Assembly (NCBI GenBank): GCA_016213785.1 | Contig: JACQZQ010000044.1 | Coordinates: forward strand, 1-64,000 | DNA: 64,000 nucleotides | From: Acidobacteriota bacterium | Lineage (GTDB): Bacteria; Acidobacteriota; Blastocatellia; Chloracidobacteriales; JADJPF01 | Direction of reading: 5' to 3' | Part shown: piece by piece, positions 1-64,000 of the stretch | How positions within the stretch are numbered: position 1 is the first letter of the stretch | Layout: each line of letters starts with the position of its first letter | The notes under the pieces: generated by a model | The model's database searches: none | Told to the model about the DNA's origin: nothing | Seen by the model: the letters and a program-made list of their open reading frames with translations, nothing else | Translations under genes and position numbers: made by a program

Positions 1-177
1 ACCAGCTTGATAAGTTGCTTGTACTGAGTGAAATAGTCTCATTGCTTCTACTGCACTTGCTCCGTTGGCTGAACGACGGGATGCTAGTAGGTTTGGTACT
101 GCTATAGCTGCGATGATTCCTATGATTACTACTACGATTAATAATTCGATAAGTGAGAAACCCTTATTATTTTTCAT
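1..177 (-). CDS. Type IV pilin (N-terminal part, runs off the window)
   Basis: The first 59 codons of a type IV pilin or pseudopilin are present; the rest lies before base 1. The start MKNNKGFSLIELLIVV is a class III leader: a short basic peptide, the prepilin peptidase site after Gly6, Phe as +1 and Glu at +5 of the mature protein. A hydrophobic helix ending AIAVPNLLASR follows, which is the assembly and membrane-anchor segment. An AGGA ribosome site lies about 7 bases before the ATG. A sigma-54 promoter lies 56-71 bases upstream of the ATG, the arrangement known for pilA genes. The C-terminal head is not visible, so major pilin versus minor pseudopilin cannot be decided. Confidence 0.93.
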   Translation of the reverse strand, partial: MKNNKGFSLIELLIVVVIIGIIAAIAVPNLLASRRSANGASAVEAMRLFHSVQATYQAG

Positions 178-232
178 ATTATTTTCCTATATAGTATTTG
201 TTAATTTTAAGTTGATTTTTGCTTGAAGTAAA

Positions 233-248
233 AGCAACCTTCGTGCCA
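233..248 (-). promoter_or_regulatory. Sigma-54 (RpoN) -24/-12 promoter of the pilin gene
   Basis: On the minus strand the sequence reads TGGCAC-GAAGG-TTGCT. This matches the sigma-54 consensus TGGCAC-N5-TTGCW at every defined position, with exactly 10 bases between the invariant GG (247-246) and GC (235-234). The predicted start near 222 would give a leader of about 45 bases ahead of the pilin ATG at 177. Sigma-54 control of pilA through PilR-type activators is established in several phyla. A GAF/AAA/Fis regulator at 9541-11604 has the matching activator architecture, but a link between the two is only inferred. Confidence 0.85.
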
Positions 249-469
249 TTGATCTTGGACTAACAAAAAACTTTTTAGTCCATTTTTTTCTATCACTTAG
301 AGAAGAGAGAATTTTTTTGATCTTTATTGACTGACAAAACATGTCAATTAGGAGCTTACAAAATTTGTAATATGCTAGCAAAATGACATTTAAGGTTACT
401 GAAAATGACCATACCATACCATACCATTTAAGGTAAATCAGAGTTAGTAGGTTTAATCCTATTAATAAT

Positions 470-976
470 TTAGGTGTTTTGACGTAGCCACTCTTTTCGA
501 GTAGAAAAAGAAGTTTTTGAAATTGCACGCTCAACAGCTAAAACCCCACTTAAATGATCAATTTCATGCTGAAGAAGCTCAGAAAAACTATTTTCTGCTA
601 CTAGCTCTTTTTCTAAACCTTTTTCATCTTGATAACTAACAATTATTTTAACTGAACGAGAAACTCTTACCATTAAATCAGGAAAACTAAAACAATCATC
701 CCATAACTCAAATTCTTGAGGTGATGACCAAATAATCTTAGGGTTAATTATTGGGCCACAAAACTCTTCCATACGCACAAAGATCATTTGTTTTAATATC
801 CCTATTTGAGGTGCTGCTATTGCTCGACCAAAACCAGTCTGACTACGAAAATTTCCTAGTGTATCACTAAGATCTTTTATTAAGTCTTGAGTAAGGCTTG
901 TATGAAACTGATTAACTGGATTAGATTTTTCTAAAAGTGTAGGATTACCTAATTGTAAAATTTCTTTTATTGCCAT
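470..976 (-). CDS. def: Peptide deformylase, divergent type
   Basis: A 168-residue deformylase-family protein. The normal enzyme is a metallohydrolase that removes the formyl group from nascent N-termini. Motif 3 is intact (QHEIDH at 136-141, two His ligands and the catalytic Glu). Motif 1 is GFGRAIAAPQIG (48-59), two residues longer than the usual GxGLAAxQ. Motif 2 is DDCFSFP (93-99) in place of EGCLSxP; the Cys metal ligand remains. The residue set would still bind metal, but the altered motifs put it in a divergent subgroup and true fMet activity is not certain. An AGGAG site 9 bases before ATG supports the start. It stands alone, between the pilin and a divergent protease gene. Confidence 0.85.
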   Translation of the reverse strand: MAIKEILQLGNPTLLEKSNPVNQFHTSLTQDLIKDLSDTLGNFRSQTGFGRAIAAPQIGILKQMIFVRMEEFCGPIINPKIIWSSPQEFELWDDCFSFPDLMVRVSRSVKIIVSYQDEKGLEKELVAENSFSELLQHEIDHLSGVLAVERAISKTSFSTRKEWLRQNT

Positions 977-992
977 TAATAAAACTCCTAAG

Positions 993-1028
993 TTTAGATA
1001 ATTTAGATAATTTAGATAATTTAGATAA
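993..1028. repeat. Tandem repeat, 4 perfect copies of TTTAGATAA
   Basis: Four exact 9-base copies (993-1001, 1002-1010, 1011-1019, 1020-1028) end just upstream of the ribosome site of the deformylase gene. They therefore lie in its 5' leader or promoter. A related 10-base unit occurs after the ATPase gene near 51745. Confidence 0.9.
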
Positions 1029-1155
1029 GATAAATAGATAATATAGAAAATTTCTAGAATCTATCTTCTATACAAACACATATCTTATAGATAAAATTCT
1101 TTCTAACTAACCTTTAAATCATATTCTATTAAGTTATAAATAAAAAAGGTGTTTT

Positions 1156-2103
1156 GTGTCCAAACAAACTAATGATGACGATTATTTAAATTTACGACAA
1201 TCAAAACAAGTAGATGAGTTTGCCTTAGGAGAAAACAGTTCTGATTTAACAGAAGAAAAAACTTCTATGCCTCATTTTTTTTATATAGCTCCTATAATTG
1301 TAGGTTTTATTATATTAGTAGGCTTAGCATTATCTATTTTTGTTATGCGTGCTTGGGATCAAACCCCTTTGCCAGATATAGATACAAAAAGTATTAGAGT
1401 CATAGAGCCTAATGTTATTAAAGGAAATGAGAAAAATAGCAAAATAAATAACTCTTCAGCCCCTGCTAGCAACCTACCAATAACTCCTACTGTAGAAAAT
1501 CCTAGGCTAGATACAAGTAATCTAGGTTTACAGCCAGTAAATAGCATATTATCTGAAGTTATGCCTGCAATAGGAATGGTTCTAGTAAAAACCAGTAATA
1601 AAGTAAATTCTGGTTCTGGATTTATTATTCGCAATGATGGGTTATTTGTTACTAATTACCATGTTATTGAAGATGCACAAGAAATAGCAATTAAACTTAA
1701 TAATAGAGAAAAGGTTAATTTTGCTGAGATCTTAACTTTTGATATTAAAAAAGATTTAGCTATTCTAAAGTTACGAGAAATAGAAAAATATCCTACTCTT
1801 AGGCTAGAAGAAAATTTTATTCCTAATTTAGGGGACGATTTACTTGTTTTAGGTTATCCACTCGGAATTAAACTAGGTTTAGAAGTAACTATATCTACAG
1901 GGATTATTAGTAGTATTCGTGCTTTACCAGAAGTTAATTTAATTCAAACTAATGCAGCCATTAATCATGGTAATTCTGGAGGCCCTGTAATTTCACGTCG
2001 TACAGGAAAAGTAATAGGTATAGTTACGGCTAAAGCTCGCGATAGTGAATCCATTGGTTTTGCAATAAATGTTAAAGAACTCCAACTATTAATTGATAAA
2101 TAA
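1156..2103 (+). CDS. Membrane-anchored trypsin-like serine protease (HtrA-like, no PDZ)
   Basis: A 315-residue protein with a charged cytoplasmic N-terminus, one membrane helix (about 41-64, IAPIIVGFIILVGLALSIFV), a Pro/Ser/Asn-rich linker to about 125, then an S1C-type protease domain. The catalytic triad is readable: His169 in NYHV, Asp200 in KKDLAIL, Ser274 in NHGNSGGPV. It ends right after the protease domain, so the PDZ domains typical of DegP/HtrA are missing. The start is GTG at 1156. The stop is two bases before the ATG of the next gene, so the two are almost certainly co-transcribed. The protease should act on the outer face of the membrane; its substrate is unknown. Confidence 0.9.
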   Translation: MSKQTNDDDYLNLRQSKQVDEFALGENSSDLTEEKTSMPHFFYIAPIIVGFIILVGLALSIFVMRAWDQTPLPDIDTKSIRVIEPNVIKGNEKNSKINNSSAPASNLPITPTVENPRLDTSNLGLQPVNSILSEVMPAIGMVLVKTSNKVNSGSGFIIRNDGLFVTNYHVIEDAQEIAIKLNNREKVNFAEILTFDIKKDLAILKLREIEKYPTLRLEENFIPNLGDDLLVLGYPLGIKLGLEVTISTGIISSIRALPEVNLIQTNAAINHGNSGGPVISRRTGKVIGIVTAKARDSESIGFAINVKELQLLIDK

Positions 2104-2105
2104 TT

Positions 2106-5000
2106 ATGCGTTCAATAGCACCAGACTACCTTGATCGACTAGGAATAGCACCAAATATCAAGGAGGAAGAACTAGAAAAAATACTTATAGCTCAAGAAGC
2201 ACGCTGCCAAGTTTTACTAAAAATCCCTGTAAAACGCGCAGAAGCAAATAGTCGGTTAGAATTAATTCAATTGGTTCGTAACCTAATAAATGCTGCTTCA
2301 GTTTCAGAGCAGCCTTTTGAACTGCCCTCTGAACTTGAACAAGATAATTTATTTACTCCACCGCCTAAAAATAAATCCTCTTATCAATTGCCAAAAGAAC
2401 CGATTTATACTACCAGAAAAATTACCGATGAAGGAGAAATAGGGAAACTTCGCTCAATTCTTAATCAATGGGCTATAGGTATTCCTTATCATGAATATTT
2501 AACTTTTGGTAGTGATATAAATATTTTGGAAGTAGAAGAGCATCCAATTTACTTAATAGAGATTAAGTATTTACTTGAGACTAGAGAAATAATTTCAAGA
2601 GAAAAACCTTATTTAGGCGAAGCTTTGCCAGTAAATGCGCCTCTAAGTAAGACGCAAGTTGGGGTTTGGGAAGTTAAAACCCCAAACCCTATAGGCTTTG
2701 AGTCAAGTAAAGCAGAGAAAGAGATTGCTGCTTCACGTCAAAAGCTTACTTGCTCTAGTTGCGATGGACAGGGGGAAATGTGGTGTACGGCTTGTCGTAG
2801 CACAGGCCAAGTTGCTTGCAGTCAATGTTCTGGAAAATACCAGTTTACTTGCCCAAGCTGCGATGGCAAAGGACAAATAGAGGAAAACAAAAAAATATTT
2901 GATTGTAAACAATGTAGAGGTATTGGTGTGGCCGTTTGTGGTTACTGTCGCGAAGGGCTTGCTCAATGTGGCAATTGCAAAGGCTATCGCCGTATTTCTT
3001 GCAAACCTTGTAATTCAAAAGGTGAACTATTAAATTACTTAGCTTTAATTGCTGATTATAAACCTCAAAGTATTAACTCTACAGTCTTTCCTTTAGATTT
3101 TCCTGATTATATTCGTAAACAAATTAGCTTTGAACAAGAAAAGACAGTGGTTTTTCACCAAGAAGGTGAACGTTTTGTTAATGCTAAACCAATTAATGAT
3201 ATTAAACATTTAGATTTAAGCAAAAAAATTTTAGAATTAGTTGAACAACGACTGATAACAGAATTCAATAATAAAGACACTGTAAAAGTTAATAAACATT
3301 TAATTGAAGTAAGAAATTGCCCTAGTATTTGCTTAAAATATAGTTTTGAAGAAAAAGAATATGAGCTTTGGATAGTTGGCTTAAATAACCAAATTTACTC
3401 TAAAACAAGCCCTATTTCTGAGTATGATAAAAAACTTTCACAATTAGCTAAAGAACAACTCTCTAATAATAATTTCTTAAACTCTATAGAATTACTTTCA
3501 GATGCTTTTCGTCATACTAGTAATTCTGCTAGCGCTTTAGTTGTTGTTAATGAATGTGTTAAGAAATTGCAAGATTTATTAAAAGTAAAAAATTACTACC
3601 AAGTTATAAGGATTGCTGGACAAGCAGAAAAGTTTTTAGGCGATAAACTAGCTATTAACTTTGTTAATTTAGGTCGTCAAGCTGCCTTAAATATGCGTTT
3701 TGAATATATTGGAGCTAGTTTAACTACTGGACTACTAATAATCATAACTACTTATATTATAATGGGCATAAATGGTAATTTTTATGCTCGCGCTAGTATG
3801 TTACAAACAAGTATAGCCTTAATAATTCTAGCAGCAGGGTTTGCTTGGTTTTTTGCCACTCAACTCGCTTCACAACTAGCTCGCATCTTATTAGCGTCTA
3901 TAATTAGTATAGCGCTAGTAATTGGCAGTAGTGTATTTGGTTTAATTGAACAAGATAGTTACCTAAGTAGGCGTAAAGAGGAGATTAATTTAAGGTTTGG
4001 ACAAGATAATTATCAAGCTTCTAAAGCTGCAATTGAGCCATTAGAGGAACTTCTAGCTAATTTCCCTAAAGATTCTCAAGTTCGTTTAATGTTAGGTCGT
4101 GCTTATATAAAAGCTACTTACTATGAAAAGGCTATTCAATGTTTAACTCTTGCAATTGCAATTAATAATAAAGATGCAGAAATACATAATGAATTAGGCT
4201 TAGCTTTTTTAGGAAAAGGAGATAAGCCAAATGCAATAAAACATTTTAGTCAAGCTATAAATTTACGCCTGCCTGATAGATATCGTGAAGCTTATCAAAA
4301 TCTTGCTCGCTCATTAGATATGGGCTATATCGAGGGTGCAACTTTTGGTATGGGTCGTAGTGATGGGACTTCTTTAGATTCTCCTCCTCATAATGTTACG
4401 GTTGAACCTTTTTTTATAGATAGATTTGAGATAACTAATAGTGAGTATTTAGAGTTTGTAAAAGCTACTAATCATATTGCTCCTACTACTTGGCAAAATA
4501 ATCAGCCTTTGCCAGGAATGGAAAAAATGCCTGTTGTAGGGGTAAATCTTGTTGATGCAAGGGCTTTTGCTGCTTGGCGAACAGAAAAAAAGGGTTTTCC
4601 TTACCGACTGCCTAACGAAGCAGAATGGGAACTAGCTGCAAGAGGAGTAAAGGGAAAAAATTTTCCTTGGGGCAATGATTGGAATAACACTTTAGCTAAT
4701 GTAAGAGGTAAAGAAGGCCGACTTAATGCTGTAGGAGGTTTTCCTAGAGGAGCTAGCCCTGAAGGTATTGAAGATTTAATAGGAAATGCTGCGGAATGGA
4801 TAGATGAAACATTAAAAGTCTATCCAGGTAGTAGAGCAATTATAACAAGTGAGTTATGGGTTGTTCGTGGAGGTGCTTATGATAGTTTGCCTACACAAGC
4901 TCATGGGGCCACTCGTTCTGGTCTTCCAATAAATGGTGGAGACTATCATAATATTGGTTTTCGGTGTGTTATTGCAGTAGATAAACTTAAGTTCAAATAG
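2106..5000 (+). CDS. Multidomain membrane protein: DnaJ-like zinc finger, TM segments, TPR, FGE-like domain
   Basis: 964 residues with an unusual domain order. Residues 1-200 are unrecognised. Residues 216-302 hold eight CxxC pairs (216/219, 227/230, 238/241, 249/252, 267/270, 278/281, 288/291, 299/302), a DnaJ-type zinc-binding region. About 535-613 are three hydrophobic helices. About 633-740 contain TPR repeats. About 741-960 form a formylglycine-generating-enzyme (sulfatase-modifying) fold, with the family words PPHNVTVEPFFIDRFEITN, YRLPNEAEWELAARG, GNAAEW and VRGGAY. The two catalytic Cys of true FGE, expected after RGGAY, are absent. The C-terminal domain is therefore more likely a binding or non-FGE enzyme module. 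It starts two bases after the protease gene, suggesting a shared membrane function. Confidence 0.85.
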   Translation: MRSIAPDYLDRLGIAPNIKEEELEKILIAQEARCQVLLKIPVKRAEANSRLELIQLVRNLINAASVSEQPFELPSELEQDNLFTPPPKNKSSYQLPKEPIYTTRKITDEGEIGKLRSILNQWAIGIPYHEYLTFGSDINILEVEEHPIYLIEIKYLLETREIISREKPYLGEALPVNAPLSKTQVGVWEVKTPNPIGFESSKAEKEIAASRQKLTCSSCDGQGEMWCTACRSTGQVACSQCSGKYQFTCPSCDGKGQIEENKKIFDCKQCRGIGVAVCGYCREGLAQCGNCKGYRRISCKPCNSKGELLNYLALIADYKPQSINSTVFPLDFPDYIRKQISFEQEKTVVFHQEGERFVNAKPINDIKHLDLSKKILELVEQRLITEFNNKDTVKVNKHLIEVRNCPSICLKYSFEEKEYELWIVGLNNQIYSKTSPISEYDKKLSQLAKEQLSNNNFLNSIELLSDAFRHTSNSASALVVVNECVKKLQDLLKVKNYYQVIRIAGQAEKFLGDKLAINFVNLGRQAALNMRFEYIGASLTTGLLIIITTYIIMGINGNFYARASMLQTSIALIILAAGFAWFFATQLASQLARILLASIISIALVIGSSVFGLIEQDSYLSRRKEEINLRFGQDNYQASKAAIEPLEELLANFPKDSQVRLMLGRAYIKATYYEKAIQCLTLAIAINNKDAEIHNELGLAFLGKGDKPNAIKHFSQAINLRLPDRYREAYQNLARSLDMGYIEGATFGMGRSDGTSLDSPPHNVTVEPFFIDRFEITNSEYLEFVKATNHIAPTTWQNNQPLPGMEKMPVVGVNLVDARAFAAWRTEKKGFPYRLPNEAEWELAARGVKGKNFPWGNDWNNTLANVRGKEGRLNAVGGFPRGASPEGIEDLIGNAAEWIDETLKVYPGSRAIITSELWVVRGGAYDSLPTQAHGATRSGLPINGGDYHNIGFRCVIAVDKLKFK

Positions 5001-5017
5001 AGATTAAAATAAAAATA

Positions 5018-5048
5018 CAGATAGCTAAACAGATAGCTAAATAGCTAA
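5018..5048. repeat. Tandem repeat, two copies of CAGATAGCTAAA plus a partial third
   Basis: Copies at 5018-5029 and 5030-5041, then TAGCTAA at 5042-5048. It lies directly after the 964-residue gene. Confidence 0.8.
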
Positions 5049-5116
5049 TGATTAAATTGATAAATAAAAAACGTTTTTTAGTGCTACTAAGATTTAGAAT
5101 AGTAGCTATAAAAACA

Positions 5117-5146
5117 ATAGGGTTTAGAGCTTACTCTAAACCCTAT
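5117..5146 (-). terminator. Intrinsic terminator-like hairpin
   Basis: A perfect 13-bp stem (ATAGGGTTTAGAG with CTCTAAACCCTAT) and a 4-base loop. On the minus strand it is followed by TTGTTTTTA, so it best fits termination of the universal stress protein gene about 195 bases upstream on that strand. It may also stop the convergent plus-strand gene. Confidence 0.65.
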
Positions 5147-5230
5147 AAATCACTAAAGAGCACTAAGAACAACACACATTGTAGGGAAAAGCAGTAAAAC
5201 TTAGGTAGTTAAGATTACATTACGGCCTCC

Positions 5231-5263
5231 TTAGCTACTAGAAAAAACGCCTAGTAGAGCTAA
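5231..5263. repeat. Imperfect palindrome sharing sequence with 28967-29014
   Basis: TTAGCTACTAG (5231-5241) and CTAGTAGAGCTAA (5251-5263) pair with a 2-base bulge. The stretch TTAGCTACTAGAAAAAACGC closely matches bases 28992 onward, which have TTAGCTCTACTAGAA then CACACGCC. Confidence 0.6.
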
Positions 5264-5340
5264 CTGAATCTTAAAAATAAGTGCCTCGTCATAAGTAGAA
5301 TAGATGCTTCGCTAACATCTCAAATTTTATCCTTAATCAC

Positions 5341-6240
5341 TTAGTAGTAACGGCTTACTAGAACTGGACATTTAGCAGCACGAAGAATTTTATCTGTTGT
5401 TGTTCCAAAGAGATATTCTTGTTTAGATTCTTTTCCGTGTGAACCAATACATATTAAATCAACATTTCTTTCTTCCATATGTTTAAGTATTTCTTGGTAA
5501 GGTTCACCCTCTGCAACAAAACGATTAAATTTAGTATCTGATGTCTTAGGAATAATTGCTTCCATACGGCTCATACTTTGATGAATAGGATTACCTAAGA
5601 CAGGTGACCAGGAATTATGAATATCTACGGGTAAAACTTGTACTAAGTCTATTTCTGAGCCAAAAGTGTTTGCAAGTTCTAGAGCATAGGCAAAAGCTAG
5701 TTTTGAATACTCAGAAAAATCACAACCTACTAAGATACGAGATATTTCTACTCTACCGCTTTCTTCATCAGTCCAGCTATTTTCCTCTGGATGAATTACT
5801 AATACAGAGCAAGGGGCAGATTGACAAACTTTTTCGGCGGTAGATCCTAAAAGTGCTGCGCCCAGTGGACGACGGCGTGAAAGCATTACAATTAAATCTA
5901 TATTTTCTTTTTTAGCAGTCTCAACAATTTTATCCGCTGCAAGTCCTTCTTCTAGAAGAATTTCCCAGTCTAAGATAGGTGGATCTACAGGATTTAAATA
6001 AGTTGCTATTGATTGGGTAAAGCGATTTTCAATTTCCGCAAACTGCTTATGATAGTTATCTAATGGTGTTTCTACTGAATGTAAACAAAATAATTTAGCT
6101 CCATAAGATCTTGCTAGTAATACAGCATAATCTAAAGCTTTTGATGATTCTTGAGTGAGTGTGCTGGTACAAAGGATTCTCTTTAAGTTTGCTTTAGGTA
6201 ATGTTAGTGGAAAGGATGGTTGTTGTTTTACTGATGACAT
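5341..6240 (-). CDS. Universal stress protein, tandem UspA domains
   Basis: 299 residues made of two Usp folds (about 18-150 and 166-299). Each domain has the beta1 start (KRILCTSTL at 20-28; SRILVGCDFSEYS at 167-179) and the C-terminal nucleotide-loop region. In domain 2 this is IGSHGKESKQEYLFGTTTDK, near the ATP-binding G-2x-G-9x-G(S/T) pattern. In domain 1 it is MLSRRRPLGAALLGSTAEK, which lacks the first glycine. Single-gene unit; a hairpin sits between a purine-rich GGGAGG and the ATG. Likely a stress-related nucleotide-binding protein; its partner is unknown. Confidence 0.9.
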   Translation of the reverse strand: MSSVKQQPSFPLTLPKANLKRILCTSTLTQESSKALDYAVLLARSYGAKLFCLHSVETPLDNYHKQFAEIENRFTQSIATYLNPVDPPILDWEILLEEGLAADKIVETAKKENIDLIVMLSRRRPLGAALLGSTAEKVCQSAPCSVLVIHPEENSWTDEESGRVEISRILVGCDFSEYSKLAFAYALELANTFGSEIDLVQVLPVDIHNSWSPVLGNPIHQSMSRMEAIIPKTSDTKFNRFVAEGEPYQEILKHMEERNVDLICIGSHGKESKQEYLFGTTTDKILRAAKCPVLVSRYY

Positions 6241-6559
6241 ATATTTTCGCGCCTCTAAGGCGGCCTCCCTTCTTTCTCTTTTAATAAACTTCTAAGCAAC
6301 AGGCGTTCCAACTATATAAATGGCTCAGGTAAAATAAATTGGAAATAAAATAAATATCTATGTTATTGAAAAAAAAGGTTAAAAGGTGATTTTATAAAAT
6401 ATGATAAATTTTTATTTCTAAGACTAAGGTTTTTTATAAAGAGAGATTTAGACATCTATGAATTTTTACCCAAAATAATGAGGATTTTCCCACTTTTTGA
6501 AAGAGAAACTAAGAAATTTGCTTAAAAACAGATAAACTTAAACAAAAACGAATTACTAG
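6241..6559. other. Intergenic region upstream of the stress protein gene
   Basis: About 320 AT-rich bases between two leftward genes. It must hold the stress protein promoter. Apart from the leader hairpin at 6250-6262, I see no clear motif or RNA. Confidence 0.5.
6250..6262 (-). promoter_or_regulatory. Small leader hairpin between the Shine-Dalgarno-like run and the ATG
   Basis: On the minus strand CGCCT-TAG-AGGCG forms a 5-bp GC-rich stem 10 bases before the ATG of the stress protein. The only good ribosome site (GGGAGG) is upstream of it. The stem would bring the site closer to the ATG, or control access to it. Evidence is sequence only. Confidence 0.4.
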
Positions 6560-6850
6560 TTATTTAGCTAAGCGATGTTTCTTTAACTTGATTTTTTGTA
6601 AACGTTTATCAATTTTAAGCAGCTTTTCATCTACTAAGCGTAGTTTATGTAGTAATCTACCACGCAGTTTTTCTGGTAAAACTTTGATATAAGGCCAGTT
6701 ATCAACATAAGAACCTACTACTAACTGAGCACGGATTTTTCGACGCTCATCTTTTAGCTTATTTATTAGATCTTCTTTATTAAGAATCCTAGCATTTTTC
6801 CTAGTATTAATTAGCTTATAAGAAAGTTGTTTGGTTGAAATGCTATTCAT
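6560..6850 (-). CDS. Small basic hypothetical protein
   Basis: 96 residues, 28 of them Lys or Arg against about 9 acidic, so strongly cationic. The second half looks helical (KLRLVDEKLLKIDKRLQKIK). There are no Cys, signal peptide or membrane segment. A perfect AAAGGAGG ribosome site 5 bases before the ATG makes it very likely a real, well-translated gene. The charge suggests nucleic-acid or ribosome binding, but no family was recognised. Confidence 0.75.
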   Translation of the reverse strand: MNSISTKQLSYKLINTRKNARILNKEDLINKLKDERRKIRAQLVVGSYVDNWPYIKVLPEKLRGRLLHKLRLVDEKLLKIDKRLQKIKLKKHRLAK

Positions 6851-6950
6851 AAAAACCTCCTTTCTTTATAAGTATTTATAAGCAACTCATATACCTGTTA
6901 AAATAATTGGCATAGGTTTTGAGTATAGTTTTGATGTAAAAAGCTACCCT

Positions 6951-6980
6951 GATAAATATGGATAAATATGGGTAAATATA
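6951..6980. repeat. Tandem repeat of GATAAATATG, 2 exact copies and 1 degenerate
   Basis: Copies at 6951-6960 and 6961-6970, then GGTAAATATA at 6971-6980. It lies about 55 bases before the CDF transporter start. Confidence 0.8.
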
Positions 6981-7033
6981 GGGTTTAAGCTTTATATTAA
7001 TAAAAATTAGATATTGGCTAGGAGCCTTAGTTA

Positions 7034-7918
7034 ATGCAAACAAATGGCTTAAATAACCAAAAAGATTATTCTAAAAGAGTTGAAAGAGTGCTTTTAGTAA
7101 TTCTGCTATTAAATATACTTGTAATGATAATTAAGTTAATAGCAGGTTGGTTATCTTCATCATTAACTATAATTGTAGATACAATTCATTCCACAATTGA
7201 TGCAGCTAATAATGTTGTAGGAGTGTTAATTATTCGTTATGCATCTGCTCCGCCTGATAAAGAGCACCCTTATGGACATGCAAAATTTGAAACTTTAGGG
7301 GCATTTTTTATTGCTAGTTTTTTAGCTGTAACTTGTTTTGAAATAGGTAGCCATGCTCTAAAACAGTTTTTTAATCAACAACCTACAATATTAAATATTA
7401 ATAAGCTGACTTTTTTAATGATAGTTTTAACTATAGTAATTAATTTTATAGTAGCAAGTTATGAAGCAAAGCAAGGGAAAATACTAAATAGCCCTTTACT
7501 AATGGCTGATGCTAGTCATACAATGTCGGATATTTATGTAAGTCTATCTGTACTAACAAGCTTATTTTTTAGCTATTTAGGCTATGAAAAAGTAGACTCT
7601 TTTTTTGCTTTAGTAGTGACAGGATTTATTGCTTATCAAAGTTATCAAATTTTTCGTCAAACCATTCCAATTTTGGTTGATGCTGCAAGTCTTGATTCTA
7701 GTGAAATAGAGTCCGTAGCCTTGGCTGTTTCAGGAGTAAAGGCTTGTAATAATATTCGTTCACGAGGAAAAGCTGGGGATTTATTTGTTGAAATGGTTGT
7801 ACTTGTTACTCCAGATACTCTAACTCAAGCACATTTTTTAACAGAACAAATTGAGAGTAAGTTAAGAGAAAAATTTGGACAAATGGCTATAACAATACAT
7901 TTTGAGCCAACTAAATAG
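7034..7918 (+). CDS. Cation diffusion facilitator transporter, zinc-type
   Basis: 294 residues with the CDF layout: six membrane helices to about residue 215, then a cytoplasmic dimerisation domain with beta strands (FVEMVVLV, AITIHFE). The metal site is HxxxD in TM2 (His52, Asp56) and HxxxD in TM5 (His162, Asp166), the pattern associated with Zn2+-selective members; the E. coli YiiP TM2 has DxxxD instead. The loop HPYGHAKFE (78-86) is also typical. It should export Zn2+ or a similar cation by proton antiport. ATG start after AGGAG; monocistronic. Substrate is inferred from motifs only. Confidence 0.9.
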   Translation: MQTNGLNNQKDYSKRVERVLLVILLLNILVMIIKLIAGWLSSSLTIIVDTIHSTIDAANNVVGVLIIRYASAPPDKEHPYGHAKFETLGAFFIASFLAVTCFEIGSHALKQFFNQQPTILNINKLTFLMIVLTIVINFIVASYEAKQGKILNSPLLMADASHTMSDIYVSLSVLTSLFFSYLGYEKVDSFFALVVTGFIAYQSYQIFRQTIPILVDAASLDSSEIESVALAVSGVKACNNIRSRGKAGDLFVEMVVLVTPDTLTQAHFLTEQIESKLREKFGQMAITIHFEPTK

Positions 7919-7966
7919 AATTTTTTTAGAATAACTAACTCCTTAACTATAAACAATCCTAATTAA

Positions 7967-7989
7967 GAACAAACAAATATTGTTTATTC
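7967..7989. promoter_or_regulatory. Inverted repeat upstream of the FAD oxidase gene
   Basis: GAACAAACAA-ATA-TTGTTTATTC: 10-base arms with one mismatch, ending 22 bases before the ATG at 8012. Symmetry and position fit an operator or a leader hairpin; no regulator is assigned. Confidence 0.4.
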
Positions 7990-8011
7990 TATTTGGAAAA
8001 GGCAAGAAATA

Positions 8012-9460
8012 ATGGATCGTCGGCGTTTTTTGAAATATGTTGGTACTACTTTGGCTTCAAGTGCTTTGACTGGTTGCCAAGAAGCTAAGTTGCAGAAATT
8101 TAATTTCTTAACAGATTCTAAATGGTTTCGACTTGCATCAGAGTTAAAGGGTCATTTAGTTCTTCCTACAGATCTAAACTACATAAGCGCAGCCCAAACC
8201 TACAATTCACGTTTTGATTCAATTAAACCACAAGCTATAGTGCGTTGTGCAAATGTTGATGATGTAATAAAAACACTTGCTTTTGTTCGCAACAACAAAA
8301 TAGCTGTAACTACACGTTGTGGAGGTCATAGTTTTGCTGGCTATTCAACAACAACAGGTCTTGTTCTTGATGTTGGGCTGATGAATGTTATTGAGATAAA
8401 TAATAACGGTACTGCTAAAGTAGGTGCAGGGGCGAGACTACTAGATGTATACAGTAAATTGATTGCGCAAGGGGTTAGCATTCCATCAGGGTCTTGCCCA
8501 ACCGTAGGGATTTCTGGTGTTACTTTGGGGGGTGGAATTGGTATATTTGACCGCCAATATGGCCTTACCTGCGACAATTTGATAGCCTTAGAGATAATCA
8601 CCGCAGATGGACAACTTATTCAATGTGATGCAACCCATCATTCAGATCTTTTTTGGGCGCTAAGAGGCGGTGGTGGAGGCAATTTTGGAGTAGTTGTTTC
8701 TTTTATTTTCAAAACGCATCCTATTCAAACTCTTACTTATTTCAGTGCTTCTTTCCGTTTTGAAGACGCAGCAAAAGTTCTTATTGCTTGGCAACAGTTA
8801 GCAGAAAGTTGGCCTGGTAATCTTTGGGGACAGCTTTTTTTCAATATGGCAGTGTCTTCTATACCAAAGCTTACTTTTAATGGATATTGCCTAGGCGAAC
8901 CTTCAGCTATTGAACCTTATTGGAGCGCTTTTCTTTCTGCAACACAATCAACTCCTACAGCAATAAAAGTGGTTCCTCAGTCCTATCATCAGGCGCTACT
9001 TGCTGAGTATGAAAATTCGCCAGAATACTATACTGCCCGCTGGCCTACAGTGGCTAGTTCAGACTTTTTTAATGTAGCCTTACCAATTGAGGGAATAAAT
9101 GTGATGCTTCAGAAAATACATGCTCAGAAAAGTTTTAGTGGATGTGTAATTCTAGATCTTATGGGAGGGGCAATAAGCCACATTGCTCCAGACCAGACAG
9201 CCTTTATACATCGCAATGCATTGTTTAGTGCTTTTTATGCAGTAACGGTTTCGCCCGATATAATACCAACCTGGCAAAATGAAATGCGTAACCTTATGAA
9301 ACCTTGGAGTAATGGCGCTTACCTTAGTTACACTGATCCATTAATTGAGGATTGGGCAACTGCTTACTATGGAGAGAATTATGCAAGACTTACACAAATT
9401 AAAGCAAAATATGACCCCACTCAAGTTTTTAATTTTCCTCAAGGTATAAAACCGAGCTAA
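8012..9460 (+). CDS. Berberine-bridge-type FAD oxidase, Tat-exported lipoprotein
   Basis: 482 residues. The N-terminus MDRRRFLKYVG is a twin-arginine signal, and ALTGC (18-22) is a lipobox, so the folded flavoprotein is probably exported and lipid-anchored at Cys22. The PCMH-type FAD domain has RCGGHSFAG (102-110) and SGSCPTVGISG (159-169). His106 and Cys162 match the two residues that hold FAD by bicovalent linkage in the berberine-bridge/GOOX family. The C-terminal BBE segment (YYGENYARL ... YDPTQVFNFPQGI) is present. Such enzymes oxidise sugars or alcohols with O2 or a dehydrogenase acceptor; the substrate here is unknown. It is convergent with the regulator at 9541. Confidence 0.88.
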   Translation: MDRRRFLKYVGTTLASSALTGCQEAKLQKFNFLTDSKWFRLASELKGHLVLPTDLNYISAAQTYNSRFDSIKPQAIVRCANVDDVIKTLAFVRNNKIAVTTRCGGHSFAGYSTTTGLVLDVGLMNVIEINNNGTAKVGAGARLLDVYSKLIAQGVSIPSGSCPTVGISGVTLGGGIGIFDRQYGLTCDNLIALEIITADGQLIQCDATHHSDLFWALRGGGGGNFGVVVSFIFKTHPIQTLTYFSASFRFEDAAKVLIAWQQLAESWPGNLWGQLFFNMAVSSIPKLTFNGYCLGEPSAIEPYWSAFLSATQSTPTAIKVVPQSYHQALLAEYENSPEYYTARWPTVASSDFFNVALPIEGINVMLQKIHAQKSFSGCVILDLMGGAISHIAPDQTAFIHRNALFSAFYAVTVSPDIIPTWQNEMRNLMKPWSNGAYLSYTDPLIEDWATAYYGENYARLTQIKAKYDPTQVFNFPQGIKPS

Positions 9461-9540
9461 TATTTCTAATGGTTTTGACTATAGTAAGAAAATAGAAGAG
9501 GACTCACTAAAGAATAGCCCAATGGTTTGTTTAATAAAAT

Positions 9541-11604
9541 TTATTTTTCTTGTTGATATTGTTCTAATTTTCTATAAAGGGTTTTTCTTCCAATTTGTAA
9601 GAGACTTGCAGCACGAGATTTATCGCCTTGAGTGAAGGTTAGAGTTTGCTCTATAAGTTGGCGCTCAACCATTTCTAATGGGGTTCCTAACTCAATCTCA
9701 AGTTTAACTTTTTCTGGAACATTAACTTGAGGTGCTAGGTCTTGAAATATTTCTATTGAAAGAAAATCTTCTACTGTAAGAATACGGCTTTTAGCTGGAA
9801 TAGCTGCTCTTTGAATAATCCGGTCTAGCTCTCTAACATTTCCAGGCCAATCATATGCTTTTAGTAGCTGTAGTGCGCTATCAGAGATACCAGAAAATGA
9901 TTTACCTGTATTTTTGCTATGAAGATCTAAAAAATGCATTGCAAGCAAAGGAATGTCTTCTTTTCTCTCTTTTAATCCAGGAAGTTTAATAGGATAAACA
10001 TTTAATCTATAGTAGAGATCTGCACGAAAGCGACCACGTTCAATGGCTTCTTTTAAGTCAACATTTGTAGCCGCAATAATTCTTACATCTACTTTGATGG
10101 TTTCATTACTTCCAACACGAGTAAATATATTATCTTCTAAGACTCTTAAGAGTTTAACTTGAGCGGCTGGACTCATTTCCCCTACTTCATCAAGAAATAA
10201 AGTCCCAAAATTAGCCTCTTCAAAAAGACCTATACGACGATTACGAGCATCAGTAAAAGCACCTTTTTCATGGCCGAAAAGCTCTGATTCCATTAGGCTT
10301 TCTGCTATAGCTCCACAATTTACTTTTACAAACGGGCCATCTTTACGTAGAGAATTTTGCTGAATGAAAGTAGCAAGAACTTCTTTACCTGTTCCAGTTT
10401 CACCTTCTAATAAAACTGTGCTAGAAGTTTCAGCTACATTTAGTGCCTTTTCAATAAGTTGGCGGATTTTATCACTAGAACCAACCATAACATTACTAGC
10501 TTGGCGACCCTTTAACTCTCGTCTTAATTGCAAAACTTCAGCCGAAAGTTGTTCTCGTTCCATTGCAATTGCGATTTGACTTGCAATTCCTTCAGCAAGC
10601 TTTACTTCAAAATCTGTAAAGCGACGACGAGTTTCTGACCAAACTAATACTAAAATCCCCAAAACCTTTTCTTTTATTAGGACAGGAGCAACTAAGGCGG
10701 CTTGGCCTTTAAAGAGTTTTTCTAGGTAAAAACGAGAAAGCTCACTTGTATCAGTACTCTCTAAAACTAAAGTCCGTTTATCAGAAAAAGTGCGACGAAG
10801 AAAAGGGTATTCACTTAAGGGGAGTGGACTAAGACTATTACTAGAAACTTGACCACTAGCACCAACTTGACTAACAGCATCAAAATAGATGTGTTTATTG
10901 GAATCAAGCATTGCTAAACAGCCAAAATCAGCCTTTAAGATTGCTAAGGATTGTTTTACAGTGTGCGAAGTAATTGCGGCTAAATCTCTTTGAATATTTA
11001 TATCATTAGCAATTTCTAAAAGCACTTTATTAATTTCTGCTTCTTTTTCCTTTTCCTGATAAATACGAGTGTATTGATAACCAACAGCAATAAGTCTAGC
11101 AATAGATTCAACAAATTCTATTTCATCTTTTACCCAATTTCTTACACGTTCACATTGATGGAAACCTAGAAATCCTAATAGTTCAGTACTACTTAAAGTT
11201 ATTGGGACAACTAAAAGTGAGCGAGTTTGAAGACTTTCTGCTAGTTGGCGAAAAATAGGATCTCTACTAGAAGTTTGAGTATCATTGATAGCTATAGGAG
11301 AAGTTAAATTAAGTGTTCGGCTTAAGCGTTGTAATTCTAGTGGAATACTAAGCCCCAAAGAGGATAAAATGTGTTGACTAGTTCGATATTCAAAATCAAT
11401 TTTTAGCTCTGCATCTTTACGAACAACCATCATATCACAGCGATCTACTTCCATCATTTTACCTAATTCAGTTACAGTAGCTTGAAGGAATTTATGTAGA
11501 TCTATAGCTTTATTAATTTCTGGATTGATTCTATCTAAGATGCGCTCACGTGCGGCATACATTTGTAATTTGCGCTCAATAGATATGGTTGTTTCGGCTA
11601 ACAC
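9541..11604 (-). CDS. Sigma-54-type transcriptional activator, GAF-GAF-AAA-Fis
   Basis: 687 residues: two GAF sensor domains (about 20-180 and 195-350), an AAA+ domain and a Fis helix-turn-helix at the end ([21 protein letters not shown]). Walker A GETGTGKE is near residue 400. The sigma-54 contact loop reads GAFTDA near 450 (usual form GAFTGA), followed by [10 protein letters not shown] (Walker B) and an R-finger region. There is no receiver domain, so activation is probably by a ligand or redox signal at the GAF domains. The start is GTG with an AGGAG site. It is the only activator of this class in the window and a possible, unproven, partner of the sigma-54 promoter at 233-248. Confidence 0.92.
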
Positions 11605-11745
11605 TGTTTACTTTTCTCCTAATTAAAAATCAACGGAGATTTATTTCTAAGTTTTAAGAAAAATAGAAATTTGAGCCATTATTGCTAATGTCTAGTTTAA
11701 TAGCAATATAAGTACACGTATTTTTACCAAGTTTCTAGGAGCGGA

Positions 11746-13542
11746 TTAGCGTAGAAATGCAACTTTACCTCTGGATTTAGCTTGTTGTTGTAGCAGTAAA
11801 CAACAGATAAAAACCAAAGCACGCATACCAAACCAAGCAATAGGGGGGGCATTTTCCGCGTTACTAAGAAATTTAGATATAACAGCGATAATTAATGGAA
11901 AAAGTATAATTACTACCAGCAACAAACTTGTGGTATTAAAAATTCTGCCAAAGATAATACTATTACGATAATTAGGTAGTTGATCTGGTATAAGAATAGA
12001 AATATTAAAGCCTATTACTGTAAAAACAATTAAGTAGCTTATTATAGATTCAACAGGTAGCCCTGACCTTTGGCTAATAGCAGCCGAAATAGGATCAATA
12101 TTATCAAAGGCTTTGATCATAGTTAATGTTGCAAGTGTTGAGACTATAGATAAACTAAGACCTACATAAGATATTTCTGGAGGTTGATTTGGAACAGCAC
12201 GATAATAAACACTATCTGCACTATCTGCACGCGCTTCAGGGCGACGAACAGGACTAGATGCTTTAACTTGAGATTTAACGGAGGCTGCTAGGGCAAGATC
12301 TTCTTTCCTTTGCATTGTTGCCGAGAGGTTAAAATCTCCTGCTCCTGCTGTAAAGGCTTGTTCTGAGTCCAAATAGCCTTTTAAGACAATACGTACTTTA
12401 TGAGAGCCAGCTTGCAAGCCTTTAACAATTAAACGGCCTTCTGGGCCTGTACGACCCTTAAACTCATCATCTATGTATATTTCACAAGCTGGGGGCGAGG
12501 TTTGAACCGTTACATTTAACTTTTGTCCTTCAGGTGTTGCATAGATACTCATTGCTGTATCAAATTCATCAGCAAATTCTGAAATATTTTGATACCGAAG
12601 CTCAGGTTTTTTAGCTAAGGATTTAAGTACTACTTTTTCAAGTTTTTCTGGGATTTCAGGCTTAATAGTTCGTGGAGATGGAGGCGGTTTTAAGAGATGT
12701 GCGCTAAGTACAGCAGTTAATGAACTGCCCTTAAAAGGTACTTCGCCAGTAAGCATATGGAAGAGAATTACTCCTAGACTATAAATATCTGAGCGCTCAT
12801 CTACATTGCTTGCTTCTTCACATTGTTCAGGAGACATATAAAAGGGTGAACCTACAAGTCCGCCTTCTTGAAGGTTTGAGCTACGGTTAACAGCTGTTTT
12901 AACAAAGCGTGCTAAGCCAAAATCAACTACTTTAGCTATTTCATTATCATTAGTTTTTTTATCTTCTGGTTCATCATTTAGAGGGATGAGAATCTTAAAG
13001 TCATCTTGTAGATTAACAAGGGTTGTTAGCATTATATTAGAGGGTTTTAGGTCACGATGTACCATATGAAGACGATGAGCCGCACCAATACCAGCTAATA
13101 CTTGCTTAAAAATTTTATAAACTCTATCAGGGGGCATTGCACTTTCTTTACGTAATATATCCCCTAGGCTTTTACCTTCAATATACTCCATTACGTAGTA
13201 GAATAGCTTATCACTAGTAACACCAAAGTCTGTAATTGCTACCACATTTGGGTGTTGGATTGCGGCAGCAGCTTGAGCTTCTTGTAGAAAACGCTCTTTA
13301 GCTTGAGGGTCACGGCTTGCAAATTCAGGTAGGACTGTTTTGATAGCAAAAGGGCGATTAAGATGAATATGTTTAGCACGATAAACTGCACCCATTCCAC
13401 CTCGACCTATACAACTCTCTAGTTGATATTTGATATCAAGTATGGAACTCCCTGGTAAGGTTTCCATTAGGGGTTGATTATCTTTAGGGCAAACTGCTAC
13501 ATCATCGTCAAAACACTTGTTACATTGGGCACACTCTTTCAT
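11746..13542 (-). CDS. Ser/Thr protein kinase with zinc ribbon, PEGA domain and C-terminal membrane helices
   Basis: 598 residues. Cys4, Cys7, Cys10 and Cys18 form a small N-terminal zinc ribbon. The kinase domain (about 38-330) is catalytically complete: GRGGMG loop (46-51), Lys68 in FAIK, HRDLKPSN (162-169), DFG (207-209) and the SPEQ activation segment end. A PEGA domain (about 344-415) follows, then a linker and about four membrane helices (465-598). PEGA domains are usually extracytoplasmic, yet no helix separates this one from the kinase, so topology is uncertain. The gene lies downstream of the pseudokinase and ECF sigma factor; related kinases regulate transcription or envelope processes. 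Confidence 0.92.
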   Translation of the reverse strand: MKECAQCNKCFDDDVAVCPKDNQPLMETLPGSSILDIKYQLESCIGRGGMGAVYRAKHIHLNRPFAIKTVLPEFASRDPQAKERFLQEAQAAAAIQHPNVVAITDFGVTSDKLFYYVMEYIEGKSLGDILRKESAMPPDRVYKIFKQVLAGIGAAHRLHMVHRDLKPSNIMLTTLVNLQDDFKILIPLNDEPEDKKTNDNEIAKVVDFGLARFVKTAVNRSSNLQEGGLVGSPFYMSPEQCEEASNVDERSDIYSLGVILFHMLTGEVPFKGSSLTAVLSAHLLKPPPSPRTIKPEIPEKLEKVVLKSLAKKPELRYQNISEFADEFDTAMSIYATPEGQKLNVTVQTSPPACEIYIDDEFKGRTGPEGRLIVKGLQAGSHKVRIVLKGYLDSEQAFTAGAGDFNLSATMQRKEDLALAASVKSQVKASSPVRRPEARADSADSVYYRAVPNQPPEISYVGLSLSIVSTLATLTMIKAFDNIDPISAAISQRSGLPVESIISYLIVFTVIGFNISILIPDQLPNYRNSIIFGRIFNTTSLLLVVIILFPLIIAVISKFLSNAENAPPIAWFGMRALVFICCLLLQQQAKSRGKVAFLR

Positions 13543-13914
13543 GCCTATTTGTGCCTCCGCGGGAGTAAAATTTATAACCCTTCAAACTTTGCTTATTTAA
13601 ATTATTTTGGTCTGTTTTTCAAGTTGGCAATTTTAGCATAAGTATAATTGTCTTACAGCTAAAGATATAACCAAATTTATAGATTAGATGAAAACCAACC
13701 AATTGAAAATTTTTTCAATTGTAAGCCACTTTTATAAGTAATACCATTTGTTTTACTTGAGATTTTACGCATATTATTTTTTTCATATAACTAATTTTTA
13801 ACATAACTAATACTAGCTACTATAGAAAACATCTGTATTTTCAGTTATTTGAAAAATTTTTTATTTCTTATCTAGGGTTGTTACTTTGTTAGGGAGAAAA
13901 ATTTTTAACCTATT
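13543..13914. other. Intergenic region with an AT-rich palindrome, upstream of the kinase
   Basis: 372 bases between the pseudokinase stop and the kinase start (both leftward). It contains a perfect 10-bp palindrome, CAATTGAAAA-TT-TTTTCAATTG, at 13700-13721, about 160 bases before the kinase ATG. This is a possible operator. Otherwise it is plain AT-rich sequence. Confidence 0.5.
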
Positions 13915-15303
13915 TTAATTGAATTCAAGCCAAAGAAAAGCTAAAAGAATAATGAAAAATAAAATAACTATAATTAAAAGTAACTTTTGGTCAAAAATAT
14001 TTTCTACATTAGAAATTTTTTTTCTTGGATTTTCTCCTAAATCACCCTTTAAATGTGCTTTAACAAATGGGTTTTCTTCACTTTCTACGTTTTTTTCTTG
14101 AAAGGGACTAAACTTAAATTTAGATTTTAAGAAAGTTTCCTCGGAAGGTTCTTTAGATAAAGTTATGGGAGAAGTTATAACTAGTTTTTCTAGCTTTTTT
14201 TTTGTTTCTTGGGGAATATTTTCTAGTATGGTTCTTAGCGTAGAAGCTAGATCTTGACAAAATTTCTTTCCTTGGCTTGGTCTAAGCTTTGGGCTTGGGT
14301 TTAGGGCTTGCATTATTAAATCGGCTGCTTGCTTTGTTAACAAAGGGTTTAATTCATTTGGGGGTAAAATTCTTTGTTTTTCTCTTAAGTGAGCATACTC
14401 AATTAATGAGACAGGTGAAGTAGTTTTTAGGGCAACAGGGTTTTGTCCTGTAAGCATTTCATAAAAAATAAGACCTAAGGCAAAAATATCACTAGCTTTG
14501 CTAGTTTTATTAATTAACTGCTCTGGGGCTAAATATTGACAGTCTTGAGGCAGTACATTTTGGGTTATCTCTTCAGAAAATAGTTTTAATGATGAAAACC
14601 CAAAGTTTGTTACCATTACTTTCAAAGAATTACTTTGTAATAGAGTAATGCTTTCAGGTTTGAGATTATTATGATAAATACCTTGGCTATGAATAAACCC
14701 AATGATTTCACCTAGTTGGCTAATAATATTAGCTATAAGTTCTAGATCTTTTGATAAATTTTTCTTAATTAATGACCTAAGATCAGAATTAGGAGAGAGT
14801 TCCATTACTATAAATATGTCACCTACAAGGTTTTTACCAAAATTAAGAAGAGGGATAATTTGAGGATGTTTAAGTTGGGTTAGTACTGTTGCTTCTTTAA
14901 AAAAGTCATTTTCATTAAAATTTTCTGTTAAATATAAAGTGCTAGAAAAAGTTCTTATTAGTACTTGTTTATTTAAGTTTTCTAAATCTTCTGCTAAATA
15001 AAAATGTTCTGAGGATGAGCAAGAAAGTTCTTCTATAACTATATATCTATTTCTAAGTTTATCTCCAACAATGGATTTTTTACGTAAAAAAGAACTTACA
15101 GCCTGAAGAACTAGCTGTTTTTGGATAGCTTCAAAAAATTCTTCATCACTATCTTCGACAATTAAAAGGGCTTCAACTTCTTTTATTAATTCTTGATTAT
15201 TTTGACAAGCTTTTGAAATATAGTTAGAACGCTCAGTCGAAGGTAGGTCTATTACTGCATAGAAAATTTCTTTTGCTTTTTGGTAAAGTTCTTCAGATTG
15301 CAT
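13915..15303 (-). CDS. Membrane-anchored pseudokinase of the Ser/Thr kinase family
   Basis: 462 residues. An N-terminal helical segment (1-60), typical of acidobacterial kinases of this type, is followed by a kinase fold (about 85-365), a Lys/Ser-rich linker and one C-terminal membrane helix (about 439-458). Every catalytic motif is changed. The glycine loop reads SCSSSEH, VAIK reads VLIR (Lys to Arg117), HRDLKPxN reads HNNLKPES (211-218, Asp to Asn213) and DFG reads NFG (Asp to Asn233). The structural parts (APEQ, DIFALGLIFYEMLTG) remain. It should fold but not phosphorylate, so it is probably a scaffold or an allosteric partner. It lies between an ECF sigma gene and an active kinase. Confidence 0.88.
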   Translation of the reverse strand: MQSEELYQKAKEIFYAVIDLPSTERSNYISKACQNNQELIKEVEALLIVEDSDEEFFEAIQKQLVLQAVSSFLRKKSIVGDKLRNRYIVIEELSCSSSEHFYLAEDLENLNKQVLIRTFSSTLYLTENFNENDFFKEATVLTQLKHPQIIPLLNFGKNLVGDIFIVMELSPNSDLRSLIKKNLSKDLELIANIISQLGEIIGFIHSQGIYHNNLKPESITLLQSNSLKVMVTNFGFSSLKLFSEEITQNVLPQDCQYLAPEQLINKTSKASDIFALGLIFYEMLTGQNPVALKTTSPVSLIEYAHLREKQRILPPNELNPLLTKQAADLIMQALNPSPKLRPSQGKKFCQDLASTLRTILENIPQETKKKLEKLVITSPITLSKEPSEETFLKSKFKFSPFQEKNVESEENPFVKAHLKGDLGENPRKKISNVENIFDQKLLLIIVILFFIILLAFLWLEFN

Positions 15304-15362
15304 AAATTATCAAGATCGAAAGTTAAACTCTTTATTTAATTTTGGGCAACTAAAAATAGCCC

Positions 15363-15389
15363 TGTAGGAAAAGAATTTCTTTTCCTACA
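15363..15389 (-). terminator. Perfect palindrome/hairpin between sigma factor and pseudokinase genes
   Basis: A 13-base inverted repeat (TGTAGGAAAAGAA, one central base, TTCTTTTCCTACA). As RNA it gives an 11-bp stem. On the minus strand it is followed by GGGCTATTTTTAG. It lies about 135 bases after the sigma gene stop and 60 bases before the pseudokinase ATG, so it could end the sigma transcript or attenuate read-through. Confidence 0.55.
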
Positions 15390-15416
15390 TTTAGAGCAAA
15401 ATTTTATTAGGTTGAG

Positions 15417-15442
15417 AGAAGGTTTTTAGAAAAAGGCCTTCT
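15417..15442 (-). other. Second hairpin in the sigma/pseudokinase spacer
   Basis: AGAAGGTTTTT pairs with AAAAA-GG-CCTTCT (11 bp with a 2-base bulge, 2-base turn). Together with the palindrome at 15363 it makes the 220-base spacer unusually structured. Confidence 0.4.
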
Positions 15443-15523
15443 ACAAGTTAAAATCGTAAAAAGTAAAAAAATCCCTTAAATTTTTTAAGTAAAAAATTTG
15501 AATATTAAAATTAATCGATTTAA

Positions 15524-16102
15524 TCAAGAATTTATGGATTTAAGCTTGTTTCTTAGCCAGCGTTTAGCATGCATAATTTCGCGTTCTACAGTTGAGAGTC
15601 CTAAACCCTCTATTTCTGCAATCTCATAGTTTGTATAACCAACAAAAAAATGTAGTTCAACTATTCTAGCTTGACGAGCGTCTAAGAGCGCTAATTGGTC
15701 TAAAGCTTCATTTAGAGCAATTAGGTTAGTATTTTGCATAGGTACGGCAATTGGTAGGTCAGAAAGAGATGTAACCACTAACCCCCCTCGTTTTTGTGAT
15801 GTAATTTTACGGTATTCATCAACTAAAATATTTCGGATTTCACGCGCAGCAATAGCAAAAAAATGACCTCTATTTTGCCAATTTACTCTACTTTGGTCTA
15901 TTAATCTAACATAAGCCTCATTAACTAAGGCTGTAGGTTGTAGTTGTTGTGCCGCAGCATTAACACTAGATTTTTGAAATGTACTATAAGCAATTTGTTT
16001 TAAGGTGTTATAGACAAGAGGAATTAATTGGTTAAAAGCTTCTTTATCCCCAGAACTCCAATTTAATAATAATTGGGTAACATCTTGCTTATTTTCAGAC
16101 AT
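15524..16102 (-). CDS. ECF RNA polymerase sigma factor (kinase-associated type)
   Basis: 192 residues. Sigma region 2 spans about 22-95, with GHFFAIAAREIRNILVDEYR, and region 4 about 125-188, with LDARQARIVELHFFVGYTNYEIAEIE-like sequence ending in a helix-turn-helix. It belongs to the ECF group common in Acidobacteria and Planctomycetes, whose members often neighbour Ser/Thr kinases instead of anti-sigma factors. No anti-sigma gene is adjacent here; the downstream neighbour is a pseudokinase. That context suggests activity controlled by phosphorylation or kinase-fold binding, which is inference. Confidence 0.93.
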   Translation of the reverse strand: MSENKQDVTQLLLNWSSGDKEAFNQLIPLVYNTLKQIAYSTFQKSSVNAAAQQLQPTALVNEAYVRLIDQSRVNWQNRGHFFAIAAREIRNILVDEYRKITSQKRGGLVVTSLSDLPIAVPMQNTNLIALNEALDQLALLDARQARIVELHFFVGYTNYEIAEIEGLGLSTVEREIMHAKRWLRNKLKSINS

Positions 16103-16176
16103 AAGTTTTCCTAGGTTAAATCATTATAGTCGCAGTGTAGATTCCTTAATAGATTCGTTAAAAATTCTTTTAATTC

Positions 16177-17130
16177 TTACCCTCGTTTTACCAGGTAAAT
16201 AATATAAATAATATAAACAAGTAAAAATATTATACCTTGCCATCTATCAAGAACATGTCGTTTACCTATAAATAGACAAGCAAAAAGCATTAGATTAGCA
16301 AAAATTAGTACACTTATATCAAAATTATTAGCAGGTTGTAGTTCAATAGGTTGAAGTGTTGAGCTTACTGCTAAAATCCAAAATATATTAAAAATATTTG
16401 AGCCAACTACATTTCCTATAGCAATGTCAGATTCTCTACGATATGCCGCCATTGCTGAAGTTGCTAGCTCAGGTAGTGATGTTCCTATAGAAACTATTGT
16501 TAGTCCAATTAAGGTCTGGCTTAGCCCAAAAGCTAAAGCCATTTTAACTGCTCCATCAACAATCCAGTTGCCTCCAAAAACTAGACCTATTAACCCTATA
16601 ATAACCATAATGATAGATCTAGTCGTGCTATATTGCTCAACTACTTCAACTACTTCTCCTTCGTTAGATTTAGCAATATTTATAGTGTAGTAGAGAAAAA
16701 CAAAGAAAAAACCAATTAAAACTAAACCCTCAGAACGGCTAATAATAGATTGGTTTACACGATCTATCAATGCATCATTAGCCATTGCTGCAACTACTAG
16801 AACTGCTAACATAGAAAGAGGGATTTCTATCCAAACTGTATTTCGCTTAACTGTTAATGCACAAATTGTGGCAGAAACTCCTAGTATTAAAAGCACATTA
16901 GCTATATTGCTACCCAATATATTACCAAAAGCTAGCTCAGTTTTACCCTCTAACGCAGCAATAACATTAACTACAAGTTCAGGTGCAGAAGTACCAAAAG
17001 CTACAATAGTTAACCCTATTACTAGGTTAGAAATATTAAATTTTTTTGCTACTGATGAAGCTCCTTCTACTAAAAGATCCGCTCCTTTAATAAGTACTAC
17101 AAATCCTAGTAAAAAAAGAATATATGTCAT
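16177..17130 (-). CDS. Calcium/sodium antiporter (YrbG family, CaCA superfamily)
   Basis: 317 residues, about ten membrane helices in two inverted halves. Each half carries the alpha-repeat: FGTSAPEL (45-52) with GNILGSNIANV, and IGTSLPEL (215-222) with GNVVGSNIFNI. The acidic residues of GTSxPE coordinate Ca2+/Na+ in this superfamily. A charged loop (about 155-170) joins the halves. Full family length. The gene starts 17 bases after the 5'-nucleotidase stop on the same strand, so the two may share a transcript. Confidence 0.94.
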   Translation of the reverse strand: MTYILFLLGFVVLIKGADLLVEGASSVAKKFNISNLVIGLTIVAFGTSAPELVVNVIAALEGKTELAFGNILGSNIANVLLILGVSATICALTVKRNTVWIEIPLSMLAVLVVAAMANDALIDRVNQSIISRSEGLVLIGFFFVFLYYTINIAKSNEGEVVEVVEQYSTTRSIIMVIIGLIGLVFGGNWIVDGAVKMALAFGLSQTLIGLTIVSIGTSLPELATSAMAAYRRESDIAIGNVVGSNIFNIFWILAVSSTLQPIELQPANNFDISVLIFANLMLFACLFIGKRHVLDRWQGIIFLLVYIIYIIYLVKRG

Positions 17131-17147
17131 TTTACCCTCAACTTGAG

Positions 17148-18704
17148 CTATTTAATTTTTACACGACCATCTAGATTTACAGAAATAGGGCTATTTTGAC
17201 GAATATAATTAATTACTAGTTTATTAAGCTCTATATCTGTTTTGGTTAAATTGCTAGCAACTGCAAATCTTTCCTTATAACCATTAGCTATATAAGCTAA
17301 ATAATTAGCCGTTGATACTAGATATTTTTCCTTTGGATCTATTGCTTTATAACCTAATTCAATATTACTAGGGTCTATAAGTATTTGGACATCACTAGCA
17401 GTATTATTAGTAGTATTAATTGTGTAGCGCAACCCACTAGTTTGACAAAAAGTGTCAGATCCTCTTTGACTAATGCTAAATGTAAGTAAATCAAGTAGTT
17501 GCTCACCAGTCATTGTTGCAGTGACTAAAATATTATTGTAAGGTAGAGCAGTTAAGAAAGTCTCTCTATTAATTTGTCCTGGAGCAATTGCAGCACGAAA
17601 ACTACTACTAGTATGAAAAAATACATGCGCTTTGGTTGCCTTTCTTGCTAAATCAGTAACAAAATTACCAATTTGAGTTTCTCCTTTATCTATATCAGTA
17701 TTATCAATTAAAGTTTTAGCTTCGCCTAGTATTTCAAACCTCTCAGGATACTTAAGTTTTAATGCTTCATACATAGATTGGACTTTTTCAGCTAAAAATA
17801 TATCTTCAGGTAGCCCTTTTGTAATAGTAATTAACTCTCCTTTAGCTTTAATTATCTTGTTTTTATTAAGTTGCAAACTTACATGGCTTAAATAGTTTAG
17901 ATATTGGTAGGGTGAAATAAAATAAGTATTAGTTCCTTCAATTTTAGTAAATTCAGCTTTTAAGTGTCCATGAGTACCTAGGATTAAGTCAATTCCTGGT
18001 ATTTGGCGAGCCATAGCAAAATCTTCTGCTAAATATTGATGACCACTAGAGATAACAATATTAACTTTTTCTTTTTCTCTTAAAATTTTGACTATTTCAG
18101 CAACACGCTTAAGTTTTTCCTCACCAGTAACCCAACGAGTGTTATTAGGCAGTAAATCCCTTTTTACAATACTAGGAAAATCATTTCCTGCTACAGCAAA
18201 AACACCTATTTTTATTCCAGAACGTTCATAGATTTGATATTCAGGTAGTAGTGATTTACCACTGTCATTAAATACTAGACCACTGCTAAATATAGGGTAA
18301 GTAACCCGATTAACGCATTCATTAAAAGTTTGTGCTCCATAATCAAACTCATGATTACCCAGTGCCATACCATCTAAAACACCGTTAAACCAGCCCCATT
18401 CCGTGCAAGTATAGGCATCTGACCAAATAGGGTTATTTAAGTTAATTGTATCCCCACCGCTTAAAACCAAAACATTTTTAGAATGTTTTCTAGCTTCTCT
18501 AAGAAATGCAATAACTCTTGCAACTCCGCCTCGGTTATAATCGCCTTCTGCATAGCCTGGTAAGGCATGACTATGATAATCGCTCATATGATAAATTTCT
18601 AAAGTCACAATACTACTATTAGCTGCATAGCTAATAGGTAAATGGTTAATAAAAGTAAGAACACATAAAAGACAAAGCAAAGAAAAAAATCTTAAATAAC
18701 TCAT
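17148..18704 (-). CDS. Secreted 5'-nucleotidase/UshA-type metallophosphoesterase
   Basis: 518 residues with a clear signal peptide (about 1-28, cut after a ...ISYA-like site). The metallophosphoesterase domain has the dimetal motifs SDYHSH (41-46), GGDT (83-86), GNHEFDYG (116-123), SSGHQY and GTHGH. The C-terminal 5'-nucleotidase domain is present, with SSFRAAI, ALPYNN and the TMTGEQLLDLL stretch. It should hydrolyse nucleoside phosphates or UDP-sugars outside the cytoplasm. The first motif is DYHSH rather than the more common DxHG, a mild variation. It is divergent from the methionine-pathway gene at 18917. Confidence 0.9.
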   Translation of the reverse strand: MSYLRFFSLLCLLCVLTFINHLPISYAANSSIVTLEIYHMSDYHSHALPGYAEGDYNRGGVARVIAFLREARKHSKNVLVLSGGDTINLNNPIWSDAYTCTEWGWFNGVLDGMALGNHEFDYGAQTFNECVNRVTYPIFSSGLVFNDSGKSLLPEYQIYERSGIKIGVFAVAGNDFPSIVKRDLLPNNTRWVTGEEKLKRVAEIVKILREKEKVNIVISSGHQYLAEDFAMARQIPGIDLILGTHGHLKAEFTKIEGTNTYFISPYQYLNYLSHVSLQLNKNKIIKAKGELITITKGLPEDIFLAEKVQSMYEALKLKYPERFEILGEAKTLIDNTDIDKGETQIGNFVTDLARKATKAHVFFHTSSSFRAAIAPGQINRETFLTALPYNNILVTATMTGEQLLDLLTFSISQRGSDTFCQTSGLRYTINTTNNTASDVQILIDPSNIELGYKAIDPKEKYLVSTANYLAYIANGYKERFAVASNLTKTDIELNKLVINYIRQNSPISVNLDGRVKIK

Positions 18705-18916
18705 TTGGTAACTCGTAGGTTTAATTAATTTTAAGGAATAGTTTGTTAATTAATTTGTTTTAAGATGACAATCTGCTTTTTATTAAAGTTAAACGAATTT
18801 GTTTTTAACCACAATGTTTAAGTGTTTCTAACTTTCCGACCAGTAAGCTTTGTTTAAAAGAATGATTAAGCTTAAAATTAAAGTTTAGCCTCAACAATGA
18901 AAAAGGAAGTATTAAA

Positions 18917-20758
18917 ATGTCTCGTTTTAGAGCTTTACTAGAAGATGATCGCGCACATATTTTTGATGGTGCTATGGGTACAATGCTTTATGCAAAAGGA
19001 GTTTATATTAATCGCTGTTTTGATGAGCTTAATATTTCAAACCCTAAAATGGTCTTGGATGTCCATAAAGAATATATTAAAGCAGGTGCAGAAATTATTG
19101 AAACTAACTCCTTTGGTGCAAATTTTATTAAGCTTAGTAAACATGGATTAGAAGATAAACTATTTGAAATTAACCGCGAAGCGGCAAAAATTGCCCGCGA
19201 AGCCGCAGGTGATAAAATTTGTGTTGCTGCGGCAATAGGCCCTTTAGGTATACGTATTGAACCTTATGGCCCTACTTCTAGAGATGAAGCAAAAGAGTTT
19301 TTTAAGAAACAAATTCAAGCCTTGCTTGATGCTAAAGGTGCTATAGATTGCTTTATTCTAGAGACTTTTAGCGATTTAAGTGAAATTAATCAAGCAATTC
19401 GTGCAATTAAAGAACTTTCAGATTTACCTATTATTGCTCAAATGACTATTCAACCCTTTGGTAAAACTGCTTTTGGTACAGCACCAGAAACCTTTACTAC
19501 ACAACTAGATAGCTGGGGAGTAGATTCTATAGGAATAAACTGTAATGTAGGGCCACAGGCTAGTCTTGACGCTATCCAAATAATGTCTACAGTAACAGAA
19601 CGTAAGCTTTCAGTTCAGCCTAATGCAGGACTTCCACGTGAAGTCGATGGACGAAAGATGTATATGTGTTCGCCTGAATATATGGCTAAATATGCAAAAA
19701 GATTTATCCAATCAGGAGTTAAATTTATTGGCGGCTGTTGTGGGACTACACCAGAACATATTAGGCTAATTGCTAATGCTGTTAAAGCCTCATCCCCTCA
19801 ACGTGTTGCTGTCTCTGTTTCTACACCAAGAGAACAAACCACTAAGGTTGAAGAAACTCCTATAAGAGAACGCTCTAATTTTGCACGTAAAATAGTTGAA
19901 GGAGAATTTGTAACCTCTGTTGAAATTGTTCCTGCAAAAGGTTGTGATGCAACTAAAATGATTGAGAGTGTTAAGGAATTAAGAGATGCAGGTGTTGATG
20001 CTGTTAATATTCCTGATGGGCCACGCGCTCAAAGCCGTATGGGAGCGCTAACTACAGCTATTTTAATTCAACAACAAATTAGTGGTATTGAACCCGTTGT
20101 TCATTATTGTTGTAGGGATCGTAACCTTTTAGGCATGATGTCTGATTTACTTGGGGCGGCTGCGCTTGGAATAAATAATCTACTTATTATTACTGGCGAT
20201 CCACCTAAAATGGGGCCATATCCTGAAGCAACAGCAGTTTTTGATGTTGACTCCATTGGTCTAACTAATATGGTAACAAGCCTTAATCAAGGGCTTGATA
20301 TTGGCAGTAATCCTATTGGTAAACCAACCTCTTTTTTTATTGGAGTAGGTGTTAATCCTTGCGCTGTAGACCTTGATACAGAAATTCGTCGTTTTGAATG
20401 GAAAGTAGAAGCAGGAGCACAATTTGCAGTTACTCAACCCATCTTTGATTTAGACCAGTTTTTTTACTTCCTAAAAAGAATAGAACATTGTAAAATCCCA
20501 ATCATTGTAGGCATTTGGCCTTTAGTATCTTATCGTAATGCTGAATTTTTAAGTAATGAGGTTCCAGGAATAAGTGTTCCTCCTTATATTTTAGAAAGAA
20601 TGCGTAATGCTGATGGACAGGAGGCCGCTCGCCAAGAAGGTTTAGCTATTGCCCGTGAAATGTTAAAAGAAGTAAAAACTATAGTTAAAGGTGTTCAAGT
20701 TAGTGCTCCTTTTGGCCGAGTTCCTTATGCTCTAGATGTTTTTAGCGTATTAAGATAA
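18917..20758 (+). CDS. yitJ: Homocysteine S-methyltransferase/methylenetetrahydrofolate reductase fusion (YitJ type)
   Basis: 613 residues. The N-terminal half is a Pfam S-methyl_trans barrel with the zinc-binding cysteines Cys209 (GINCNVGP) and Cys274/Cys275 (GGCCGTTPEH). The C-terminal half (about 325-613) is an MTHFR barrel with VTSVEIVPAKG and a TGDPP motif that contacts FAD/folate. The fusion couples reduction of methylene-THF with methyl transfer to homocysteine. ATG start after AAGGAAG. I looked for an S-box/SAM riboswitch in the 210-base leader and saw none. A terminator follows at 20791. Confidence 0.93.
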   Translation: MSRFRALLEDDRAHIFDGAMGTMLYAKGVYINRCFDELNISNPKMVLDVHKEYIKAGAEIIETNSFGANFIKLSKHGLEDKLFEINREAAKIAREAAGDKICVAAAIGPLGIRIEPYGPTSRDEAKEFFKKQIQALLDAKGAIDCFILETFSDLSEINQAIRAIKELSDLPIIAQMTIQPFGKTAFGTAPETFTTQLDSWGVDSIGINCNVGPQASLDAIQIMSTVTERKLSVQPNAGLPREVDGRKMYMCSPEYMAKYAKRFIQSGVKFIGGCCGTTPEHIRLIANAVKASSPQRVAVSVSTPREQTTKVEETPIRERSNFARKIVEGEFVTSVEIVPAKGCDATKMIESVKELRDAGVDAVNIPDGPRAQSRMGALTTAILIQQQISGIEPVVHYCCRDRNLLGMMSDLLGAAALGINNLLIITGDPPKMGPYPEATAVFDVDSIGLTNMVTSLNQGLDIGSNPIGKPTSFFIGVGVNPCAVDLDTEIRRFEWKVEAGAQFAVTQPIFDLDQFFYFLKRIEHCKIPIIVGIWPLVSYRNAEFLSNEVPGISVPPYILERMRNADGQEAARQEGLAIAREMLKEVKTIVKGVQVSAPFGRVPYALDVFSVLR

Positions 20759-20780
20759 GGTGATTTAAGGTAAGGTGAAT
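20751..20780. repeat. Two near-identical 15-base tandem copies over the yitJ stop codon
   Basis: TAAGATAAGGTGATT (20751-20765) and TAAGGTAAGGTGAAT (20766-20780), two differences. The first copy contains the stop codon. Confidence 0.7.
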
Positions 20781-20790
20781 CATATTTTTT

Positions 20791-20826
20791 GGGCTAGCCT
20801 TAGTTTGGTTAGCCCTTTTAATTTTT
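20791..20826 (+). terminator. Rho-independent terminator of yitJ
   Basis: GGGCTAGCC (20791-20799) pairs with GGTTAGCCC (20807-20815), 9 bp including one G-U. It is followed on the plus strand by TTTTAATTTTTT. It sits 33 bases after the stop. Confidence 0.8.
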
Positions 20827-20856
20827 TATATTAATTCACAACACCTTAGTTTTTAA

Positions 20857-21474
20857 TTAAACGTTTAGCTTAGAGTGTTTTTCTAGATAATTCTTAGCTG
20901 CATAAATACCTATAATGGTTTTTGCATCAAAAATCTCTCCTCTATTAATCATAGCTAAAGCCTGATCTATAGGAAAAAACTTTACTTTTGTTACAACTTC
21001 GCCAATGTCTTTTTCTGCAACTTTTGGGCTAAGACCAAAAGCTAGAAAGAGATATACATAACCATCTGATGTTCCAGGCATTACACAAAAACTTTGTGCT
21101 AACACAAAATCTTTTGCACAAAACCCGGCTTCCTCGCTTAACTCTCTTGCTGCTGTTATTTCAGGCGCTTCGATGGCAATTACTTGTCCATCTTTTAACT
21201 CACCATGTAAAGTACCTGTAGGGATTTCCCACATATTGGTCTTAAATGTATAGCGAAACTGTTCTATTAAAAGGATTTCCTTTTTATCATTAATAGCTGC
21301 TACTGCTGCTACTCCAGGATGGCGAAGTACCGAACGAGAAAAAACTGTCTCATTTTCTTTATCTTTAATAGTCTCATTTGTGATTATCCATCTTAGTTCA
21401 TTACTTCGTTTTTCTTGGTAAGCTATTTCTATTTTTAGCCACTCAAAGCGATCTTGCAGTTTATTTTCTTCCAT
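20857..21474 (-). CDS. Nudix hydrolase (ADP-ribose pyrophosphatase-like)
   Basis: 205 residues with an exact Nudix box from Gly96 to Phe118 (G-x5-E-x7-RELSEEAGF). Downstream VMPGTSDGYVYLFLAFGL fits the ADP-ribose/nucleotide-sugar pyrophosphatase group. It should hydrolyse a nucleoside diphosphate linked to another moiety, with Mg2+. It is the last gene of the pdxS operon, starting three bases after the MBL gene stop. Confidence 0.9.
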   Translation of the reverse strand: MEENKLQDRFEWLKIEIAYQEKRSNELRWIITNETIKDKENETVFSRSVLRHPGVAAVAAINDKKEILLIEQFRYTFKTNMWEIPTGTLHGELKDGQVIAIEAPEITAARELSEEAGFCAKDFVLAQSFCVMPGTSDGYVYLFLAFGLSPKVAEKDIGEVVTKVKFFPIDQALAMINRGEIFDAKTIIGIYAAKNYLEKHSKLNV

Positions 21475-21477
21475 ATT

Positions 21478-22161
21478 TTAATAATATCCCATACTACTAA
21501 GAAAGTCTTCTAGGCGTTGAAAACGTAGGTATGGGTTATTTTTCTTTTCTCTACCCATTGTAGAGGTTTTCCCTCCATAATTATGACCAGGAAGTAACAA
21601 TGTATCATCAGGAAGTTTTTGTAACTTATTAGTTAAACTATAATACATATCTTCTGGATTACTTCCTGGTAGGTCAACTCTTCCACAGCCGTTAATAAAA
21701 AGCGTATCGCCTGAAATTAGTTGATTTTCTACTAAAAAACATTGTGAGCCTGGAGTATGTCCTGGAGTATGCAAAAACTCTACAGACATATTTCCTATAT
21801 TGGTTCTATCTCCACTAGAAACTATAACCATATCAGAGTCAGATAATCCTATTAAGCTTTTTAGAAAAGGAGCTTCTTCTTTTTGGACATAAACTTTTAC
21901 AGGCTGGCGTTCAAGTAGTTCTGTTAAACCTTCAATAGGAAAACCTAGCATCCCTCCACCAATATGATCAGGATGAAAATGTGTAACAAAAGCCTTAGTA
22001 ATTTTCATATCATCTTTTTCTGCTGCTTTTAAGATTGCATTAATATCCCAAGCAGCATCAACTACAGCAGCTTCACGAGTTTGTTTATCTCCAATTAAAT
22101 AAACAAAATTTTGCATTGCTCCTATCTCAAGCTGTTTTAAGTAAATATTTTCTAATGACAT
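21478..22161 (-). CDS. MBL-fold metallohydrolase, glyoxalase II-like
   Basis: 227 residues with the dimetal motif THFHPDH (60-66), the later histidine in HTPGHTPGS, SGDTLF (the bridging Asp) and LLPGHNYGG. The segment GRVDLPGSNPEDMYYSL is typical of the glyoxalase-II/persulfide-dioxygenase branch. Substrate (a thioester, persulfide or other) cannot be told from sequence. Fourth gene of the pdxS operon. ATG start with AAAGAGG upstream. Confidence 0.88.
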   Translation of the reverse strand: MSLENIYLKQLEIGAMQNFVYLIGDKQTREAAVVDAAWDINAILKAAEKDDMKITKAFVTHFHPDHIGGGMLGFPIEGLTELLERQPVKVYVQKEEAPFLKSLIGLSDSDMVIVSSGDRTNIGNMSVEFLHTPGHTPGSQCFLVENQLISGDTLFINGCGRVDLPGSNPEDMYYSLTNKLQKLPDDTLLLPGHNYGGKTSTMGREKKNNPYLRFQRLEDFLSSMGYY

Positions 22162-22189
22162 GGTTTTCCTCTTTGTAGTTAATAATTTT

Positions 22190-23116
22190 CTATTCCCAAG
22201 ATGAAATCTTAGGCTCTACTAGCAACATAGATTCTTTTAACTCTATTAAAGATGAATCAGAAATTATATTAAATACCAAATGCCGACACTTAAGCGGTAA
22301 TTCTTTAGCTGCAAGCACGTCAGCTATTACAAAAGTCTTTGTATTTGTAATTCCAACCTCCCAATGCTTTTCATTTATATCACGAAAACTTAAATTAGCT
22401 GAATCTATCCCAATAGCTGTTAAAAGAGCTTTTCCCCAACGTAAAAACTCAGGCCAATAAGAAACTACTACTAAAGAAAGATCTTTAGGGATACTAGGAA
22501 ATTTTTCTATCCCTAGTTGAACAGAGTTAGATTTTAAGAGTTTTAGGTTTGCAGGTAATTTAGAGTCTGATTTATCAACCCTACCATATATTGCTACAGG
22601 GATAGAACCATTAAGTAAAAGGGTTTTGGAGCATTCCTCAGGGCTGATATGTCTTACAGGAAAGCTAGTAGCAATACGGATCTCTGTTGCTAGAATTTTT
22701 CTTAACTCTTTGGATGGATCAATTACAAGAAAATGGTCTGGAGGTTGCATTTCTAGCCATTTAGGTAATTGTTTTTGCAGTTCAGAAACAGTAAAGCCTT
22801 GTAAACGTAACTCTTTAAGAAAAGAATTTATAAGCAAATCTAATTTTAAGTCTTTATCATTGCTATCATTATCAATTAAACGCTCTCTTACATAAAAACT
22901 ACTTCCAGGGCGTAGTTCAAGCCAACCTCGCTTAGCTAAATCTCTATAAACCCCGCTAACTGTATTATAATGAATCTTTAAACGACGAGCTACTTCTCGG
23001 GTACTAGGCAGTTTTTGGTTAACTTTTAAGTCACCACTAACAATAGCTAACATTATTTGAGTTGCTAATTGTTCTTTAACTGGAGTTTCACTATTTTTAG
23101 CTATCCAAAGGCGCAT
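22190..23116 (-). CDS. GntR-family transcriptional regulator with an unrecognised C-terminal domain
   Basis: 308 residues. Residues 1-75 form a GntR winged helix (KLPSTREVARRLKIHYNTVSGVYRDL). The rest does not look like the aminotransferase domain of MocR/PdxR regulators that usually control vitamin B6 genes: it is too short and I see no PLP-lysine motif. FCD or UTRA signatures were not evident. It contains alternating alpha/beta stretches (DLSLVVVSYWP, TFVIADVLAA) that could be a ligand-binding fold. It sits 26 bases after pdxT in the same operon, so autoregulation of B6 synthesis is plausible but inferred. Confidence 0.85.
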   Translation of the reverse strand: MRLWIAKNSETPVKEQLATQIMLAIVSGDLKVNQKLPSTREVARRLKIHYNTVSGVYRDLAKRGWLELRPGSSFYVRERLIDNDSNDKDLKLDLLINSFLKELRLQGFTVSELQKQLPKWLEMQPPDHFLVIDPSKELRKILATEIRIATSFPVRHISPEECSKTLLLNGSIPVAIYGRVDKSDSKLPANLKLLKSNSVQLGIEKFPSIPKDLSLVVVSYWPEFLRWGKALLTAIGIDSANLSFRDINEKHWEVGITNTKTFVIADVLAAKELPLKCRHLVFNIISDSSLIELKESMLLVEPKISSWE

Positions 23117-23142
23117 AGATATTCTTGGCTAGAGTAGAAAGA

Positions 23143-23709
23143 TTAATAGCCTATCATAGTAAGAAAGAGTTTATGTACTCTAGTATCTTCTGTTAGTTCT
23201 GGGTGAAAAGTTGCTGCTAAATATTTTCCCTCTTTAACTAAAACAGGACGATTTTGACAAGTAGCAATTACTTCAACTTCTTGACCTACTTTGCTAATTC
23301 CTGGAGCACGGATAAACACTAGCTCTAAGGGATTACTTCCTAAAACAGCTACAGAAACTTCCTTGGTAAAACTATTAATTTGTCTTCCATAAGAATTTCT
23401 TTCAATCGTTATATTCATTGCTTCTAAAGACACTTGAGGAGGGTTTTTAACTTCTTTAGCTAGTAGGATTGCTCCTGCACAAGTGCCAAAAGTTGGATGA
23501 TATTTTATAAACTCTTTTAGAGGCTCAAATAGGTTTTCATCTTTCATTAAACGAAGCATTGTAGTGCTTTCACCACCAGGAATTATCAAGCCATCAAGAG
23601 CTTCTAAGTCTTTTTCAGTACGCACTTCACAGGCTTTTACCTTGAAGCTCTCAAGCATTTTTAAGTGTTTGGCAAAAGCACCTTGTAAGGCTAAAACACC
23701 TATTTTCAT
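23143..23709 (-). CDS. pdxT: Pyridoxal 5'-phosphate synthase glutaminase subunit PdxT
   Basis: 188 residues, full family length. It is a class I glutamine amidotransferase with triad Cys77 (FGTCAGAI), His169 and Glu171 (HPEL), plus the PGGESTTM loop (44-51). It hydrolyses glutamine and channels ammonia to PdxS for direct PLP synthesis. It lies 80 bases downstream of pdxS. Confidence 0.97.
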   Translation of the reverse strand: MKIGVLALQGAFAKHLKMLESFKVKACEVRTEKDLEALDGLIIPGGESTTMLRLMKDENLFEPLKEFIKYHPTFGTCAGAILLAKEVKNPPQVSLEAMNITIERNSYGRQINSFTKEVSVAVLGSNPLELVFIRAPGISKVGQEVEVIATCQNRPVLVKEGKYLAATFHPELTEDTRVHKLFLTMIGY

Positions 23710-23789
23710 AATAACCTTTCTATTAATAAAGTAAAGATAGACACCATAGGAATAGACCTATGTGCCTATTCCTATGGTATTTTTATAGG

Positions 23790-24671
23790 CTACCATCCGC
23801 GAGTTTGTAGTAGTTCGCTTTCGGCTAGTTTGTTAGTTTCAATACCTTTCATTGGTTCGCCAAGTTCCATACTGACTTCAAGAAGCACTTTAGGGTCTTG
23901 ATAGTGGGTAACGGCTTTGACTATGGCGCGTGCGCGTGCTGCTGGATCATCTGATTTAAAAATTCCTGAGCCAACAAAAACCGATTCTGCCCCTAACTGC
24001 ATACAAAGTGCAGCATCAGCAGGAGTTGCTACTCCACCAGCGGCAAAGTTTGGTACAGGTAATTTTCCATCACGAGCAACCATTAAAACTAGCTCAAATG
24101 GTGCTTGGAGGCGTTTACTTTCAGCCATTAATTCATCTTGCTCAAGCAGTGTAAGCATTCGCATTTCCTTGCGTATAGTTCTTAGGTGACGGACAGCTTC
24201 AACAATATTTCCAGTTCCTGCTTCGCCTTTAGTACGAATCATTGCAGCCCCTTCAGCAATACGGCGTAGTGCTTCGCCTAGATTACGGCAACCACAAACA
24301 AACGGAACCTTAAAGCTATGTTTATAAATATGATGTTCTTCATCAGCAGGTGTTAAGACTTCGCTTTCATCAATAAAGTCTACACCCATTTCTTCTAAAA
24401 TTTGTGCTTCAACAAAATGCCCAATACGGGCTTTAGCCATTACTGGAATAGAAACAACTTCCATAATTTCGCGCACTTTTTTAGGAGATGCCATTCTTGC
24501 TACACCACCTTCGCGACGAATATCAGCAGGTACGCGCTCAAGTGCCATTACTGCTGCGGCTCCAGCCTCTTCAGCAATTTTAGCTTGTGCTGCGTCTGTA
24601 ACATCCATTATTACTCCACCTTTTAACATTTCTGCTAAACCTGTTTTAAGTTTTAATAAACCCTCTGACAT
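23790..24671 (-). CDS. pdxS: Pyridoxal 5'-phosphate synthase subunit PdxS
   Basis: 293 residues. It is a TIM-barrel enzyme that condenses ribose 5-phosphate, glyceraldehyde 3-phosphate and ammonia to PLP as a dodecamer with PdxT. Nearly every family motif is present: [40 protein letters not shown] (catalytic Lys), GEAGTGN and [13 protein letters not shown] chose ATG at 24671 because a GGAGG site lies 5 bases upstream of it; a longer reading from TTG at 24686 would place this ribosome site inside the coding region. First gene of the pdxS-pdxT-gntR-MBL-nudix operon. Confidence 0.97.
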
Positions 24672-25035
24672 AAAATCCTCCATCAAAATATTTATTATTT
24701 CAAAAACTTATTATTGCCAGCCATTTTTACAAATGGCTGTTTAAAAATTTATTTAATTAGTTTATAAATTGGCTAAGGGAAAATATTCTTTTAGCTTTAT
24801 TTGGAAGAAGTTAAGGGACAATAATATTTTTGACAACAGCCAATTCGGAAAAAAATGGACTAGGCCAATTTTTAATTAAAGTTAAACTTTCCTTAGTAAA
24901 TGGCTTGTAGAGCAAGCCAATAAGTCCTATATTAATTTAAAATTAACTTACAAACTTCTGTTTTATTGTTTGCTATAGGTAAGCTACAATATTTTGGCAA
25001 TAATTATTACCTATAAAACATAAGATTTTACAAAA
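24672..25035. other. Divergent promoter region between pdxS and cdd
   Basis: 364 AT-rich bases holding the promoters for both directions. Two small hairpins are visible: CAGCCATTT-TTAC-AAATGGCTG at 24718-24739, in the pdxS leader about 47 bases before its ATG, and TGGCTTG-TAGAG-CAAGCCA at 24901-24919. Neither has a T-run in a useful direction. No known riboswitch was recognised. Confidence 0.5.
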
Positions 25036-25449
25036 ATGAAACTTGCAGAAATCGATCTAGAGAAAATAGCATGTGAGGCGCGTAATTACGCTATTGCACC
25101 TTTTTCAAATTTTCAAGTTGGAGCAGCATTACTAACAACAGATGGCATCGTATATACAGGATGTAACATTGAAAATGCAACATTTGGGCTAACTGTTTGT
25201 GCTGAAAGAGTTGCTCTCTTTAAGGCACTTTCAGAAGGTAAACGAGATTTCCAAAAAATCACTATAGTAACAGATGCTAGTAAACTTTCTCTGCCTTGTG
25301 GTGCTTGTCGGCAGTTGTTGTGGGAATTTTGCGGCGATATAGAAGTAGAAATAGTTAACTTACAAGGTGGGGTAGCGCTTAAGCGGGTAAAAGAGCTTTT
25401 ACCCTTACCCTTTGACAGAAGTAACTTTTTCGAGCCGGTGGATGAGTAA
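25036..25449 (+). CDS. cdd: Cytidine deaminase
   Basis: 137 residues, the small homotetrameric type. Zinc ligands are Cys55 (in the CAE motif, Glu57 the proton shuttle), Cys88 and Cys91 in PCGACRQLLWEF. FSNFQVGAAL and GCNIENATFG bind the nucleoside. It converts cytidine or deoxycytidine to uridine in pyrimidine salvage. It is followed after 51 bases by an HNH nuclease gene. Confidence 0.95.
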   Translation: MKLAEIDLEKIACEARNYAIAPFSNFQVGAALLTTDGIVYTGCNIENATFGLTVCAERVALFKALSEGKRDFQKITIVTDASKLSLPCGACRQLLWEFCGDIEVEIVNLQGGVALKRVKELLPLPFDRSNFFEPVDE

Positions 25450-25500
25450 GAACACTTTTTAACTAGGTGAAAAATCGCTACCGGATAAATTTTTAAATTT

Positions 25501-26013
25501 ATGATCGATAGCAGAGTACTAGTCCTTAACGCTTCTTTTGAGCCTATTAATGTTTGTACTGTAAGGCGTGCTATAGTTTTGGTGCTAAAAGGCGTAGCTA
25601 GAGCAGAAGAACATAGGCCAAGGTTTTTTCATTCTACTGCACACGCTATACCTATACCTTCAGTTATTCGTTTAGTTGAATATATTCATATTCCTTTTGA
25701 AAGAAAAAGCCTGTCGCGTAAAAATATACTTTTACGTGACCATAATACTTGTCAATATTGCCAAATAATTTTTCCTCCTCAAGAACTAACTCTAGACCAT
25801 GTTGTGCCTAGAGCACGAGGTGGTGATTCTAGTTGGGATAATTTGGTGGCTTCTTGTAGACGATGTAATAATCGCAAAGGCGATAAAACACCAGAAGAGG
25901 CTGGAATGCGCTTACTTAAACGCCCTCAGCCTTTTAGTGTTAGTGTTAGTCGTCAAATTATGCGATATATTGGCCGAACTGATGAGAATTGGCGTAAATA
26001 TTTATTCTATTAA
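25501..26013 (+). CDS. HNH endonuclease (stand-alone, McrA-like type)
   Basis: 170 residues. An N-terminal segment typical of the bacterial stand-alone HNH group ([19 protein letters not shown]) precedes an HNH core. The core has zinc pairs Cys84/Cys87 and Cys119/Cys122, catalytic DH at 99-100 and Asn114 ([13 protein letters not shown] ... WDNLVASC). This group is widespread in chromosomes, and its members are not restriction or mobile enzymes as far as known; the DNA target is unknown. It is convergent with the FHA gene, eight bases away. Confidence 0.9.
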
Positions 26014-26021
26014 ACTTAAAT

Positions 26022-27035
26022 CTATTTATCTAACTCATTTTTAATTTCTTCTGGCAGATAAATAGCGCTTATCTTAAAGGTTTGTTTTGGCAAACCTCTT
26101 TCTAGCTTTTTAGCAAGCAAGTCTTGGCTTTGTTGTAAAACAAAAACATTTTTATCTATATTTTCTACTATATTAAACCTAAGCCTAGCAGATCCTAAAA
26201 TAATTATGTCTCCATCTTGAAGTGCTGCACCAGAAGTTCCTGTAACTATTGCTGTAATTGGTGCTCCTTGGACACGTCTTTCTATTATTGTAGAGTTTGC
26301 ACTTCCTTGATCTATTAAAACAAAAGAGTTATCGCGAAATTCAATTTTTGCATGTTGACGGGAAACACTATTTCCTATGGCTTCTGGGTCTTCAATCTGA
26401 GAGAAAACAAAATCATTACGTCTTAAGAATTGGCCTGTTTTATCATCTCTTACAATTCTTAAACGCCCTATATAAGTGATTTCTTTAGTAAGAAAACAAT
26501 TATTTTGATAAACATCAGCATTTAATGAAGTTAAACGCCCAACCAAAGGAATTTGAGGCTTGCGTTCTTGTACTTCTAAAACTTTCTTTTTTACATCATC
26601 TATTACTACATTAAAATTTTCTGCTTCTTCAGGTAACGGCCAATCTAGCGTTAAAACACAACGTCCAGCACTATACATTAAACGGCTACTTCCTTTACTA
26701 ACTAATTCTACTTCAGTGCGAATAGGTAAAACTAAATGAAACCTATTACTTTCTAAATAATCTGTTAGAGTTTTGGTAAAGGCTGGAGCAGCAAAAAGCA
26801 TTTCTATTTCTTCAACTTTATTAGCCTTGGCTTCTAGTAAAACTATTCTTACCACATTAGGAACACAAACAATATTATCAGCCCAGCGAAATTGTTTTAA
26901 CCGGACTTCTTCACTGATTTGAAAGACAATTTCTTTGGCATCTATATCTTCTTCAGAAAGAAGAGAACTGTTTTTAATTGATTCAGCTAGAAAGTCCTCA
27001 ATTACAGCTAAATGTTTATTAGTAAAATCAACCAT
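26022..27035 (-). CDS. FHA-domain protein
   Basis: 337 residues. The N-terminal 160 residues are an alpha/beta domain I do not recognise. The C-terminal part (about 190-310) is an FHA domain with GRLRIV, SVSRQHAKIEF and the NST turn, the residues that bind phosphothreonine. It should read Ser/Thr kinase signals, fitting a genome rich in such kinases. Two active or degenerate kinases lie elsewhere in the window, but none is adjacent. Confidence 0.88.
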   Translation of the reverse strand: MVDFTNKHLAVIEDFLAESIKNSSLLSEEDIDAKEIVFQISEEVRLKQFRWADNIVCVPNVVRIVLLEAKANKVEEIEMLFAAPAFTKTLTDYLESNRFHLVLPIRTEVELVSKGSSRLMYSAGRCVLTLDWPLPEEAENFNVVIDDVKKKVLEVQERKPQIPLVGRLTSLNADVYQNNCFLTKEITYIGRLRIVRDDKTGQFLRRNDFVFSQIEDPEAIGNSVSRQHAKIEFRDNSFVLIDQGSANSTIIERRVQGAPITAIVTGTSGAALQDGDIIILGSARLRFNIVENIDKNVFVLQQSQDLLAKKLERGLPKQTFKISAIYLPEEIKNELDK

Positions 27036-27190
27036 GTGTTTTTCCTTTAAGAAATACTTTAGGTAAATAAAGTTTATTGTTGGAAATCAAACTTCTTGAC
27101 AGTTTTTTTGCTGATTTAGATTTTAGCATTGATTTAGAAGGAAAAGTTACGAAAATATGCTAGTTAATAAGATTTCTTTACTAGAACTTA

Positions 27191-28261
27191 ATGAAAAATT
27201 TATCTATACTTTTGCTCATTATGGGACAAATAATGCAATATGCAAAATTAATTGATATTTCAAAGTGTGTTGGATGTAGGGCTTGCGAAGTTGCTTGCAA
27301 AGAATGGAATGAAACAGGTATAGATGATCCAAAAGAACACCCCTTTGGCTATCAAAGCCATGAAGACTTAACTTACCGAACTTGGAATGTAGTTAAATTT
27401 TTTGAATTAGGTAATAAGAAATCTGACCTAATCGTTAATAAAACAGATCAATTTAATGAAAACTTAGAAACTGACCATACAAAGGATAAACTTCTTTTTC
27501 AATATGATGCCTTACTTGGGCCAGAGCCAGGTAATTTAATAGAAACTAATTTAGGATCAGAATCAGAACTAGAATCAGAAGAAATAAATTATAGTGTTTG
27601 GCAAGTTACAAAGTTTTTTAATCAAAATACTAATATAACAAACCAGCATGAAATACCTAAGTGGATGTTTCGTAAACATGGTTGTATGCATTGTACAGAG
27701 GCTGCTTGTATAAAAGCTTGTCCTGTAGATGCTTTAACTAGAAATAATGAATTAGGCTATGTTCGCTTAAATGTCTCAACCTGTACAGGTTGTGGTTATT
27801 GTGTTGATGCTTGTCCTTTTGATGTTCCTAAATTGGATAGTGGTGCTATATGGGGTTTTGGAAAGGTTAGTAAATGTCGTTTATGCTCAGACCGTATACA
27901 ACACAATAAACAACCTGCTTGTGTGCAATCTTGTCCTCCTAATGCTTTAGAATTTGGCTTACGTAGTGAAATGGTTAAACTAGGACAAAATAGAATTGAT
28001 GACTTAAAAGAACGTGGTTATAAAGATGCTTATCTTTATGGTGAAAATGAATTAGGCGGGTTAAATGTATTAACAGTACTTCCTAGTAAGCCCAAAGACT
28101 TTGATTTACCAGAAAACCCAAAAGTACCAGAATACTTAAATACTTGGAAAAAAGTAGTTCAACCTCTAGGAGTACTAGCAATTGCTGGTACTGCTCTAAT
28201 GTTAGGTTTTAGCTTTGTTAATAACCTTTTGCAAGGCTCAAAAAAAGGAGATTCTCACTAA
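27191..28261 (+). CDS. Formate dehydrogenase-type iron-sulfur (beta) subunit
   Basis: 356 residues with four 4Fe-4S clusters: Cys26/29/32/36, 165/168/173/177, 198/201/204/208 and 229/232/244/248, plus a C-terminal membrane helix (about 320-345). This is the FdnH/FdhB plan. An extra stretch (about 75-155) separates cluster 1 from cluster 2. It carries a second copy of a short motif: YRTWNVVKFFE at 62-72 and YSVWQVTKFFN at 134-144. Possible starts at Met1, Met11 or Met15 cannot be separated because no ribosome site is obvious. It overlaps the next gene by one base. No molybdenum-containing alpha subunit is in this window. Confidence 0.9.
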   Translation: MKNLSILLLIMGQIMQYAKLIDISKCVGCRACEVACKEWNETGIDDPKEHPFGYQSHEDLTYRTWNVVKFFELGNKKSDLIVNKTDQFNENLETDHTKDKLLFQYDALLGPEPGNLIETNLGSESELESEEINYSVWQVTKFFNQNTNITNQHEIPKWMFRKHGCMHCTEAACIKACPVDALTRNNELGYVRLNVSTCTGCGYCVDACPFDVPKLDSGAIWGFGKVSKCRLCSDRIQHNKQPACVQSCPPNALEFGLRSEMVKLGQNRIDDLKERGYKDAYLYGENELGGLNVLTVLPSKPKDFDLPENPKVPEYLNTWKKVVQPLGVLAIAGTALMLGFSFVNNLLQGSKKGDSH

Positions 28262-28932
28262 TGGATGAAGATACAAATAATAATTCTTTAATCATAGTTC
28301 CTAAGCGTGTAGAGAGAATTAAACTTCATGAGCGTATTTCACATGCTGTTAATGCTTTAGGGTTTTTATTAGCAGCAGGCACAGGGCTGGTACTTTTTTA
28401 TAAAGGCTTAAAAAAACTTAGTGGTGGGACGCGTTCGCGTCAACTACACCGCGTAGGCGCTGCTTTAATGATTTCAGCCCCTTTTTTTGTATGGGGAAAA
28501 GATTGGCAAGGCTGGAAAAAAACTTGGCGAGAGATTACCTATTTTTCTAAAGAAGATCGAGAGTTTCTTAAACGTGCTCCTATGTATATGTTGGGCTTTC
28601 CTGTAAAAATGCCACCACAAGGTAAGTTTAATGCAGGGCAGAAAATGAATTTTTTGATGGTGACTTTTAATTCTGCTGGTTTTGTCTTAACAGGCGGGCT
28701 TTTAATGCTAAGACGACATTTACCTGAAAAGGCTTTTCCTTATTTAATTATTGCTCATGATATTCAAGCCATAGTTGGGATTTGTGGGTTTATGGCTCAT
28801 GCCTATTTAGCTTTGTTACATCCTGATACTAGACCATCTTTTAGGGCAGTTATTGATGGGACTGTACCAGTAGAATATGCTCTAGGCCACCATGCTCTTT
28901 GGTCTGAAAGCCAGAAACACAAACTTGATTGA
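28261..28932 (+). CDS. Formate dehydrogenase-type cytochrome b (gamma) subunit
   Basis: 223 residues, similar in length to FdnI, with four membrane helices. Histidines positioned for heme binding include His23/His28 (LHERISHAV) in the first helix region and the HDIQAIVG ... MAHAYLALLHP helices at the C-terminal side. It would pass electrons from the beta subunit to quinone. Its ATG overlaps the beta subunit stop (TAATG), so translation is coupled. Confidence 0.9.
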   Translation: MDEDTNNNSLIIVPKRVERIKLHERISHAVNALGFLLAAGTGLVLFYKGLKKLSGGTRSRQLHRVGAALMISAPFFVWGKDWQGWKKTWREITYFSKEDREFLKRAPMYMLGFPVKMPPQGKFNAGQKMNFLMVTFNSAGFVLTGGLLMLRRHLPEKAFPYLIIAHDIQAIVGICGFMAHAYLALLHPDTRPSFRAVIDGTVPVEYALGHHALWSESQKHKLD

Positions 28933-29474
28933 TAGAGATTGAACAAAAATTTAAGTAAAAAAAAATTAGTAGAGCTAAACTCTGGGAAAAATTAGCTCTA
29001 CTAGAACACACGCCGGGTTTTTGTTAAAAGATTCTGGGAGTTAACCAGATGAGAAAATTTAGTGAAAGATTTAATGGAAAATTTATTTGAAAGCTAAACT
29101 AGTGTTATTTCTTATAAATATAGTAATAACTATTTATTACTATTCTTAGAAATATTAAGTTGTTCTGTTCTAGCTCTAAAATTATAGTTGTACCCTCAGG
29201 GTTTAAATTAATCTGTATATAAATTTGTGTTTAAGAAACTGTTTTAGAAAGCTCTGCAAAAGTATTAATAAAGTAGTAAAAACTTGCGAGTAAAAACGCC
29301 TGAAAGAGCTTTTTTTCATAGACAACTTCAAAATATTTAGTTTCATATTTGTTAACACTTTTAATTATTTTTGGCTTCAAATAAGAACGCGCAAGACTAA
29401 GAAAAAAACTATCATTTTCTTTGGAAAAAGTTACCGGATTTGTTAAATAAATAGAATAACGAAGTTAAAAAAAA
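28933..29474. other. Intergenic region after the formate dehydrogenase-type genes
   Basis: About 540 AT-rich bases between convergent genes. It carries the strong inverted repeat at 28967-29003 and otherwise nothing I recognise: no alpha-subunit fragment, no tRNA and no plausible ORF. Confidence 0.55.
28967..29003 (-). terminator. Terminator-like hairpin, also part of a dispersed repeat
   Basis: A perfect 12-bp stem (TAGTAGAGCTAA with TTAGCTCTACTA), 13-base loop. On the minus strand it is followed by a run of nine T. It could terminate leftward transcription from 29475-29783. Its words recur at 5231-5263. Confidence 0.6.
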
Positions 29475-29783
29475 TTAGGCACTACGTCGATGAGGATTAG
29501 AAAGCCTTACTAACTCATCATAGAGAGCATTTACAGTAGGAAAACGGCGGCGATAATCTAAAAGAGAATTGTTTTTATTTAAGAAATTACTTCGGGCAAT
29601 ATCAATTTCTACTACAATCCTATCAATTGCACGTGATGGAAGAGTGATTTGATTGCTCCCAATTATACGCAAAAGCAGTGGACGACCAAGATCTGTTGGT
29701 AGTTCAAGCATTGATACTTCTTGTTTTATACGTTCCTGTTCTACTTCGTCAAAAGTAATAGTCCAGGTTCGATCTATTTGCAT
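29475..29783 (-). CDS. Small hypothetical protein
   Basis: 102 residues, soluble, mixed charge, no Cys, signal or membrane helix. It begins MQIDRTWTITFDEVEQERI and ends in an Arg-rich tail (NPHRRSA). No family was recognised. A weak AAGGA lies 13 bases before the ATG, and a T-run hairpin lies downstream on the same strand, which supports a genuine transcription unit. Function unknown. Confidence 0.55.
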   Translation of the reverse strand: MQIDRTWTITFDEVEQERIKQEVSMLELPTDLGRPLLLRIIGSNQITLPSRAIDRIVVEIDIARSNFLNKNNSLLDYRRRFPTVNALYDELVRLSNPHRRSA

Positions 29784-30040
29784 AAAAACACTAATCCTTT
29801 TAATTTCTAGTTAATTTTTTCTTTGCTATTTAGATATAAGAGAAAAAAACGAAGTTATGTTATCACAAAGCGTTATGCTGGCAAACCTGCACTACAAGTA
29901 ATAAAACCGCTTTCCTTTTTTTCTCTTTATCTATAGAAAATAGAACTAAATAGCTAAAAATAGCTTCTAGATTTTTACTGCTAAAAATAGCAGATTACAG
30001 ATCAATAGAAATAAAGCCATAAAATTATAGAGCAATAATT

Positions 30041-31711
30041 TTATCCAAATATTTTTCCATTCCAAGGCAAGCCCTTTTTCCAACGTCTATAATCATTTAA
30101 GTGCCAAAGCTTAAAGATAAAAGGTTCTTTTAAGTCCCAAATTTGGCAATTAGGCTGACCTACTTGGCTAACCGATAAAATGCTATTAACTGCACGACGG
30201 GCGGCTTCATTAGCTGCTTCCATACAAGCTATATCTGTAAATGTTTGTACGTAATCTGAGGCTAGGAACATATTGTTAACCTGAGTATTTGCCTTAGGTC
30301 GTAGCCCCCAAGTAGAAACATAGTTAACTAGTAAGGGTTCGCCATTTGAAAGCTCTGGACTGCCACCAACTTTTCTAATATCTGGATCAAGTGACCAAGA
30401 ATGTAAATTACTATCTTTAAGAATTTCTTTGCCATTAACATTAACACTTAGTTTCATTTGTTTCCAAACTTCATCTTTTATTTCTTCTCTTGTGCAATTA
30501 TGGGCTTCTTTGCCGTTTAATCCAGGGGTAAACCAATCTGAAACATCGGCAGAAATAATTCCTCTAACCTTTCCATCTCCATATTTACTTAAATCAACGT
30601 CTTTCCAAAATTGATGTTGAGATATTGAAGTTACTGCCCAAGGCGAATCAACATAAGCAACATGACCATGTATCATTGGAACATCTTCTTTAAGGAAAAA
30701 TTGTATTCCATTCATCCATCTAACATATTGTTTAAGCTCTATTATAGAAGCTAGCGAAGGGTCAATAGTTGTTAGCTCTTTAGTAATATAATTAGCCATT
30801 ACTTCAACAGGCACAGCAAATAAAAAGTAATCGCCACGAATTTCTGTCTCTTTTCCTGCTATTTCAACAATAACGCTATAGATTTTTTGTCCTTTACAAA
30901 TTATTTTTCTAAGAGGTGATCTAAGAAGATACTTAATTGGTTTAGTATGTAGTTCTGAGCTTGTTAAATAGCTGAGCCAAGGCTCTATCCAAACATCATT
31001 AGTTGGGCCATTAAGAAGTAAATCGCTTGTGGTAGCAGGACGAATTAAATCTAAAAATAATTGAATAAAAATTGTTCCAATAGTTTTTGTGCTAGCAAGT
31101 TGGCCTTGTGCTGCTGCTAAAGAGCGTGTTAAGCCATTAGCAAAAAATTCTTGGTAAGTTTTAGAGCGATTTTCTGCATCAATATAATGCCACCAGGAAA
31201 GCTTGTCATAATCATCAGTTCTACGTTCTTCACAACTTGTTAGGATTTGAAAAATTCTACAAGCAAAAAACATTAAGTCAGAAAGAGGAACTTTAACAGG
31301 AGGAGCAATTAAATCTTTTAAGACTAGTAGCCAATCAGATAGAGTTTTAGGGAAGCCTGCTATAGTAATAAGGGGTGTTTGCCCAAATTGGTAAAATCCT
31401 AGTCTTGTAGCTTGAACCAAGTTTCCATAAACACCATCTTTATTAGAAACCCCTGTTTTAGGGTTTTTATAAGGGATACGTTTCATTGTATCGGGTAGAT
31501 GCTTATAGAAACTAGGGAAAAACCTAAAACCATGTTCTCCGGGTAAATCTCGCCTTCCATCTTTTCCTGAGCCAATAACTGGAATACTTCGGGCTTTACC
31601 CCCTGGAATAAATTTGGATTCATAAACTTCTACTTCAAATCCTCTTTCTAACAACTCATGAGCCGCACTTAAACCCGCAACTCCTCCACCCAAGATAATA
31701 ACCTTTGGCAT
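30041..31711 (-). CDS. FAD-dependent amine oxidase/phytoene desaturase-like protein
   Basis: 556 residues. An N-terminal Rossmann FAD site (VIILGGGVAGLSAAHEL, then VEVYES about 20 residues on) is followed by GGKARS and EHGFRFFPSFYKH, words typical of phytoene-desaturase and hydroxysqualene-dehydroxylase relatives. The C-terminal FAD closing motif is NNMFLASDYVQTFTDIACME. It is probably a flavoenzyme acting on an isoprenoid or other lipophilic substrate. Third gene of a leftward cassette with an ADC-like gene (20-base gap) and a second FAD enzyme. Confidence 0.85.
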   Translation of the reverse strand: MPKVIILGGGVAGLSAAHELLERGFEVEVYESKFIPGGKARSIPVIGSGKDGRRDLPGEHGFRFFPSFYKHLPDTMKRIPYKNPKTGVSNKDGVYGNLVQATRLGFYQFGQTPLITIAGFPKTLSDWLLVLKDLIAPPVKVPLSDLMFFACRIFQILTSCEERRTDDYDKLSWWHYIDAENRSKTYQEFFANGLTRSLAAAQGQLASTKTIGTIFIQLFLDLIRPATTSDLLLNGPTNDVWIEPWLSYLTSSELHTKPIKYLLRSPLRKIICKGQKIYSVIVEIAGKETEIRGDYFLFAVPVEVMANYITKELTTIDPSLASIIELKQYVRWMNGIQFFLKEDVPMIHGHVAYVDSPWAVTSISQHQFWKDVDLSKYGDGKVRGIISADVSDWFTPGLNGKEAHNCTREEIKDEVWKQMKLSVNVNGKEILKDSNLHSWSLDPDIRKVGGSPELSNGEPLLVNYVSTWGLRPKANTQVNNMFLASDYVQTFTDIACMEAANEAARRAVNSILSVSQVGQPNCQIWDLKEPFIFKLWHLNDYRRWKKGLPWNGKIFG

Positions 31712-31731
31712 TATTGAATCTCCTTAGAATT

Positions 31732-32778
31732 TTAAACTAATTTTTTTAATAGAGTTAAAGGTTTAGACAATTTATAGCAAAGCTTTTCTAGAAAAGAGTT
31801 TGGTGATTTCCAAACAACTTTTCCTCCATCCATTCTAAAATCATAATAGGTATAAAAAGCTGCAAGTACATCGACTTCTTCACCCGTTAGCCCTAAATCA
31901 GAAATAATTGGGTGGCTTTGAAAATTGCTTACCTTAACTTTGTAGTCACCAGATAAAAAACCACCAGTATTAAATTTAGTCATACGAGCAAAGGCATTGA
32001 CTATCGCTTGATAACAAGCACGGTTGCCATTTTCTAAATCACGAAATTGTTTTATAAAAACCATTGGGATTTCTTCATAATGAAGCATGTTTAATAGCTC
32101 AATTACTAAACCTAGGTCTGGCAAGCGAATTGAGCCATCCCCAAATAACATAGAAATAACGTCCTTAAAACCTTCTTCAGCATATTGCCATTTTTTTTCT
32201 AAGCTACCAAGTATGGTGTCATCTGTACGATTAACGGATAATATTTGGTGCATTTTAACTTCATCTTCAGAGTTAAAATAGGGAATTGCTAAAGCATCTA
32301 CGGTTAGTGTTGCATTATGGCTAAAGTCTGTAGGGACAATTAATGTAGCTTCTTGTTTATTAAATCCCCAAGATTCACGGCCAATAACTACTGCCATAGG
32401 GTTATCCACCCAAACATAAGGTAAATACCAAGCTATATGATCAATAAATGTTATCCCACAAATGCTTTTTATTGCTGCAACAGGCACCCAAAAGGCTACA
32501 TCGTTTTCTGACATCCAGCCATAGTTAGAAAAAGGTGGCATTAAAGAATAGCCTTTAGAAATATGCGCAAAACCTAGTATTACTCTTGGGATTAAAGGAA
32601 TATATTTTATTTCGCCTTGAGAGGCTTGGTTAAGTTGTTTATCACAAAGGTCTTGTAGGTTTTCTATATTAGCTTCTAAAACAAAACAGTAAAAATGTGT
32701 ACCATCCATTTTTAATGGCTGAGGATAGGATTGTTCCCCACCAGTATTAATATACCAAGGCTTTTCTGAGCAAAACAT
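31732..32778 (-). CDS. Acetoacetate decarboxylase-like protein
   Basis: 348 residues, about 100 longer than classical acetoacetate decarboxylase. The signature reads IGRESWGFNKQEA (132-144). Lys141 aligns with the Schiff-base lysine, but the neighbouring lysine that lowers its pKa (GFPKK in the clostridial enzyme) is Gln142. It may be a fold relative with another reaction, as known for other ADC-superfamily enzymes. It lies between two FAD oxidoreductases on the same strand with short gaps (20 and 65 bases), so a shared pathway is likely. Confidence 0.75.
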   Translation of the reverse strand: MFCSEKPWYINTGGEQSYPQPLKMDGTHFYCFVLEANIENLQDLCDKQLNQASQGEIKYIPLIPRVILGFAHISKGYSLMPPFSNYGWMSENDVAFWVPVAAIKSICGITFIDHIAWYLPYVWVDNPMAVVIGRESWGFNKQEATLIVPTDFSHNATLTVDALAIPYFNSEDEVKMHQILSVNRTDDTILGSLEKKWQYAEEGFKDVISMLFGDGSIRLPDLGLVIELLNMLHYEEIPMVFIKQFRDLENGNRACYQAIVNAFARMTKFNTGGFLSGDYKVKVSNFQSHPIISDLGLTGEEVDVLAAFYTYYDFRMDGGKVVWKSPNSFLEKLCYKLSKPLTLLKKLV

Positions 32779-32843
32779 GAAGGGTATTACCTTTCTTTTT
32801 GGGCTTTTTAGTCCTGATGAGGACGATTGGAAATACTAAGAGA

Positions 32844-35054
32844 TTAAATTTTTTCACCAATAATTTTTTCTGGATAACCACAAATAGCCCTAGAGGCTGT
32901 CAGTCCTGTAATAACAGTTCCCTCAATACATCCATAATTAAGAGCATTAAATGTCCAGTCACCAACGATAAATAGATTATCAAAACCAGATTCATCAGGT
33001 TTAAGTCGGTAAGATGTGCTCTGAGGAACAGATAAAACATACTGATCTGAAGGATTAACATTCACTCGTGAGTATTGCCACTTAAATCTTTCAATTCCTT
33101 CTCTATTTTCAGGATCAACAAGTAAATCCCAGTCTAGCGCTTTTGAGCCAGATTGAGCGGCATGCGGCCAAATATGACGAGTGTTTTCTTCTAACCAATC
33201 TATAGCAATTTCTTTAACTTTTTCTAGTTCTCGATTTGGAAAATCATAATCTGTAAATGGCGGTAGTTCTCGTGTTGTTTCTCTGGCTCCACAAAAATAA
33301 GCGATGCTACGAGGATAATTTTCTATGTGTTCTTTTGACCAATCTTCTTTATCTATAAGTTGGCTAACGTCTCCCCAAGTATCAAATGGTTCAGCATATG
33401 CAGTAAGGATTGTTTTATGGTGATGCCAGCCTAATGCTTGTCTAGAAGGCTTTAACCAAAGCTGTAAGGCAAGTGTAAAAATAGTCTCGGTCTTTTCTAT
33501 CATTTCCTGCCAAGACTCTTTAGCTTCTATTAACTCTTTACAAATATACTTTAATGCTCCAATAGATATACCTAAGATAACTAGATCAAAATCTTCTCCT
33601 TGTTTAAGCGTTTCCTCCTTAACATCTTGCCAACGAGTCCAAGCAGATTCTAAATTAATGTCTTTCGCTTTAAGTAATTCTCCTTCTTGGAGTTGATCAT
33701 AAAAAGGCTCTGAAGGCCAACAATCTATCCCTTTAATATTTATTAGCGGATTATATTCTCTATATTCAGGTTTTAAGGTTGCTTGACGACCAATAGTAAT
33801 TGTAGAAATATTATTTTTATCGTCTGATAAAGCTAAATTTTTTACTTGGCTAAAAAACTCAAATTTTACTCCTCGGTTTTTTAGGCATTGATAAAGAGGG
33901 GTAAAGACGCTTTCACCCATACTAGCCTGCATTTCCCAAAATAGCGCACCTTTATAAGTAAAAACAAAACGTAGCATTCCATGAATTATTACTCCTGCTG
34001 CTACGGCTCTATATTGCCAATCTCCTTCTACAAACCCTTTAGTAATTCCTCTATGAAACCCAAAGATTGCACTATACATTCCTCTAGTTAATGGCGAATT
34101 TATAGTTATGGTACTTGCTCCATGTTTATGCATCCATTCTGACCATTCATATTTATCAATTGAGTGAAAACCTTTAAATAAAACTCCATCTTCAAGAATT
34201 CCACAAATATGAGTAATGCTAAAATCTAGCATAATCCACATTCGACGAGTTATATTGTGATCATCAACTTCGTCCTTAACCTCTTGCCAAAGCCATTTAA
34301 GGAATTTTTGTAGTAAAGAAGAAAGGTGTTTATGATGTTCTATAGAGTGGTTTTTAGAATCTTTATCTAAACTTTTAGCAAAATCAGATGCATCTAAAAG
34401 AAGTCTAAAACCCGTATGAAAATGAGCTTTGAAAGGATCTTTTGAGCTTTTAGTGTCAGGTTCACTTTCTCCTAAAAATCCATGACATAGATCTTTTAAT
34501 AGAGAATCAACACAATTAACAATACCATCTAGAAGATGAAGCACCTGAGTACAATCAAATTTATTAATTAGCCAATGCTTAAAAGTGTCTATTACAAGCT
34601 CTAGTGCCATTTGTATATAGTCCCAGAGCGAGAGAAGTTCTTTACCATTACCAGGTAACTCGCTATTAGTTGGGAGATCAAGATTCCAAGTAATCCAATG
34701 TTGATTAACATATTCTTCTAGAGTAAAAACACTTTGAGGTTTAAAAGCGTCTTGCCAGGTTGCTAAAGGGGTTTTAGCAGGTCTATCTAGTTCATCATAG
34801 CATTTTCGCATTATTCCAAAAGAGTTATCATAAAAGCCTGCCCAAACATGTAGGCCATGTTCTTCAATACGGTCATTTGCTGATAAATTACGCCCGCTAG
34901 CCCCTTTGCCGCCTAAGCGCCAGCCTAATTGATAAACCGTTATCTCATAATCTTCTTGCCAATTATCTACTGAAGTTATCCCAAAAATTGCAGAAAGCGA
35001 GCCTATACCACCGCCTAAAACAGCAATTTTCTTTGGTTTTTTTACTTCATCCAT
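32844..35054 (-). CDS. Large FAD/NAD(P)-binding oxidoreductase, phytoene desaturase-like
   Basis: 736 residues. The N-terminal dinucleotide site (IAVLGGGIGSLSA) is followed by GWRLGGKGASG and EEHGLHVWAGFYDN, the same pattern as in the third gene of the cassette. The C-terminal FAD motif is NLFIVGDWTFNALNYGCIEG. The middle (about 150-330) is a long, charged, helical insertion that I do not recognise. First gene of the cassette; a candidate promoter lies upstream at 35113-35142. No terpene synthase or prenyltransferase is in the window. Confidence 0.85.
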   Translation of the reverse strand: MDEVKKPKKIAVLGGGIGSLSAIFGITSVDNWQEDYEITVYQLGWRLGGKGASGRNLSANDRIEEHGLHVWAGFYDNSFGIMRKCYDELDRPAKTPLATWQDAFKPQSVFTLEEYVNQHWITWNLDLPTNSELPGNGKELLSLWDYIQMALELVIDTFKHWLINKFDCTQVLHLLDGIVNCVDSLLKDLCHGFLGESEPDTKSSKDPFKAHFHTGFRLLLDASDFAKSLDKDSKNHSIEHHKHLSSLLQKFLKWLWQEVKDEVDDHNITRRMWIMLDFSITHICGILEDGVLFKGFHSIDKYEWSEWMHKHGASTITINSPLTRGMYSAIFGFHRGITKGFVEGDWQYRAVAAGVIIHGMLRFVFTYKGALFWEMQASMGESVFTPLYQCLKNRGVKFEFFSQVKNLALSDDKNNISTITIGRQATLKPEYREYNPLINIKGIDCWPSEPFYDQLQEGELLKAKDINLESAWTRWQDVKEETLKQGEDFDLVILGISIGALKYICKELIEAKESWQEMIEKTETIFTLALQLWLKPSRQALGWHHHKTILTAYAEPFDTWGDVSQLIDKEDWSKEHIENYPRSIAYFCGARETTRELPPFTDYDFPNRELEKVKEIAIDWLEENTRHIWPHAAQSGSKALDWDLLVDPENREGIERFKWQYSRVNVNPSDQYVLSVPQSTSYRLKPDESGFDNLFIVGDWTFNALNYGCIEGTVITGLTASRAICGYPEKIIGEKI

Positions 35055-35112
35055 TAAGTTGTTACCTCAATTTCTGATAAAATAGGGTTGCGAGTCAGTT
35101 ACTAGAAGAAAT

Positions 35113-35142
35113 ACTATAGCAAAATCTAAATTGTAATAACAA
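35113..35142 (-). promoter_or_regulatory. Candidate housekeeping promoter of the FAD/ADC cassette
   Basis: On the minus strand TTGTTA (35142-35137), 18 bases, TATAGT (35118-35113). The -10 matches five of six and the -35 four of six consensus bases. It lies about 60 bases before the ATG of the first cassette gene. Confidence 0.4.
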
Positions 35143-35189
35143 TTTTTTTTGATACTTATTTGCTAGATTATTAGTTTGGGGCGTTTTTA

Positions 35190-38100
35190 ATGGTTTTTGA
35201 GCTAGTCGATTATAAACTAGAAAAATTTATTGCCAAAATAAATAAGTTTTCTTTATGGAGTGGACAAAGTAAAAATAACAACCCTGTACTAGTAAAATTA
35301 ATTACACAAGATGCTAGTATCAATTTATATAAGTCTCAGTTAAAACATGAATATGAAATATTAAAGTCTCTAGATTTTATAGATAAGATTCCTAGAGCAT
35401 TAGCTTTTGAACAAAGCCAAGAAGGTGTAGCGATCATTTTAGAAAATAATGATGTGTTGCCACTTTCTATTTATTTGCAAAATCACAAGCTAGCTATTAG
35501 TGATACATTAAATATTATAATTAAAGCCTTAGATATTTTAACTCTTCTTCATCAACAGAAGATTTTACATAAAAATATTAATTTAGATAATATACTAGTT
35601 AGTAATAATCCTAGTAATTTATCTATTAGCTTAATGGGTTTTGATATTTCTTCAAAACTAAGCACAGAATATCAAGTTTTTGTTACTCCTAATGTTTTAG
35701 AAGGCAGTCTTGAATATATTTCTCCTGAACAAACTGGGAGAATGAACACTTTTATTGATTATAGAGCAGATTTTTACTCTCTAGGGGTAGTTTTTTATCA
35801 ACTCCTAACAGGACAATTACCTTTTCTCTCAAAAGACCCTATAGAATTAGTACATAGTCATATTGCAAAGCAGCCTATTTTTCCTTCTGAAATTAATTTA
35901 GATATTCCAAAAACCATTTCTAATATAGTAATGAAGTTATTAGAAAAAAATGCTGCTGAGCGTTATCAAAGTAGTTTTGGGCTAAAGTCAGACCTTGAAA
36001 GATGTTTAAGAGAACTTAATGAAAATAATATTAATGAGTTTAGTTTAGGTAAAGAAGACATTTCAGAACATTTACAGATTCCAAAAAAACTTTATGGTAG
36101 AGAAAAAGAAATAGAATTATTAATAAATACATTTGGAAATATTCGTAATAATAGCGAAATAACTTTAGTATCAGGTTATTCTGGTATTGGAAAATCTTCA
36201 TTAATACAAGAAATATATAAACCAATAACTCAAAAAAAAGGATATTTTATTAGTGGAAAATATGATCAATTTCAACGTAATATTCCTTATAGTGCAATAA
36301 TAAAAGCTTTTACTAATTTAGTAAAACAAATTTTAACAGAAAGTGTTGAGAAAATATTACTTTGGAAAAAAGAAATATTAGATGTACTTGGCACAAATGC
36401 ACAAATTATCATTGATGTAATTCCAGAACTAGCTCTAATTATTGGCACTCAAGAGCCTGTTTCTAAACTTCAAGGGTCACAAGCTCAAATCCGTTTTAAT
36501 TTGGTCTTTCAGAACTTTGTTAGAGTTTTAGCAAAAGAAAATAGCCCATTAGTTTTATTTATAGACGATTTACAATGGGCTGATATATCTTCTATTAATT
36601 TACTAGAAAAATTAATTACAGATTATGAAATAAAATATTTATTTATTATTGGTGCATATCGCGATAATGAAGTAGATGAATCACATCCTCTAATTAATAT
36701 GCTTAATAAAGCTAAGGAAATCAGAGGACAAATTAATCAAATTATTCTTAGCCCTTTAACTTTAGAAAATGTTGAGGGTTTAATTATAGATACGTTTAAG
36801 AATAATTTAATTAGTAATCAAGAATTAGCTGAAATATGTCATCAAAAAACGGCAGGAAATCCTTTTTTCTTAGAACAATTTATAAAAAGATTATTTGACA
36901 TAAAGTTAATTTTTTTTGATAGAAATATTGGTAAATGGTCTTGGGATATAAATAAAATAAAGCAAGCTGATATAACTAGCAATGTAGTAGATTTAATGCT
37001 TGCTAAAATAAAAAGTCTTTCTAAATCTAGCCAAAAAATATTAAAACTAGCTGCTTGTATTGGAAATCAATTTGACTTAAAAACCGTATCTGTTATAAGC
37101 AAAAAAGATATTGCTACAACTTTTTCAAGCCTTTGGCAGCTTTTACAAGAAGGTTTAATCTTGCCTGTTAGTGAAAACTATAAATTTTTAGACTCAGTTG
37201 ATTCTAGTCAAGTAGTTTATAGATTTTTACATGATAGAGTTCAACAAGCAGCATATTCTTTAATTGATAATTCAGAAAAAGAGCTTGCACACCTTAAAAT
37301 AGGGCGTTTAATTTTATCCAACACAACAGAAAAAGATAAAGAAGAGAAAATTTTTGATATTGTTAACCAAATAAATTTTGGTAGTAATTTAATTAGTGAA
37401 ATAGAAGAGAAAATAAATTTAATTAAACTAAATTTATTTGCAGGAGAAAAAGCAAAAGAATCTATAGCTTATGACTCAGCTTTTAGATATTTAAGTACTG
37501 CTATTAAAATACTTCCTTCAAATGCTTGGCAAAATCATTATCAATTGACACTTTCGCTTTATTTAGAAATATCTGAAGCCGCCTATCTTAATAGCGATTT
37601 TGAGCAAATGGAAAATTTTATTCAGAGTGCAATAGATAATGCAAATAATTTACTTGATAAAATAAAAGCTTATGAAATAAAAATAAACTCTCTTGTAGCA
37701 CAACTTAAACCATTAGAAGCAATAAAAATTTCTTTAATGGTGCTAAAACTCTTAGAAATTAATTTACCTGAAAAACCTAGTAAAGCATCGGTTTTAATAA
37801 ACTTATTAAAAACGAAATGGTTACTAAAAGGTAAATCAAAAGAAGATTTAACTAGCTTACCTGTGATGCAAGATCCTTATAGACTAGCAGTAATGCGAAT
37901 ACTTTATGTTATTAATAGCTCTGCTTTTTTTGCTTCTCCAAACTTGTTTATTTTATCCGTTTTTACACGTCTTAATTTATCTGTTAAATATGGTAACACT
38001 AATGAATCTGCACATGCTTATGCTGCTTATGGTTTGATTTTATGTGGTGTGCTGCAACAAATAGAATCAGGTAATGAGTTTGGTGAGATTGCATTAAATA

Positions 38101-40484
38101 TATTAGATAAATTTAAGACAAAACAAAAAGGCTCAGATACATTTTTTGCTGTTTATTCTTTTGTAAAAACTTGGAAAAACCATTTTCAAGAAATGTTAGA
38201 TCCTTTGTTTGAGTCTTATCAAAATGGCTTACAAACGGGTAATGTTGAATATTCTATATATTCTATTCAATCCTATTTAGCTTTTTTAATAATCTCAGGA
38301 AAAGAGCTAAGTTTTGTTAAATCAGAAACTACAAAATATATAAAAGTTACTGATAAACTTAGACATAAGATGGGAAACTATTTAGTAAGAATGTATGATC
38401 AAATAGTTTCAAATTTATCTGATGAAGATATAGATTTTACTAAAGCAGCTAATTTAGTAGGTCAAAGTTATAATGAAAATTTTGTCTTACCAATGTATTT
38501 AACAGCAAATGACCGTACTTCATTAGGAATTTTATATTTTAATAAATTATTTTTAAGCTATTTATTTCAAGATTATAAGCAAGCTATTTCTAACTTAAAT
38601 ACTTTAAGAAACTATTTAGATGGTGTAATAGGGACTTATATTTCAGCTTATTTTTATTTTTATGACTCACTAGTTTGGCTTGCTACTTATGATACTTTTT
38701 CAGCTTTTGAAAAAACACAAATTTATTACAAAGTAGTTTCTAATCAAAAGAAAATAAAAAAATGGATGCAACATGCACCTATGAATTTTTCTAATAAATA
38801 CTTTTTAGTAGAAGCAGAAAAAGCACGAATTTCAAAAAATAATCAATTGGCAGCAAGTTTTTATGAGAAAGCTATAGAACTCTCAAAAGAACATAACTAT
38901 ATTCAAGAAGAAGCCTTAGCAAATGAATTAGCAGGAAAATTTTATTTAAAACAAAAACGAATTGCTAAAATTTATTTTCTAGAAGCGCATCGTTGTTATA
39001 TAAAATGGGGGGCAATTACAAAAGCTTCTCAAATAGAAAAAGAATACCCTGAAATAATAGAGCAAAGTAATAAAATTAATTTTCTAAATAATTCTAAAAC
39101 AAGCACACTTTTACTAGATGCTAAAAATACATCTTTAGATTTAGCTACTGTAATAAAAGCTTCTCAAGCTATATCTAGTGAAATAGTTTTAGATAAACTA
39201 ATGACAGAACTATTAAAAATAGTTGTAGAAAATGCTGGAGCAAATAGAGGGTTTTTATTACTTAAAAAAGATTCTAAATTTTTTGTAGAAGTCCAATCTC
39301 ATAGCGATAAACCTGCAATTAAATTGTCTCAACCAATTCTTTTAGAAGAATGTAAATATCTCTCACAAGCGATTATTAATTATGTGATTCGTACAAAAGA
39401 AAATTTAGTTCTAGATAATGCTTCAAAAGACGATAGATTTATTCAAGACCCCTATATAAAAGGTGCTCGACCAAAATCTATTTTATCAATCCCAATTATT
39501 AATCAAGGGAATTTAACAGGAATTCTATATTTAGAAAATAATTTATCTACAGGAGTATTTACAGTTGAGCGTTTAGAAGTGCTACATATACTCTTAACAC
39601 AAGCAGCAATTTCTATTGAAAATGCAAATCTTTATGATGATCTTAATAAAGCTTTAGAACATGAAAAAATAACTAAAAAAGTTCAAGCTGAACTTTTAGC
39701 TGTACAAAAAGAGCTTGCTTATGCCCGCCAATTACAGCTTTCTATGTTACCTAAAGAAAATCTTTTGTTAGATAAAGTAGAAATAGTTGGACAAATGCGA
39801 ACAGCTACAGAAGTTGGTGGTGATTACTATGATTTTATTAAAATTGATGATAGCCATTATTGTCTTGCTATTGGTGATGCAACGGGTCATGGCGTTGGTG
39901 CTGGTCTTGTAGTTGGAATGATAAAATCTCTTTTAGTTAATTCATTATTAAACTTAAAGCTAGACTCTAAGAAAACTGATGAAAAAAGTGAAAAAAATGA
40001 AAAACCGATAACTCTTGAAATAATGAAAAACTTAAATATCTCGCTTAAATCCTCGCTTGCCTATCGTAGTATGGGAATGGCTTTAACTATTGCTATACTT
40101 GATTTAGAGGAAATGTTAATAGAAATATCTTCTGCTGCAATGCCTCCAATAGTCTTTTACCATGCAGACAAAAAAATTACAGAGACAATAAACCTAGCAG
40201 CACCCCCGCTGGGTTTTGTAAAAAAAATAAACTTAAAATCAACTACTTTATCACTAAAACCAGGGGATAAATTAGTTTTTGTTAGCGATGGTTTTCCTGA
40301 AAGAATGAATAGCGAAAATAAAATGTGGGGGTATGAAACAGTAGTAAAGACATTAAGCCAGATATGTCAAGAAAATCAAAATTCAGAACTAATTTTACAA
40401 AAGCTTTTTAAGGATTGTGATGATTTTGCTCAAGATATTGAGACTAAAGATGATATGACAGGATTAGCTTTCTGTGTTCATTAA
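35190..40484 (+). CDS. Giant signalling protein: pseudokinase, AAA ATPase, TPR-like region, GAF, SpoIIE phosphatase
   Basis: 1764 residues. Residues 5-275 form a kinase-like domain with the usual lysine (VLVKLI) but HKNINLDN in place of HRDLKPxN and GFD in place of DFG. Both aspartates are replaced, so it is probably inactive. About 290-640 is an AAA-type ATPase with Walker A GYSGIGKSS near 330 and VLFIDDLQWAD. About 700-1300 is helical, TPR-like. A GAF domain (1310-1487) and a short coiled coil follow. The SpoIIE/PP2C phosphatase (1510-1764) keeps its metal aspartates in VGGDYYDF, IGDATGHG, VSDGFPE and KDDMTG. This resembles the cyanobacterial/myxobacterial kinase-AAA-GAF sensor family, but with a phosphatase output instead of a histidine kinase. 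Confidence 0.88.
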   Translation: MVFELVDYKLEKFIAKINKFSLWSGQSKNNNPVLVKLITQDASINLYKSQLKHEYEILKSLDFIDKIPRALAFEQSQEGVAIILENNDVLPLSIYLQNHKLAISDTLNIIIKALDILTLLHQQKILHKNINLDNILVSNNPSNLSISLMGFDISSKLSTEYQVFVTPNVLEGSLEYISPEQTGRMNTFIDYRADFYSLGVVFYQLLTGQLPFLSKDPIELVHSHIAKQPIFPSEINLDIPKTISNIVMKLLEKNAAERYQSSFGLKSDLERCLRELNENNINEFSLGKEDISEHLQIPKKLYGREKEIELLINTFGNIRNNSEITLVSGYSGIGKSSLIQEIYKPITQKKGYFISGKYDQFQRNIPYSAIIKAFTNLVKQILTESVEKILLWKKEILDVLGTNAQIIIDVIPELALIIGTQEPVSKLQGSQAQIRFNLVFQNFVRVLAKENSPLVLFIDDLQWADISSINLLEKLITDYEIKYLFIIGAYRDNEVDESHPLINMLNKAKEIRGQINQIILSPLTLENVEGLIIDTFKNNLISNQELAEICHQKTAGNPFFLEQFIKRLFDIKLIFFDRNIGKWSWDINKIKQADITSNVVDLMLAKIKSLSKSSQKILKLAACIGNQFDLKTVSVISKKDIATTFSSLWQLLQEGLILPVSENYKFLDSVDSSQVVYRFLHDRVQQAAYSLIDNSEKELAHLKIGRLILSNTTEKDKEEKIFDIVNQINFGSNLISEIEEKINLIKLNLFAGEKAKESIAYDSAFRYLSTAIKILPSNAWQNHYQLTLSLYLEISEAAYLNSDFEQMENFIQSAIDNANNLLDKIKAYEIKINSLVAQLKPLEAIKISLMVLKLLEINLPEKPSKASVLINLLKTKWLLKGKSKEDLTSLPVMQDPYRLAVMRILYVINSSAFFASPNLFILSVFTRLNLSVKYGNTNESAHAYAAYGLILCGVLQQIESGNEFGEIALNILDKFKTKQKGSDTFFAVYSFVKTWKNHFQEMLDPLFESYQNGLQTGNVEYSIYSIQSYLAFLIISGKELSFVKSETTKYIKVTDKLRHKMGNYLVRMYDQIVSNLSDEDIDFTKAANLVGQSYNENFVLPMYLTANDRTSLGILYFNKLFLSYLFQDYKQAISNLNTLRNYLDGVIGTYISAYFYFYDSLVWLATYDTFSAFEKTQIYYKVVSNQKKIKKWMQHAPMNFSNKYFLVEAEKARISKNNQLAASFYEKAIELSKEHNYIQEEALANELAGKFYLKQKRIAKIYFLEAHRCYIKWGAITKASQIEKEYPEIIEQSNKINFLNNSKTSTLLLDAKNTSLDLATVIKASQAISSEIVLDKLMTELLKIVVENAGANRGFLLLKKDSKFFVEVQSHSDKPAIKLSQPILLEECKYLSQAIINYVIRTKENLVLDNASKDDRFIQDPYIKGARPKSILSIPIINQGNLTGILYLENNLSTGVFTVERLEVLHILLTQAAISIENANLYDDLNKALEHEKITKKVQAELLAVQKELAYARQLQLSMLPKENLLLDKVEIVGQMRTATEVGGDYYDFIKIDDSHYCLAIGDATGHGVGAGLVVGMIKSLLVNSLLNLKLDSKKTDEKSEKNEKPITLEIMKNLNISLKSSLAYRSMGMALTIAILDLEEMLIEISSAAMPPIVFYHADKKITETINLAAPPLGFVKKINLKSTTLSLKPGDKLVFVSDGFPERMNSENKMWGYETVVKTLSQICQENQNSELILQKLFKDCDDFAQDIETKDDMTGLAFCVH

Positions 40485-40514
40485 TACAGTAGAGTAAACT
40501 TTTAGATATCATAA

Positions 40515-40549
40515 GTTATTAAAATATTTATGAAAGGTTATTAAAATAT
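40515..40549. repeat. 13-base direct repeat, 22 bases apart, upstream of the 260-residue gene
   Basis: GTTATTAAAATAT occurs at 40515-40527 and 40537-40549, the second copy ending right before the ATG. The 22-base period is two helical turns, as expected for tandem protein binding, though simple duplication is also possible. Confidence 0.6.
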
Positions 40550-41332
40550 ATGTCTAGTCCTACACAACAATCACGCCGATGTATACCTATATCAAATAGA
40601 TTTTGTTGTTTTGGTAAGTATTATGTTATTGCTTCTACAAGTCTAGCAGGCAGTAAACTAGAACCTGATCAACTTGCTAAAATATTAAGTTTAGCAAATC
40701 CAGAAGATATTAGGATTTTACTTGGTAAAGGTATTTGTATTCCACTAGTTTTTCAAGAAGGCGATTATGTTATGGATAATGCAATTGTTATACTAGGCGA
40801 TCTGACAGAAGAGGAAGAGGCTGAATGGATTGGGCGTATTTGTGGGTACTTAAAAATTGATTGTGGCAAGTTATTATTTGTTGCTGGTGGTGGTGAGCCA
40901 GATGATTGGAAAGATGCATTATTAGGTAAATTTCCTGATGGAGAAGTCTATTGTTTTGATGTGATAGATGTTTCACCAGGAGACTATCTAGTTGAGATTT
41001 ATGCTTATGTTTCTAGTCTAACAGTAGCTGACCATTTTACAGTAGCTTACAATTATAGTGAAGATAGAAGAGAGATGGAAAAATGGTTTCGAAATACTCG
41101 CCCTGATCAACCTTTGCCTAAATGGATAGAGGCTTATGGTAACTGGAATTCACTAACAATCCAGGAAGAATTAGTTGATTATATTATTAGACTTTCCCTG
41201 TTAACCTCTACACCCACATTCCCTCAAATACCAAAACTTGTTCCTAGCATTAACTGGTGCGGTAAGTTTGATTTTAGGCATCCTAAGCTATGCCCTCTTG
41301 GAATTTCTCGATCAAAAGTGTTAGGCAAATAA
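40550..41332 (+). CDS. Hypothetical protein downstream of the phosphatase sensor
   Basis: 260 residues, soluble, acidic, no signal peptide. Cysteines cluster near the start (RRCIPISNRFCCFG) and end. The body has alternating hydrophobic strands and acidic loops (IRILLGKGICIPLVF, GDYLVEIYAYV). I recognise no family. It starts 65 bases after the phosphatase gene and ends at a shared terminator, so it may be a co-transcribed partner or target of that sensor; this is context only. Confidence 0.7.
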   Translation: MSSPTQQSRRCIPISNRFCCFGKYYVIASTSLAGSKLEPDQLAKILSLANPEDIRILLGKGICIPLVFQEGDYVMDNAIVILGDLTEEEEAEWIGRICGYLKIDCGKLLFVAGGGEPDDWKDALLGKFPDGEVYCFDVIDVSPGDYLVEIYAYVSSLTVADHFTVAYNYSEDRREMEKWFRNTRPDQPLPKWIEAYGNWNSLTIQEELVDYIIRLSLLTSTPTFPQIPKLVPSINWCGKFDFRHPKLCPLGISRSKVLGK

Positions 41333-41420
41333 TAGCTTTATTATAAGTATCTGCTTTTTAGGGGCACCTGCCATTGAACCTTCTTAGTTTTGATAGGTTT
41401 GGACAAGATAGAATTGGGAT

Positions 41421-41466
41421 AAAAAGTAAATTCCACAAATCTTTTGACTTGTAGAGTTTACTTTTT
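41421..41466. terminator. Bidirectional intrinsic terminator
   Basis: AAAAAGTAAA (41421-41430) pairs with TTTACTTTTT (41457-41466), with further ACAA/TTGT pairing inside. The A/T-rich arms give a T-run on either strand, fitting its place between two convergent genes. Confidence 0.6.
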
Positions 41467-41489
41467 GTTTTATGAAAATAGATATTTAC

Positions 41490-42740
41490 CTACTTATTAA
41501 TAAATCCAATATTTTCAAATTTACTACCAAGAACAGCCTGAGAATCTGTTTGTAACCAATCGCTTAGAACTGTTCCATATACTGCACGAAAATCTATGTC
41601 AAAAACTGTGTTACCAGCACTATCAAGGTTTGTAAGGTCTGGGCTATTGCCATAAAGACCGCCTTTAACGGCATTGCCCATTACAAACATTGGGCCTGAA
41701 GTTCCGTGATCTGTTCCTGCACTACCGTTTTCGCGAACTCTGCGACCAAATTCAGAAAATGCCATTACTAAAACCTTATCAGCTTTTCCTAGTCTTACTA
41801 AATCTTGATAAAATGCATCAAAGCTTTCTGATATAGCTGTTAGTAATTCTTCCTGATCATCTTTTTGTCCAGAGTGTGTATCAAATCCGCCTAAGGTAAC
41901 ATGAATTATTTCTGCTCCTAAATCGCCTGCAATAATTTGTGCTGCCATTTGTAGCTGCACACCTAGACTATTCTCAGGATATTTAATTGCAGGAGTATAT
42001 TTCTTAATTCCTGTTTGTAATGATTCGCTACTAGACACTGCATCAAGACCTGTTTGCCCAATATATAGAAAATCGCTACTTGTTGAATTTGCACTATTGG
42101 ATTTAACAAAAGTATTTACTTGATTATTACGATCAGATGGATATTGTGCATCTGTTAAAAATTGATAAAGTGGGAAACTATTTATTGAAGAAGGAAGAAT
42201 TTTATTCCCTACTAAACTCTTAGGTAATGCTAATGAACCTCGCCCATCACCTAAATTAACTATAGATAAAGGGTTATCGCTATTAGATTTTAAGTCTCCA
42301 TATTTACCTAACCAACCAAGTTGAAAAACTTCTTCTCTAGTTGTTGGGTCTGCACGATTAAGAATTGCTCTGGATTGAAAGTGAGAAAGGTTAGGGTTTG
42401 GATAACCAACATTTTGAATTACAGCAATTTTTTGTTGGTCGAATAATCCCTTAAATTTAGTCATTACAGGATGAAAGCCAACTTTGTCACTTGCTTTAAG
42501 CACTGATGTTTCAGGAATTGCTAAGTTAGGACGTGCAGCATAATAAGCTTTGTCACTGTAAGGAACTACTGTGTTTAACCCATCGTTACCACCATCTAAT
42601 TGAACAACAACTAATATCTTATTAGGAGAAGTTCCTGCTGCAAAAGCTTTGCTAGATTCAAAAGAAAATGTTGGTGCTGCTAGTGATAGAGTAAGTAAGC
42701 TAAGTGTACCTTTTAGAAAATCTCTTCTTGAGTGTGCCAT
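41490..42740 (-). CDS. DUF1501 secreted protein (Tat substrate)
   Basis: 416 residues. The N-terminus MAHSRRDFLKGTLSLL is a twin-arginine signal. The body matches the DUF1501 family, an alkaline-phosphatase/sulfatase-like fold: VVQLDGGNDGLNTVVPY, SHFQSRAIL, TLGGFDTHSGQ, FSEFGRRVREN and GTDHGTSGPMFV. The reaction is unknown for the family. It lies 16 bases downstream of a DUF1800 gene, the usual pairing in Planctomycetes, Acidobacteria and relatives. Confidence 0.92.
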   Translation of the reverse strand: MAHSRRDFLKGTLSLLTLSLAAPTFSFESSKAFAAGTSPNKILVVVQLDGGNDGLNTVVPYSDKAYYAARPNLAIPETSVLKASDKVGFHPVMTKFKGLFDQQKIAVIQNVGYPNPNLSHFQSRAILNRADPTTREEVFQLGWLGKYGDLKSNSDNPLSIVNLGDGRGSLALPKSLVGNKILPSSINSFPLYQFLTDAQYPSDRNNQVNTFVKSNSANSTSSDFLYIGQTGLDAVSSSESLQTGIKKYTPAIKYPENSLGVQLQMAAQIIAGDLGAEIIHVTLGGFDTHSGQKDDQEELLTAISESFDAFYQDLVRLGKADKVLVMAFSEFGRRVRENGSAGTDHGTSGPMFVMGNAVKGGLYGNSPDLTNLDSAGNTVFDIDFRAVYGTVLSDWLQTDSQAVLGSKFENIGFINK

Positions 42741-42756
42741 AATATTCTCCTAATAT

Positions 42757-44106
42757 TTAATTAAGTTGATAGTCAGGTAAGCTTAAAATAAGATGGATTA
42801 AACCTCTTACTTTTTTGTCAATGCTTGCGTCAGTTAAGCTAAATTTGCCTTTTGACCCATCATCATTTGAGTCTAAATATTTTCTTAAGTTTTTATTTGT
42901 TGCACTATCAACATCATAAAGAGCTAATTGTTTAAGGAAAAAATTCACTGTGTCTTTAGATGTAGAAAGTTTTGCATTGCCAATTAAAGCCTTAGGATCA
43001 ATTGTTGAACCACGACTTGCACGGTTACTTGCTAATATGTTAGAAAAATTTAACCGATTAAGTAATGTAGAAGTATTTATCCATTCTATTCCACCATCCC
43101 AACCACTTACTGAAGGAGGATTAAAGAGAGTCTGACCTTGAGCCGTTAAGGAATTAATTATATCGCCGCTTTTTCCTCTTGTGTCAAGTTTGGCTTTAAG
43201 CATTCTAAGACTACCTACTACATACTCTACAGGGCTTTTAACTATTGAGTTAAAAGCTTTTTCTGAGAAAAATTCATCTGATGTAAGAATTGCTTGCATT
43301 AAAGCTTTAATACTAAAACCATTGCTTAAATAAACATTTGCTAGTTTATCAATGGTGCTATCTTTTGGATTTTGAAAAACAAAATATTCAAAAAGTTTTT
43401 TACTAATAAAACGTGCAGTAGCTTGTCTACCAGCAATAATGCGAACTATATCATCTCCATTAAAGGGGCCTGTTTCGCCTAAAAATGTTTTATTCCCAAA
43501 ATCATGTTGGTTAGTTTCAAACATAAATTCTTTTGTTCGACGACTAATTGACCAACCTGTAAAAGCACGTGCAGCCTCTTTAACGTCATTTTCTGTATAA
43601 TTGCCAACTCCCATTGAAAAAAGCTCATTAAGCTCACGAGCATAATTTTCATTTGGTTGCCCTTTTTTATTTGTAAAATTGTCCAGCCAAATTATCATTG
43701 CAGGATCTTTAGAAACTTCTAATAAAAATTCTTGAAAATTGCCTAATGCAAATTGTCTAAATAGTTGATTTTGCTTTAGCATAAGGTCTTCTTCTTTGAC
43801 CTTAAAAATTGCTGTAGCAAAATGATCATGCCAGAAGAAAACCATCTTTTCTTGTAATAACCTTTTAGTAAAGGTCATTCTAATTACCCACCAAAGTATT
43901 AAATCAGCAGTTTTTGATAAATCTAAATTTGCACTAGCAACTTGACGATCTACTTCACTATCATCAATACGATCATAATTAATAATATAATCAATAGCTT
44001 TGGTTTGACCCATATCAAGATAAAATTTTATATCTTCTTGAGTTGCGCCAAAACCTACACGACGTAACATATGAGCAACTGTTCTTTCATTCCATTCGGC
44101 ACACAT
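42757..44106 (-). CDS. DUF1800 protein
   Basis: 449 residues matching DUF1800: MLRRVGFGATQEDI near the start, FWHDHFA, MIIWLDN, NYARELNELFSMGVGNYTENDVKEAARAFTGW-type sequence and HDFGNKTFLG. Function is unknown; DUF1800 and DUF1501 genes almost always occur together. No signal peptide is visible. Middle gene of a three-gene leftward unit. Confidence 0.92.
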   Translation of the reverse strand: MCAEWNERTVAHMLRRVGFGATQEDIKFYLDMGQTKAIDYIINYDRIDDSEVDRQVASANLDLSKTADLILWWVIRMTFTKRLLQEKMVFFWHDHFATAIFKVKEEDLMLKQNQLFRQFALGNFQEFLLEVSKDPAMIIWLDNFTNKKGQPNENYARELNELFSMGVGNYTENDVKEAARAFTGWSISRRTKEFMFETNQHDFGNKTFLGETGPFNGDDIVRIIAGRQATARFISKKLFEYFVFQNPKDSTIDKLANVYLSNGFSIKALMQAILTSDEFFSEKAFNSIVKSPVEYVVGSLRMLKAKLDTRGKSGDIINSLTAQGQTLFNPPSVSGWDGGIEWINTSTLLNRLNFSNILASNRASRGSTIDPKALIGNAKLSTSKDTVNFFLKQLALYDVDSATNKNLRKYLDSNDDGSKGKFSLTDASIDKKVRGLIHLILSLPDYQLN

Positions 44107-44202
44107 AGGTTTATTTCCTTTATTTATAAGCGTTTTAATTGTTTTTGGTTATGTTTATTAGAAACAATTTGAAGAAAAAAAGTTTGGAAATTTATCTAAA
44201 AA

Positions 44203-45330
44203 TTACGGACGTGTATAAAATTTTTCCGTAACTCCTCCATCAGGATTTATAAATAGTAGTCTCACCGTAGATTTAGCAGGAATTAGCTCACCAATTGTTT
44301 GACCATTGGTTGCAGTTCCTTTCTGTGTAAGTGTTGTTAATGTAGTGTTTAATTTAGCCGCAGAGTTAAAAGCTATTGAATTAACCATTACAATTGTTTG
44401 ATTTGTAAATCTACTACCTTCGGCGACTAATTTTTTATTTGTGACTTTTATGTTTGTAATTGTTGGGCCAGGAATTTGTTGACCCGCCAAAATAGTAAAA
44501 TCTTTTTCTGAAACATCAGAATCTGCTCTGCTATTTGCTCCTTGCGCAACAACAATAATTCTAGCACGCATAGTAGGAATATTTGCAGGCACAAGCCATA
44601 AAAACTCTTCTACATCGCCTTTTAAGCCAGAAACAATTGTTTTAGGAATATCTGTTAAACCATTTAATTGAATAAGTATGTCATGGGAAATTGCATTAGT
44701 TGATGACCATTTAATTAAAAAAGATTTTGCTCCTTGAATTATTTCTCCTCCATTAGGCGAACTTAAACTAATAACAGGATCACTTGGTGCACCTATTTGA
44801 GCGGAAGTTGTATAGATAAAATCGCCTTCGCTATTGCCATTACTATCAGCAGCATTCCCACTTGCATAAAAGGTAACAGGGCCTTGATCGCTACTGGGTG
44901 CAATCCAATCAAATGTCCATTCCATTGATCTAGGTTGATTTGATTTTGAACCATCTTTAGTGTGTTCAACATAAAACCTGTTATTGTCTGTTATTAATTG
45001 AGTATTTACAGGATCACTAATAACAAATTGACCAACGGCTTTTTCTTGTTTGTCTAATGCTGTTAATTGAAATCCCCAGGCTTTTTGATTATTTTGTTGG
45101 ACACTAACACGAACTTTTATTTTTTGTCCTGGAGAATAAGTTTTAGGAAGGTCAAGTATGTCAACACGCCCTGGGCCTCGGTTAAGTTCAAAAGAATCAT
45201 GACAATCAACACAAGTTAACTCGCCTGGAGCGCCTGTTCTACCTGCAACTGGCCCACTAGAAAAAGCATAAGCAACACTTGTGGTTATAAAAAATACTAA
45301 ACAAACTACTAGTTTTATATATCGACTCAT
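44203..45330 (-). CDS. Secreted choice-of-anchor V protein with a CxxCH motif
   Basis: 375 residues. A signal peptide (about 1-22) is followed by GPVAGRTGAPGE and CVDCH (40-44), a heme-c type motif characteristic of choice-of-anchor V proteins. A reelin-like beta domain comes next (about 50-180), then Ig-like stretches (SPNGGEIIQGAKSFLIKW) to the end. A single heme or a simple metal site at CVDCH is possible. It is the first gene of the unit with DUF1800 and DUF1501, separated by 96 bases. Confidence 0.82.
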   Translation of the reverse strand: MSRYIKLVVCLVFFITTSVAYAFSSGPVAGRTGAPGELTCVDCHDSFELNRGPGRVDILDLPKTYSPGQKIKVRVSVQQNNQKAWGFQLTALDKQEKAVGQFVISDPVNTQLITDNNRFYVEHTKDGSKSNQPRSMEWTFDWIAPSSDQGPVTFYASGNAADSNGNSEGDFIYTTSAQIGAPSDPVISLSSPNGGEIIQGAKSFLIKWSSTNAISHDILIQLNGLTDIPKTIVSGLKGDVEEFLWLVPANIPTMRARIIVVAQGANSRADSDVSEKDFTILAGQQIPGPTITNIKVTNKKLVAEGSRFTNQTIVMVNSIAFNSAAKLNTTLTTLTQKGTATNGQTIGELIPAKSTVRLLFINPDGGVTEKFYTRP

Positions 45331-45464
45331 TGTTTTAACCTAAAATGAAATTTTGTTTCTTTTTAAGAGACACTAAAATAAAAAGTAGTTTGGAAAGTTT
45401 TACTTTTATAACCAGATCAGAATTAGGCAGACCAAGTTAATTAGTTGTAAATAAAATAACTTAT

Positions 45465-45884
45465 TTATTCGCCAATTATTTTTACAAGCACACGTTTTTT
45501 TCGCATTCCATCGAATTCGCCATAAAAAATCTGTTCCCAAGGGCCAAAGTCTAGTTTTCCATTAGTTATTGCTACTACTACTTCTCTTCCCATAATTTGG
45601 CGTTTCATATGTGCATCAGCATTATCTTCACCAGTATTATTATGACGATACTGTGAAATAGGTTCATGAGGGGCTAGTTTTTCTAACCATTTTTCATAAT
45701 CGCTATGTAGACCCGATTCATCATCATTAATAAAAACTGATGCAGTAATATGCATTGCATTAACTAAAACGAAACCTTCTTTTACTGTACTCTCTTTTAA
45801 GCAGGTTTCTACTTGGGGAGTAATATTAATAAAACCTCGTCGTGATGGAACTTGGAACCAAAGCTCTTTGCGATAACTTTTCAT
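45465..45884 (-). CDS. yjbQ: YjbQ/UPF0047 family protein (secondary thiamine-phosphate synthase)
   Basis: 139 residues, full family length. Typical words are [38 protein letters not shown] and [16 protein letters not shown]. Members have weak thiamine-phosphate synthase activity in E. coli, but the physiological role is open. Single gene. Confidence 0.92.
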
Positions 45885-45964
45885 ATTTTTAGCCTTTATT
45901 AGTAAAAATTTTTGCCAATTATATCCTCTAATTTGTTTTAGACAAACTAGCTATAAAAAGAAAA

Positions 45965-45992
45965 ACTCCTGAAAAAGTTAATTTTCAGGAGT
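45965..45992 (-). terminator. Rho-independent terminator of the collagen-like gene
   Basis: Perfect 11-bp stem (ACTCCTGAAAA with TTTTCAGGAGT), 6-base loop, followed on the minus strand by TTTTCTTTTT. It lies about 70 bases after the collagen-like gene stop at 46063. Confidence 0.8.
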
Positions 45993-46062
45993 AAAACAAT
46001 TTTTGATTTTTTAAGTTAGGAAAAGAGCCATAGATTTGCTTGAAGCAAGTCTACCTAAGAAC

Positions 46063-48257
<2,195 letters not shown>

Positions 48258-48659
48258 TCATTTATTTGTCCAACCAAGTTTTTTAAGTATTCTAGATACT
48301 TGAGAAGGGTGGTAAGAGACATTAAATTTTTCTTTGATAATCTCTACAACTTGTTTTCTTAACCAAAAATTAGTTCTAAACCCAAAGTTTGTAGGTGGTA
48401 ACTTTAGGATTTCCAACAGTTCCTCTTTATTTTTATCACTTAGCTTAGCGGGTGTGCCAGTTGAATGTTTAGTTTCTAGTACATTCAAACCAAATTTATT
48501 TGATTTAGTTATCCAAAGGCTAACACAAGGTTGAGTAACTCCTAATATTCTCGCTATTTGAGGTTGGTTGTAACCTTTATTATAAAGTTCTATGGCTTGC
48601 TTTCTTCGCTCTGTCTTCCAATCTCTACTACTAGTATAGTCCAGGTCGGTTGTTTTCAT
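48258..48659 (-). pseudogene. IS630-type transposase N-terminal fragment (helix-turn-helix only)
   Basis: 133 residues. It has a homeodomain-like HTH (about 18-52, LYNKGYNQPQIARILGVTQP) and a second winged-helix part ending QVSRILKKLGWTNK. This matches the DNA-binding N-terminus of IS630-family transposases. The stop falls where the DDE catalytic domain should begin, and no DDE sequence follows in any frame. No clear terminal inverted repeats were found. It is probably an insertion-sequence remnant; a domesticated DNA-binding protein is the alternative. Confidence 0.7.
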
Positions 48660-49161
48660 ATTTTTTAATTATTAATTTGAGTTTTAATATATAAAATGTT
48701 TATTTGCTTTTATCAAGATTTCATTAATAATAAATAAAAAGTTTTCTCACACTTTCATAAAAACTTTATGCACATAAATTGCATATTTAGAGAAAACAAT
48801 ATAGTGATAAAATCTTATAAGAGCTTAATAATAAGTTTTTGCTGTAGGCTATTTTTTCAGATAAATTTTATTTATTCAACTTTATTAAGGAAACATTTAT
48901 ATAAAAACCATCATATTCTTTTAAGATTAAGTGAGCATATTTATTATGAAAATCTATAATTTTTAAATATATTTTTAAAACATATCAAGGAATTTTATTT
49001 AAGTTAAAAATTATAGTTTTAATTATAAACTAAGGTTTTTAACCAATAGAGTAGATTTATAGTTTTGATAATGGAAGGCAAAAATAAGGCTTAAGAATAT
49101 AGCTTTCTTTTTTTATCCTCTGGTATGATTTCCTAGAAAATTTTTACTTTAGGTAAACGCT
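48660..49161. other. AT-rich intergenic region upstream of murJ
   Basis: About 500 very AT-rich bases between the transposase remnant and murJ. Only short, unsupported reading frames and no recognised motif. Confidence 0.5.
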
Positions 49162-50835
49162 TTGACACAAGAACCGTCACAAAATATAAATTCCAACCAA
49201 ACAGAACTGCCAAACCTCTCTCAAAGAAATGATCTAGAAAAAAGCCGAAAAAAATCTTTTGGAGGTGCTTATTTAGTTGCAATAGGGATATTTCTAAGCC
49301 GTATAGCTGGGCTTGTTAGAGAAAGGATTTTTGCTTCATATTTTGGTAACTCTGACGCTGGAGATGCTTTTAAGTCAGCACTTAAAATTCCTAATATTTT
49401 ACAAAACCTGTTTGGCGAAGGGGTTTTATCTGCTTCTTTTATTCCTACATACTCAGGGTTAATAGCAAAAGAAAAACAAGTTGAAGCAAGCCACTTAGCT
49501 GGAGTAATCCTTTCACTTCTTACTTTAGTAACTTCTATTTTAGTTTTACTTGGAGTATGGCTTGCACCGCTGCTAATAGACTTGATTTCTCCTGGTTTTG
49601 AAGGGGCAAAAAGATTATTGACTATTAGGCTTGTACAAATATTTTTTCCTGGTACAGGGCTTTTGGTTCTTTCTGCTTGGTGTTTAGGAATACTTAATAG
49701 CCATCGCAAATTTTTTCTTTCCTATGTTGCTCCCGTGCTTTGGAATGCAGCACAAATTGCAGCTTTATTAATTTTTGGTGCAAGTACTCAAATAGAGGAT
49801 TTAGCAATCAAAGTTGCTTGGGCATTGGTTCTAGGTAGCTTTTTACAATTTGCTATACAACTTCCTGTTGCAATTCCTTTGCTAGGAGGGCTAAAACTTG
49901 GAATTTCCTTTAAGCTTGAATCTGTAAGAGAAGTAATAAAGAATTTCTTTCCTGTGTTGGTTTCTCGAGGAGTTGTACAAATAAGTAGCTATACTGATAA
50001 TATAATTGCTACGCTTCTTCCTACAGGTGCAGTCTCAGCGTTAACTTATGCACAAATTCTTTATACTTTGCCAGTAAGTTTATTTGGAATGTCTGTGTCT
50101 GCTGCTGAACTGCCTGCTATGTCTAGTGTAATAGGGTCAAATGATGAAATAGCTAAAACTTTACAAAAAAGGCTTAATGATGGTTTAGAAAAAATAGCTT
50201 TTTATGTAATTCCTTCATCAGTAGCTTTTTTTATTTTAGGAGATGTTATTGTTGCTACTATTTATCAAACAGGAAGGTTTTCACCTAGTGATACTAGATA
50301 TGTTTGGTTGGTGTTAGCTGGTTTTGCCATAGGGTTACTATCTGCAACCTTTGGACGGCTTTATTCTTCAACTTTTTATGCTTTGCACGATACTCAAACC
50401 CCTTTTAGATTTGCTGTTTTAAGAATCATGCTCTCAATAATACTTAGCTTTATTTTAGCCTTAAAACTTCCTGGTTGGTTAAATATAGAAGCCTTTTGGG
50501 GAACTCTTGGGATTACTCTTTCAGCAGGGCTAACAAGCTGGTTAGAACTATTTTTACTTCGCAGAAGTTTGACTAAACAAATAGGTGCAACTAGATTAGG
50601 TTGGGTTTTAGGGATAAAACTTTGGTTGTCTGCTTTTATTGGTGCTGCTGTTTCTGTAGGAGTAAAATTCTTAATAGGAAAATATCATCCCATTTTAATA
50701 GGAATAGTAGTCCTTACCCCTTATGCAATAACGTATTTAGCTTTAACTTGGATTTTAGGTGTTTCTGAAATTCGTAAATTGACAAAGAGGTTTGAAAAGT
50801 TTTTACCAGCAAAAATAAAACGTTATCTTCCTTAA
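49162..50835 (+). CDS. murJ: Lipid II flippase MurJ
   Basis: 557 residues, about 14 membrane helices. Family motifs include GIFLSRIAGLVRERIFASYFG near residues 40-60, PNILQNLFGEGVLSASFIP, and SALTYAQILYTLPVSLFGMSVS in the second half. It flips lipid II across the cytoplasmic membrane for peptidoglycan synthesis. The start is TTG at 49162 (MTQEPSQN) with AGGT 8 bases before it; no ATG gives a complete first helix. Single gene. Confidence 0.93.
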   Translation: MTQEPSQNINSNQTELPNLSQRNDLEKSRKKSFGGAYLVAIGIFLSRIAGLVRERIFASYFGNSDAGDAFKSALKIPNILQNLFGEGVLSASFIPTYSGLIAKEKQVEASHLAGVILSLLTLVTSILVLLGVWLAPLLIDLISPGFEGAKRLLTIRLVQIFFPGTGLLVLSAWCLGILNSHRKFFLSYVAPVLWNAAQIAALLIFGASTQIEDLAIKVAWALVLGSFLQFAIQLPVAIPLLGGLKLGISFKLESVREVIKNFFPVLVSRGVVQISSYTDNIIATLLPTGAVSALTYAQILYTLPVSLFGMSVSAAELPAMSSVIGSNDEIAKTLQKRLNDGLEKIAFYVIPSSVAFFILGDVIVATIYQTGRFSPSDTRYVWLVLAGFAIGLLSATFGRLYSSTFYALHDTQTPFRFAVLRIMLSIILSFILALKLPGWLNIEAFWGTLGITLSAGLTSWLELFLLRRSLTKQIGATRLGWVLGIKLWLSAFIGAAVSVGVKFLIGKYHPILIGIVVLTPYAITYLALTWILGVSEIRKLTKRFEKFLPAKIKRYLP

Positions 50836-50944
50836 TGGCTTAAGTGTATATAGTTACTTATAAAAAAATAAAAGTGAGTTTTTATTACTAGAATAATTCT
50901 CTATCTTCTTTGCTTCTGAATGTTTATCTGCTATTATACAAGCC

Positions 50945-51751
50945 ATGAGAGAACAAGCCATTGAGAAATATCACATTAATAACGAACCATTTTATTTACC
51001 AGTTAAAGATGAAGTAGAAATTTTTACAGCCGCTTATCAAGCAAAACTTCCTGTTTTACTTAAAGGCCCAACAGGTTGTGGTAAAACTAGATTTATTCAG
51101 TATATGGCATGGCGATTGTCACGACCACTTGTTACGGTTGCTTGCCATGAAGACCTTTCTGCTACAGACCTTGTAGGAAGATTTCTACTGGAGGGCGAAA
51201 CTACTGTATGGCATGACGGGCCACTTTCTACAGCCGTTAAACATGGTGCAATTTGCTATTTAGATGAAGTTGTAGAGGCTCGTAAAGATACCATAGTTTT
51301 AATTCACCCTCTTACAGATGATAGAAGAATTCTACCAGTAGAAAAGCGCTCTGTTGTTCTTAGTGCGCCAGATGAGTTTACTTTAGTCGTATCCTATAAC
51401 CCTGGTTATCAAAGTGTAGTTAAAGACTTAAAACAATCTACTAGACAAAGATTTATTAGTATTGAGTTTAATTACCCACCAGCAGAGGTTGAAATGGAAA
51501 TAGTTGCTAAAGAGGGTAGAATTGATGAACAAACCGCTAAAGACTTAGTAAAAATAGGCGAAAAGGTACGTAATCTAAAAGGGCATGGCTTGGAAGAAGG
51601 TGTTTCTACAAGGCTTTTAATTTATGCTGCTCAGCTAATTAGCCTAGGGATTAACCCAGAAACCGCTTGCCAAGTTGCAATTGTTAGCCCAATTACTGAT
51701 GACAACGAACTACAACGTAGTATTCAAGAAATTGTTACAACTGTAATTTAA
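50945..51751 (+). CDS. AAA+ ATPase of the NorQ/CbbQ (MoxR) group
   Basis: 268 residues with Walker A GPTGCGKT (41-48), Walker [10 protein letters not shown], sensor-1 VVSYNPGYQ and the NorQ/CbbQ-specific words [15 protein letters not shown] and [12 protein letters not shown]. Such ATPases normally work with a von Willebrand factor A partner (NorD/CbbO) to activate a metalloenzyme. No partner or target gene is beside it here, so the client is unknown. ATG start; 120 bases before the PTS genes. Confidence 0.9.
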
Positions 51752-51774
51752 GATAATTTAAGATAATTTAAGAT
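51745..51774. repeat. Three copies of AATTTAAGAT over the ATPase stop codon
   Basis: Units at 51745-51754, 51755-51764 and 51765-51774, followed by AATTA. The stop codon TAA (51749-51751) is inside the first copy. Similar to the TTTAGATAA repeat at 993. Confidence 0.85.
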
Positions 51775-51872
51775 AATTAGAGGTAGTTTAGGATAAATCT
51801 ATGTTATATATAGTTATATCTATGCTGTTACCAAAAATTAATTAAGAATTAAGAGATAAGGATGGTTTATTG

Positions 51873-52280
51873 ATGGTTGGAGGGATTGTTGTAACACATG
51901 GCCGTTTAGCTATAGAGCTTGTTTCAGCTGCAGAAATTATTGTTGGGCAGATTCAACATATTACAGCAGTTTCTATAGGTTGGAATGATGAAGTAGAACA
52001 AGGTTTTTATGAAATTGAACGAGCAATAAAAAAAGTAAACCAAGGCAAAGGAGTGTTGATTCTTACCGATATGTTTGGCGGTACTCCTACTAATGTGGCT
52101 ATGACTTTTTCTAGGCCTCAAGAAGTAGAAATTATAACAGGCGTGAATTTACCGATGATCATAAAACTAGCTAGTCAACAAAAAGATGAAAGCCTTGATG
52201 ATCTTGCTCGTAGGGTTAAAGATCAAGGGCAAAAGAATATTTATCTTGCTAGTGAAGTTATGTCAACAAAACGCGAATAA
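51873..52280 (+). CDS. PTS EIIA component, mannose family
   Basis: 135 residues, a lone EIIA-Man domain. His9 in VVTHGRLA is the phosphorylation site; LILTDMFGGTPTNVAM is the family signature. I chose ATG at 51873 over an adjacent TTG at 51870; both follow the same AAGGA site. There is no EIIB, IIC or IID gene in the window, so it is probably regulatory (phospho-signal output) rather than a sugar transporter part. Upstream of HPr and Enzyme I in one operon. Confidence 0.9.
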   Translation: MVGGIVVTHGRLAIELVSAAEIIVGQIQHITAVSIGWNDEVEQGFYEIERAIKKVNQGKGVLILTDMFGGTPTNVAMTFSRPQEVEIITGVNLPMIIKLASQQKDESLDDLARRVKDQGQKNIYLASEVMSTKRE

Positions 52281-52308
52281 CGCTAATTAGGGGTAGAGAA
52301 TAATTTTC

Positions 52309-52593
52309 ATGCAACAACGTTATGTTACTATAATAAACCGATTAGGTTTACATGCTAGAGCATCGGCTCGTTTAGTTAATCTAGCAAATCAATACCGTGC
52401 TGAAGTAAAAGTAGCTAGAGCTGATAATAGACAAACAGTTGATGGTAAGTCCATTTTAGGGATTTTACTATTAGCCGCATCACGAGGAACTGAATTGATT
52501 ATTTCTGCTGAGGGAGAAGATGAAGAACGAGCGCTTCGTGCTATCTGTGACCTCATAAATAATAAATTTGGGGAGGAAGGGGATGTCTACTAG
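52309..52593 (+). CDS. ptsH: Phosphocarrier protein HPr
   Basis: 94 residues. His15 in GLHARASA is the phospho-acceptor from Enzyme I, and Ser48 in DGKSILGILLLAAS is the equivalent of the HprK regulatory serine (Ser46). It carries phosphate from Enzyme I to the EIIA next door. Its last 11 bases overlap the ptsI start. HprK is not in the window. Confidence 0.95.
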   Translation: MQQRYVTIINRLGLHARASARLVNLANQYRAEVKVARADNRQTVDGKSILGILLLAASRGTELIISAEGEDEERALRAICDLINNKFGEEGDVY

Positions 52594-54391
52594 TGTTAAA
52601 GAGTCTGTGTTGGAAACTTCGCTACATGGATTAGCTATTAGTCCTGGAATTGCAGTAGGTACAGTTTTATACATAGATGCACAGGGGCATCAAGCCTTAC
52701 TCCAACATATTGAACTTGGTCAAGTTGGCCGAGAAACCCGCCGGCTTAATCGAGCCGTTGTTTTAGCCCGCTACCAACTAAATGAATTAAAAGCGCGAAT
52801 GGAAAGAGAATTAGGCCATCAACATGCCTATATCCTAGATGCTCACATTTTAATGTTAGAAGATAAAGAGCTTTTTAAGAACATTAAAAAAACAATTACT
52901 GAACAATTAGTTAATGCTGAATGGGCAATAAAAATTGAGTTAGAACGTTTTCTTAGCGCTTATGCAGCAATTTCTGATCGCTATTTACGCCAACGAGGTA
53001 GCGATATTGAAGATGTAGCACGTCGCCTAACAGATGCTTTATCCGGGAAAAAACAGACTCAGACCCATCGCTTACCAGCAAATACTATAATTGTTGCTGA
53101 AGACTTGCCTGCAAGTGTTTTAGCAGAACTAGATATGACTCATGTAATTGCTATTGTTACTCATGCAGGTGGTTGGGCTTCACATACTGCAATTATAGCT
53201 CGTAGCTTAAGAATTCCTGCTATAGTAGGTGTTGATCTAGCAGGCCATGTTCTTACTACAGGAAATACCGCGATTGTTGATGGAGGAGAAGGTGTAATTA
53301 TTGTTAACCCTTCTGATGCAACAGTTCGGCGCTATCGTAGTCTTAATGAACAAAGAAAGCGTAGCCTCCAAGATCTACTAACACAGTCAAAAGGGCCTGC
53401 TCTTACCTCTGATGGACAAGAAATTACAATAAGGGCTAATGTAGAGCTAGTTTCAGAGCTAGATGCTGTAAAACGCTTTGGAGCACATGGTATTGGGCTA
53501 TTTAGATCAGAATTTATTTTTACTAATATGCTACCTCAAGCAGGCTCAGAAGATGGACAATATCAAATTTATCAGCGTTTAGCCCAATCTGTAGGAAGTG
53601 CAGGTGTCACAATTAGAACTTTTGATTTAAGTGAGGATAAAGTTCCACTAGCAATAACTGGAGGAGAAAGAGAAGTTAATCCTGCATTAGGACTGCGTGG
53701 AATTAGGCTAGCTTTAAGAAATGAGCCAATGTTTCGTACTCAAATAAGAGCCATTGTTCGCGCTTCTCAACATAAAAATGTAAGAATAATTTTACCTATG
53801 GTAACTTCTCCTAGTGAAGTCAGACATGCACGCACCATTATTAATGAGAGTATTAAAGAATTTACTGCAAAAGGTCTTGATGTAGATGAAAATATAAAAG
53901 TTGGTATAATGATAGAAGTACCTTCTGCTGTAATGATAATTGATCAACTAACTCGTGAAGCAGATTTTCTTAGTCTTGGAACAAATGATCTAATTCAATA
54001 TATTTTGGCCGTAGACCGTTCTAATAAACAAGTTTCCTACCTATATCAACCTCTTCACCCTGCTGTACTTCAATCACTGGTGTGGGTGGCTAAAGTAGCA
54101 CAAGCTAACAAAGCTACTTTAGATGTCTGTGGAGAAATGGCCGCTAATCCTATTTATGTAGTAGTATTATTGGGTTTAGGTATTAAGCAACTAAGTATGA
54201 CTCCTGCCGCAATTCCTTTAATTAAAGATGCTGTAAGAGCTATTGATCTTAGTACTGCGCATAAAATGGTTGAAAACGCTTTACAAATGTCCTCGGCTCA
54301 GGAGATAGAAGATTATATTTGTGAAGAACTTGCAGCTAAATTTCCTTCCTTTTATGCTAACTTAAAATGGCGTAGTCCTTTAGAAAAATAG
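52583..54391 (+). CDS. ptsI: PTS Enzyme I (phosphoenolpyruvate-protein phosphotransferase)
   Basis: 602 residues. The N-terminal part holds the active histidine, about residue 200, in AGGWASHTAIIARS. The C-terminal PEP-binding barrel has LFRSEFIFTN, GTNDLIQYILAVDRSN and the active cysteine in CGEMAANP. It transfers phosphate from PEP to HPr. I chose ATG at 52583, inside the ptsH end, because GGGGAGGAAGG directly precedes it; this is translational coupling. Canonical GGRTSHTAI is GGWASHTAI here, a minor change. Confidence 0.95.
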   Translation: MSTSVKESVLETSLHGLAISPGIAVGTVLYIDAQGHQALLQHIELGQVGRETRRLNRAVVLARYQLNELKARMERELGHQHAYILDAHILMLEDKELFKNIKKTITEQLVNAEWAIKIELERFLSAYAAISDRYLRQRGSDIEDVARRLTDALSGKKQTQTHRLPANTIIVAEDLPASVLAELDMTHVIAIVTHAGGWASHTAIIARSLRIPAIVGVDLAGHVLTTGNTAIVDGGEGVIIVNPSDATVRRYRSLNEQRKRSLQDLLTQSKGPALTSDGQEITIRANVELVSELDAVKRFGAHGIGLFRSEFIFTNMLPQAGSEDGQYQIYQRLAQSVGSAGVTIRTFDLSEDKVPLAITGGEREVNPALGLRGIRLALRNEPMFRTQIRAIVRASQHKNVRIILPMVTSPSEVRHARTIINESIKEFTAKGLDVDENIKVGIMIEVPSAVMIIDQLTREADFLSLGTNDLIQYILAVDRSNKQVSYLYQPLHPAVLQSLVWVAKVAQANKATLDVCGEMAANPIYVVVLLGLGIKQLSMTPAAIPLIKDAVRAIDLSTAHKMVENALQMSSAQEIEDYICEELAAKFPSFYANLKWRSPLEK

Positions 54392-54449
54392 CTAAAACTA
54401 GCCTAGGAAATATTTCTTAAAGGTTGTATTAGCTTACTACCTACTAGGC

Positions 54450-55283
54450 TTAAAACCAGAACTCATGTTTTTCTCTAGCCACAGTTGAGTTAGGAAAAAC
54501 TTCTTTAGCTTCAATTTCAACTTTTTCCATATAGCTATCATCATGAGTAGGCTCATGATGAGAGATAACTAGAAATTTTACATTACCTGCTTGAGCAAGC
54601 TTAACACCTTGTTCCCAAGTGCTATGTCCCCAACCTTGTTTAGTCACATACTCGGCTTCATTAAATGCTGAATCATAAATCATTGCATCAGCATCTTTAA
54701 CAAATTCTACTAAAGGTTCATCTCTATGGTCAAAATGCTCATAATCAGTAATATAAGCTACAGAGCTACCTTTATATTCAACTCTATATCCCATAGCATC
54801 AAAGGGATGATTAAGCCTATGGGTTTTAATCCTAACATCACCAAATTCAAGAATTGAGCCTACTTTAAGAGTATGAAAAGTCATTTTAGCTCGCATTGCA
54901 TCTAGCGTAACAGGGAAATAAGGGAAAACCATTTGTCCGCTTAGTATTTCTTTAGGCGAGAGTTTGCCTTTATCCTCACCATAGATATCAAATTCGTTTG
55001 TAGGAATATAAGCAGGGACAAAAAAAGGAAAGCCTAAAATATGATCCCAATGATAATGAGTAAAAAAGAGACGTGCTTTTATAGGCATGGCTTTAAGTAA
55101 ATCTAACCCTAACTCTCTGATTCCGCTACCAGCGTCAAAAATAAAAATTTCTTCTCCACATCGTATTTCTATGCAAGAAGTATTGCCGCCAAATAGCTTT
55201 GTTTGTGGGCCGGGAGCAGGTAAGCTTCCGCGTACACCCCATAGTTTTAAACAGATATTTTTGTTGTCTGATAGATTATTCAT
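54450..55283 (-). CDS. MBL-fold hydrolase, PhnP/cyclic phosphodiesterase-like
   Basis: 277 residues. Family words are WGVRGSLPAPG, GGNTSC, DAGSGIRELG, the metal motif THYHWDH, and later the histidines in HRLNHPFDAMGYR, ITDYEHFD and SHHEPTHDD. The fold group includes RNase Z, PhnP and class II cyclic-nucleotide phosphodiesterases. It is the last gene of the operon that contains a nucleotidyl cyclase (125 bases upstream), so cyclic nucleotide hydrolysis is an attractive but unproven role. Confidence 0.85.
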   Translation of the reverse strand: MNNLSDNKNICLKLWGVRGSLPAPGPQTKLFGGNTSCIEIRCGEEIFIFDAGSGIRELGLDLLKAMPIKARLFFTHYHWDHILGFPFFVPAYIPTNEFDIYGEDKGKLSPKEILSGQMVFPYFPVTLDAMRAKMTFHTLKVGSILEFGDVRIKTHRLNHPFDAMGYRVEYKGSSVAYITDYEHFDHRDEPLVEFVKDADAMIYDSAFNEAEYVTKQGWGHSTWEQGVKLAQAGNVKFLVISHHEPTHDDSYMEKVEIEAKEVFPNSTVAREKHEFWF

Positions 55284-55408
55284 TATTTATTTTATGTGTT
55301 TGGATTATTTATTGGTTGGCTCAATAAAACAGCGCCATTAGCTAGTTTCATTATCAAGGAAAAAACTTTTATAGTAAATAATATTTTTTCCTAGAAATAT
55401 TTCAAAAA

Positions 55409-56014
55409 TTAATATTCTAATTTGTAATATTTGTGAACTAAGCCTATTTTATCTGTTTGCTTTTCTCTAAAGCTGAGCATATTAAGTTGTGGTTGAACGG
55501 CTTGATAAGCATCAGGTGTTAGTAGTATTTCTGCGGCTTTAGCCGTATCTTCACCTAACTTAAAAGCATAGTTGACTTCATTTCCATAACAATCTTCATC
55601 ACCAATTTTAATTACTTTGCCATACCCAATTCCTACACAGATCATAATCTGAAAATCTTCTGATTTATTAGAATTATAAAGGCGTGTAGCCTCATTCATT
55701 GCCACAGAACAACGGACTGCTTGGACAGGATCACGGAAAATAGCAAATATATTATCTGCTTCGGTTTTTAACAAAAATCCATAGTGAGATAAAATAATTG
55801 GACTAAGTAATTTTTGCATCTCATGAATTAATGTAAGGAAATGAATTATTCCAAATTCATCTGTTCGTTTGGTAAAACCAGACATATCCAAACAAAGTAT
55901 TGCCCAGGATTCCCCAAACATAGCCCATATTTTTTGATCTATAGCTGAAATATCTGCTCCAGACATTAAACGCTGTTCAATAAGTTCTGTTAATGTATTT
56001 CTAGCTTTTCCCAT
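55409..56014 (-). CDS. Class III adenylate/guanylate cyclase domain protein
   Basis: 201 residues, a minimal soluble cyclase. Metal aspartates are Asp43 (CLDMSGFT) and Asp87 (KTEADNIFAIF). Base-recognition residues are Lys83 and Asp141. The transition-state pair is Asn148 and, at the Arg position, Lys152 (GNEVNYAFKL). The usual KTxGD reads KTEAD. The residue set favours an adenylate cyclase, with an Arg-to-Lys change that may slow it. No sensory domain is attached. It sits 34 bases after the peptidase gene. Confidence 0.82.
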   Translation of the reverse strand: MGKARNTLTELIEQRLMSGADISAIDQKIWAMFGESWAILCLDMSGFTKRTDEFGIIHFLTLIHEMQKLLSPIILSHYGFLLKTEADNIFAIFRDPVQAVRCSVAMNEATRLYNSNKSEDFQIMICVGIGYGKVIKIGDEDCYGNEVNYAFKLGEDTAKAAEILLTPDAYQAVQPQLNMLSFREKQTDKIGLVHKYYKLEY

Positions 56015-56048
56015 ATTTTTTTCTCCTACCTATTTAGCGATTAATCAA

Positions 56049-57272
56049 TTAATTAAGCCCTGAAAGAGCTAGTAATAATAATAGTGTTCTTTTTAAGCTT
56101 TTTATTCTATCGGTTTCTTCATACCATTCTGAAAGAGTGTGACACCCACTACAAGTTCCACCTGCTCCAAGAGTAATTGCTTCTAACCCGAGTGAAATAG
56201 GAATATTAGCATCTGTTGATGAACAATCTAGATAAGGATTAACCCCAAAGGCTGATGTTGCTGTTATTGCTGTTTGAAGCAACTGACTACTTGAAGATAT
56301 TTCACCAGATGGACGCTCACCAATTACTTCCACTTGTGTTTCTAATAAACTATCAGAATATTTACTAGCTAAATTTTCTTCTCTTAAAGCCTCTTTTACT
56401 GATGATAAAAGATGATTTTCTAATTTAGATAATTCTAATGCAGATATTGATCGTAAGTCTACTTGCATTTGAGCTTCTTCGGCAATGGTATTAATGCTAC
56501 TTCCACCTTCAATAATACCTACATTATAAGAAGTAGCAGGTTGTTGAGGTACTTTATAATTAGCCATTTTAGAGATAGCTCGACCAATAGCATGAATTGG
56601 GTTTACAATACCAAAATCTCCCCAAGAATGCCCTCCAGAACCCTTAAAAGTTATTCTGTAGCGTTTTGATCCTAATGCTCGATATGTAATTCTCTCAATT
56701 CCAGGCCCATCAAATGAAATAAAATACTTTATACAGTCTTTATACTCACTTTCCTTAAAAAGATACTTTGCTCCTTTTAAGTCTCCTATACCTTCTTCTC
56801 CAACTGTTGCAACAAATAAAAAAGGAATTTTAGGAATTAAGTTTACTTCTACAAGTATTTTAGCTATTGCTAAAAGCCCAACTAACCCTGCTGCATTATC
56901 ACTAATTCCAGGAGCAAAGTAGCGATCACCTTGTTTTTTGACCCTACAATCTGTATTAATAGGAAACACTGTATCTAAATGTGCTGATAAACAAATATAC
57001 TCATTAGAAACCCTAGGCCAATAAGCAGAAACATTGCCAGCTGAATCTATTTTACTATCTAATAAGCCTAAGTTAGAAAAGGAGTTATAAAAATATTTAG
57101 CTCTTTCAGCTTCAGAGAATGTAGGGGCAGGGATCTCACAAATTCTAATATGCTCCTTCATTATTTCATCTGAAAGAAGTTCTAATTTTTGAAAAGCAAA
57201 CTCTATACGAGGGTCTTTTAATAAAAGAGCTATGTTTAAAGCAGTTGGATTATGTGACTTAAACTTAAACAT
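56049..57272 (-). CDS. M20-family metallopeptidase (PepT-like)
   Basis: 407 residues. Dimetal residues are visible in SAHLDTVFP (His, catalytic Asp), ISDNAAGLVG (bridging Asp), GEEGIGD (catalytic Glu and ligand), FISFDGPG (Asp) and SGCHTLSEWY (last His). A dimerisation lid domain follows FKGSGGHSWGDFG. Likely an aminopeptidase or amino-acid deacylase; the substrate is open. It starts three bases after the unknown gene upstream, so the two are tightly coupled. Confidence 0.9.
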   Translation of the reverse strand: MFKFKSHNPTALNIALLLKDPRIEFAFQKLELLSDEIMKEHIRICEIPAPTFSEAERAKYFYNSFSNLGLLDSKIDSAGNVSAYWPRVSNEYICLSAHLDTVFPINTDCRVKKQGDRYFAPGISDNAAGLVGLLAIAKILVEVNLIPKIPFLFVATVGEEGIGDLKGAKYLFKESEYKDCIKYFISFDGPGIERITYRALGSKRYRITFKGSGGHSWGDFGIVNPIHAIGRAISKMANYKVPQQPATSYNVGIIEGGSSINTIAEEAQMQVDLRSISALELSKLENHLLSSVKEALREENLASKYSDSLLETQVEVIGERPSGEISSSSQLLQTAITATSAFGVNPYLDCSSTDANIPISLGLEAITLGAGGTCSGCHTLSEWYEETDRIKSLKRTLLLLLALSGLN

Positions 57273-57275
57273 AAC

Positions 57276-58655
57276 TTAAGATAAAGGCTCTTTTTGACCT
57301 GATTGTTTTCCATCAGATCCAGTTATTGATAAAGGACTTATTTTATTCTGAGACTGAGAAAGATCTTTTTCATCAGATTCAGTAATTTTTGTACTATTTG
57401 TCTTCTCAACTTGATCACTAGTGGTAAAACTTAAAGAAGCATTATTTATAGGTTGGTTTACTTTATTTTCTTGCTCTATGTTTGGAATTTCTAGTGTAGT
57501 AGAGCTTACACGAGCTTTTTCTAAAATTTCTGGACTTGTAAAATCAATCTTTCTAATACCTGAATTAAAAAAATCTGCTCTTGTCTCTATTTGAAGGGGT
57601 TCTTGTTTACTACTTCCAACACGGATATAGACCTCTTGTAGTTTTGTTAATAAGTTTTTAGAACGCAGTAAAGATTCTTCTAGTGAATTAATTACTAAGG
57701 TAAAAGTGTTACCATCAGCCTCAATAGAAGTACGAAGTGAACGGTCTTTTATAATTTGGTCTGCAAGATTGCGTCTTAAATCTTGTATATATTGCTGCAT
57801 TTGTAGAATTAAATTATTTAATTGCCCAACTAAAGGATTTTGTAAATCCTTAGCAATTAAATGCCGCCCAGTTTGCAAATTATGGAGCATTCTTGCCGTT
57901 TCCATACGCAGACGAGCTTGTTCTGAAAAATAAAGCTCTTGAAATTTATTATGTACTGCAATGTTCATACGAATAATTTCTTCTAAAACGGCAGGAGCAA
58001 AGAACATATCTCCTAAACTGATTTTATAATCACGAAGCTGAGAAATTAGTTTTCCTTCAATTAGATTATTAAAACTACGAGCATCCGTAATTACACGACA
58101 AAGTTGACGAAGGCGGGAAACAACTGCTGTTTGGACAAACTCTAATGACGATGTTAACTGAGTTCCACAGATTTCTAATAAAATCGCCTGCACATTGTCT
58201 TTTACTTGTCTTTGTTTAATATTATTTATTGAGTTAGTTACCTCAGAACAAAAACGTGTAACTAATAAATCTATTTTGTCTCTATCACTTTCATCTTTAA
58301 TGGGCTTACTAAAATAATATTGAATAATATGTTTTAGAGAGCTTGAATCTGCTTCACCAATTCTTTCAAAAAAACGCCGCATTACAGAAACCGAAATACG
58401 AGAATCAACAAGTAAAAGCTGTACTTGAGCATCTTCTAAACTTAGCTTTATTTTTTCTACTAACTCATTTTCAGGAGAAATATCTGTAGGCAATTTTTCT
58501 ATCTGTCCTTGTACTTGAGCCAAGCCTAAATCGGAAGTCATTTCTTTTTCAAGCATTATATTTTGCAGTGAAGTAAAAAACTGACTAGTAGCCCAAAGTA
58601 TAGCTAATTGAGCAGATAAATCTTCTTTTTTAATAGGCTTATTTTGCTCTGTCAT
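57276..58655 (-). CDS. Hypothetical helical protein
   Basis: 459 residues, no signal or membrane segment, almost all predicted helical from its heptad-like pattern (MQQYIQDLRRNLADQI, SLEESLLRSKNLLTKLQEV). The last 100 residues are Ser/Thr/Lys/Gln-rich and look disordered. No family was recognised. It lies 12 bases after the isopropylmalate-synthase-like gene and three bases before the peptidase, so it is part of the operon. A scaffold role is possible but not supported by any motif. Confidence 0.75.
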   Translation of the reverse strand: MTEQNKPIKKEDLSAQLAILWATSQFFTSLQNIMLEKEMTSDLGLAQVQGQIEKLPTDISPENELVEKIKLSLEDAQVQLLLVDSRISVSVMRRFFERIGEADSSSLKHIIQYYFSKPIKDESDRDKIDLLVTRFCSEVTNSINNIKQRQVKDNVQAILLEICGTQLTSSLEFVQTAVVSRLRQLCRVITDARSFNNLIEGKLISQLRDYKISLGDMFFAPAVLEEIIRMNIAVHNKFQELYFSEQARLRMETARMLHNLQTGRHLIAKDLQNPLVGQLNNLILQMQQYIQDLRRNLADQIIKDRSLRTSIEADGNTFTLVINSLEESLLRSKNLLTKLQEVYIRVGSSKQEPLQIETRADFFNSGIRKIDFTSPEILEKARVSSTTLEIPNIEQENKVNQPINNASLSFTTSDQVEKTNSTKITESDEKDLSQSQNKISPLSITGSDGKQSGQKEPLS

Positions 58656-58667
58656 AATTTATTAAGG

Positions 58668-59879
58668 TTAAACTAATCCTAGAATGTCTGTGTCGGATAA
58701 AACACAAGAGGCTTGCTTTGCTGCTTTAAAAATTTTCTCTACTCTTTCTTCTGTAGCTTCAATACCACGTCTTTGTAACCAAAAGACAACATTAGATTTA
58801 CCGCTCATTGGCCCAATTTCAATGACTTGCTCTAACCCAAATTCATGTGCAGGTACGCCAGAATATACCATATTAGCTAAATATTCATCATTTTTTCTAA
58901 AAGCTTTTATTACTGCTGCTGCATGAACTCCTGTTGCTGTACGAAAAGCATCCCGTCCAAATACAGGATAATTAGTAGGTATAGCTATTGATGTTGCTTC
59001 AGAGGATTTTCTACAATATTCACCTAGCTTCTTTAAGTCTCGCTTTATATAGCCCATTAACTGACAATTAACTAGTAATTGATCCATAGGAGTATTGCCA
59101 ACACGCTCACCCACCCCAAGTGCAGAGCCATGAACACGACTTGCACCTGCTTCATAGGCGGCTAAAGAATTAATAACTCCTAAACCACGATCTTGATGAC
59201 CGTGCCAATCAATTTTTACATCTTCACCAGTTTCTTCGATTATTTGCTTAATGAATTTAACTAGCTGGGCTGCTCCTCTAGGTGTAGCATGTCCAACTGT
59301 ATCAGAAATACAAACTCTTTTTGCTCCACATTCAATGGCAGTTTTATAAAGCTTTCTTAATGTATCAGGATGTGCACGGGTTGTGTCTTCAGTAACATAC
59401 ATTACAGGTAAGTTATGTTTTGTTGCAAAACCTACAGCATCTTCTGTTGCTTGAAGCATTTTTTCTATAGTCCAATCCTCAGCATATTGGCGAATTGGGC
59501 TAGAACCAATGAATGTACAAGCTTCTATGGCAATACCTATTTCTTGGGAAACATCAATGATTGGCTGTATATCTGCGCGAACTGTTCTTGCAGCACAATT
59601 AGGGCGAATTTTCATTTTATTATTAGCTATTTCTGCTGCCAGGTGTAGTACGTCCTGACGTGCTCTAGGCCCTGCACCAGGTAGCCCTATATCAGCAGTA
59701 TCAATTCCTAAGCTTTCCATTAAGTGTAATAACTCAATTTTCTTTTCAATCGGAGGATCAGTAACAGAGGGTGATTGCAAACCATCTCGCAAAGTCTCAT
59801 CATCAAATTCTATCTGGTGATTAGGCTTATCATCTCCATTAATTGTGTTCCAGTCATAAATAAGTTCACTTATTAACAT
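58668..59879 (-). CDS. 2-Isopropylmalate/homocitrate synthase-family enzyme (DRE-TIM)
   Basis: 403 residues, a catalytic barrel with a short C-terminal extension. Motifs are FDDETLRDGLQSP near residue 25 (DRE-TIM metal and catalytic motif), WHGHQDRGLG (metal histidines) and GVGERVGNTPMDQLL. The LeuA allosteric (leucine-binding) domain is missing, so it is either leucine-insensitive or makes another 2-hydroxy-carboxylate such as homocitrate or citramalate. First gene of the operon running to 54450. No other leu genes are nearby. Confidence 0.87.
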   Translation of the reverse strand: MLISELIYDWNTINGDDKPNHQIEFDDETLRDGLQSPSVTDPPIEKKIELLHLMESLGIDTADIGLPGAGPRARQDVLHLAAEIANNKMKIRPNCAARTVRADIQPIIDVSQEIGIAIEACTFIGSSPIRQYAEDWTIEKMLQATEDAVGFATKHNLPVMYVTEDTTRAHPDTLRKLYKTAIECGAKRVCISDTVGHATPRGAAQLVKFIKQIIEETGEDVKIDWHGHQDRGLGVINSLAAYEAGASRVHGSALGVGERVGNTPMDQLLVNCQLMGYIKRDLKKLGEYCRKSSEATSIAIPTNYPVFGRDAFRTATGVHAAAVIKAFRKNDEYLANMVYSGVPAHEFGLEQVIEIGPMSGKSNVVFWLQRRGIEATEERVEKIFKAAKQASCVLSDTDILGLV

Positions 59880-60467
59880 TACTCCCCCAATAAGAAAAAT
59901 GAATTTTTAATAAATAGGTTTTAAAAAACTAAATTTAGCAGAGAAAAACAAAAAAGCCCAGTTACTAATCCTTAGTTAAACATAGTGAATATTTTGTATC
60001 CATTGGCTAGTGACTACAAAGTTACCAATAATTAAAATTTCCCACATTAAAATAAAATGGAGTTTTCTCTAGTACCTTTATTTACAAAGAATAACAAGTA
60101 TTATAACAATGGTATGGATATTGCATAAACTCTCTACTATTGACTTGCTCAATTATTTTTAATGGCTATTCAGATTTTATTGTTGGTGAAAAATACCCCA
60201 AAATTTTTAGGTTTTGGGTTAACCTCATTATAGGTTTTACAAAAGTTAAGAAACTTTATAACTTTTCTTAATTATCTTAACTACTACTCTCAACACTAAA
60301 ATCTGAATACCTATTTTTTTCTCAATTTTTTCCTCAAATATAAAAGATTTACTGGACTCTAAAAGAAAGCTAACTCATAATAAAAAATCTTTTTCCTGTC
60401 AAAAAGTCTATTAAAATCCAACTAATTAATGACATAATTACCGAAATTTTCTTTCTGGAGGATTGGG
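59880..60467. other. Long divergent intergenic region
   Basis: About 590 AT-rich bases between the synthase-like gene and the TPR gene, holding both promoters. Small hairpins are visible (CCCAAAA with TTTTGGG at 60197-60218). A T-run GGGCTTTTTTG lies about 70 bases before the synthase start on the minus strand, but its stem is poor in that direction. No T-box or other known leader was recognised. Confidence 0.5.
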
Positions 60468-61658
60468 GTGGCAACAGCACAAAAACATATTGAACAAGCT
60501 AAAGCTTTTTTGGCTGCAAACCGCTTTAGCGAAGCAGAAAACGAACTGCGCCAAGCAATAAAATTAGACCGCAAAGAAGTCCCTGCTAGAGTTGAACTTG
60601 CTAGACTTCTTGGAATGAATGGTCAGCTTGAAGAATGTGAGCAAATCGTAGACCAAGCCTTAGATATCTCTCCTAGTGACTCTGATGCTCTTACGCTTAA
60701 AGGAATGAACTTAATTATGCGTGAGCAATATGAGTCAGCTATTGAGGTTCTACAAAAAGCCCTAGAAGGTAATCCTAAGCAATTAATGGCTCAAGTTCAC
60801 TTAGGGCTAGCCTTGCGCGAAACAGATCATATAGAAGAGTCTGAAACTATATTACGTAAAGCTGTTAGTTCTAATCCTCGCTCGGCTCAAGCTCTTTTTG
60901 AGCTTGCTCATACTCTAGCCGTAAAACAACGCGATGAAGAAGCCTTAAGAATGTTAATGCAGCTAGTTAAAACTCATCCCAATTTTACTAGAGGTTATAT
61001 TGCTATTGCTGGCCTTTATCGAAATGCTGATCGCTTAGATGATGCAATTAAAATCTGTCATCAAGGCTTAAGCACTAATCCTAGAGCTTTTGAAATTGCC
61101 AGCCTACTTAAAGACCTTTATTGGGAAAGCAGAGATATTAAATCTTCTTTACACGTAATGGGAATGATTTGTGATCATCGTGGGCTAACAGATGATTTTA
61201 TTGAATTAGGCGAAATGGCAGCAGCAGCAAACCGCCCAGAAGTCGCAGAAAAGTCTTATAAAAAAGCTATTGAGCAATCTCCTGAAGATTGGATAGCTTA
61301 CTCTGCCTTAGGTGAATTTTATGATAGTATCAATGAGGTAGAAAAGGCCGAAGAAGCTTTTCACTTATCTATTCAATATAATACCGCTAATTCCTATCGC
61401 CCTCATAATGGCTTAGGCATGCTCTACACCAAACAAGATAGTATTGAACAAGCCATTGAGCAATTTAGAAAAGCTTGTTTTTTTGCCCCAGGTGAAGCTG
61501 GGCCACGCTTTAATTTAGGGCTTGCCCTAGCTAAAATTGACCTTTTAGAAGATGCTCAAGAGGAATTAAAAATAGCGCTAGACCATGTAGGGCCAGGGGA
61601 ATTTCGTAATAAAATCTCCCAGGTATTAGAAGCCGTTGAACGTGAATTAAAGGGATAG
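60468..61658 (+). CDS. TPR-repeat protein
   Basis: 396 residues, nearly all tetratricopeptide repeats (about 10 units; e.g. AENELRQAIKLDRKEVPARVE, and EQFRKACFFAPGEAGPRFNLGL-type units). No signal peptide, so cytoplasmic. The start is GTG with a perfect GGAGG 7 bases upstream. Probably a protein-binding scaffold; the partner is unknown. Confidence 0.9.
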   Translation: MATAQKHIEQAKAFLAANRFSEAENELRQAIKLDRKEVPARVELARLLGMNGQLEECEQIVDQALDISPSDSDALTLKGMNLIMREQYESAIEVLQKALEGNPKQLMAQVHLGLALRETDHIEESETILRKAVSSNPRSAQALFELAHTLAVKQRDEEALRMLMQLVKTHPNFTRGYIAIAGLYRNADRLDDAIKICHQGLSTNPRAFEIASLLKDLYWESRDIKSSLHVMGMICDHRGLTDDFIELGEMAAAANRPEVAEKSYKKAIEQSPEDWIAYSALGEFYDSINEVEKAEEAFHLSIQYNTANSYRPHNGLGMLYTKQDSIEQAIEQFRKACFFAPGEAGPRFNLGLALAKIDLLEDAQEELKIALDHVGPGEFRNKISQVLEAVERELKG

Positions 61659-61659
61659 A

Positions 61660-61716
61660 CGTTGGGGCAGACACATAGGTCTGCCCCAACGAAACGAACC
61701 AACGAAACGAACCAAC
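61660..61716. repeat. GC-rich palindrome followed by a 13-base tandem repeat (REP/MITE-like)
   Basis: CGTTGGGGCAGAC (61660-61672) and GTCTGCCCCAACG (61679-61691) form a perfect 13-bp stem with loop ACATAG. Then GAAACGAACCAAC occurs twice (61691-61703, 61704-61716). The palindrome is much richer in GC than its surroundings. It may act as terminator for the convergent TPR and macroglobulin genes. Confidence 0.8.
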
Positions 61717-61735
61717 CTATAGATAAAGGATATAT

Positions 61736-64000
61736 TTACCGGCGTTTTTCTACAACCATAATGTTTTCTGGTTTAGCCGTAGCGCTAACTTCAGGGTTAT
61801 AGTACTGATAAACTTTAGAAGCTGTAGTTTTAGCTTTAATTGGGTACTTAGCACGCAAACGATAATTAAAGGTTAAGTTCTGTTTAGCTTGCAAACCATC
61901 AAAATAAAGAATTACTTGTTTAGGTGTAACAGTAAACTTTGTTAAACTTCCAATCTTATTAGTTGGTTTTGTTGGAATTAGCTCCTGAAAATCTTCTGAA
62001 AATATCTCAAATCCTGGCGGAATACCAAGATCAATCATCACCATATTTGCAGGCTTACTAGTGTTATTACGGATTGTAACGGTTGTTGTTGCTATATCAT
62101 CTTGAGCTAAAGTACTACGGTCATATTTAACACTAATTGAAAGCGGTTCTATGGTTGCTACATCGTCTGATCTGCTCCAAGTTCTATAATAACGGCCTAC
62201 AATTTGATAAAGCATTGATCCCTTACCAACAAAACTTATATTTATTTTGTTGCTACCAAACTGAGTGTAAGCTTTAAGGTCAAGTTGGTGCATAAGCTCA
62301 TTGTTATCTTTGTTTATCTCTAAGTCGGATACTTTTTGACCATTAATATTTACAGAAATTATTCCTTGAGTCTCTCCCCCTCCAGCTTTTTGTTGTGAGA
62401 GTATAAAAGCTTTTAATGAAAGGATAGTTGCTTGGGTTGAATGCCAATTTCCATAAGCATCTTTTTTATCAGTTAAATATTTTAATGCTTTAGTTGCAAG
62501 GTTATTATTTCCACCCCATTTGATTAATGCTTGTGCTGCAAGTGCAGTAGTTTCAATATCTGCCATTGCTCCATGTGAATAAGTAGGGGTTTTTCCTTCC
62601 TGTTTCCATAAAGCAGTTTTATCTTCTTGGGCTGCTTTAGCTACTAGGGCATTAAACATTTTACTTACCCAAGGTTGATCTTGATGGGAATCTATAGCGA
62701 AATTACTTAGGATTGCTAAAGTATAAGCATCTTCTTGACCATTTAAGTTTTTGTCTATAAAGTTTTTAGCTCTTGTAATAGCTTCGCCTTTATATCCTGA
62801 ATAAGCTAGTGCCCAAGCAATATAAGCGGTAATTCTGACTTGATCATTATGGAAATTATTAGTTGCACCTTCATCAATAAATTGTGTGTCAGGTGCCCAA
62901 CTTCCATCAGCCTTTTGCTCAGAGGCTAACCAGTTTTGTGTACGCTCAATTACTCGAGGATCGACTTCATGGACTTTTGCCATATCATAAAATTCCATCA
63001 ACCCAAATGAAGTTAATATTTTATTAGCAGGCGCTTGACCAAACCAAGAAAACCCACCTCCAGGTACTTCATAAGTCACTAAACGTTGATAACCAGTAGA
63101 TATAAACCCTTCAGCCTTAACTTGAATTTCTGGAGTAATTTTCTTGGTTGTTTTCATATAGTCTAAAACTAAAATATTGGGGTAGGTAGTTGCTGATGTC
63201 TGTTCAAAACAACCACTAGGCATTCTTAACATACTGTCTAAACCTTCAACTACTTGGCTAAGTGGGCCAGGGTAGAACTTAACTAAAATCTTACTTGCAT
63301 CTACAATTGCTGTTTCTGGAATAAGGATTTCTTTTGAAATACTATTTTCTAAACGATCATTAACAGTAATGTTCTGTTGCTCTCCATTAGGTAAAATTTC
63401 TATTTGCCTAGAAATAGCATCCCCATTTGCTATAGAATCACGATTTGTTAAACGTGCAAAAACTGTAAGTTTTCCTAGTCCTAATTTTTTAGCTTGAATC
63501 CGATAACTTGATGCTGTTACCTCACCAGAACCAACACGAACTTGTTTTATAGGATTATCATCAACTAGTGTAAACCAGTCTTCTTGTTTAAGTTTAAGTT
63601 CAACATCTTGAGTATCGCCTAAGTAATTATACACTGCAACAGGAATTGAAACTGTATCATCTTGGGTTAAAGAAACTGGTAGATCTAAGTCAATAAAGAA
63701 ATCTTGGAAAACTTTAATTCCTGCTGTGCTACTACCTAGAGCACCTTGTTTAGTAGAAGCTAGCATAGTCATACGCCAAGTAGTTATAGAGTCAGCCAGT
63801 GGGACTCTAACTAGTACTCGACCATTTTTATCTGTAACTAGTTTTGGGTTCACATAAAGAGTTTCTGGAAAATAAGAACGCACCTTTACATCTCCACCAC
63901 CTTCTCCAGCACTTGCTTGAGTTTCAGCTGATTTAGCATCATCTTTAGATTTTTTAGACTCGGTTTTAGATAAAGCTTTTTTGTCTATATTGGCATCTAA
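61736..64000 (-). CDS. Alpha-2-macroglobulin family protein (C-terminal part, start outside window)
   Basis: 754 residues are visible; the frame is open through base 64000, so the true start lies beyond the window. A Lys/Ser/Ala-rich, disordered linker (about 63884-64000) precedes the A2M domain, which begins VRSYFPETLYVNP. The thioester motif is SGCFEQTS, keeping the reactive Cys and Gln (CxEQ). The complement-like helical toroid (GSWAPDTQFIDE, AYIAWAL) and the receptor-binding-like end are present. It would be a periplasmic or envelope protease trap. Confidence 0.92.
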   Translation of the reverse strand, partial: LDANIDKKALSKTESKKSKDDAKSAETQASAGEGGGDVKVRSYFPETLYVNPKLVTDKNGRVLVRVPLADSITTWRMTMLASTKQGALGSSTAGIKVFQDFFIDLDLPVSLTQDDTVSIPVAVYNYLGDTQDVELKLKQEDWFTLVDDNPIKQVRVGSGEVTASSYRIQAKKLGLGKLTVFARLTNRDSIANGDAISRQIEILPNGEQQNITVNDRLENSISKEILIPETAIVDASKILVKFYPGPLSQVVEGLDSMLRMPSGCFEQTSATTYPNILVLDYMKTTKKITPEIQVKAEGFISTGYQRLVTYEVPGGGFSWFGQAPANKILTSFGLMEFYDMAKVHEVDPRVIERTQNWLASEQKADGSWAPDTQFIDEGATNNFHNDQVRITAYIAWALAYSGYKGEAITRAKNFIDKNLNGQEDAYTLAILSNFAIDSHQDQPWVSKMFNALVAKAAQEDKTALWKQEGKTPTYSHGAMADIETTALAAQALIKWGGNNNLATKALKYLTDKKDAYGNWHSTQATILSLKAFILSQQKAGGGETQGIISVNINGQKVSDLEINKDNNELMHQLDLKAYTQFGSNKINISFVGKGSMLYQIVGRYYRTWSRSDDVATIEPLSISVKYDRSTLAQDDIATTTVTIRNNTSKPANMVMIDLGIPPGFEIFSEDFQELIPTKPTNKIGSLTKFTVTPKQVILYFDGLQAKQNLTFNYRLRAKYPIKAKTTASKVYQYYNPEVSATAKPENIMVVEKRR

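Follow-up and report, generated by a model that had tools for sequence, protein, structure and literature searches.

The window that was analysed, a 64,000-nucleotide stretch of an Acidobacteriota genome, contains three genes, A, B and C, which lie on the minus strand in this order, and a divergent gene, K, that encodes a giant receptor (Table 1). The open reading frames bore out the earlier statement that the first three genes are tightly spaced on one strand, with gaps of 65 bp between A and B and of 20 bp between B and C. Less can be made of the single promoter that was proposed for them; a weak match does exist upstream of A (TTGTTA-18-TATAGT, 9 of 12 positions), but promoter-like matches across the region were no commoner than in shuffled sequences (15 observed, 19.6 ± 4.0 expected), and hence this lone candidate has little weight. 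The preliminary description also stated that no biosynthetic core was present, which is true of the neighbouring genes that were read, although three squalene/phytoene-synthase genes are present elsewhere in the genome, all on contigs other than that of A, B and C.

Table 1. Features of the A-B-C-K locus (positions in the window)
Feature	Position	Strand	Basis
Gene A, FAD-dependent oxidoreductase, 736 aa	32844..35054	-	ORF; AlphaFold model; relatives
Gene B, acetoacetate-decarboxylase (ADC)-superfamily protein, 348 aa	31732..32778	-	Pfam ADC; fold match; fusions
Codon of the B Schiff-base lysine K141 (then Q142)	32356..32358	-	Conservation; FPKK alignment
Gene C, HpnE/phytoene-desaturase-like flavoenzyme, 556 aa	30041..31711	-	Pfam Amino_oxidase; B-C adjacency in nzgw73
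Gene K, Ser/Thr kinase-AAA_16 (STAND)-TPR-like-GAF-SpoIIE phosphatase receptor, 1,764 aa	35190..40484	+	Pfam; conserved neighbour class
Putative sigma-70-like promoter for A-B-C, between the divergent genes A and K	35113..35142	-	9/12 consensus match

Gene A represents a large family without a name, whose relatives were found at 80 loci of many phyla in the first locus set. Among the Pfam models only NAD_binding_8 passed its cut-off (24.6 bits, cut-off 21.9), and the scores against the HpnE model TIGR03467 (22.0, cut-off 283.05), TIGR02731 (17.7, cut-off 569.4) and TIGR02732 (20.3, cut-off 622.15) were far too low for membership. The AlphaFold model (pLDDT 88) has a phytoene-desaturase fold with a large helical insertion, and its best PDB match was rice phytoene desaturase 5mog (E 1e-17, TM 0.75 by target). 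Single-sequence phmmer searches for solved relatives gave nothing useful for A or B; profile searches reached ADC structures for B and, weakly, phytoene desaturase for A. The FAD-binding motifs are retained in A, and its sequence EHGLHIWFGFY is related to the ETGLHIFFGAY motif of CrtP/PDS, CrtQ/ZDS and HpnE. Although A shares the fold of these enzymes, it differs from them in the helical insertion and in its occurrence in genomes that lack squalene/phytoene synthase, and both A and C scored far under every NCBIfam cut-off. C resembles both HpnE and ZDS; it scored 57.6 against TIGR03467, 20.5 against TIGR02731 and 45.0 against TIGR02732, under the same cut-offs in each case. The observation that two phytoene-desaturase-like flavoenzymes flank an ADC-fold protein was thus confirmed, for A by the structure match and for C by the Pfam Amino_oxidase model (56.6 bits, cut-off 19.8).

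Gene B scored above the curated cut-off of the Pfam ADC model (33.1 bits, cut-off 29.8), and the confident PDB matches of its AlphaFold model (pLDDT 88) belonged to the ADC superfamily alone (E 5e-15 to 2e-10). Its lysine K141, which lies in the motif GRESWGFNKQ, aligns to the first lysine of the FPKK motif in the solved ADC-family enzymes, and this Schiff-base lysine is kept in 70 of the 71 family members. The vicinal second lysine of the canonical decarboxylases is a glutamine in B, and none of the 71 members has a lysine at that position, which agrees with the earlier remark that B keeps one lysine of the pair without the other. B shares its fold, Pfam score and Schiff-base lysine with the ADC superfamily (PF06314; the aldolase-dehydratase Sbi_00515, Swit_4259 and MppR), but it is longer (about 350 aa compared to about 250), has an identity of about 10-15% to the solved members and, unlike these, has a flavoenzyme and a receptor as its partners.

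A, B and C had been presented as one cassette, whose three families should then co-occur elsewhere, and this proved true of A and B but not of C. In bacteria of about nine phyla, A and B are side by side or fused; B adjoins or is fused to A, in both orders, in 69 of the 87 A loci, and several A loci have no B. All 42 unfused neighbour pairs are on the same strand. Moreover, the first 80 loci included 22 B-A and three A-B fusions, and a fourth A-B fusion was found besides. A natural fusion protein has about 1,040 aa, and the repeated occurrence of such fusions indicates that A and B are physically coupled. No C-type homologue was found near A outside the source lineage, and five other A-bearing genomes that were examined had no C homologue. 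The adjacency of B and C was limited to the source genome and its close relative nzgw73, in which A-K and B-C are on separate contigs with a contig break directly after A; C homologues elsewhere adjoin DUF3237, PNPOx, polyprenyl synthetase, TIR or encapsulin proteins. Because C was not near A or B in any other lineage examined, the A-B-C cassette can be ruled out as a conserved unit, and C may be a further oxidoreductase that was added in the source lineage. The conserved unit is A, B and K, the last of which the preliminary description missed because it lies outside the range that was marked there. A search of the open-access literature found no account of the A/B pair, which is weak evidence of novelty. 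A was absent from phage records and the B stretch from viral contigs; among the PADLOC defence families, A and B had no match, K matched via its kinase domain only and C via 39 FAD-motif residues only. A phage or defence origin was therefore ruled out.

The consistent gene linkage that is expected of a signal synthase and its receptor was found for A. At 64 of the 87 loci, A has a giant receptor from one of three classes no more than two genes away, and receptors made up 64 of the 340 near genes compared to 4 of the 651 far genes, the choice of receptor classes being post hoc for the 80-locus set because genes next to A had served as seeds for the receptor domain models. In the out-of-sample genomes, the linkage was present in all five other A genomes of Acidobacteriota and, as B-A-K, in all seven A genomes among the 292 cyanobacterial genomes scanned. 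Of the four A genomes in a random sample of Pseudomonadota, two had the receptor and another had a CadC-like DNA-binding regulator, while the last had neither. In the remaining 23 of the 87 loci a giant receptor is missing from this interval, in some cases solely because the contig ends. The three classes are STPK-STAND-GAF receptors with a kinase, cyclase or phosphatase output, cyclase-STAND receptors, and 7TMR-DISM receptors with a GGDEF or histidine kinase output. The A-linked K proteins do not group together in a single clade; their tree requires at least 6 to 8 changes, which means that the A-K pairing was formed repeatedly, and the receptor class changes at least seven times on the A tree. 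Both observations rule out the inheritance of one linked A-receptor block as the whole explanation.

The occurrence of A and B, beside each other or fused, together with a large receptor suggests a chemical signalling module that has not been described before, in which the receptor senses a compound that the enzymes make or process. The reading that we favour, with some hesitation, is that A and B act in succession to yield a small lipophilic compound, which the receptor of the adjacent gene then senses; we infer both this link between product and ligand and the direction of signalling. The hydrophobic substrate that A would oxidise, desaturate or isomerise is most likely an isoprenoid with a linear chain, as is hinted by the closeness of the fold of A to phytoene desaturase and by the polyprenyl synthetases within the A/B clusters of Polyangium and G949; in Polyangium the synthetase is joined to a lipocalin-like domain that matches CrtC weakly. 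TonB receptors or FadL beside A-B at some loci hint at the uptake of hydrophobic compounds. Squalene/phytoene synthase is absent from 7 of the 11 A/B genomes; endogenous carotenoid or squalene is thus not the general substrate, being ruled out for these seven genomes. Through K141, B may bind a keto or aldehyde group as a Schiff base, followed by an aldol, dehydration or decarboxylation step. K would then bind the product, with the TPR or GAF region as the probable site, and alter its phosphatase or kinase output. Points against this reading are the loci with no B or no giant receptor near A, the mixed result in Pseudomonadota and the separate contigs of A-K and B-C in nzgw73. Moreover, since 7TMR-DISM faces outward and STAND is cytosolic, either a single ligand would have to reach both sides or the ligands differ. 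CqsA/CqsS and LuxI/LuxR are bacterial systems of a signal synthase and its cognate receptor. The likeness to these lies in the dedicated enzyme gene beside a receptor gene and in the exchangeable output domains, but here there are two unrelated, often fused enzymes in about nine phyla and three unrelated receptor classes, largely without DNA-binding outputs. It is conceivable, albeit more doubtful, that this is an undescribed signalling class of about nine phyla, in which an isoprenoid-derived signal of A/B was plugged repeatedly into STAND kinases, cyclases and 7TMR-DISM. The earlier proposal of a small-molecule modification system is a fair half of the answer, but the evidence favours an enzyme-receptor module over a stand-alone biosynthetic cassette. 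If the A-B product is the ligand, it would represent a family of chemical signals that is new and would provide a handle on the inputs of the orphan STPK-STAND-GAF and 7TMR-DISM receptor groups, both of which are large.

A and B might also make an ordinary metabolite such as a membrane lipid, pigment or protectant, with the receptor sensing stress or the environment, not the product, and tuning production. Environmental sensing is a frequent role of large STAND and 7TMR-DISM sensors, the divergent arrangement of K and A in the window is typical of a regulator and its target, and a CadC-like regulator occurs at one A locus. However, STPK-type receptors are mostly behind A (25 co-directional, 4 divergent and 1 convergent), which fits co-expression better than control from upstream, and unrelated receptor types were recruited repeatedly. 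Moreover, the outputs of the 36 receptors scanned are kinase, cyclase, GGDEF or phosphatase, so that diffusible or phospho outputs dominate, and DNA-binding families are absent from their 25 commonest Pfam matches, which argues against the receptor being no more than a local regulator of transcription. We therefore regard such local control as somewhat unlikely; if this regulatory reading alone were true, two unnamed enzyme families, conserved as a pair in about nine phyla, would still be tied to a defined regulator class.

It is improbable that A and B instead break down a hydrophobic compound from outside the cell by oxidation and cleavage, and that the receptor detects this compound and reports its presence. 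TonB-dependent receptors at the A-B loci of Pseudoalteromonas, Catenovulum and Aliiglaciecola and a FadL-type porin in Azospirillum hint at hydrophobic uptake, and the 7TMR-DISM sensors face the extracellular side. Additionally, an imported terpenoid would fit the absence of squalene/phytoene synthase from 7 of the 11 A/B genomes. On the other hand, CoA ligases, beta-oxidation enzymes and monooxygenases were not recurrent beside A-B in the clustered neighbourhoods, there was no recurrent transporter in cyanobacteria and acidobacteria, and the polyprenyl synthetases mentioned above favour synthesis. It is very improbable that A is a flavoprotein redox or light sensor and B a ligand-binding barrel that pass on their state by contact without releasing a product; the fusions, the tight linkage and the retained FAD motifs would fit such a sensory complex, but a binding-only protein has no need of the nearly invariant catalytic lysine of B, and no receptor was fused to an A or B domain in the loci examined.

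For the enzyme-receptor module, direct tests are allowed by the culturable and genetically tractable carriers Shewanella sp. ANA-3, in which the fused B-A gene adjoins a 7TMR-DISM-GGDEF gene, Pseudoalteromonas, and Marinomonas sp. MED121, which has a B-A-K operon. K itself has the same architecture as the STPK-STAND-GAF receptors that are abundant in filamentous cyanobacteria, two genomes of which contained 20 and 24 stretches matching K, but it differs from these in its SpoIIE phosphatase end, its A-B partner and its being the sole copy; it was the only full-length K found in the source genome at E ≤ 1e-60, and at the same threshold the A-linked K was the sole K found in the Deefgea, Saprospiraceae and Oceanospirillaceae genomes.

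The comparison across genomes makes it defensible to claim a widespread, undescribed pair of enzymes, an FAD oxidoreductase (A) and a protein of the acetoacetate decarboxylase (ADC) superfamily (B), which is functionally tied to giant receptors. The pair is called undescribed because we found no NCBIfam family, no PDB relative by sequence and no description of it in the open-access (as distinct from subscription) literature. The preliminary description had reported a one-strand cassette of A, B and C. This observation was confirmed: all three ORFs were found at their positions on the minus strand, with intergenic gaps of 65 bp (A-B) and 20 bp (B-C), C encoding an HpnE/phytoene-desaturase-like flavoenzyme. 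The interpretation was partly right; it did not include K, the multidomain receptor gene that adjoins A outside that range. By Pfam, K runs from a Ser/Thr kinase through AAA_16 (STAND ATPase), an extended TPR-like stretch and GAF to a SpoIIE phosphatase. Just behind K, on the same strand, lies a 260-aa protein (40550-41332) with no Pfam or NCBIfam match. Additionally, the G+C content of 46001-48000 is 45.5% compared to about 34% across most of the window, and this segment is possibly foreign or rRNA-like. Elsewhere in the genome there are three squalene/phytoene-synthase genes (G000:C84:53984-55624 and G000:C39:141864-142631), two of them adjacent in a hopanoid-like layout.

Genes of the A-B-C run and the divergent receptor gene in the window
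Gene	Product	Position	Orientation	Length	Basis
A	FAD oxidoreductase	32844-35054	minus strand	736 aa	ORF
B	ADC-superfamily protein	31732-32778	minus strand	348 aa	ORF
C	HpnE/phytoene-desaturase-like flavoenzyme	30041-31711	minus strand	556 aa	ORF
K	giant multidomain receptor	35190-40484	divergent from A, 135 bp apart	1,764 aa	Pfam domains

Scanning 11.3 million contigs of genomes returned 421 relatives of A. The 80 best loci were retained, and 87 A loci were analysed in all. B was adjacent or fused to A in 69 of the 87, being fused in front of A in 22 loci and behind it in three, with one further A-B fusion at locus L186, and the fusion state changed at least 21 times on the A tree when every B state was counted. 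Unfused neighbours always shared a strand (42/42; median gap 26.5 bp). By record names, loci with B come from about nine phyla (Acidobacteriota, Cyanobacteriota, Chloroflexota, Bacteroidota, Myxococcota, Verrucomicrobiota, Pseudomonadota, Planctomycetota and Deinococcota), although several of the records are MAGs and individual phyla may depend on misbinned contigs. The proposed co-occurrence of all three families thus held for A and B but not for C, which has different neighbours in the other lineages examined. B and C are still adjacent in nzgw73, a Blastocatellia MAG (B 83%, C 88%). Its A is the closest to ours among the best 80 loci (83-84% identity), which suggests that the window's genome is likewise an acidobacterium of the class Blastocatellia. 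Its contigs match 29195-32085 and 38454-32849 of the window and break directly behind A, which may reflect a rearrangement or an assembly fault. In the nearest parallel to A-B-C, from a Chloroflexi MAG (L023), A is directly preceded by a 446-aa amine-oxidase-like enzyme; since eight loci also carry two A genes, a combination of two flavoenzymes and a single ADC-like protein does recur, in a loose sense. A polyprenyl synthetase adjoins C homologues in Ruegeria and Streptomyces. On a plasmid of Ruegeria sp. AD91A (L008:4030-12199), a cyclase-STAND-TPR regulator, a family 1 encapsulin shell protein, a DUF3237 protein, the C homologue (48%) and the polyprenyl synthetase form a run that may represent a prenyl oxidoreductase pathway enclosed in, or associated with, a shell. 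In another acidobacterium (L133:8802-11501), a C homologue is followed 64 bp on by a TIR-domain protein.

Domain mapping distinguished three receptor classes adjoining A: STPK-STAND-TPR-GAF with a histidine kinase, cyclase or SpoIIE output; cyclase-STAND-TPR; and 7TMR-DISM with GGDEF or histidine kinase-receiver. One of these lay at most two genes from A/B in 64 of the 87 loci. Counted by gene, receptors made up 64/340 near and 4/651 far genes (odds ratio 37, Fisher p 5e-27), a p value that is too good, given the dependence among related loci and a choice of classes made once the neighbours had been seen. Four independent checks were made. Among 396 genomes of the window's own phylum, A was found in five further ones, each time beside or close to a gene of the STPK-STAND or cyclase-STAND type. 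The order B-A-K recurred in all seven A-bearing genomes of 292 cyanobacterial ones, which include some already seen and one (L173) with an extra gene between B and A. Four of 299 Pseudomonadota genomes carried A, beside a 7TMR-DISM-GGDEF, a cyclase-STAND and a CadC-like TPR regulator gene in one case each and, in the fourth, within an operon that looks isoprenoid-related and has no receptor. At E <= 1e-60, the A-linked K was the sole copy in the window's genome, Deefgea, one Saprospiraceae and one Oceanospirillaceae genome, and one of two in Marinomonas. In a tree of K-type (STPK-STAND-GAF) receptors that included unlinked paralogues, the A-linked ones were not monophyletic (8 changes, of which well-supported branches force at least 6), and the window's K clustered with unlinked cyanobacterial paralogues. 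Moreover, receptor class changed at least seven times on the A tree, a quick tree with long branches. The A/receptor pairing formed repeatedly, and such recurrent association with receptors of unrelated types speaks for a functional connection and against a block inherited by chance.

B exceeds the Pfam ADC cut-off, and its AlphaFold model (pLDDT 88) matched 24 ADC-superfamily structures (E 5e-15 to 2e-10), among them true ADCs, the aldolase-dehydratase Sbi_00515, Swit_4259 and MppR, and beyond those nothing significant. The predicted Schiff-base lysine, K141, corresponds in the alignment to the leading lysine of the FPKK motif. It had been noted that B keeps this lysine and lacks the neighbouring one, which was borne out in its relatives: K141 is kept in 70/71, and the next residue is lysine in none of the 71. 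The sole case with another residue is a B copy of Polyangium sp. 6x1 (L031), which has Met. Based on this pattern and on knowledge of ADC chemistry, B should form a Schiff base and is probably not a canonical decarboxylase. For A, family scores were weak, and both A and C fell far under every NCBIfam cut-off. The best structural match of the A model (pLDDT 88) was rice phytoene desaturase (E 1e-17), followed by amino-acid oxidases, and a profile built from 32 A relatives also retrieved phytoene desaturase, weakly. C is an HpnE/ZDS-like flavoenzyme shorter than A.

Carotenoid or squalene as the general substrate was rejected for seven of 11 A/B genomes, in which squalene/phytoene synthase was missing, the same search being positive in the other four. 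The outputs of the receptors are kinases, cyclases, diguanylate cyclases and phosphatases, and none of the 25 most frequent Pfam matches across 36 receptors is a DNA-binding family; this suits receptors that report on something better than regulators of local transcription. Our best guess, at slightly less than even odds, is that A and B would produce the ligand of the neighbouring receptor. The substrate is possibly a linear prenyl chain supplied by housekeeping metabolism, or may be a fatty acid. Hints on the chemistry come from TonB receptors or FadL, which adjoin A-B in several loci of marine bacteria and of Azospirillum, and from polyprenyl synthetase genes within two A/B clusters. In Polyangium sp. 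6x1 (L031:5703-14364), with B on one side and A/B genes on the other, the synthetase forms a fusion with a lipocalin-like domain that weakly matches CrtC. The compact operon of the Pseudomonadota genome G949 (L184:6507-15984) reads A, an unknown 256-aa protein, polyprenyl synthetase, a saccharopine-dehydrogenase-like protein, B and B. It adjoins a 620-aa protein without a Pfam match that looked SLOG- and membrane-like by eye.
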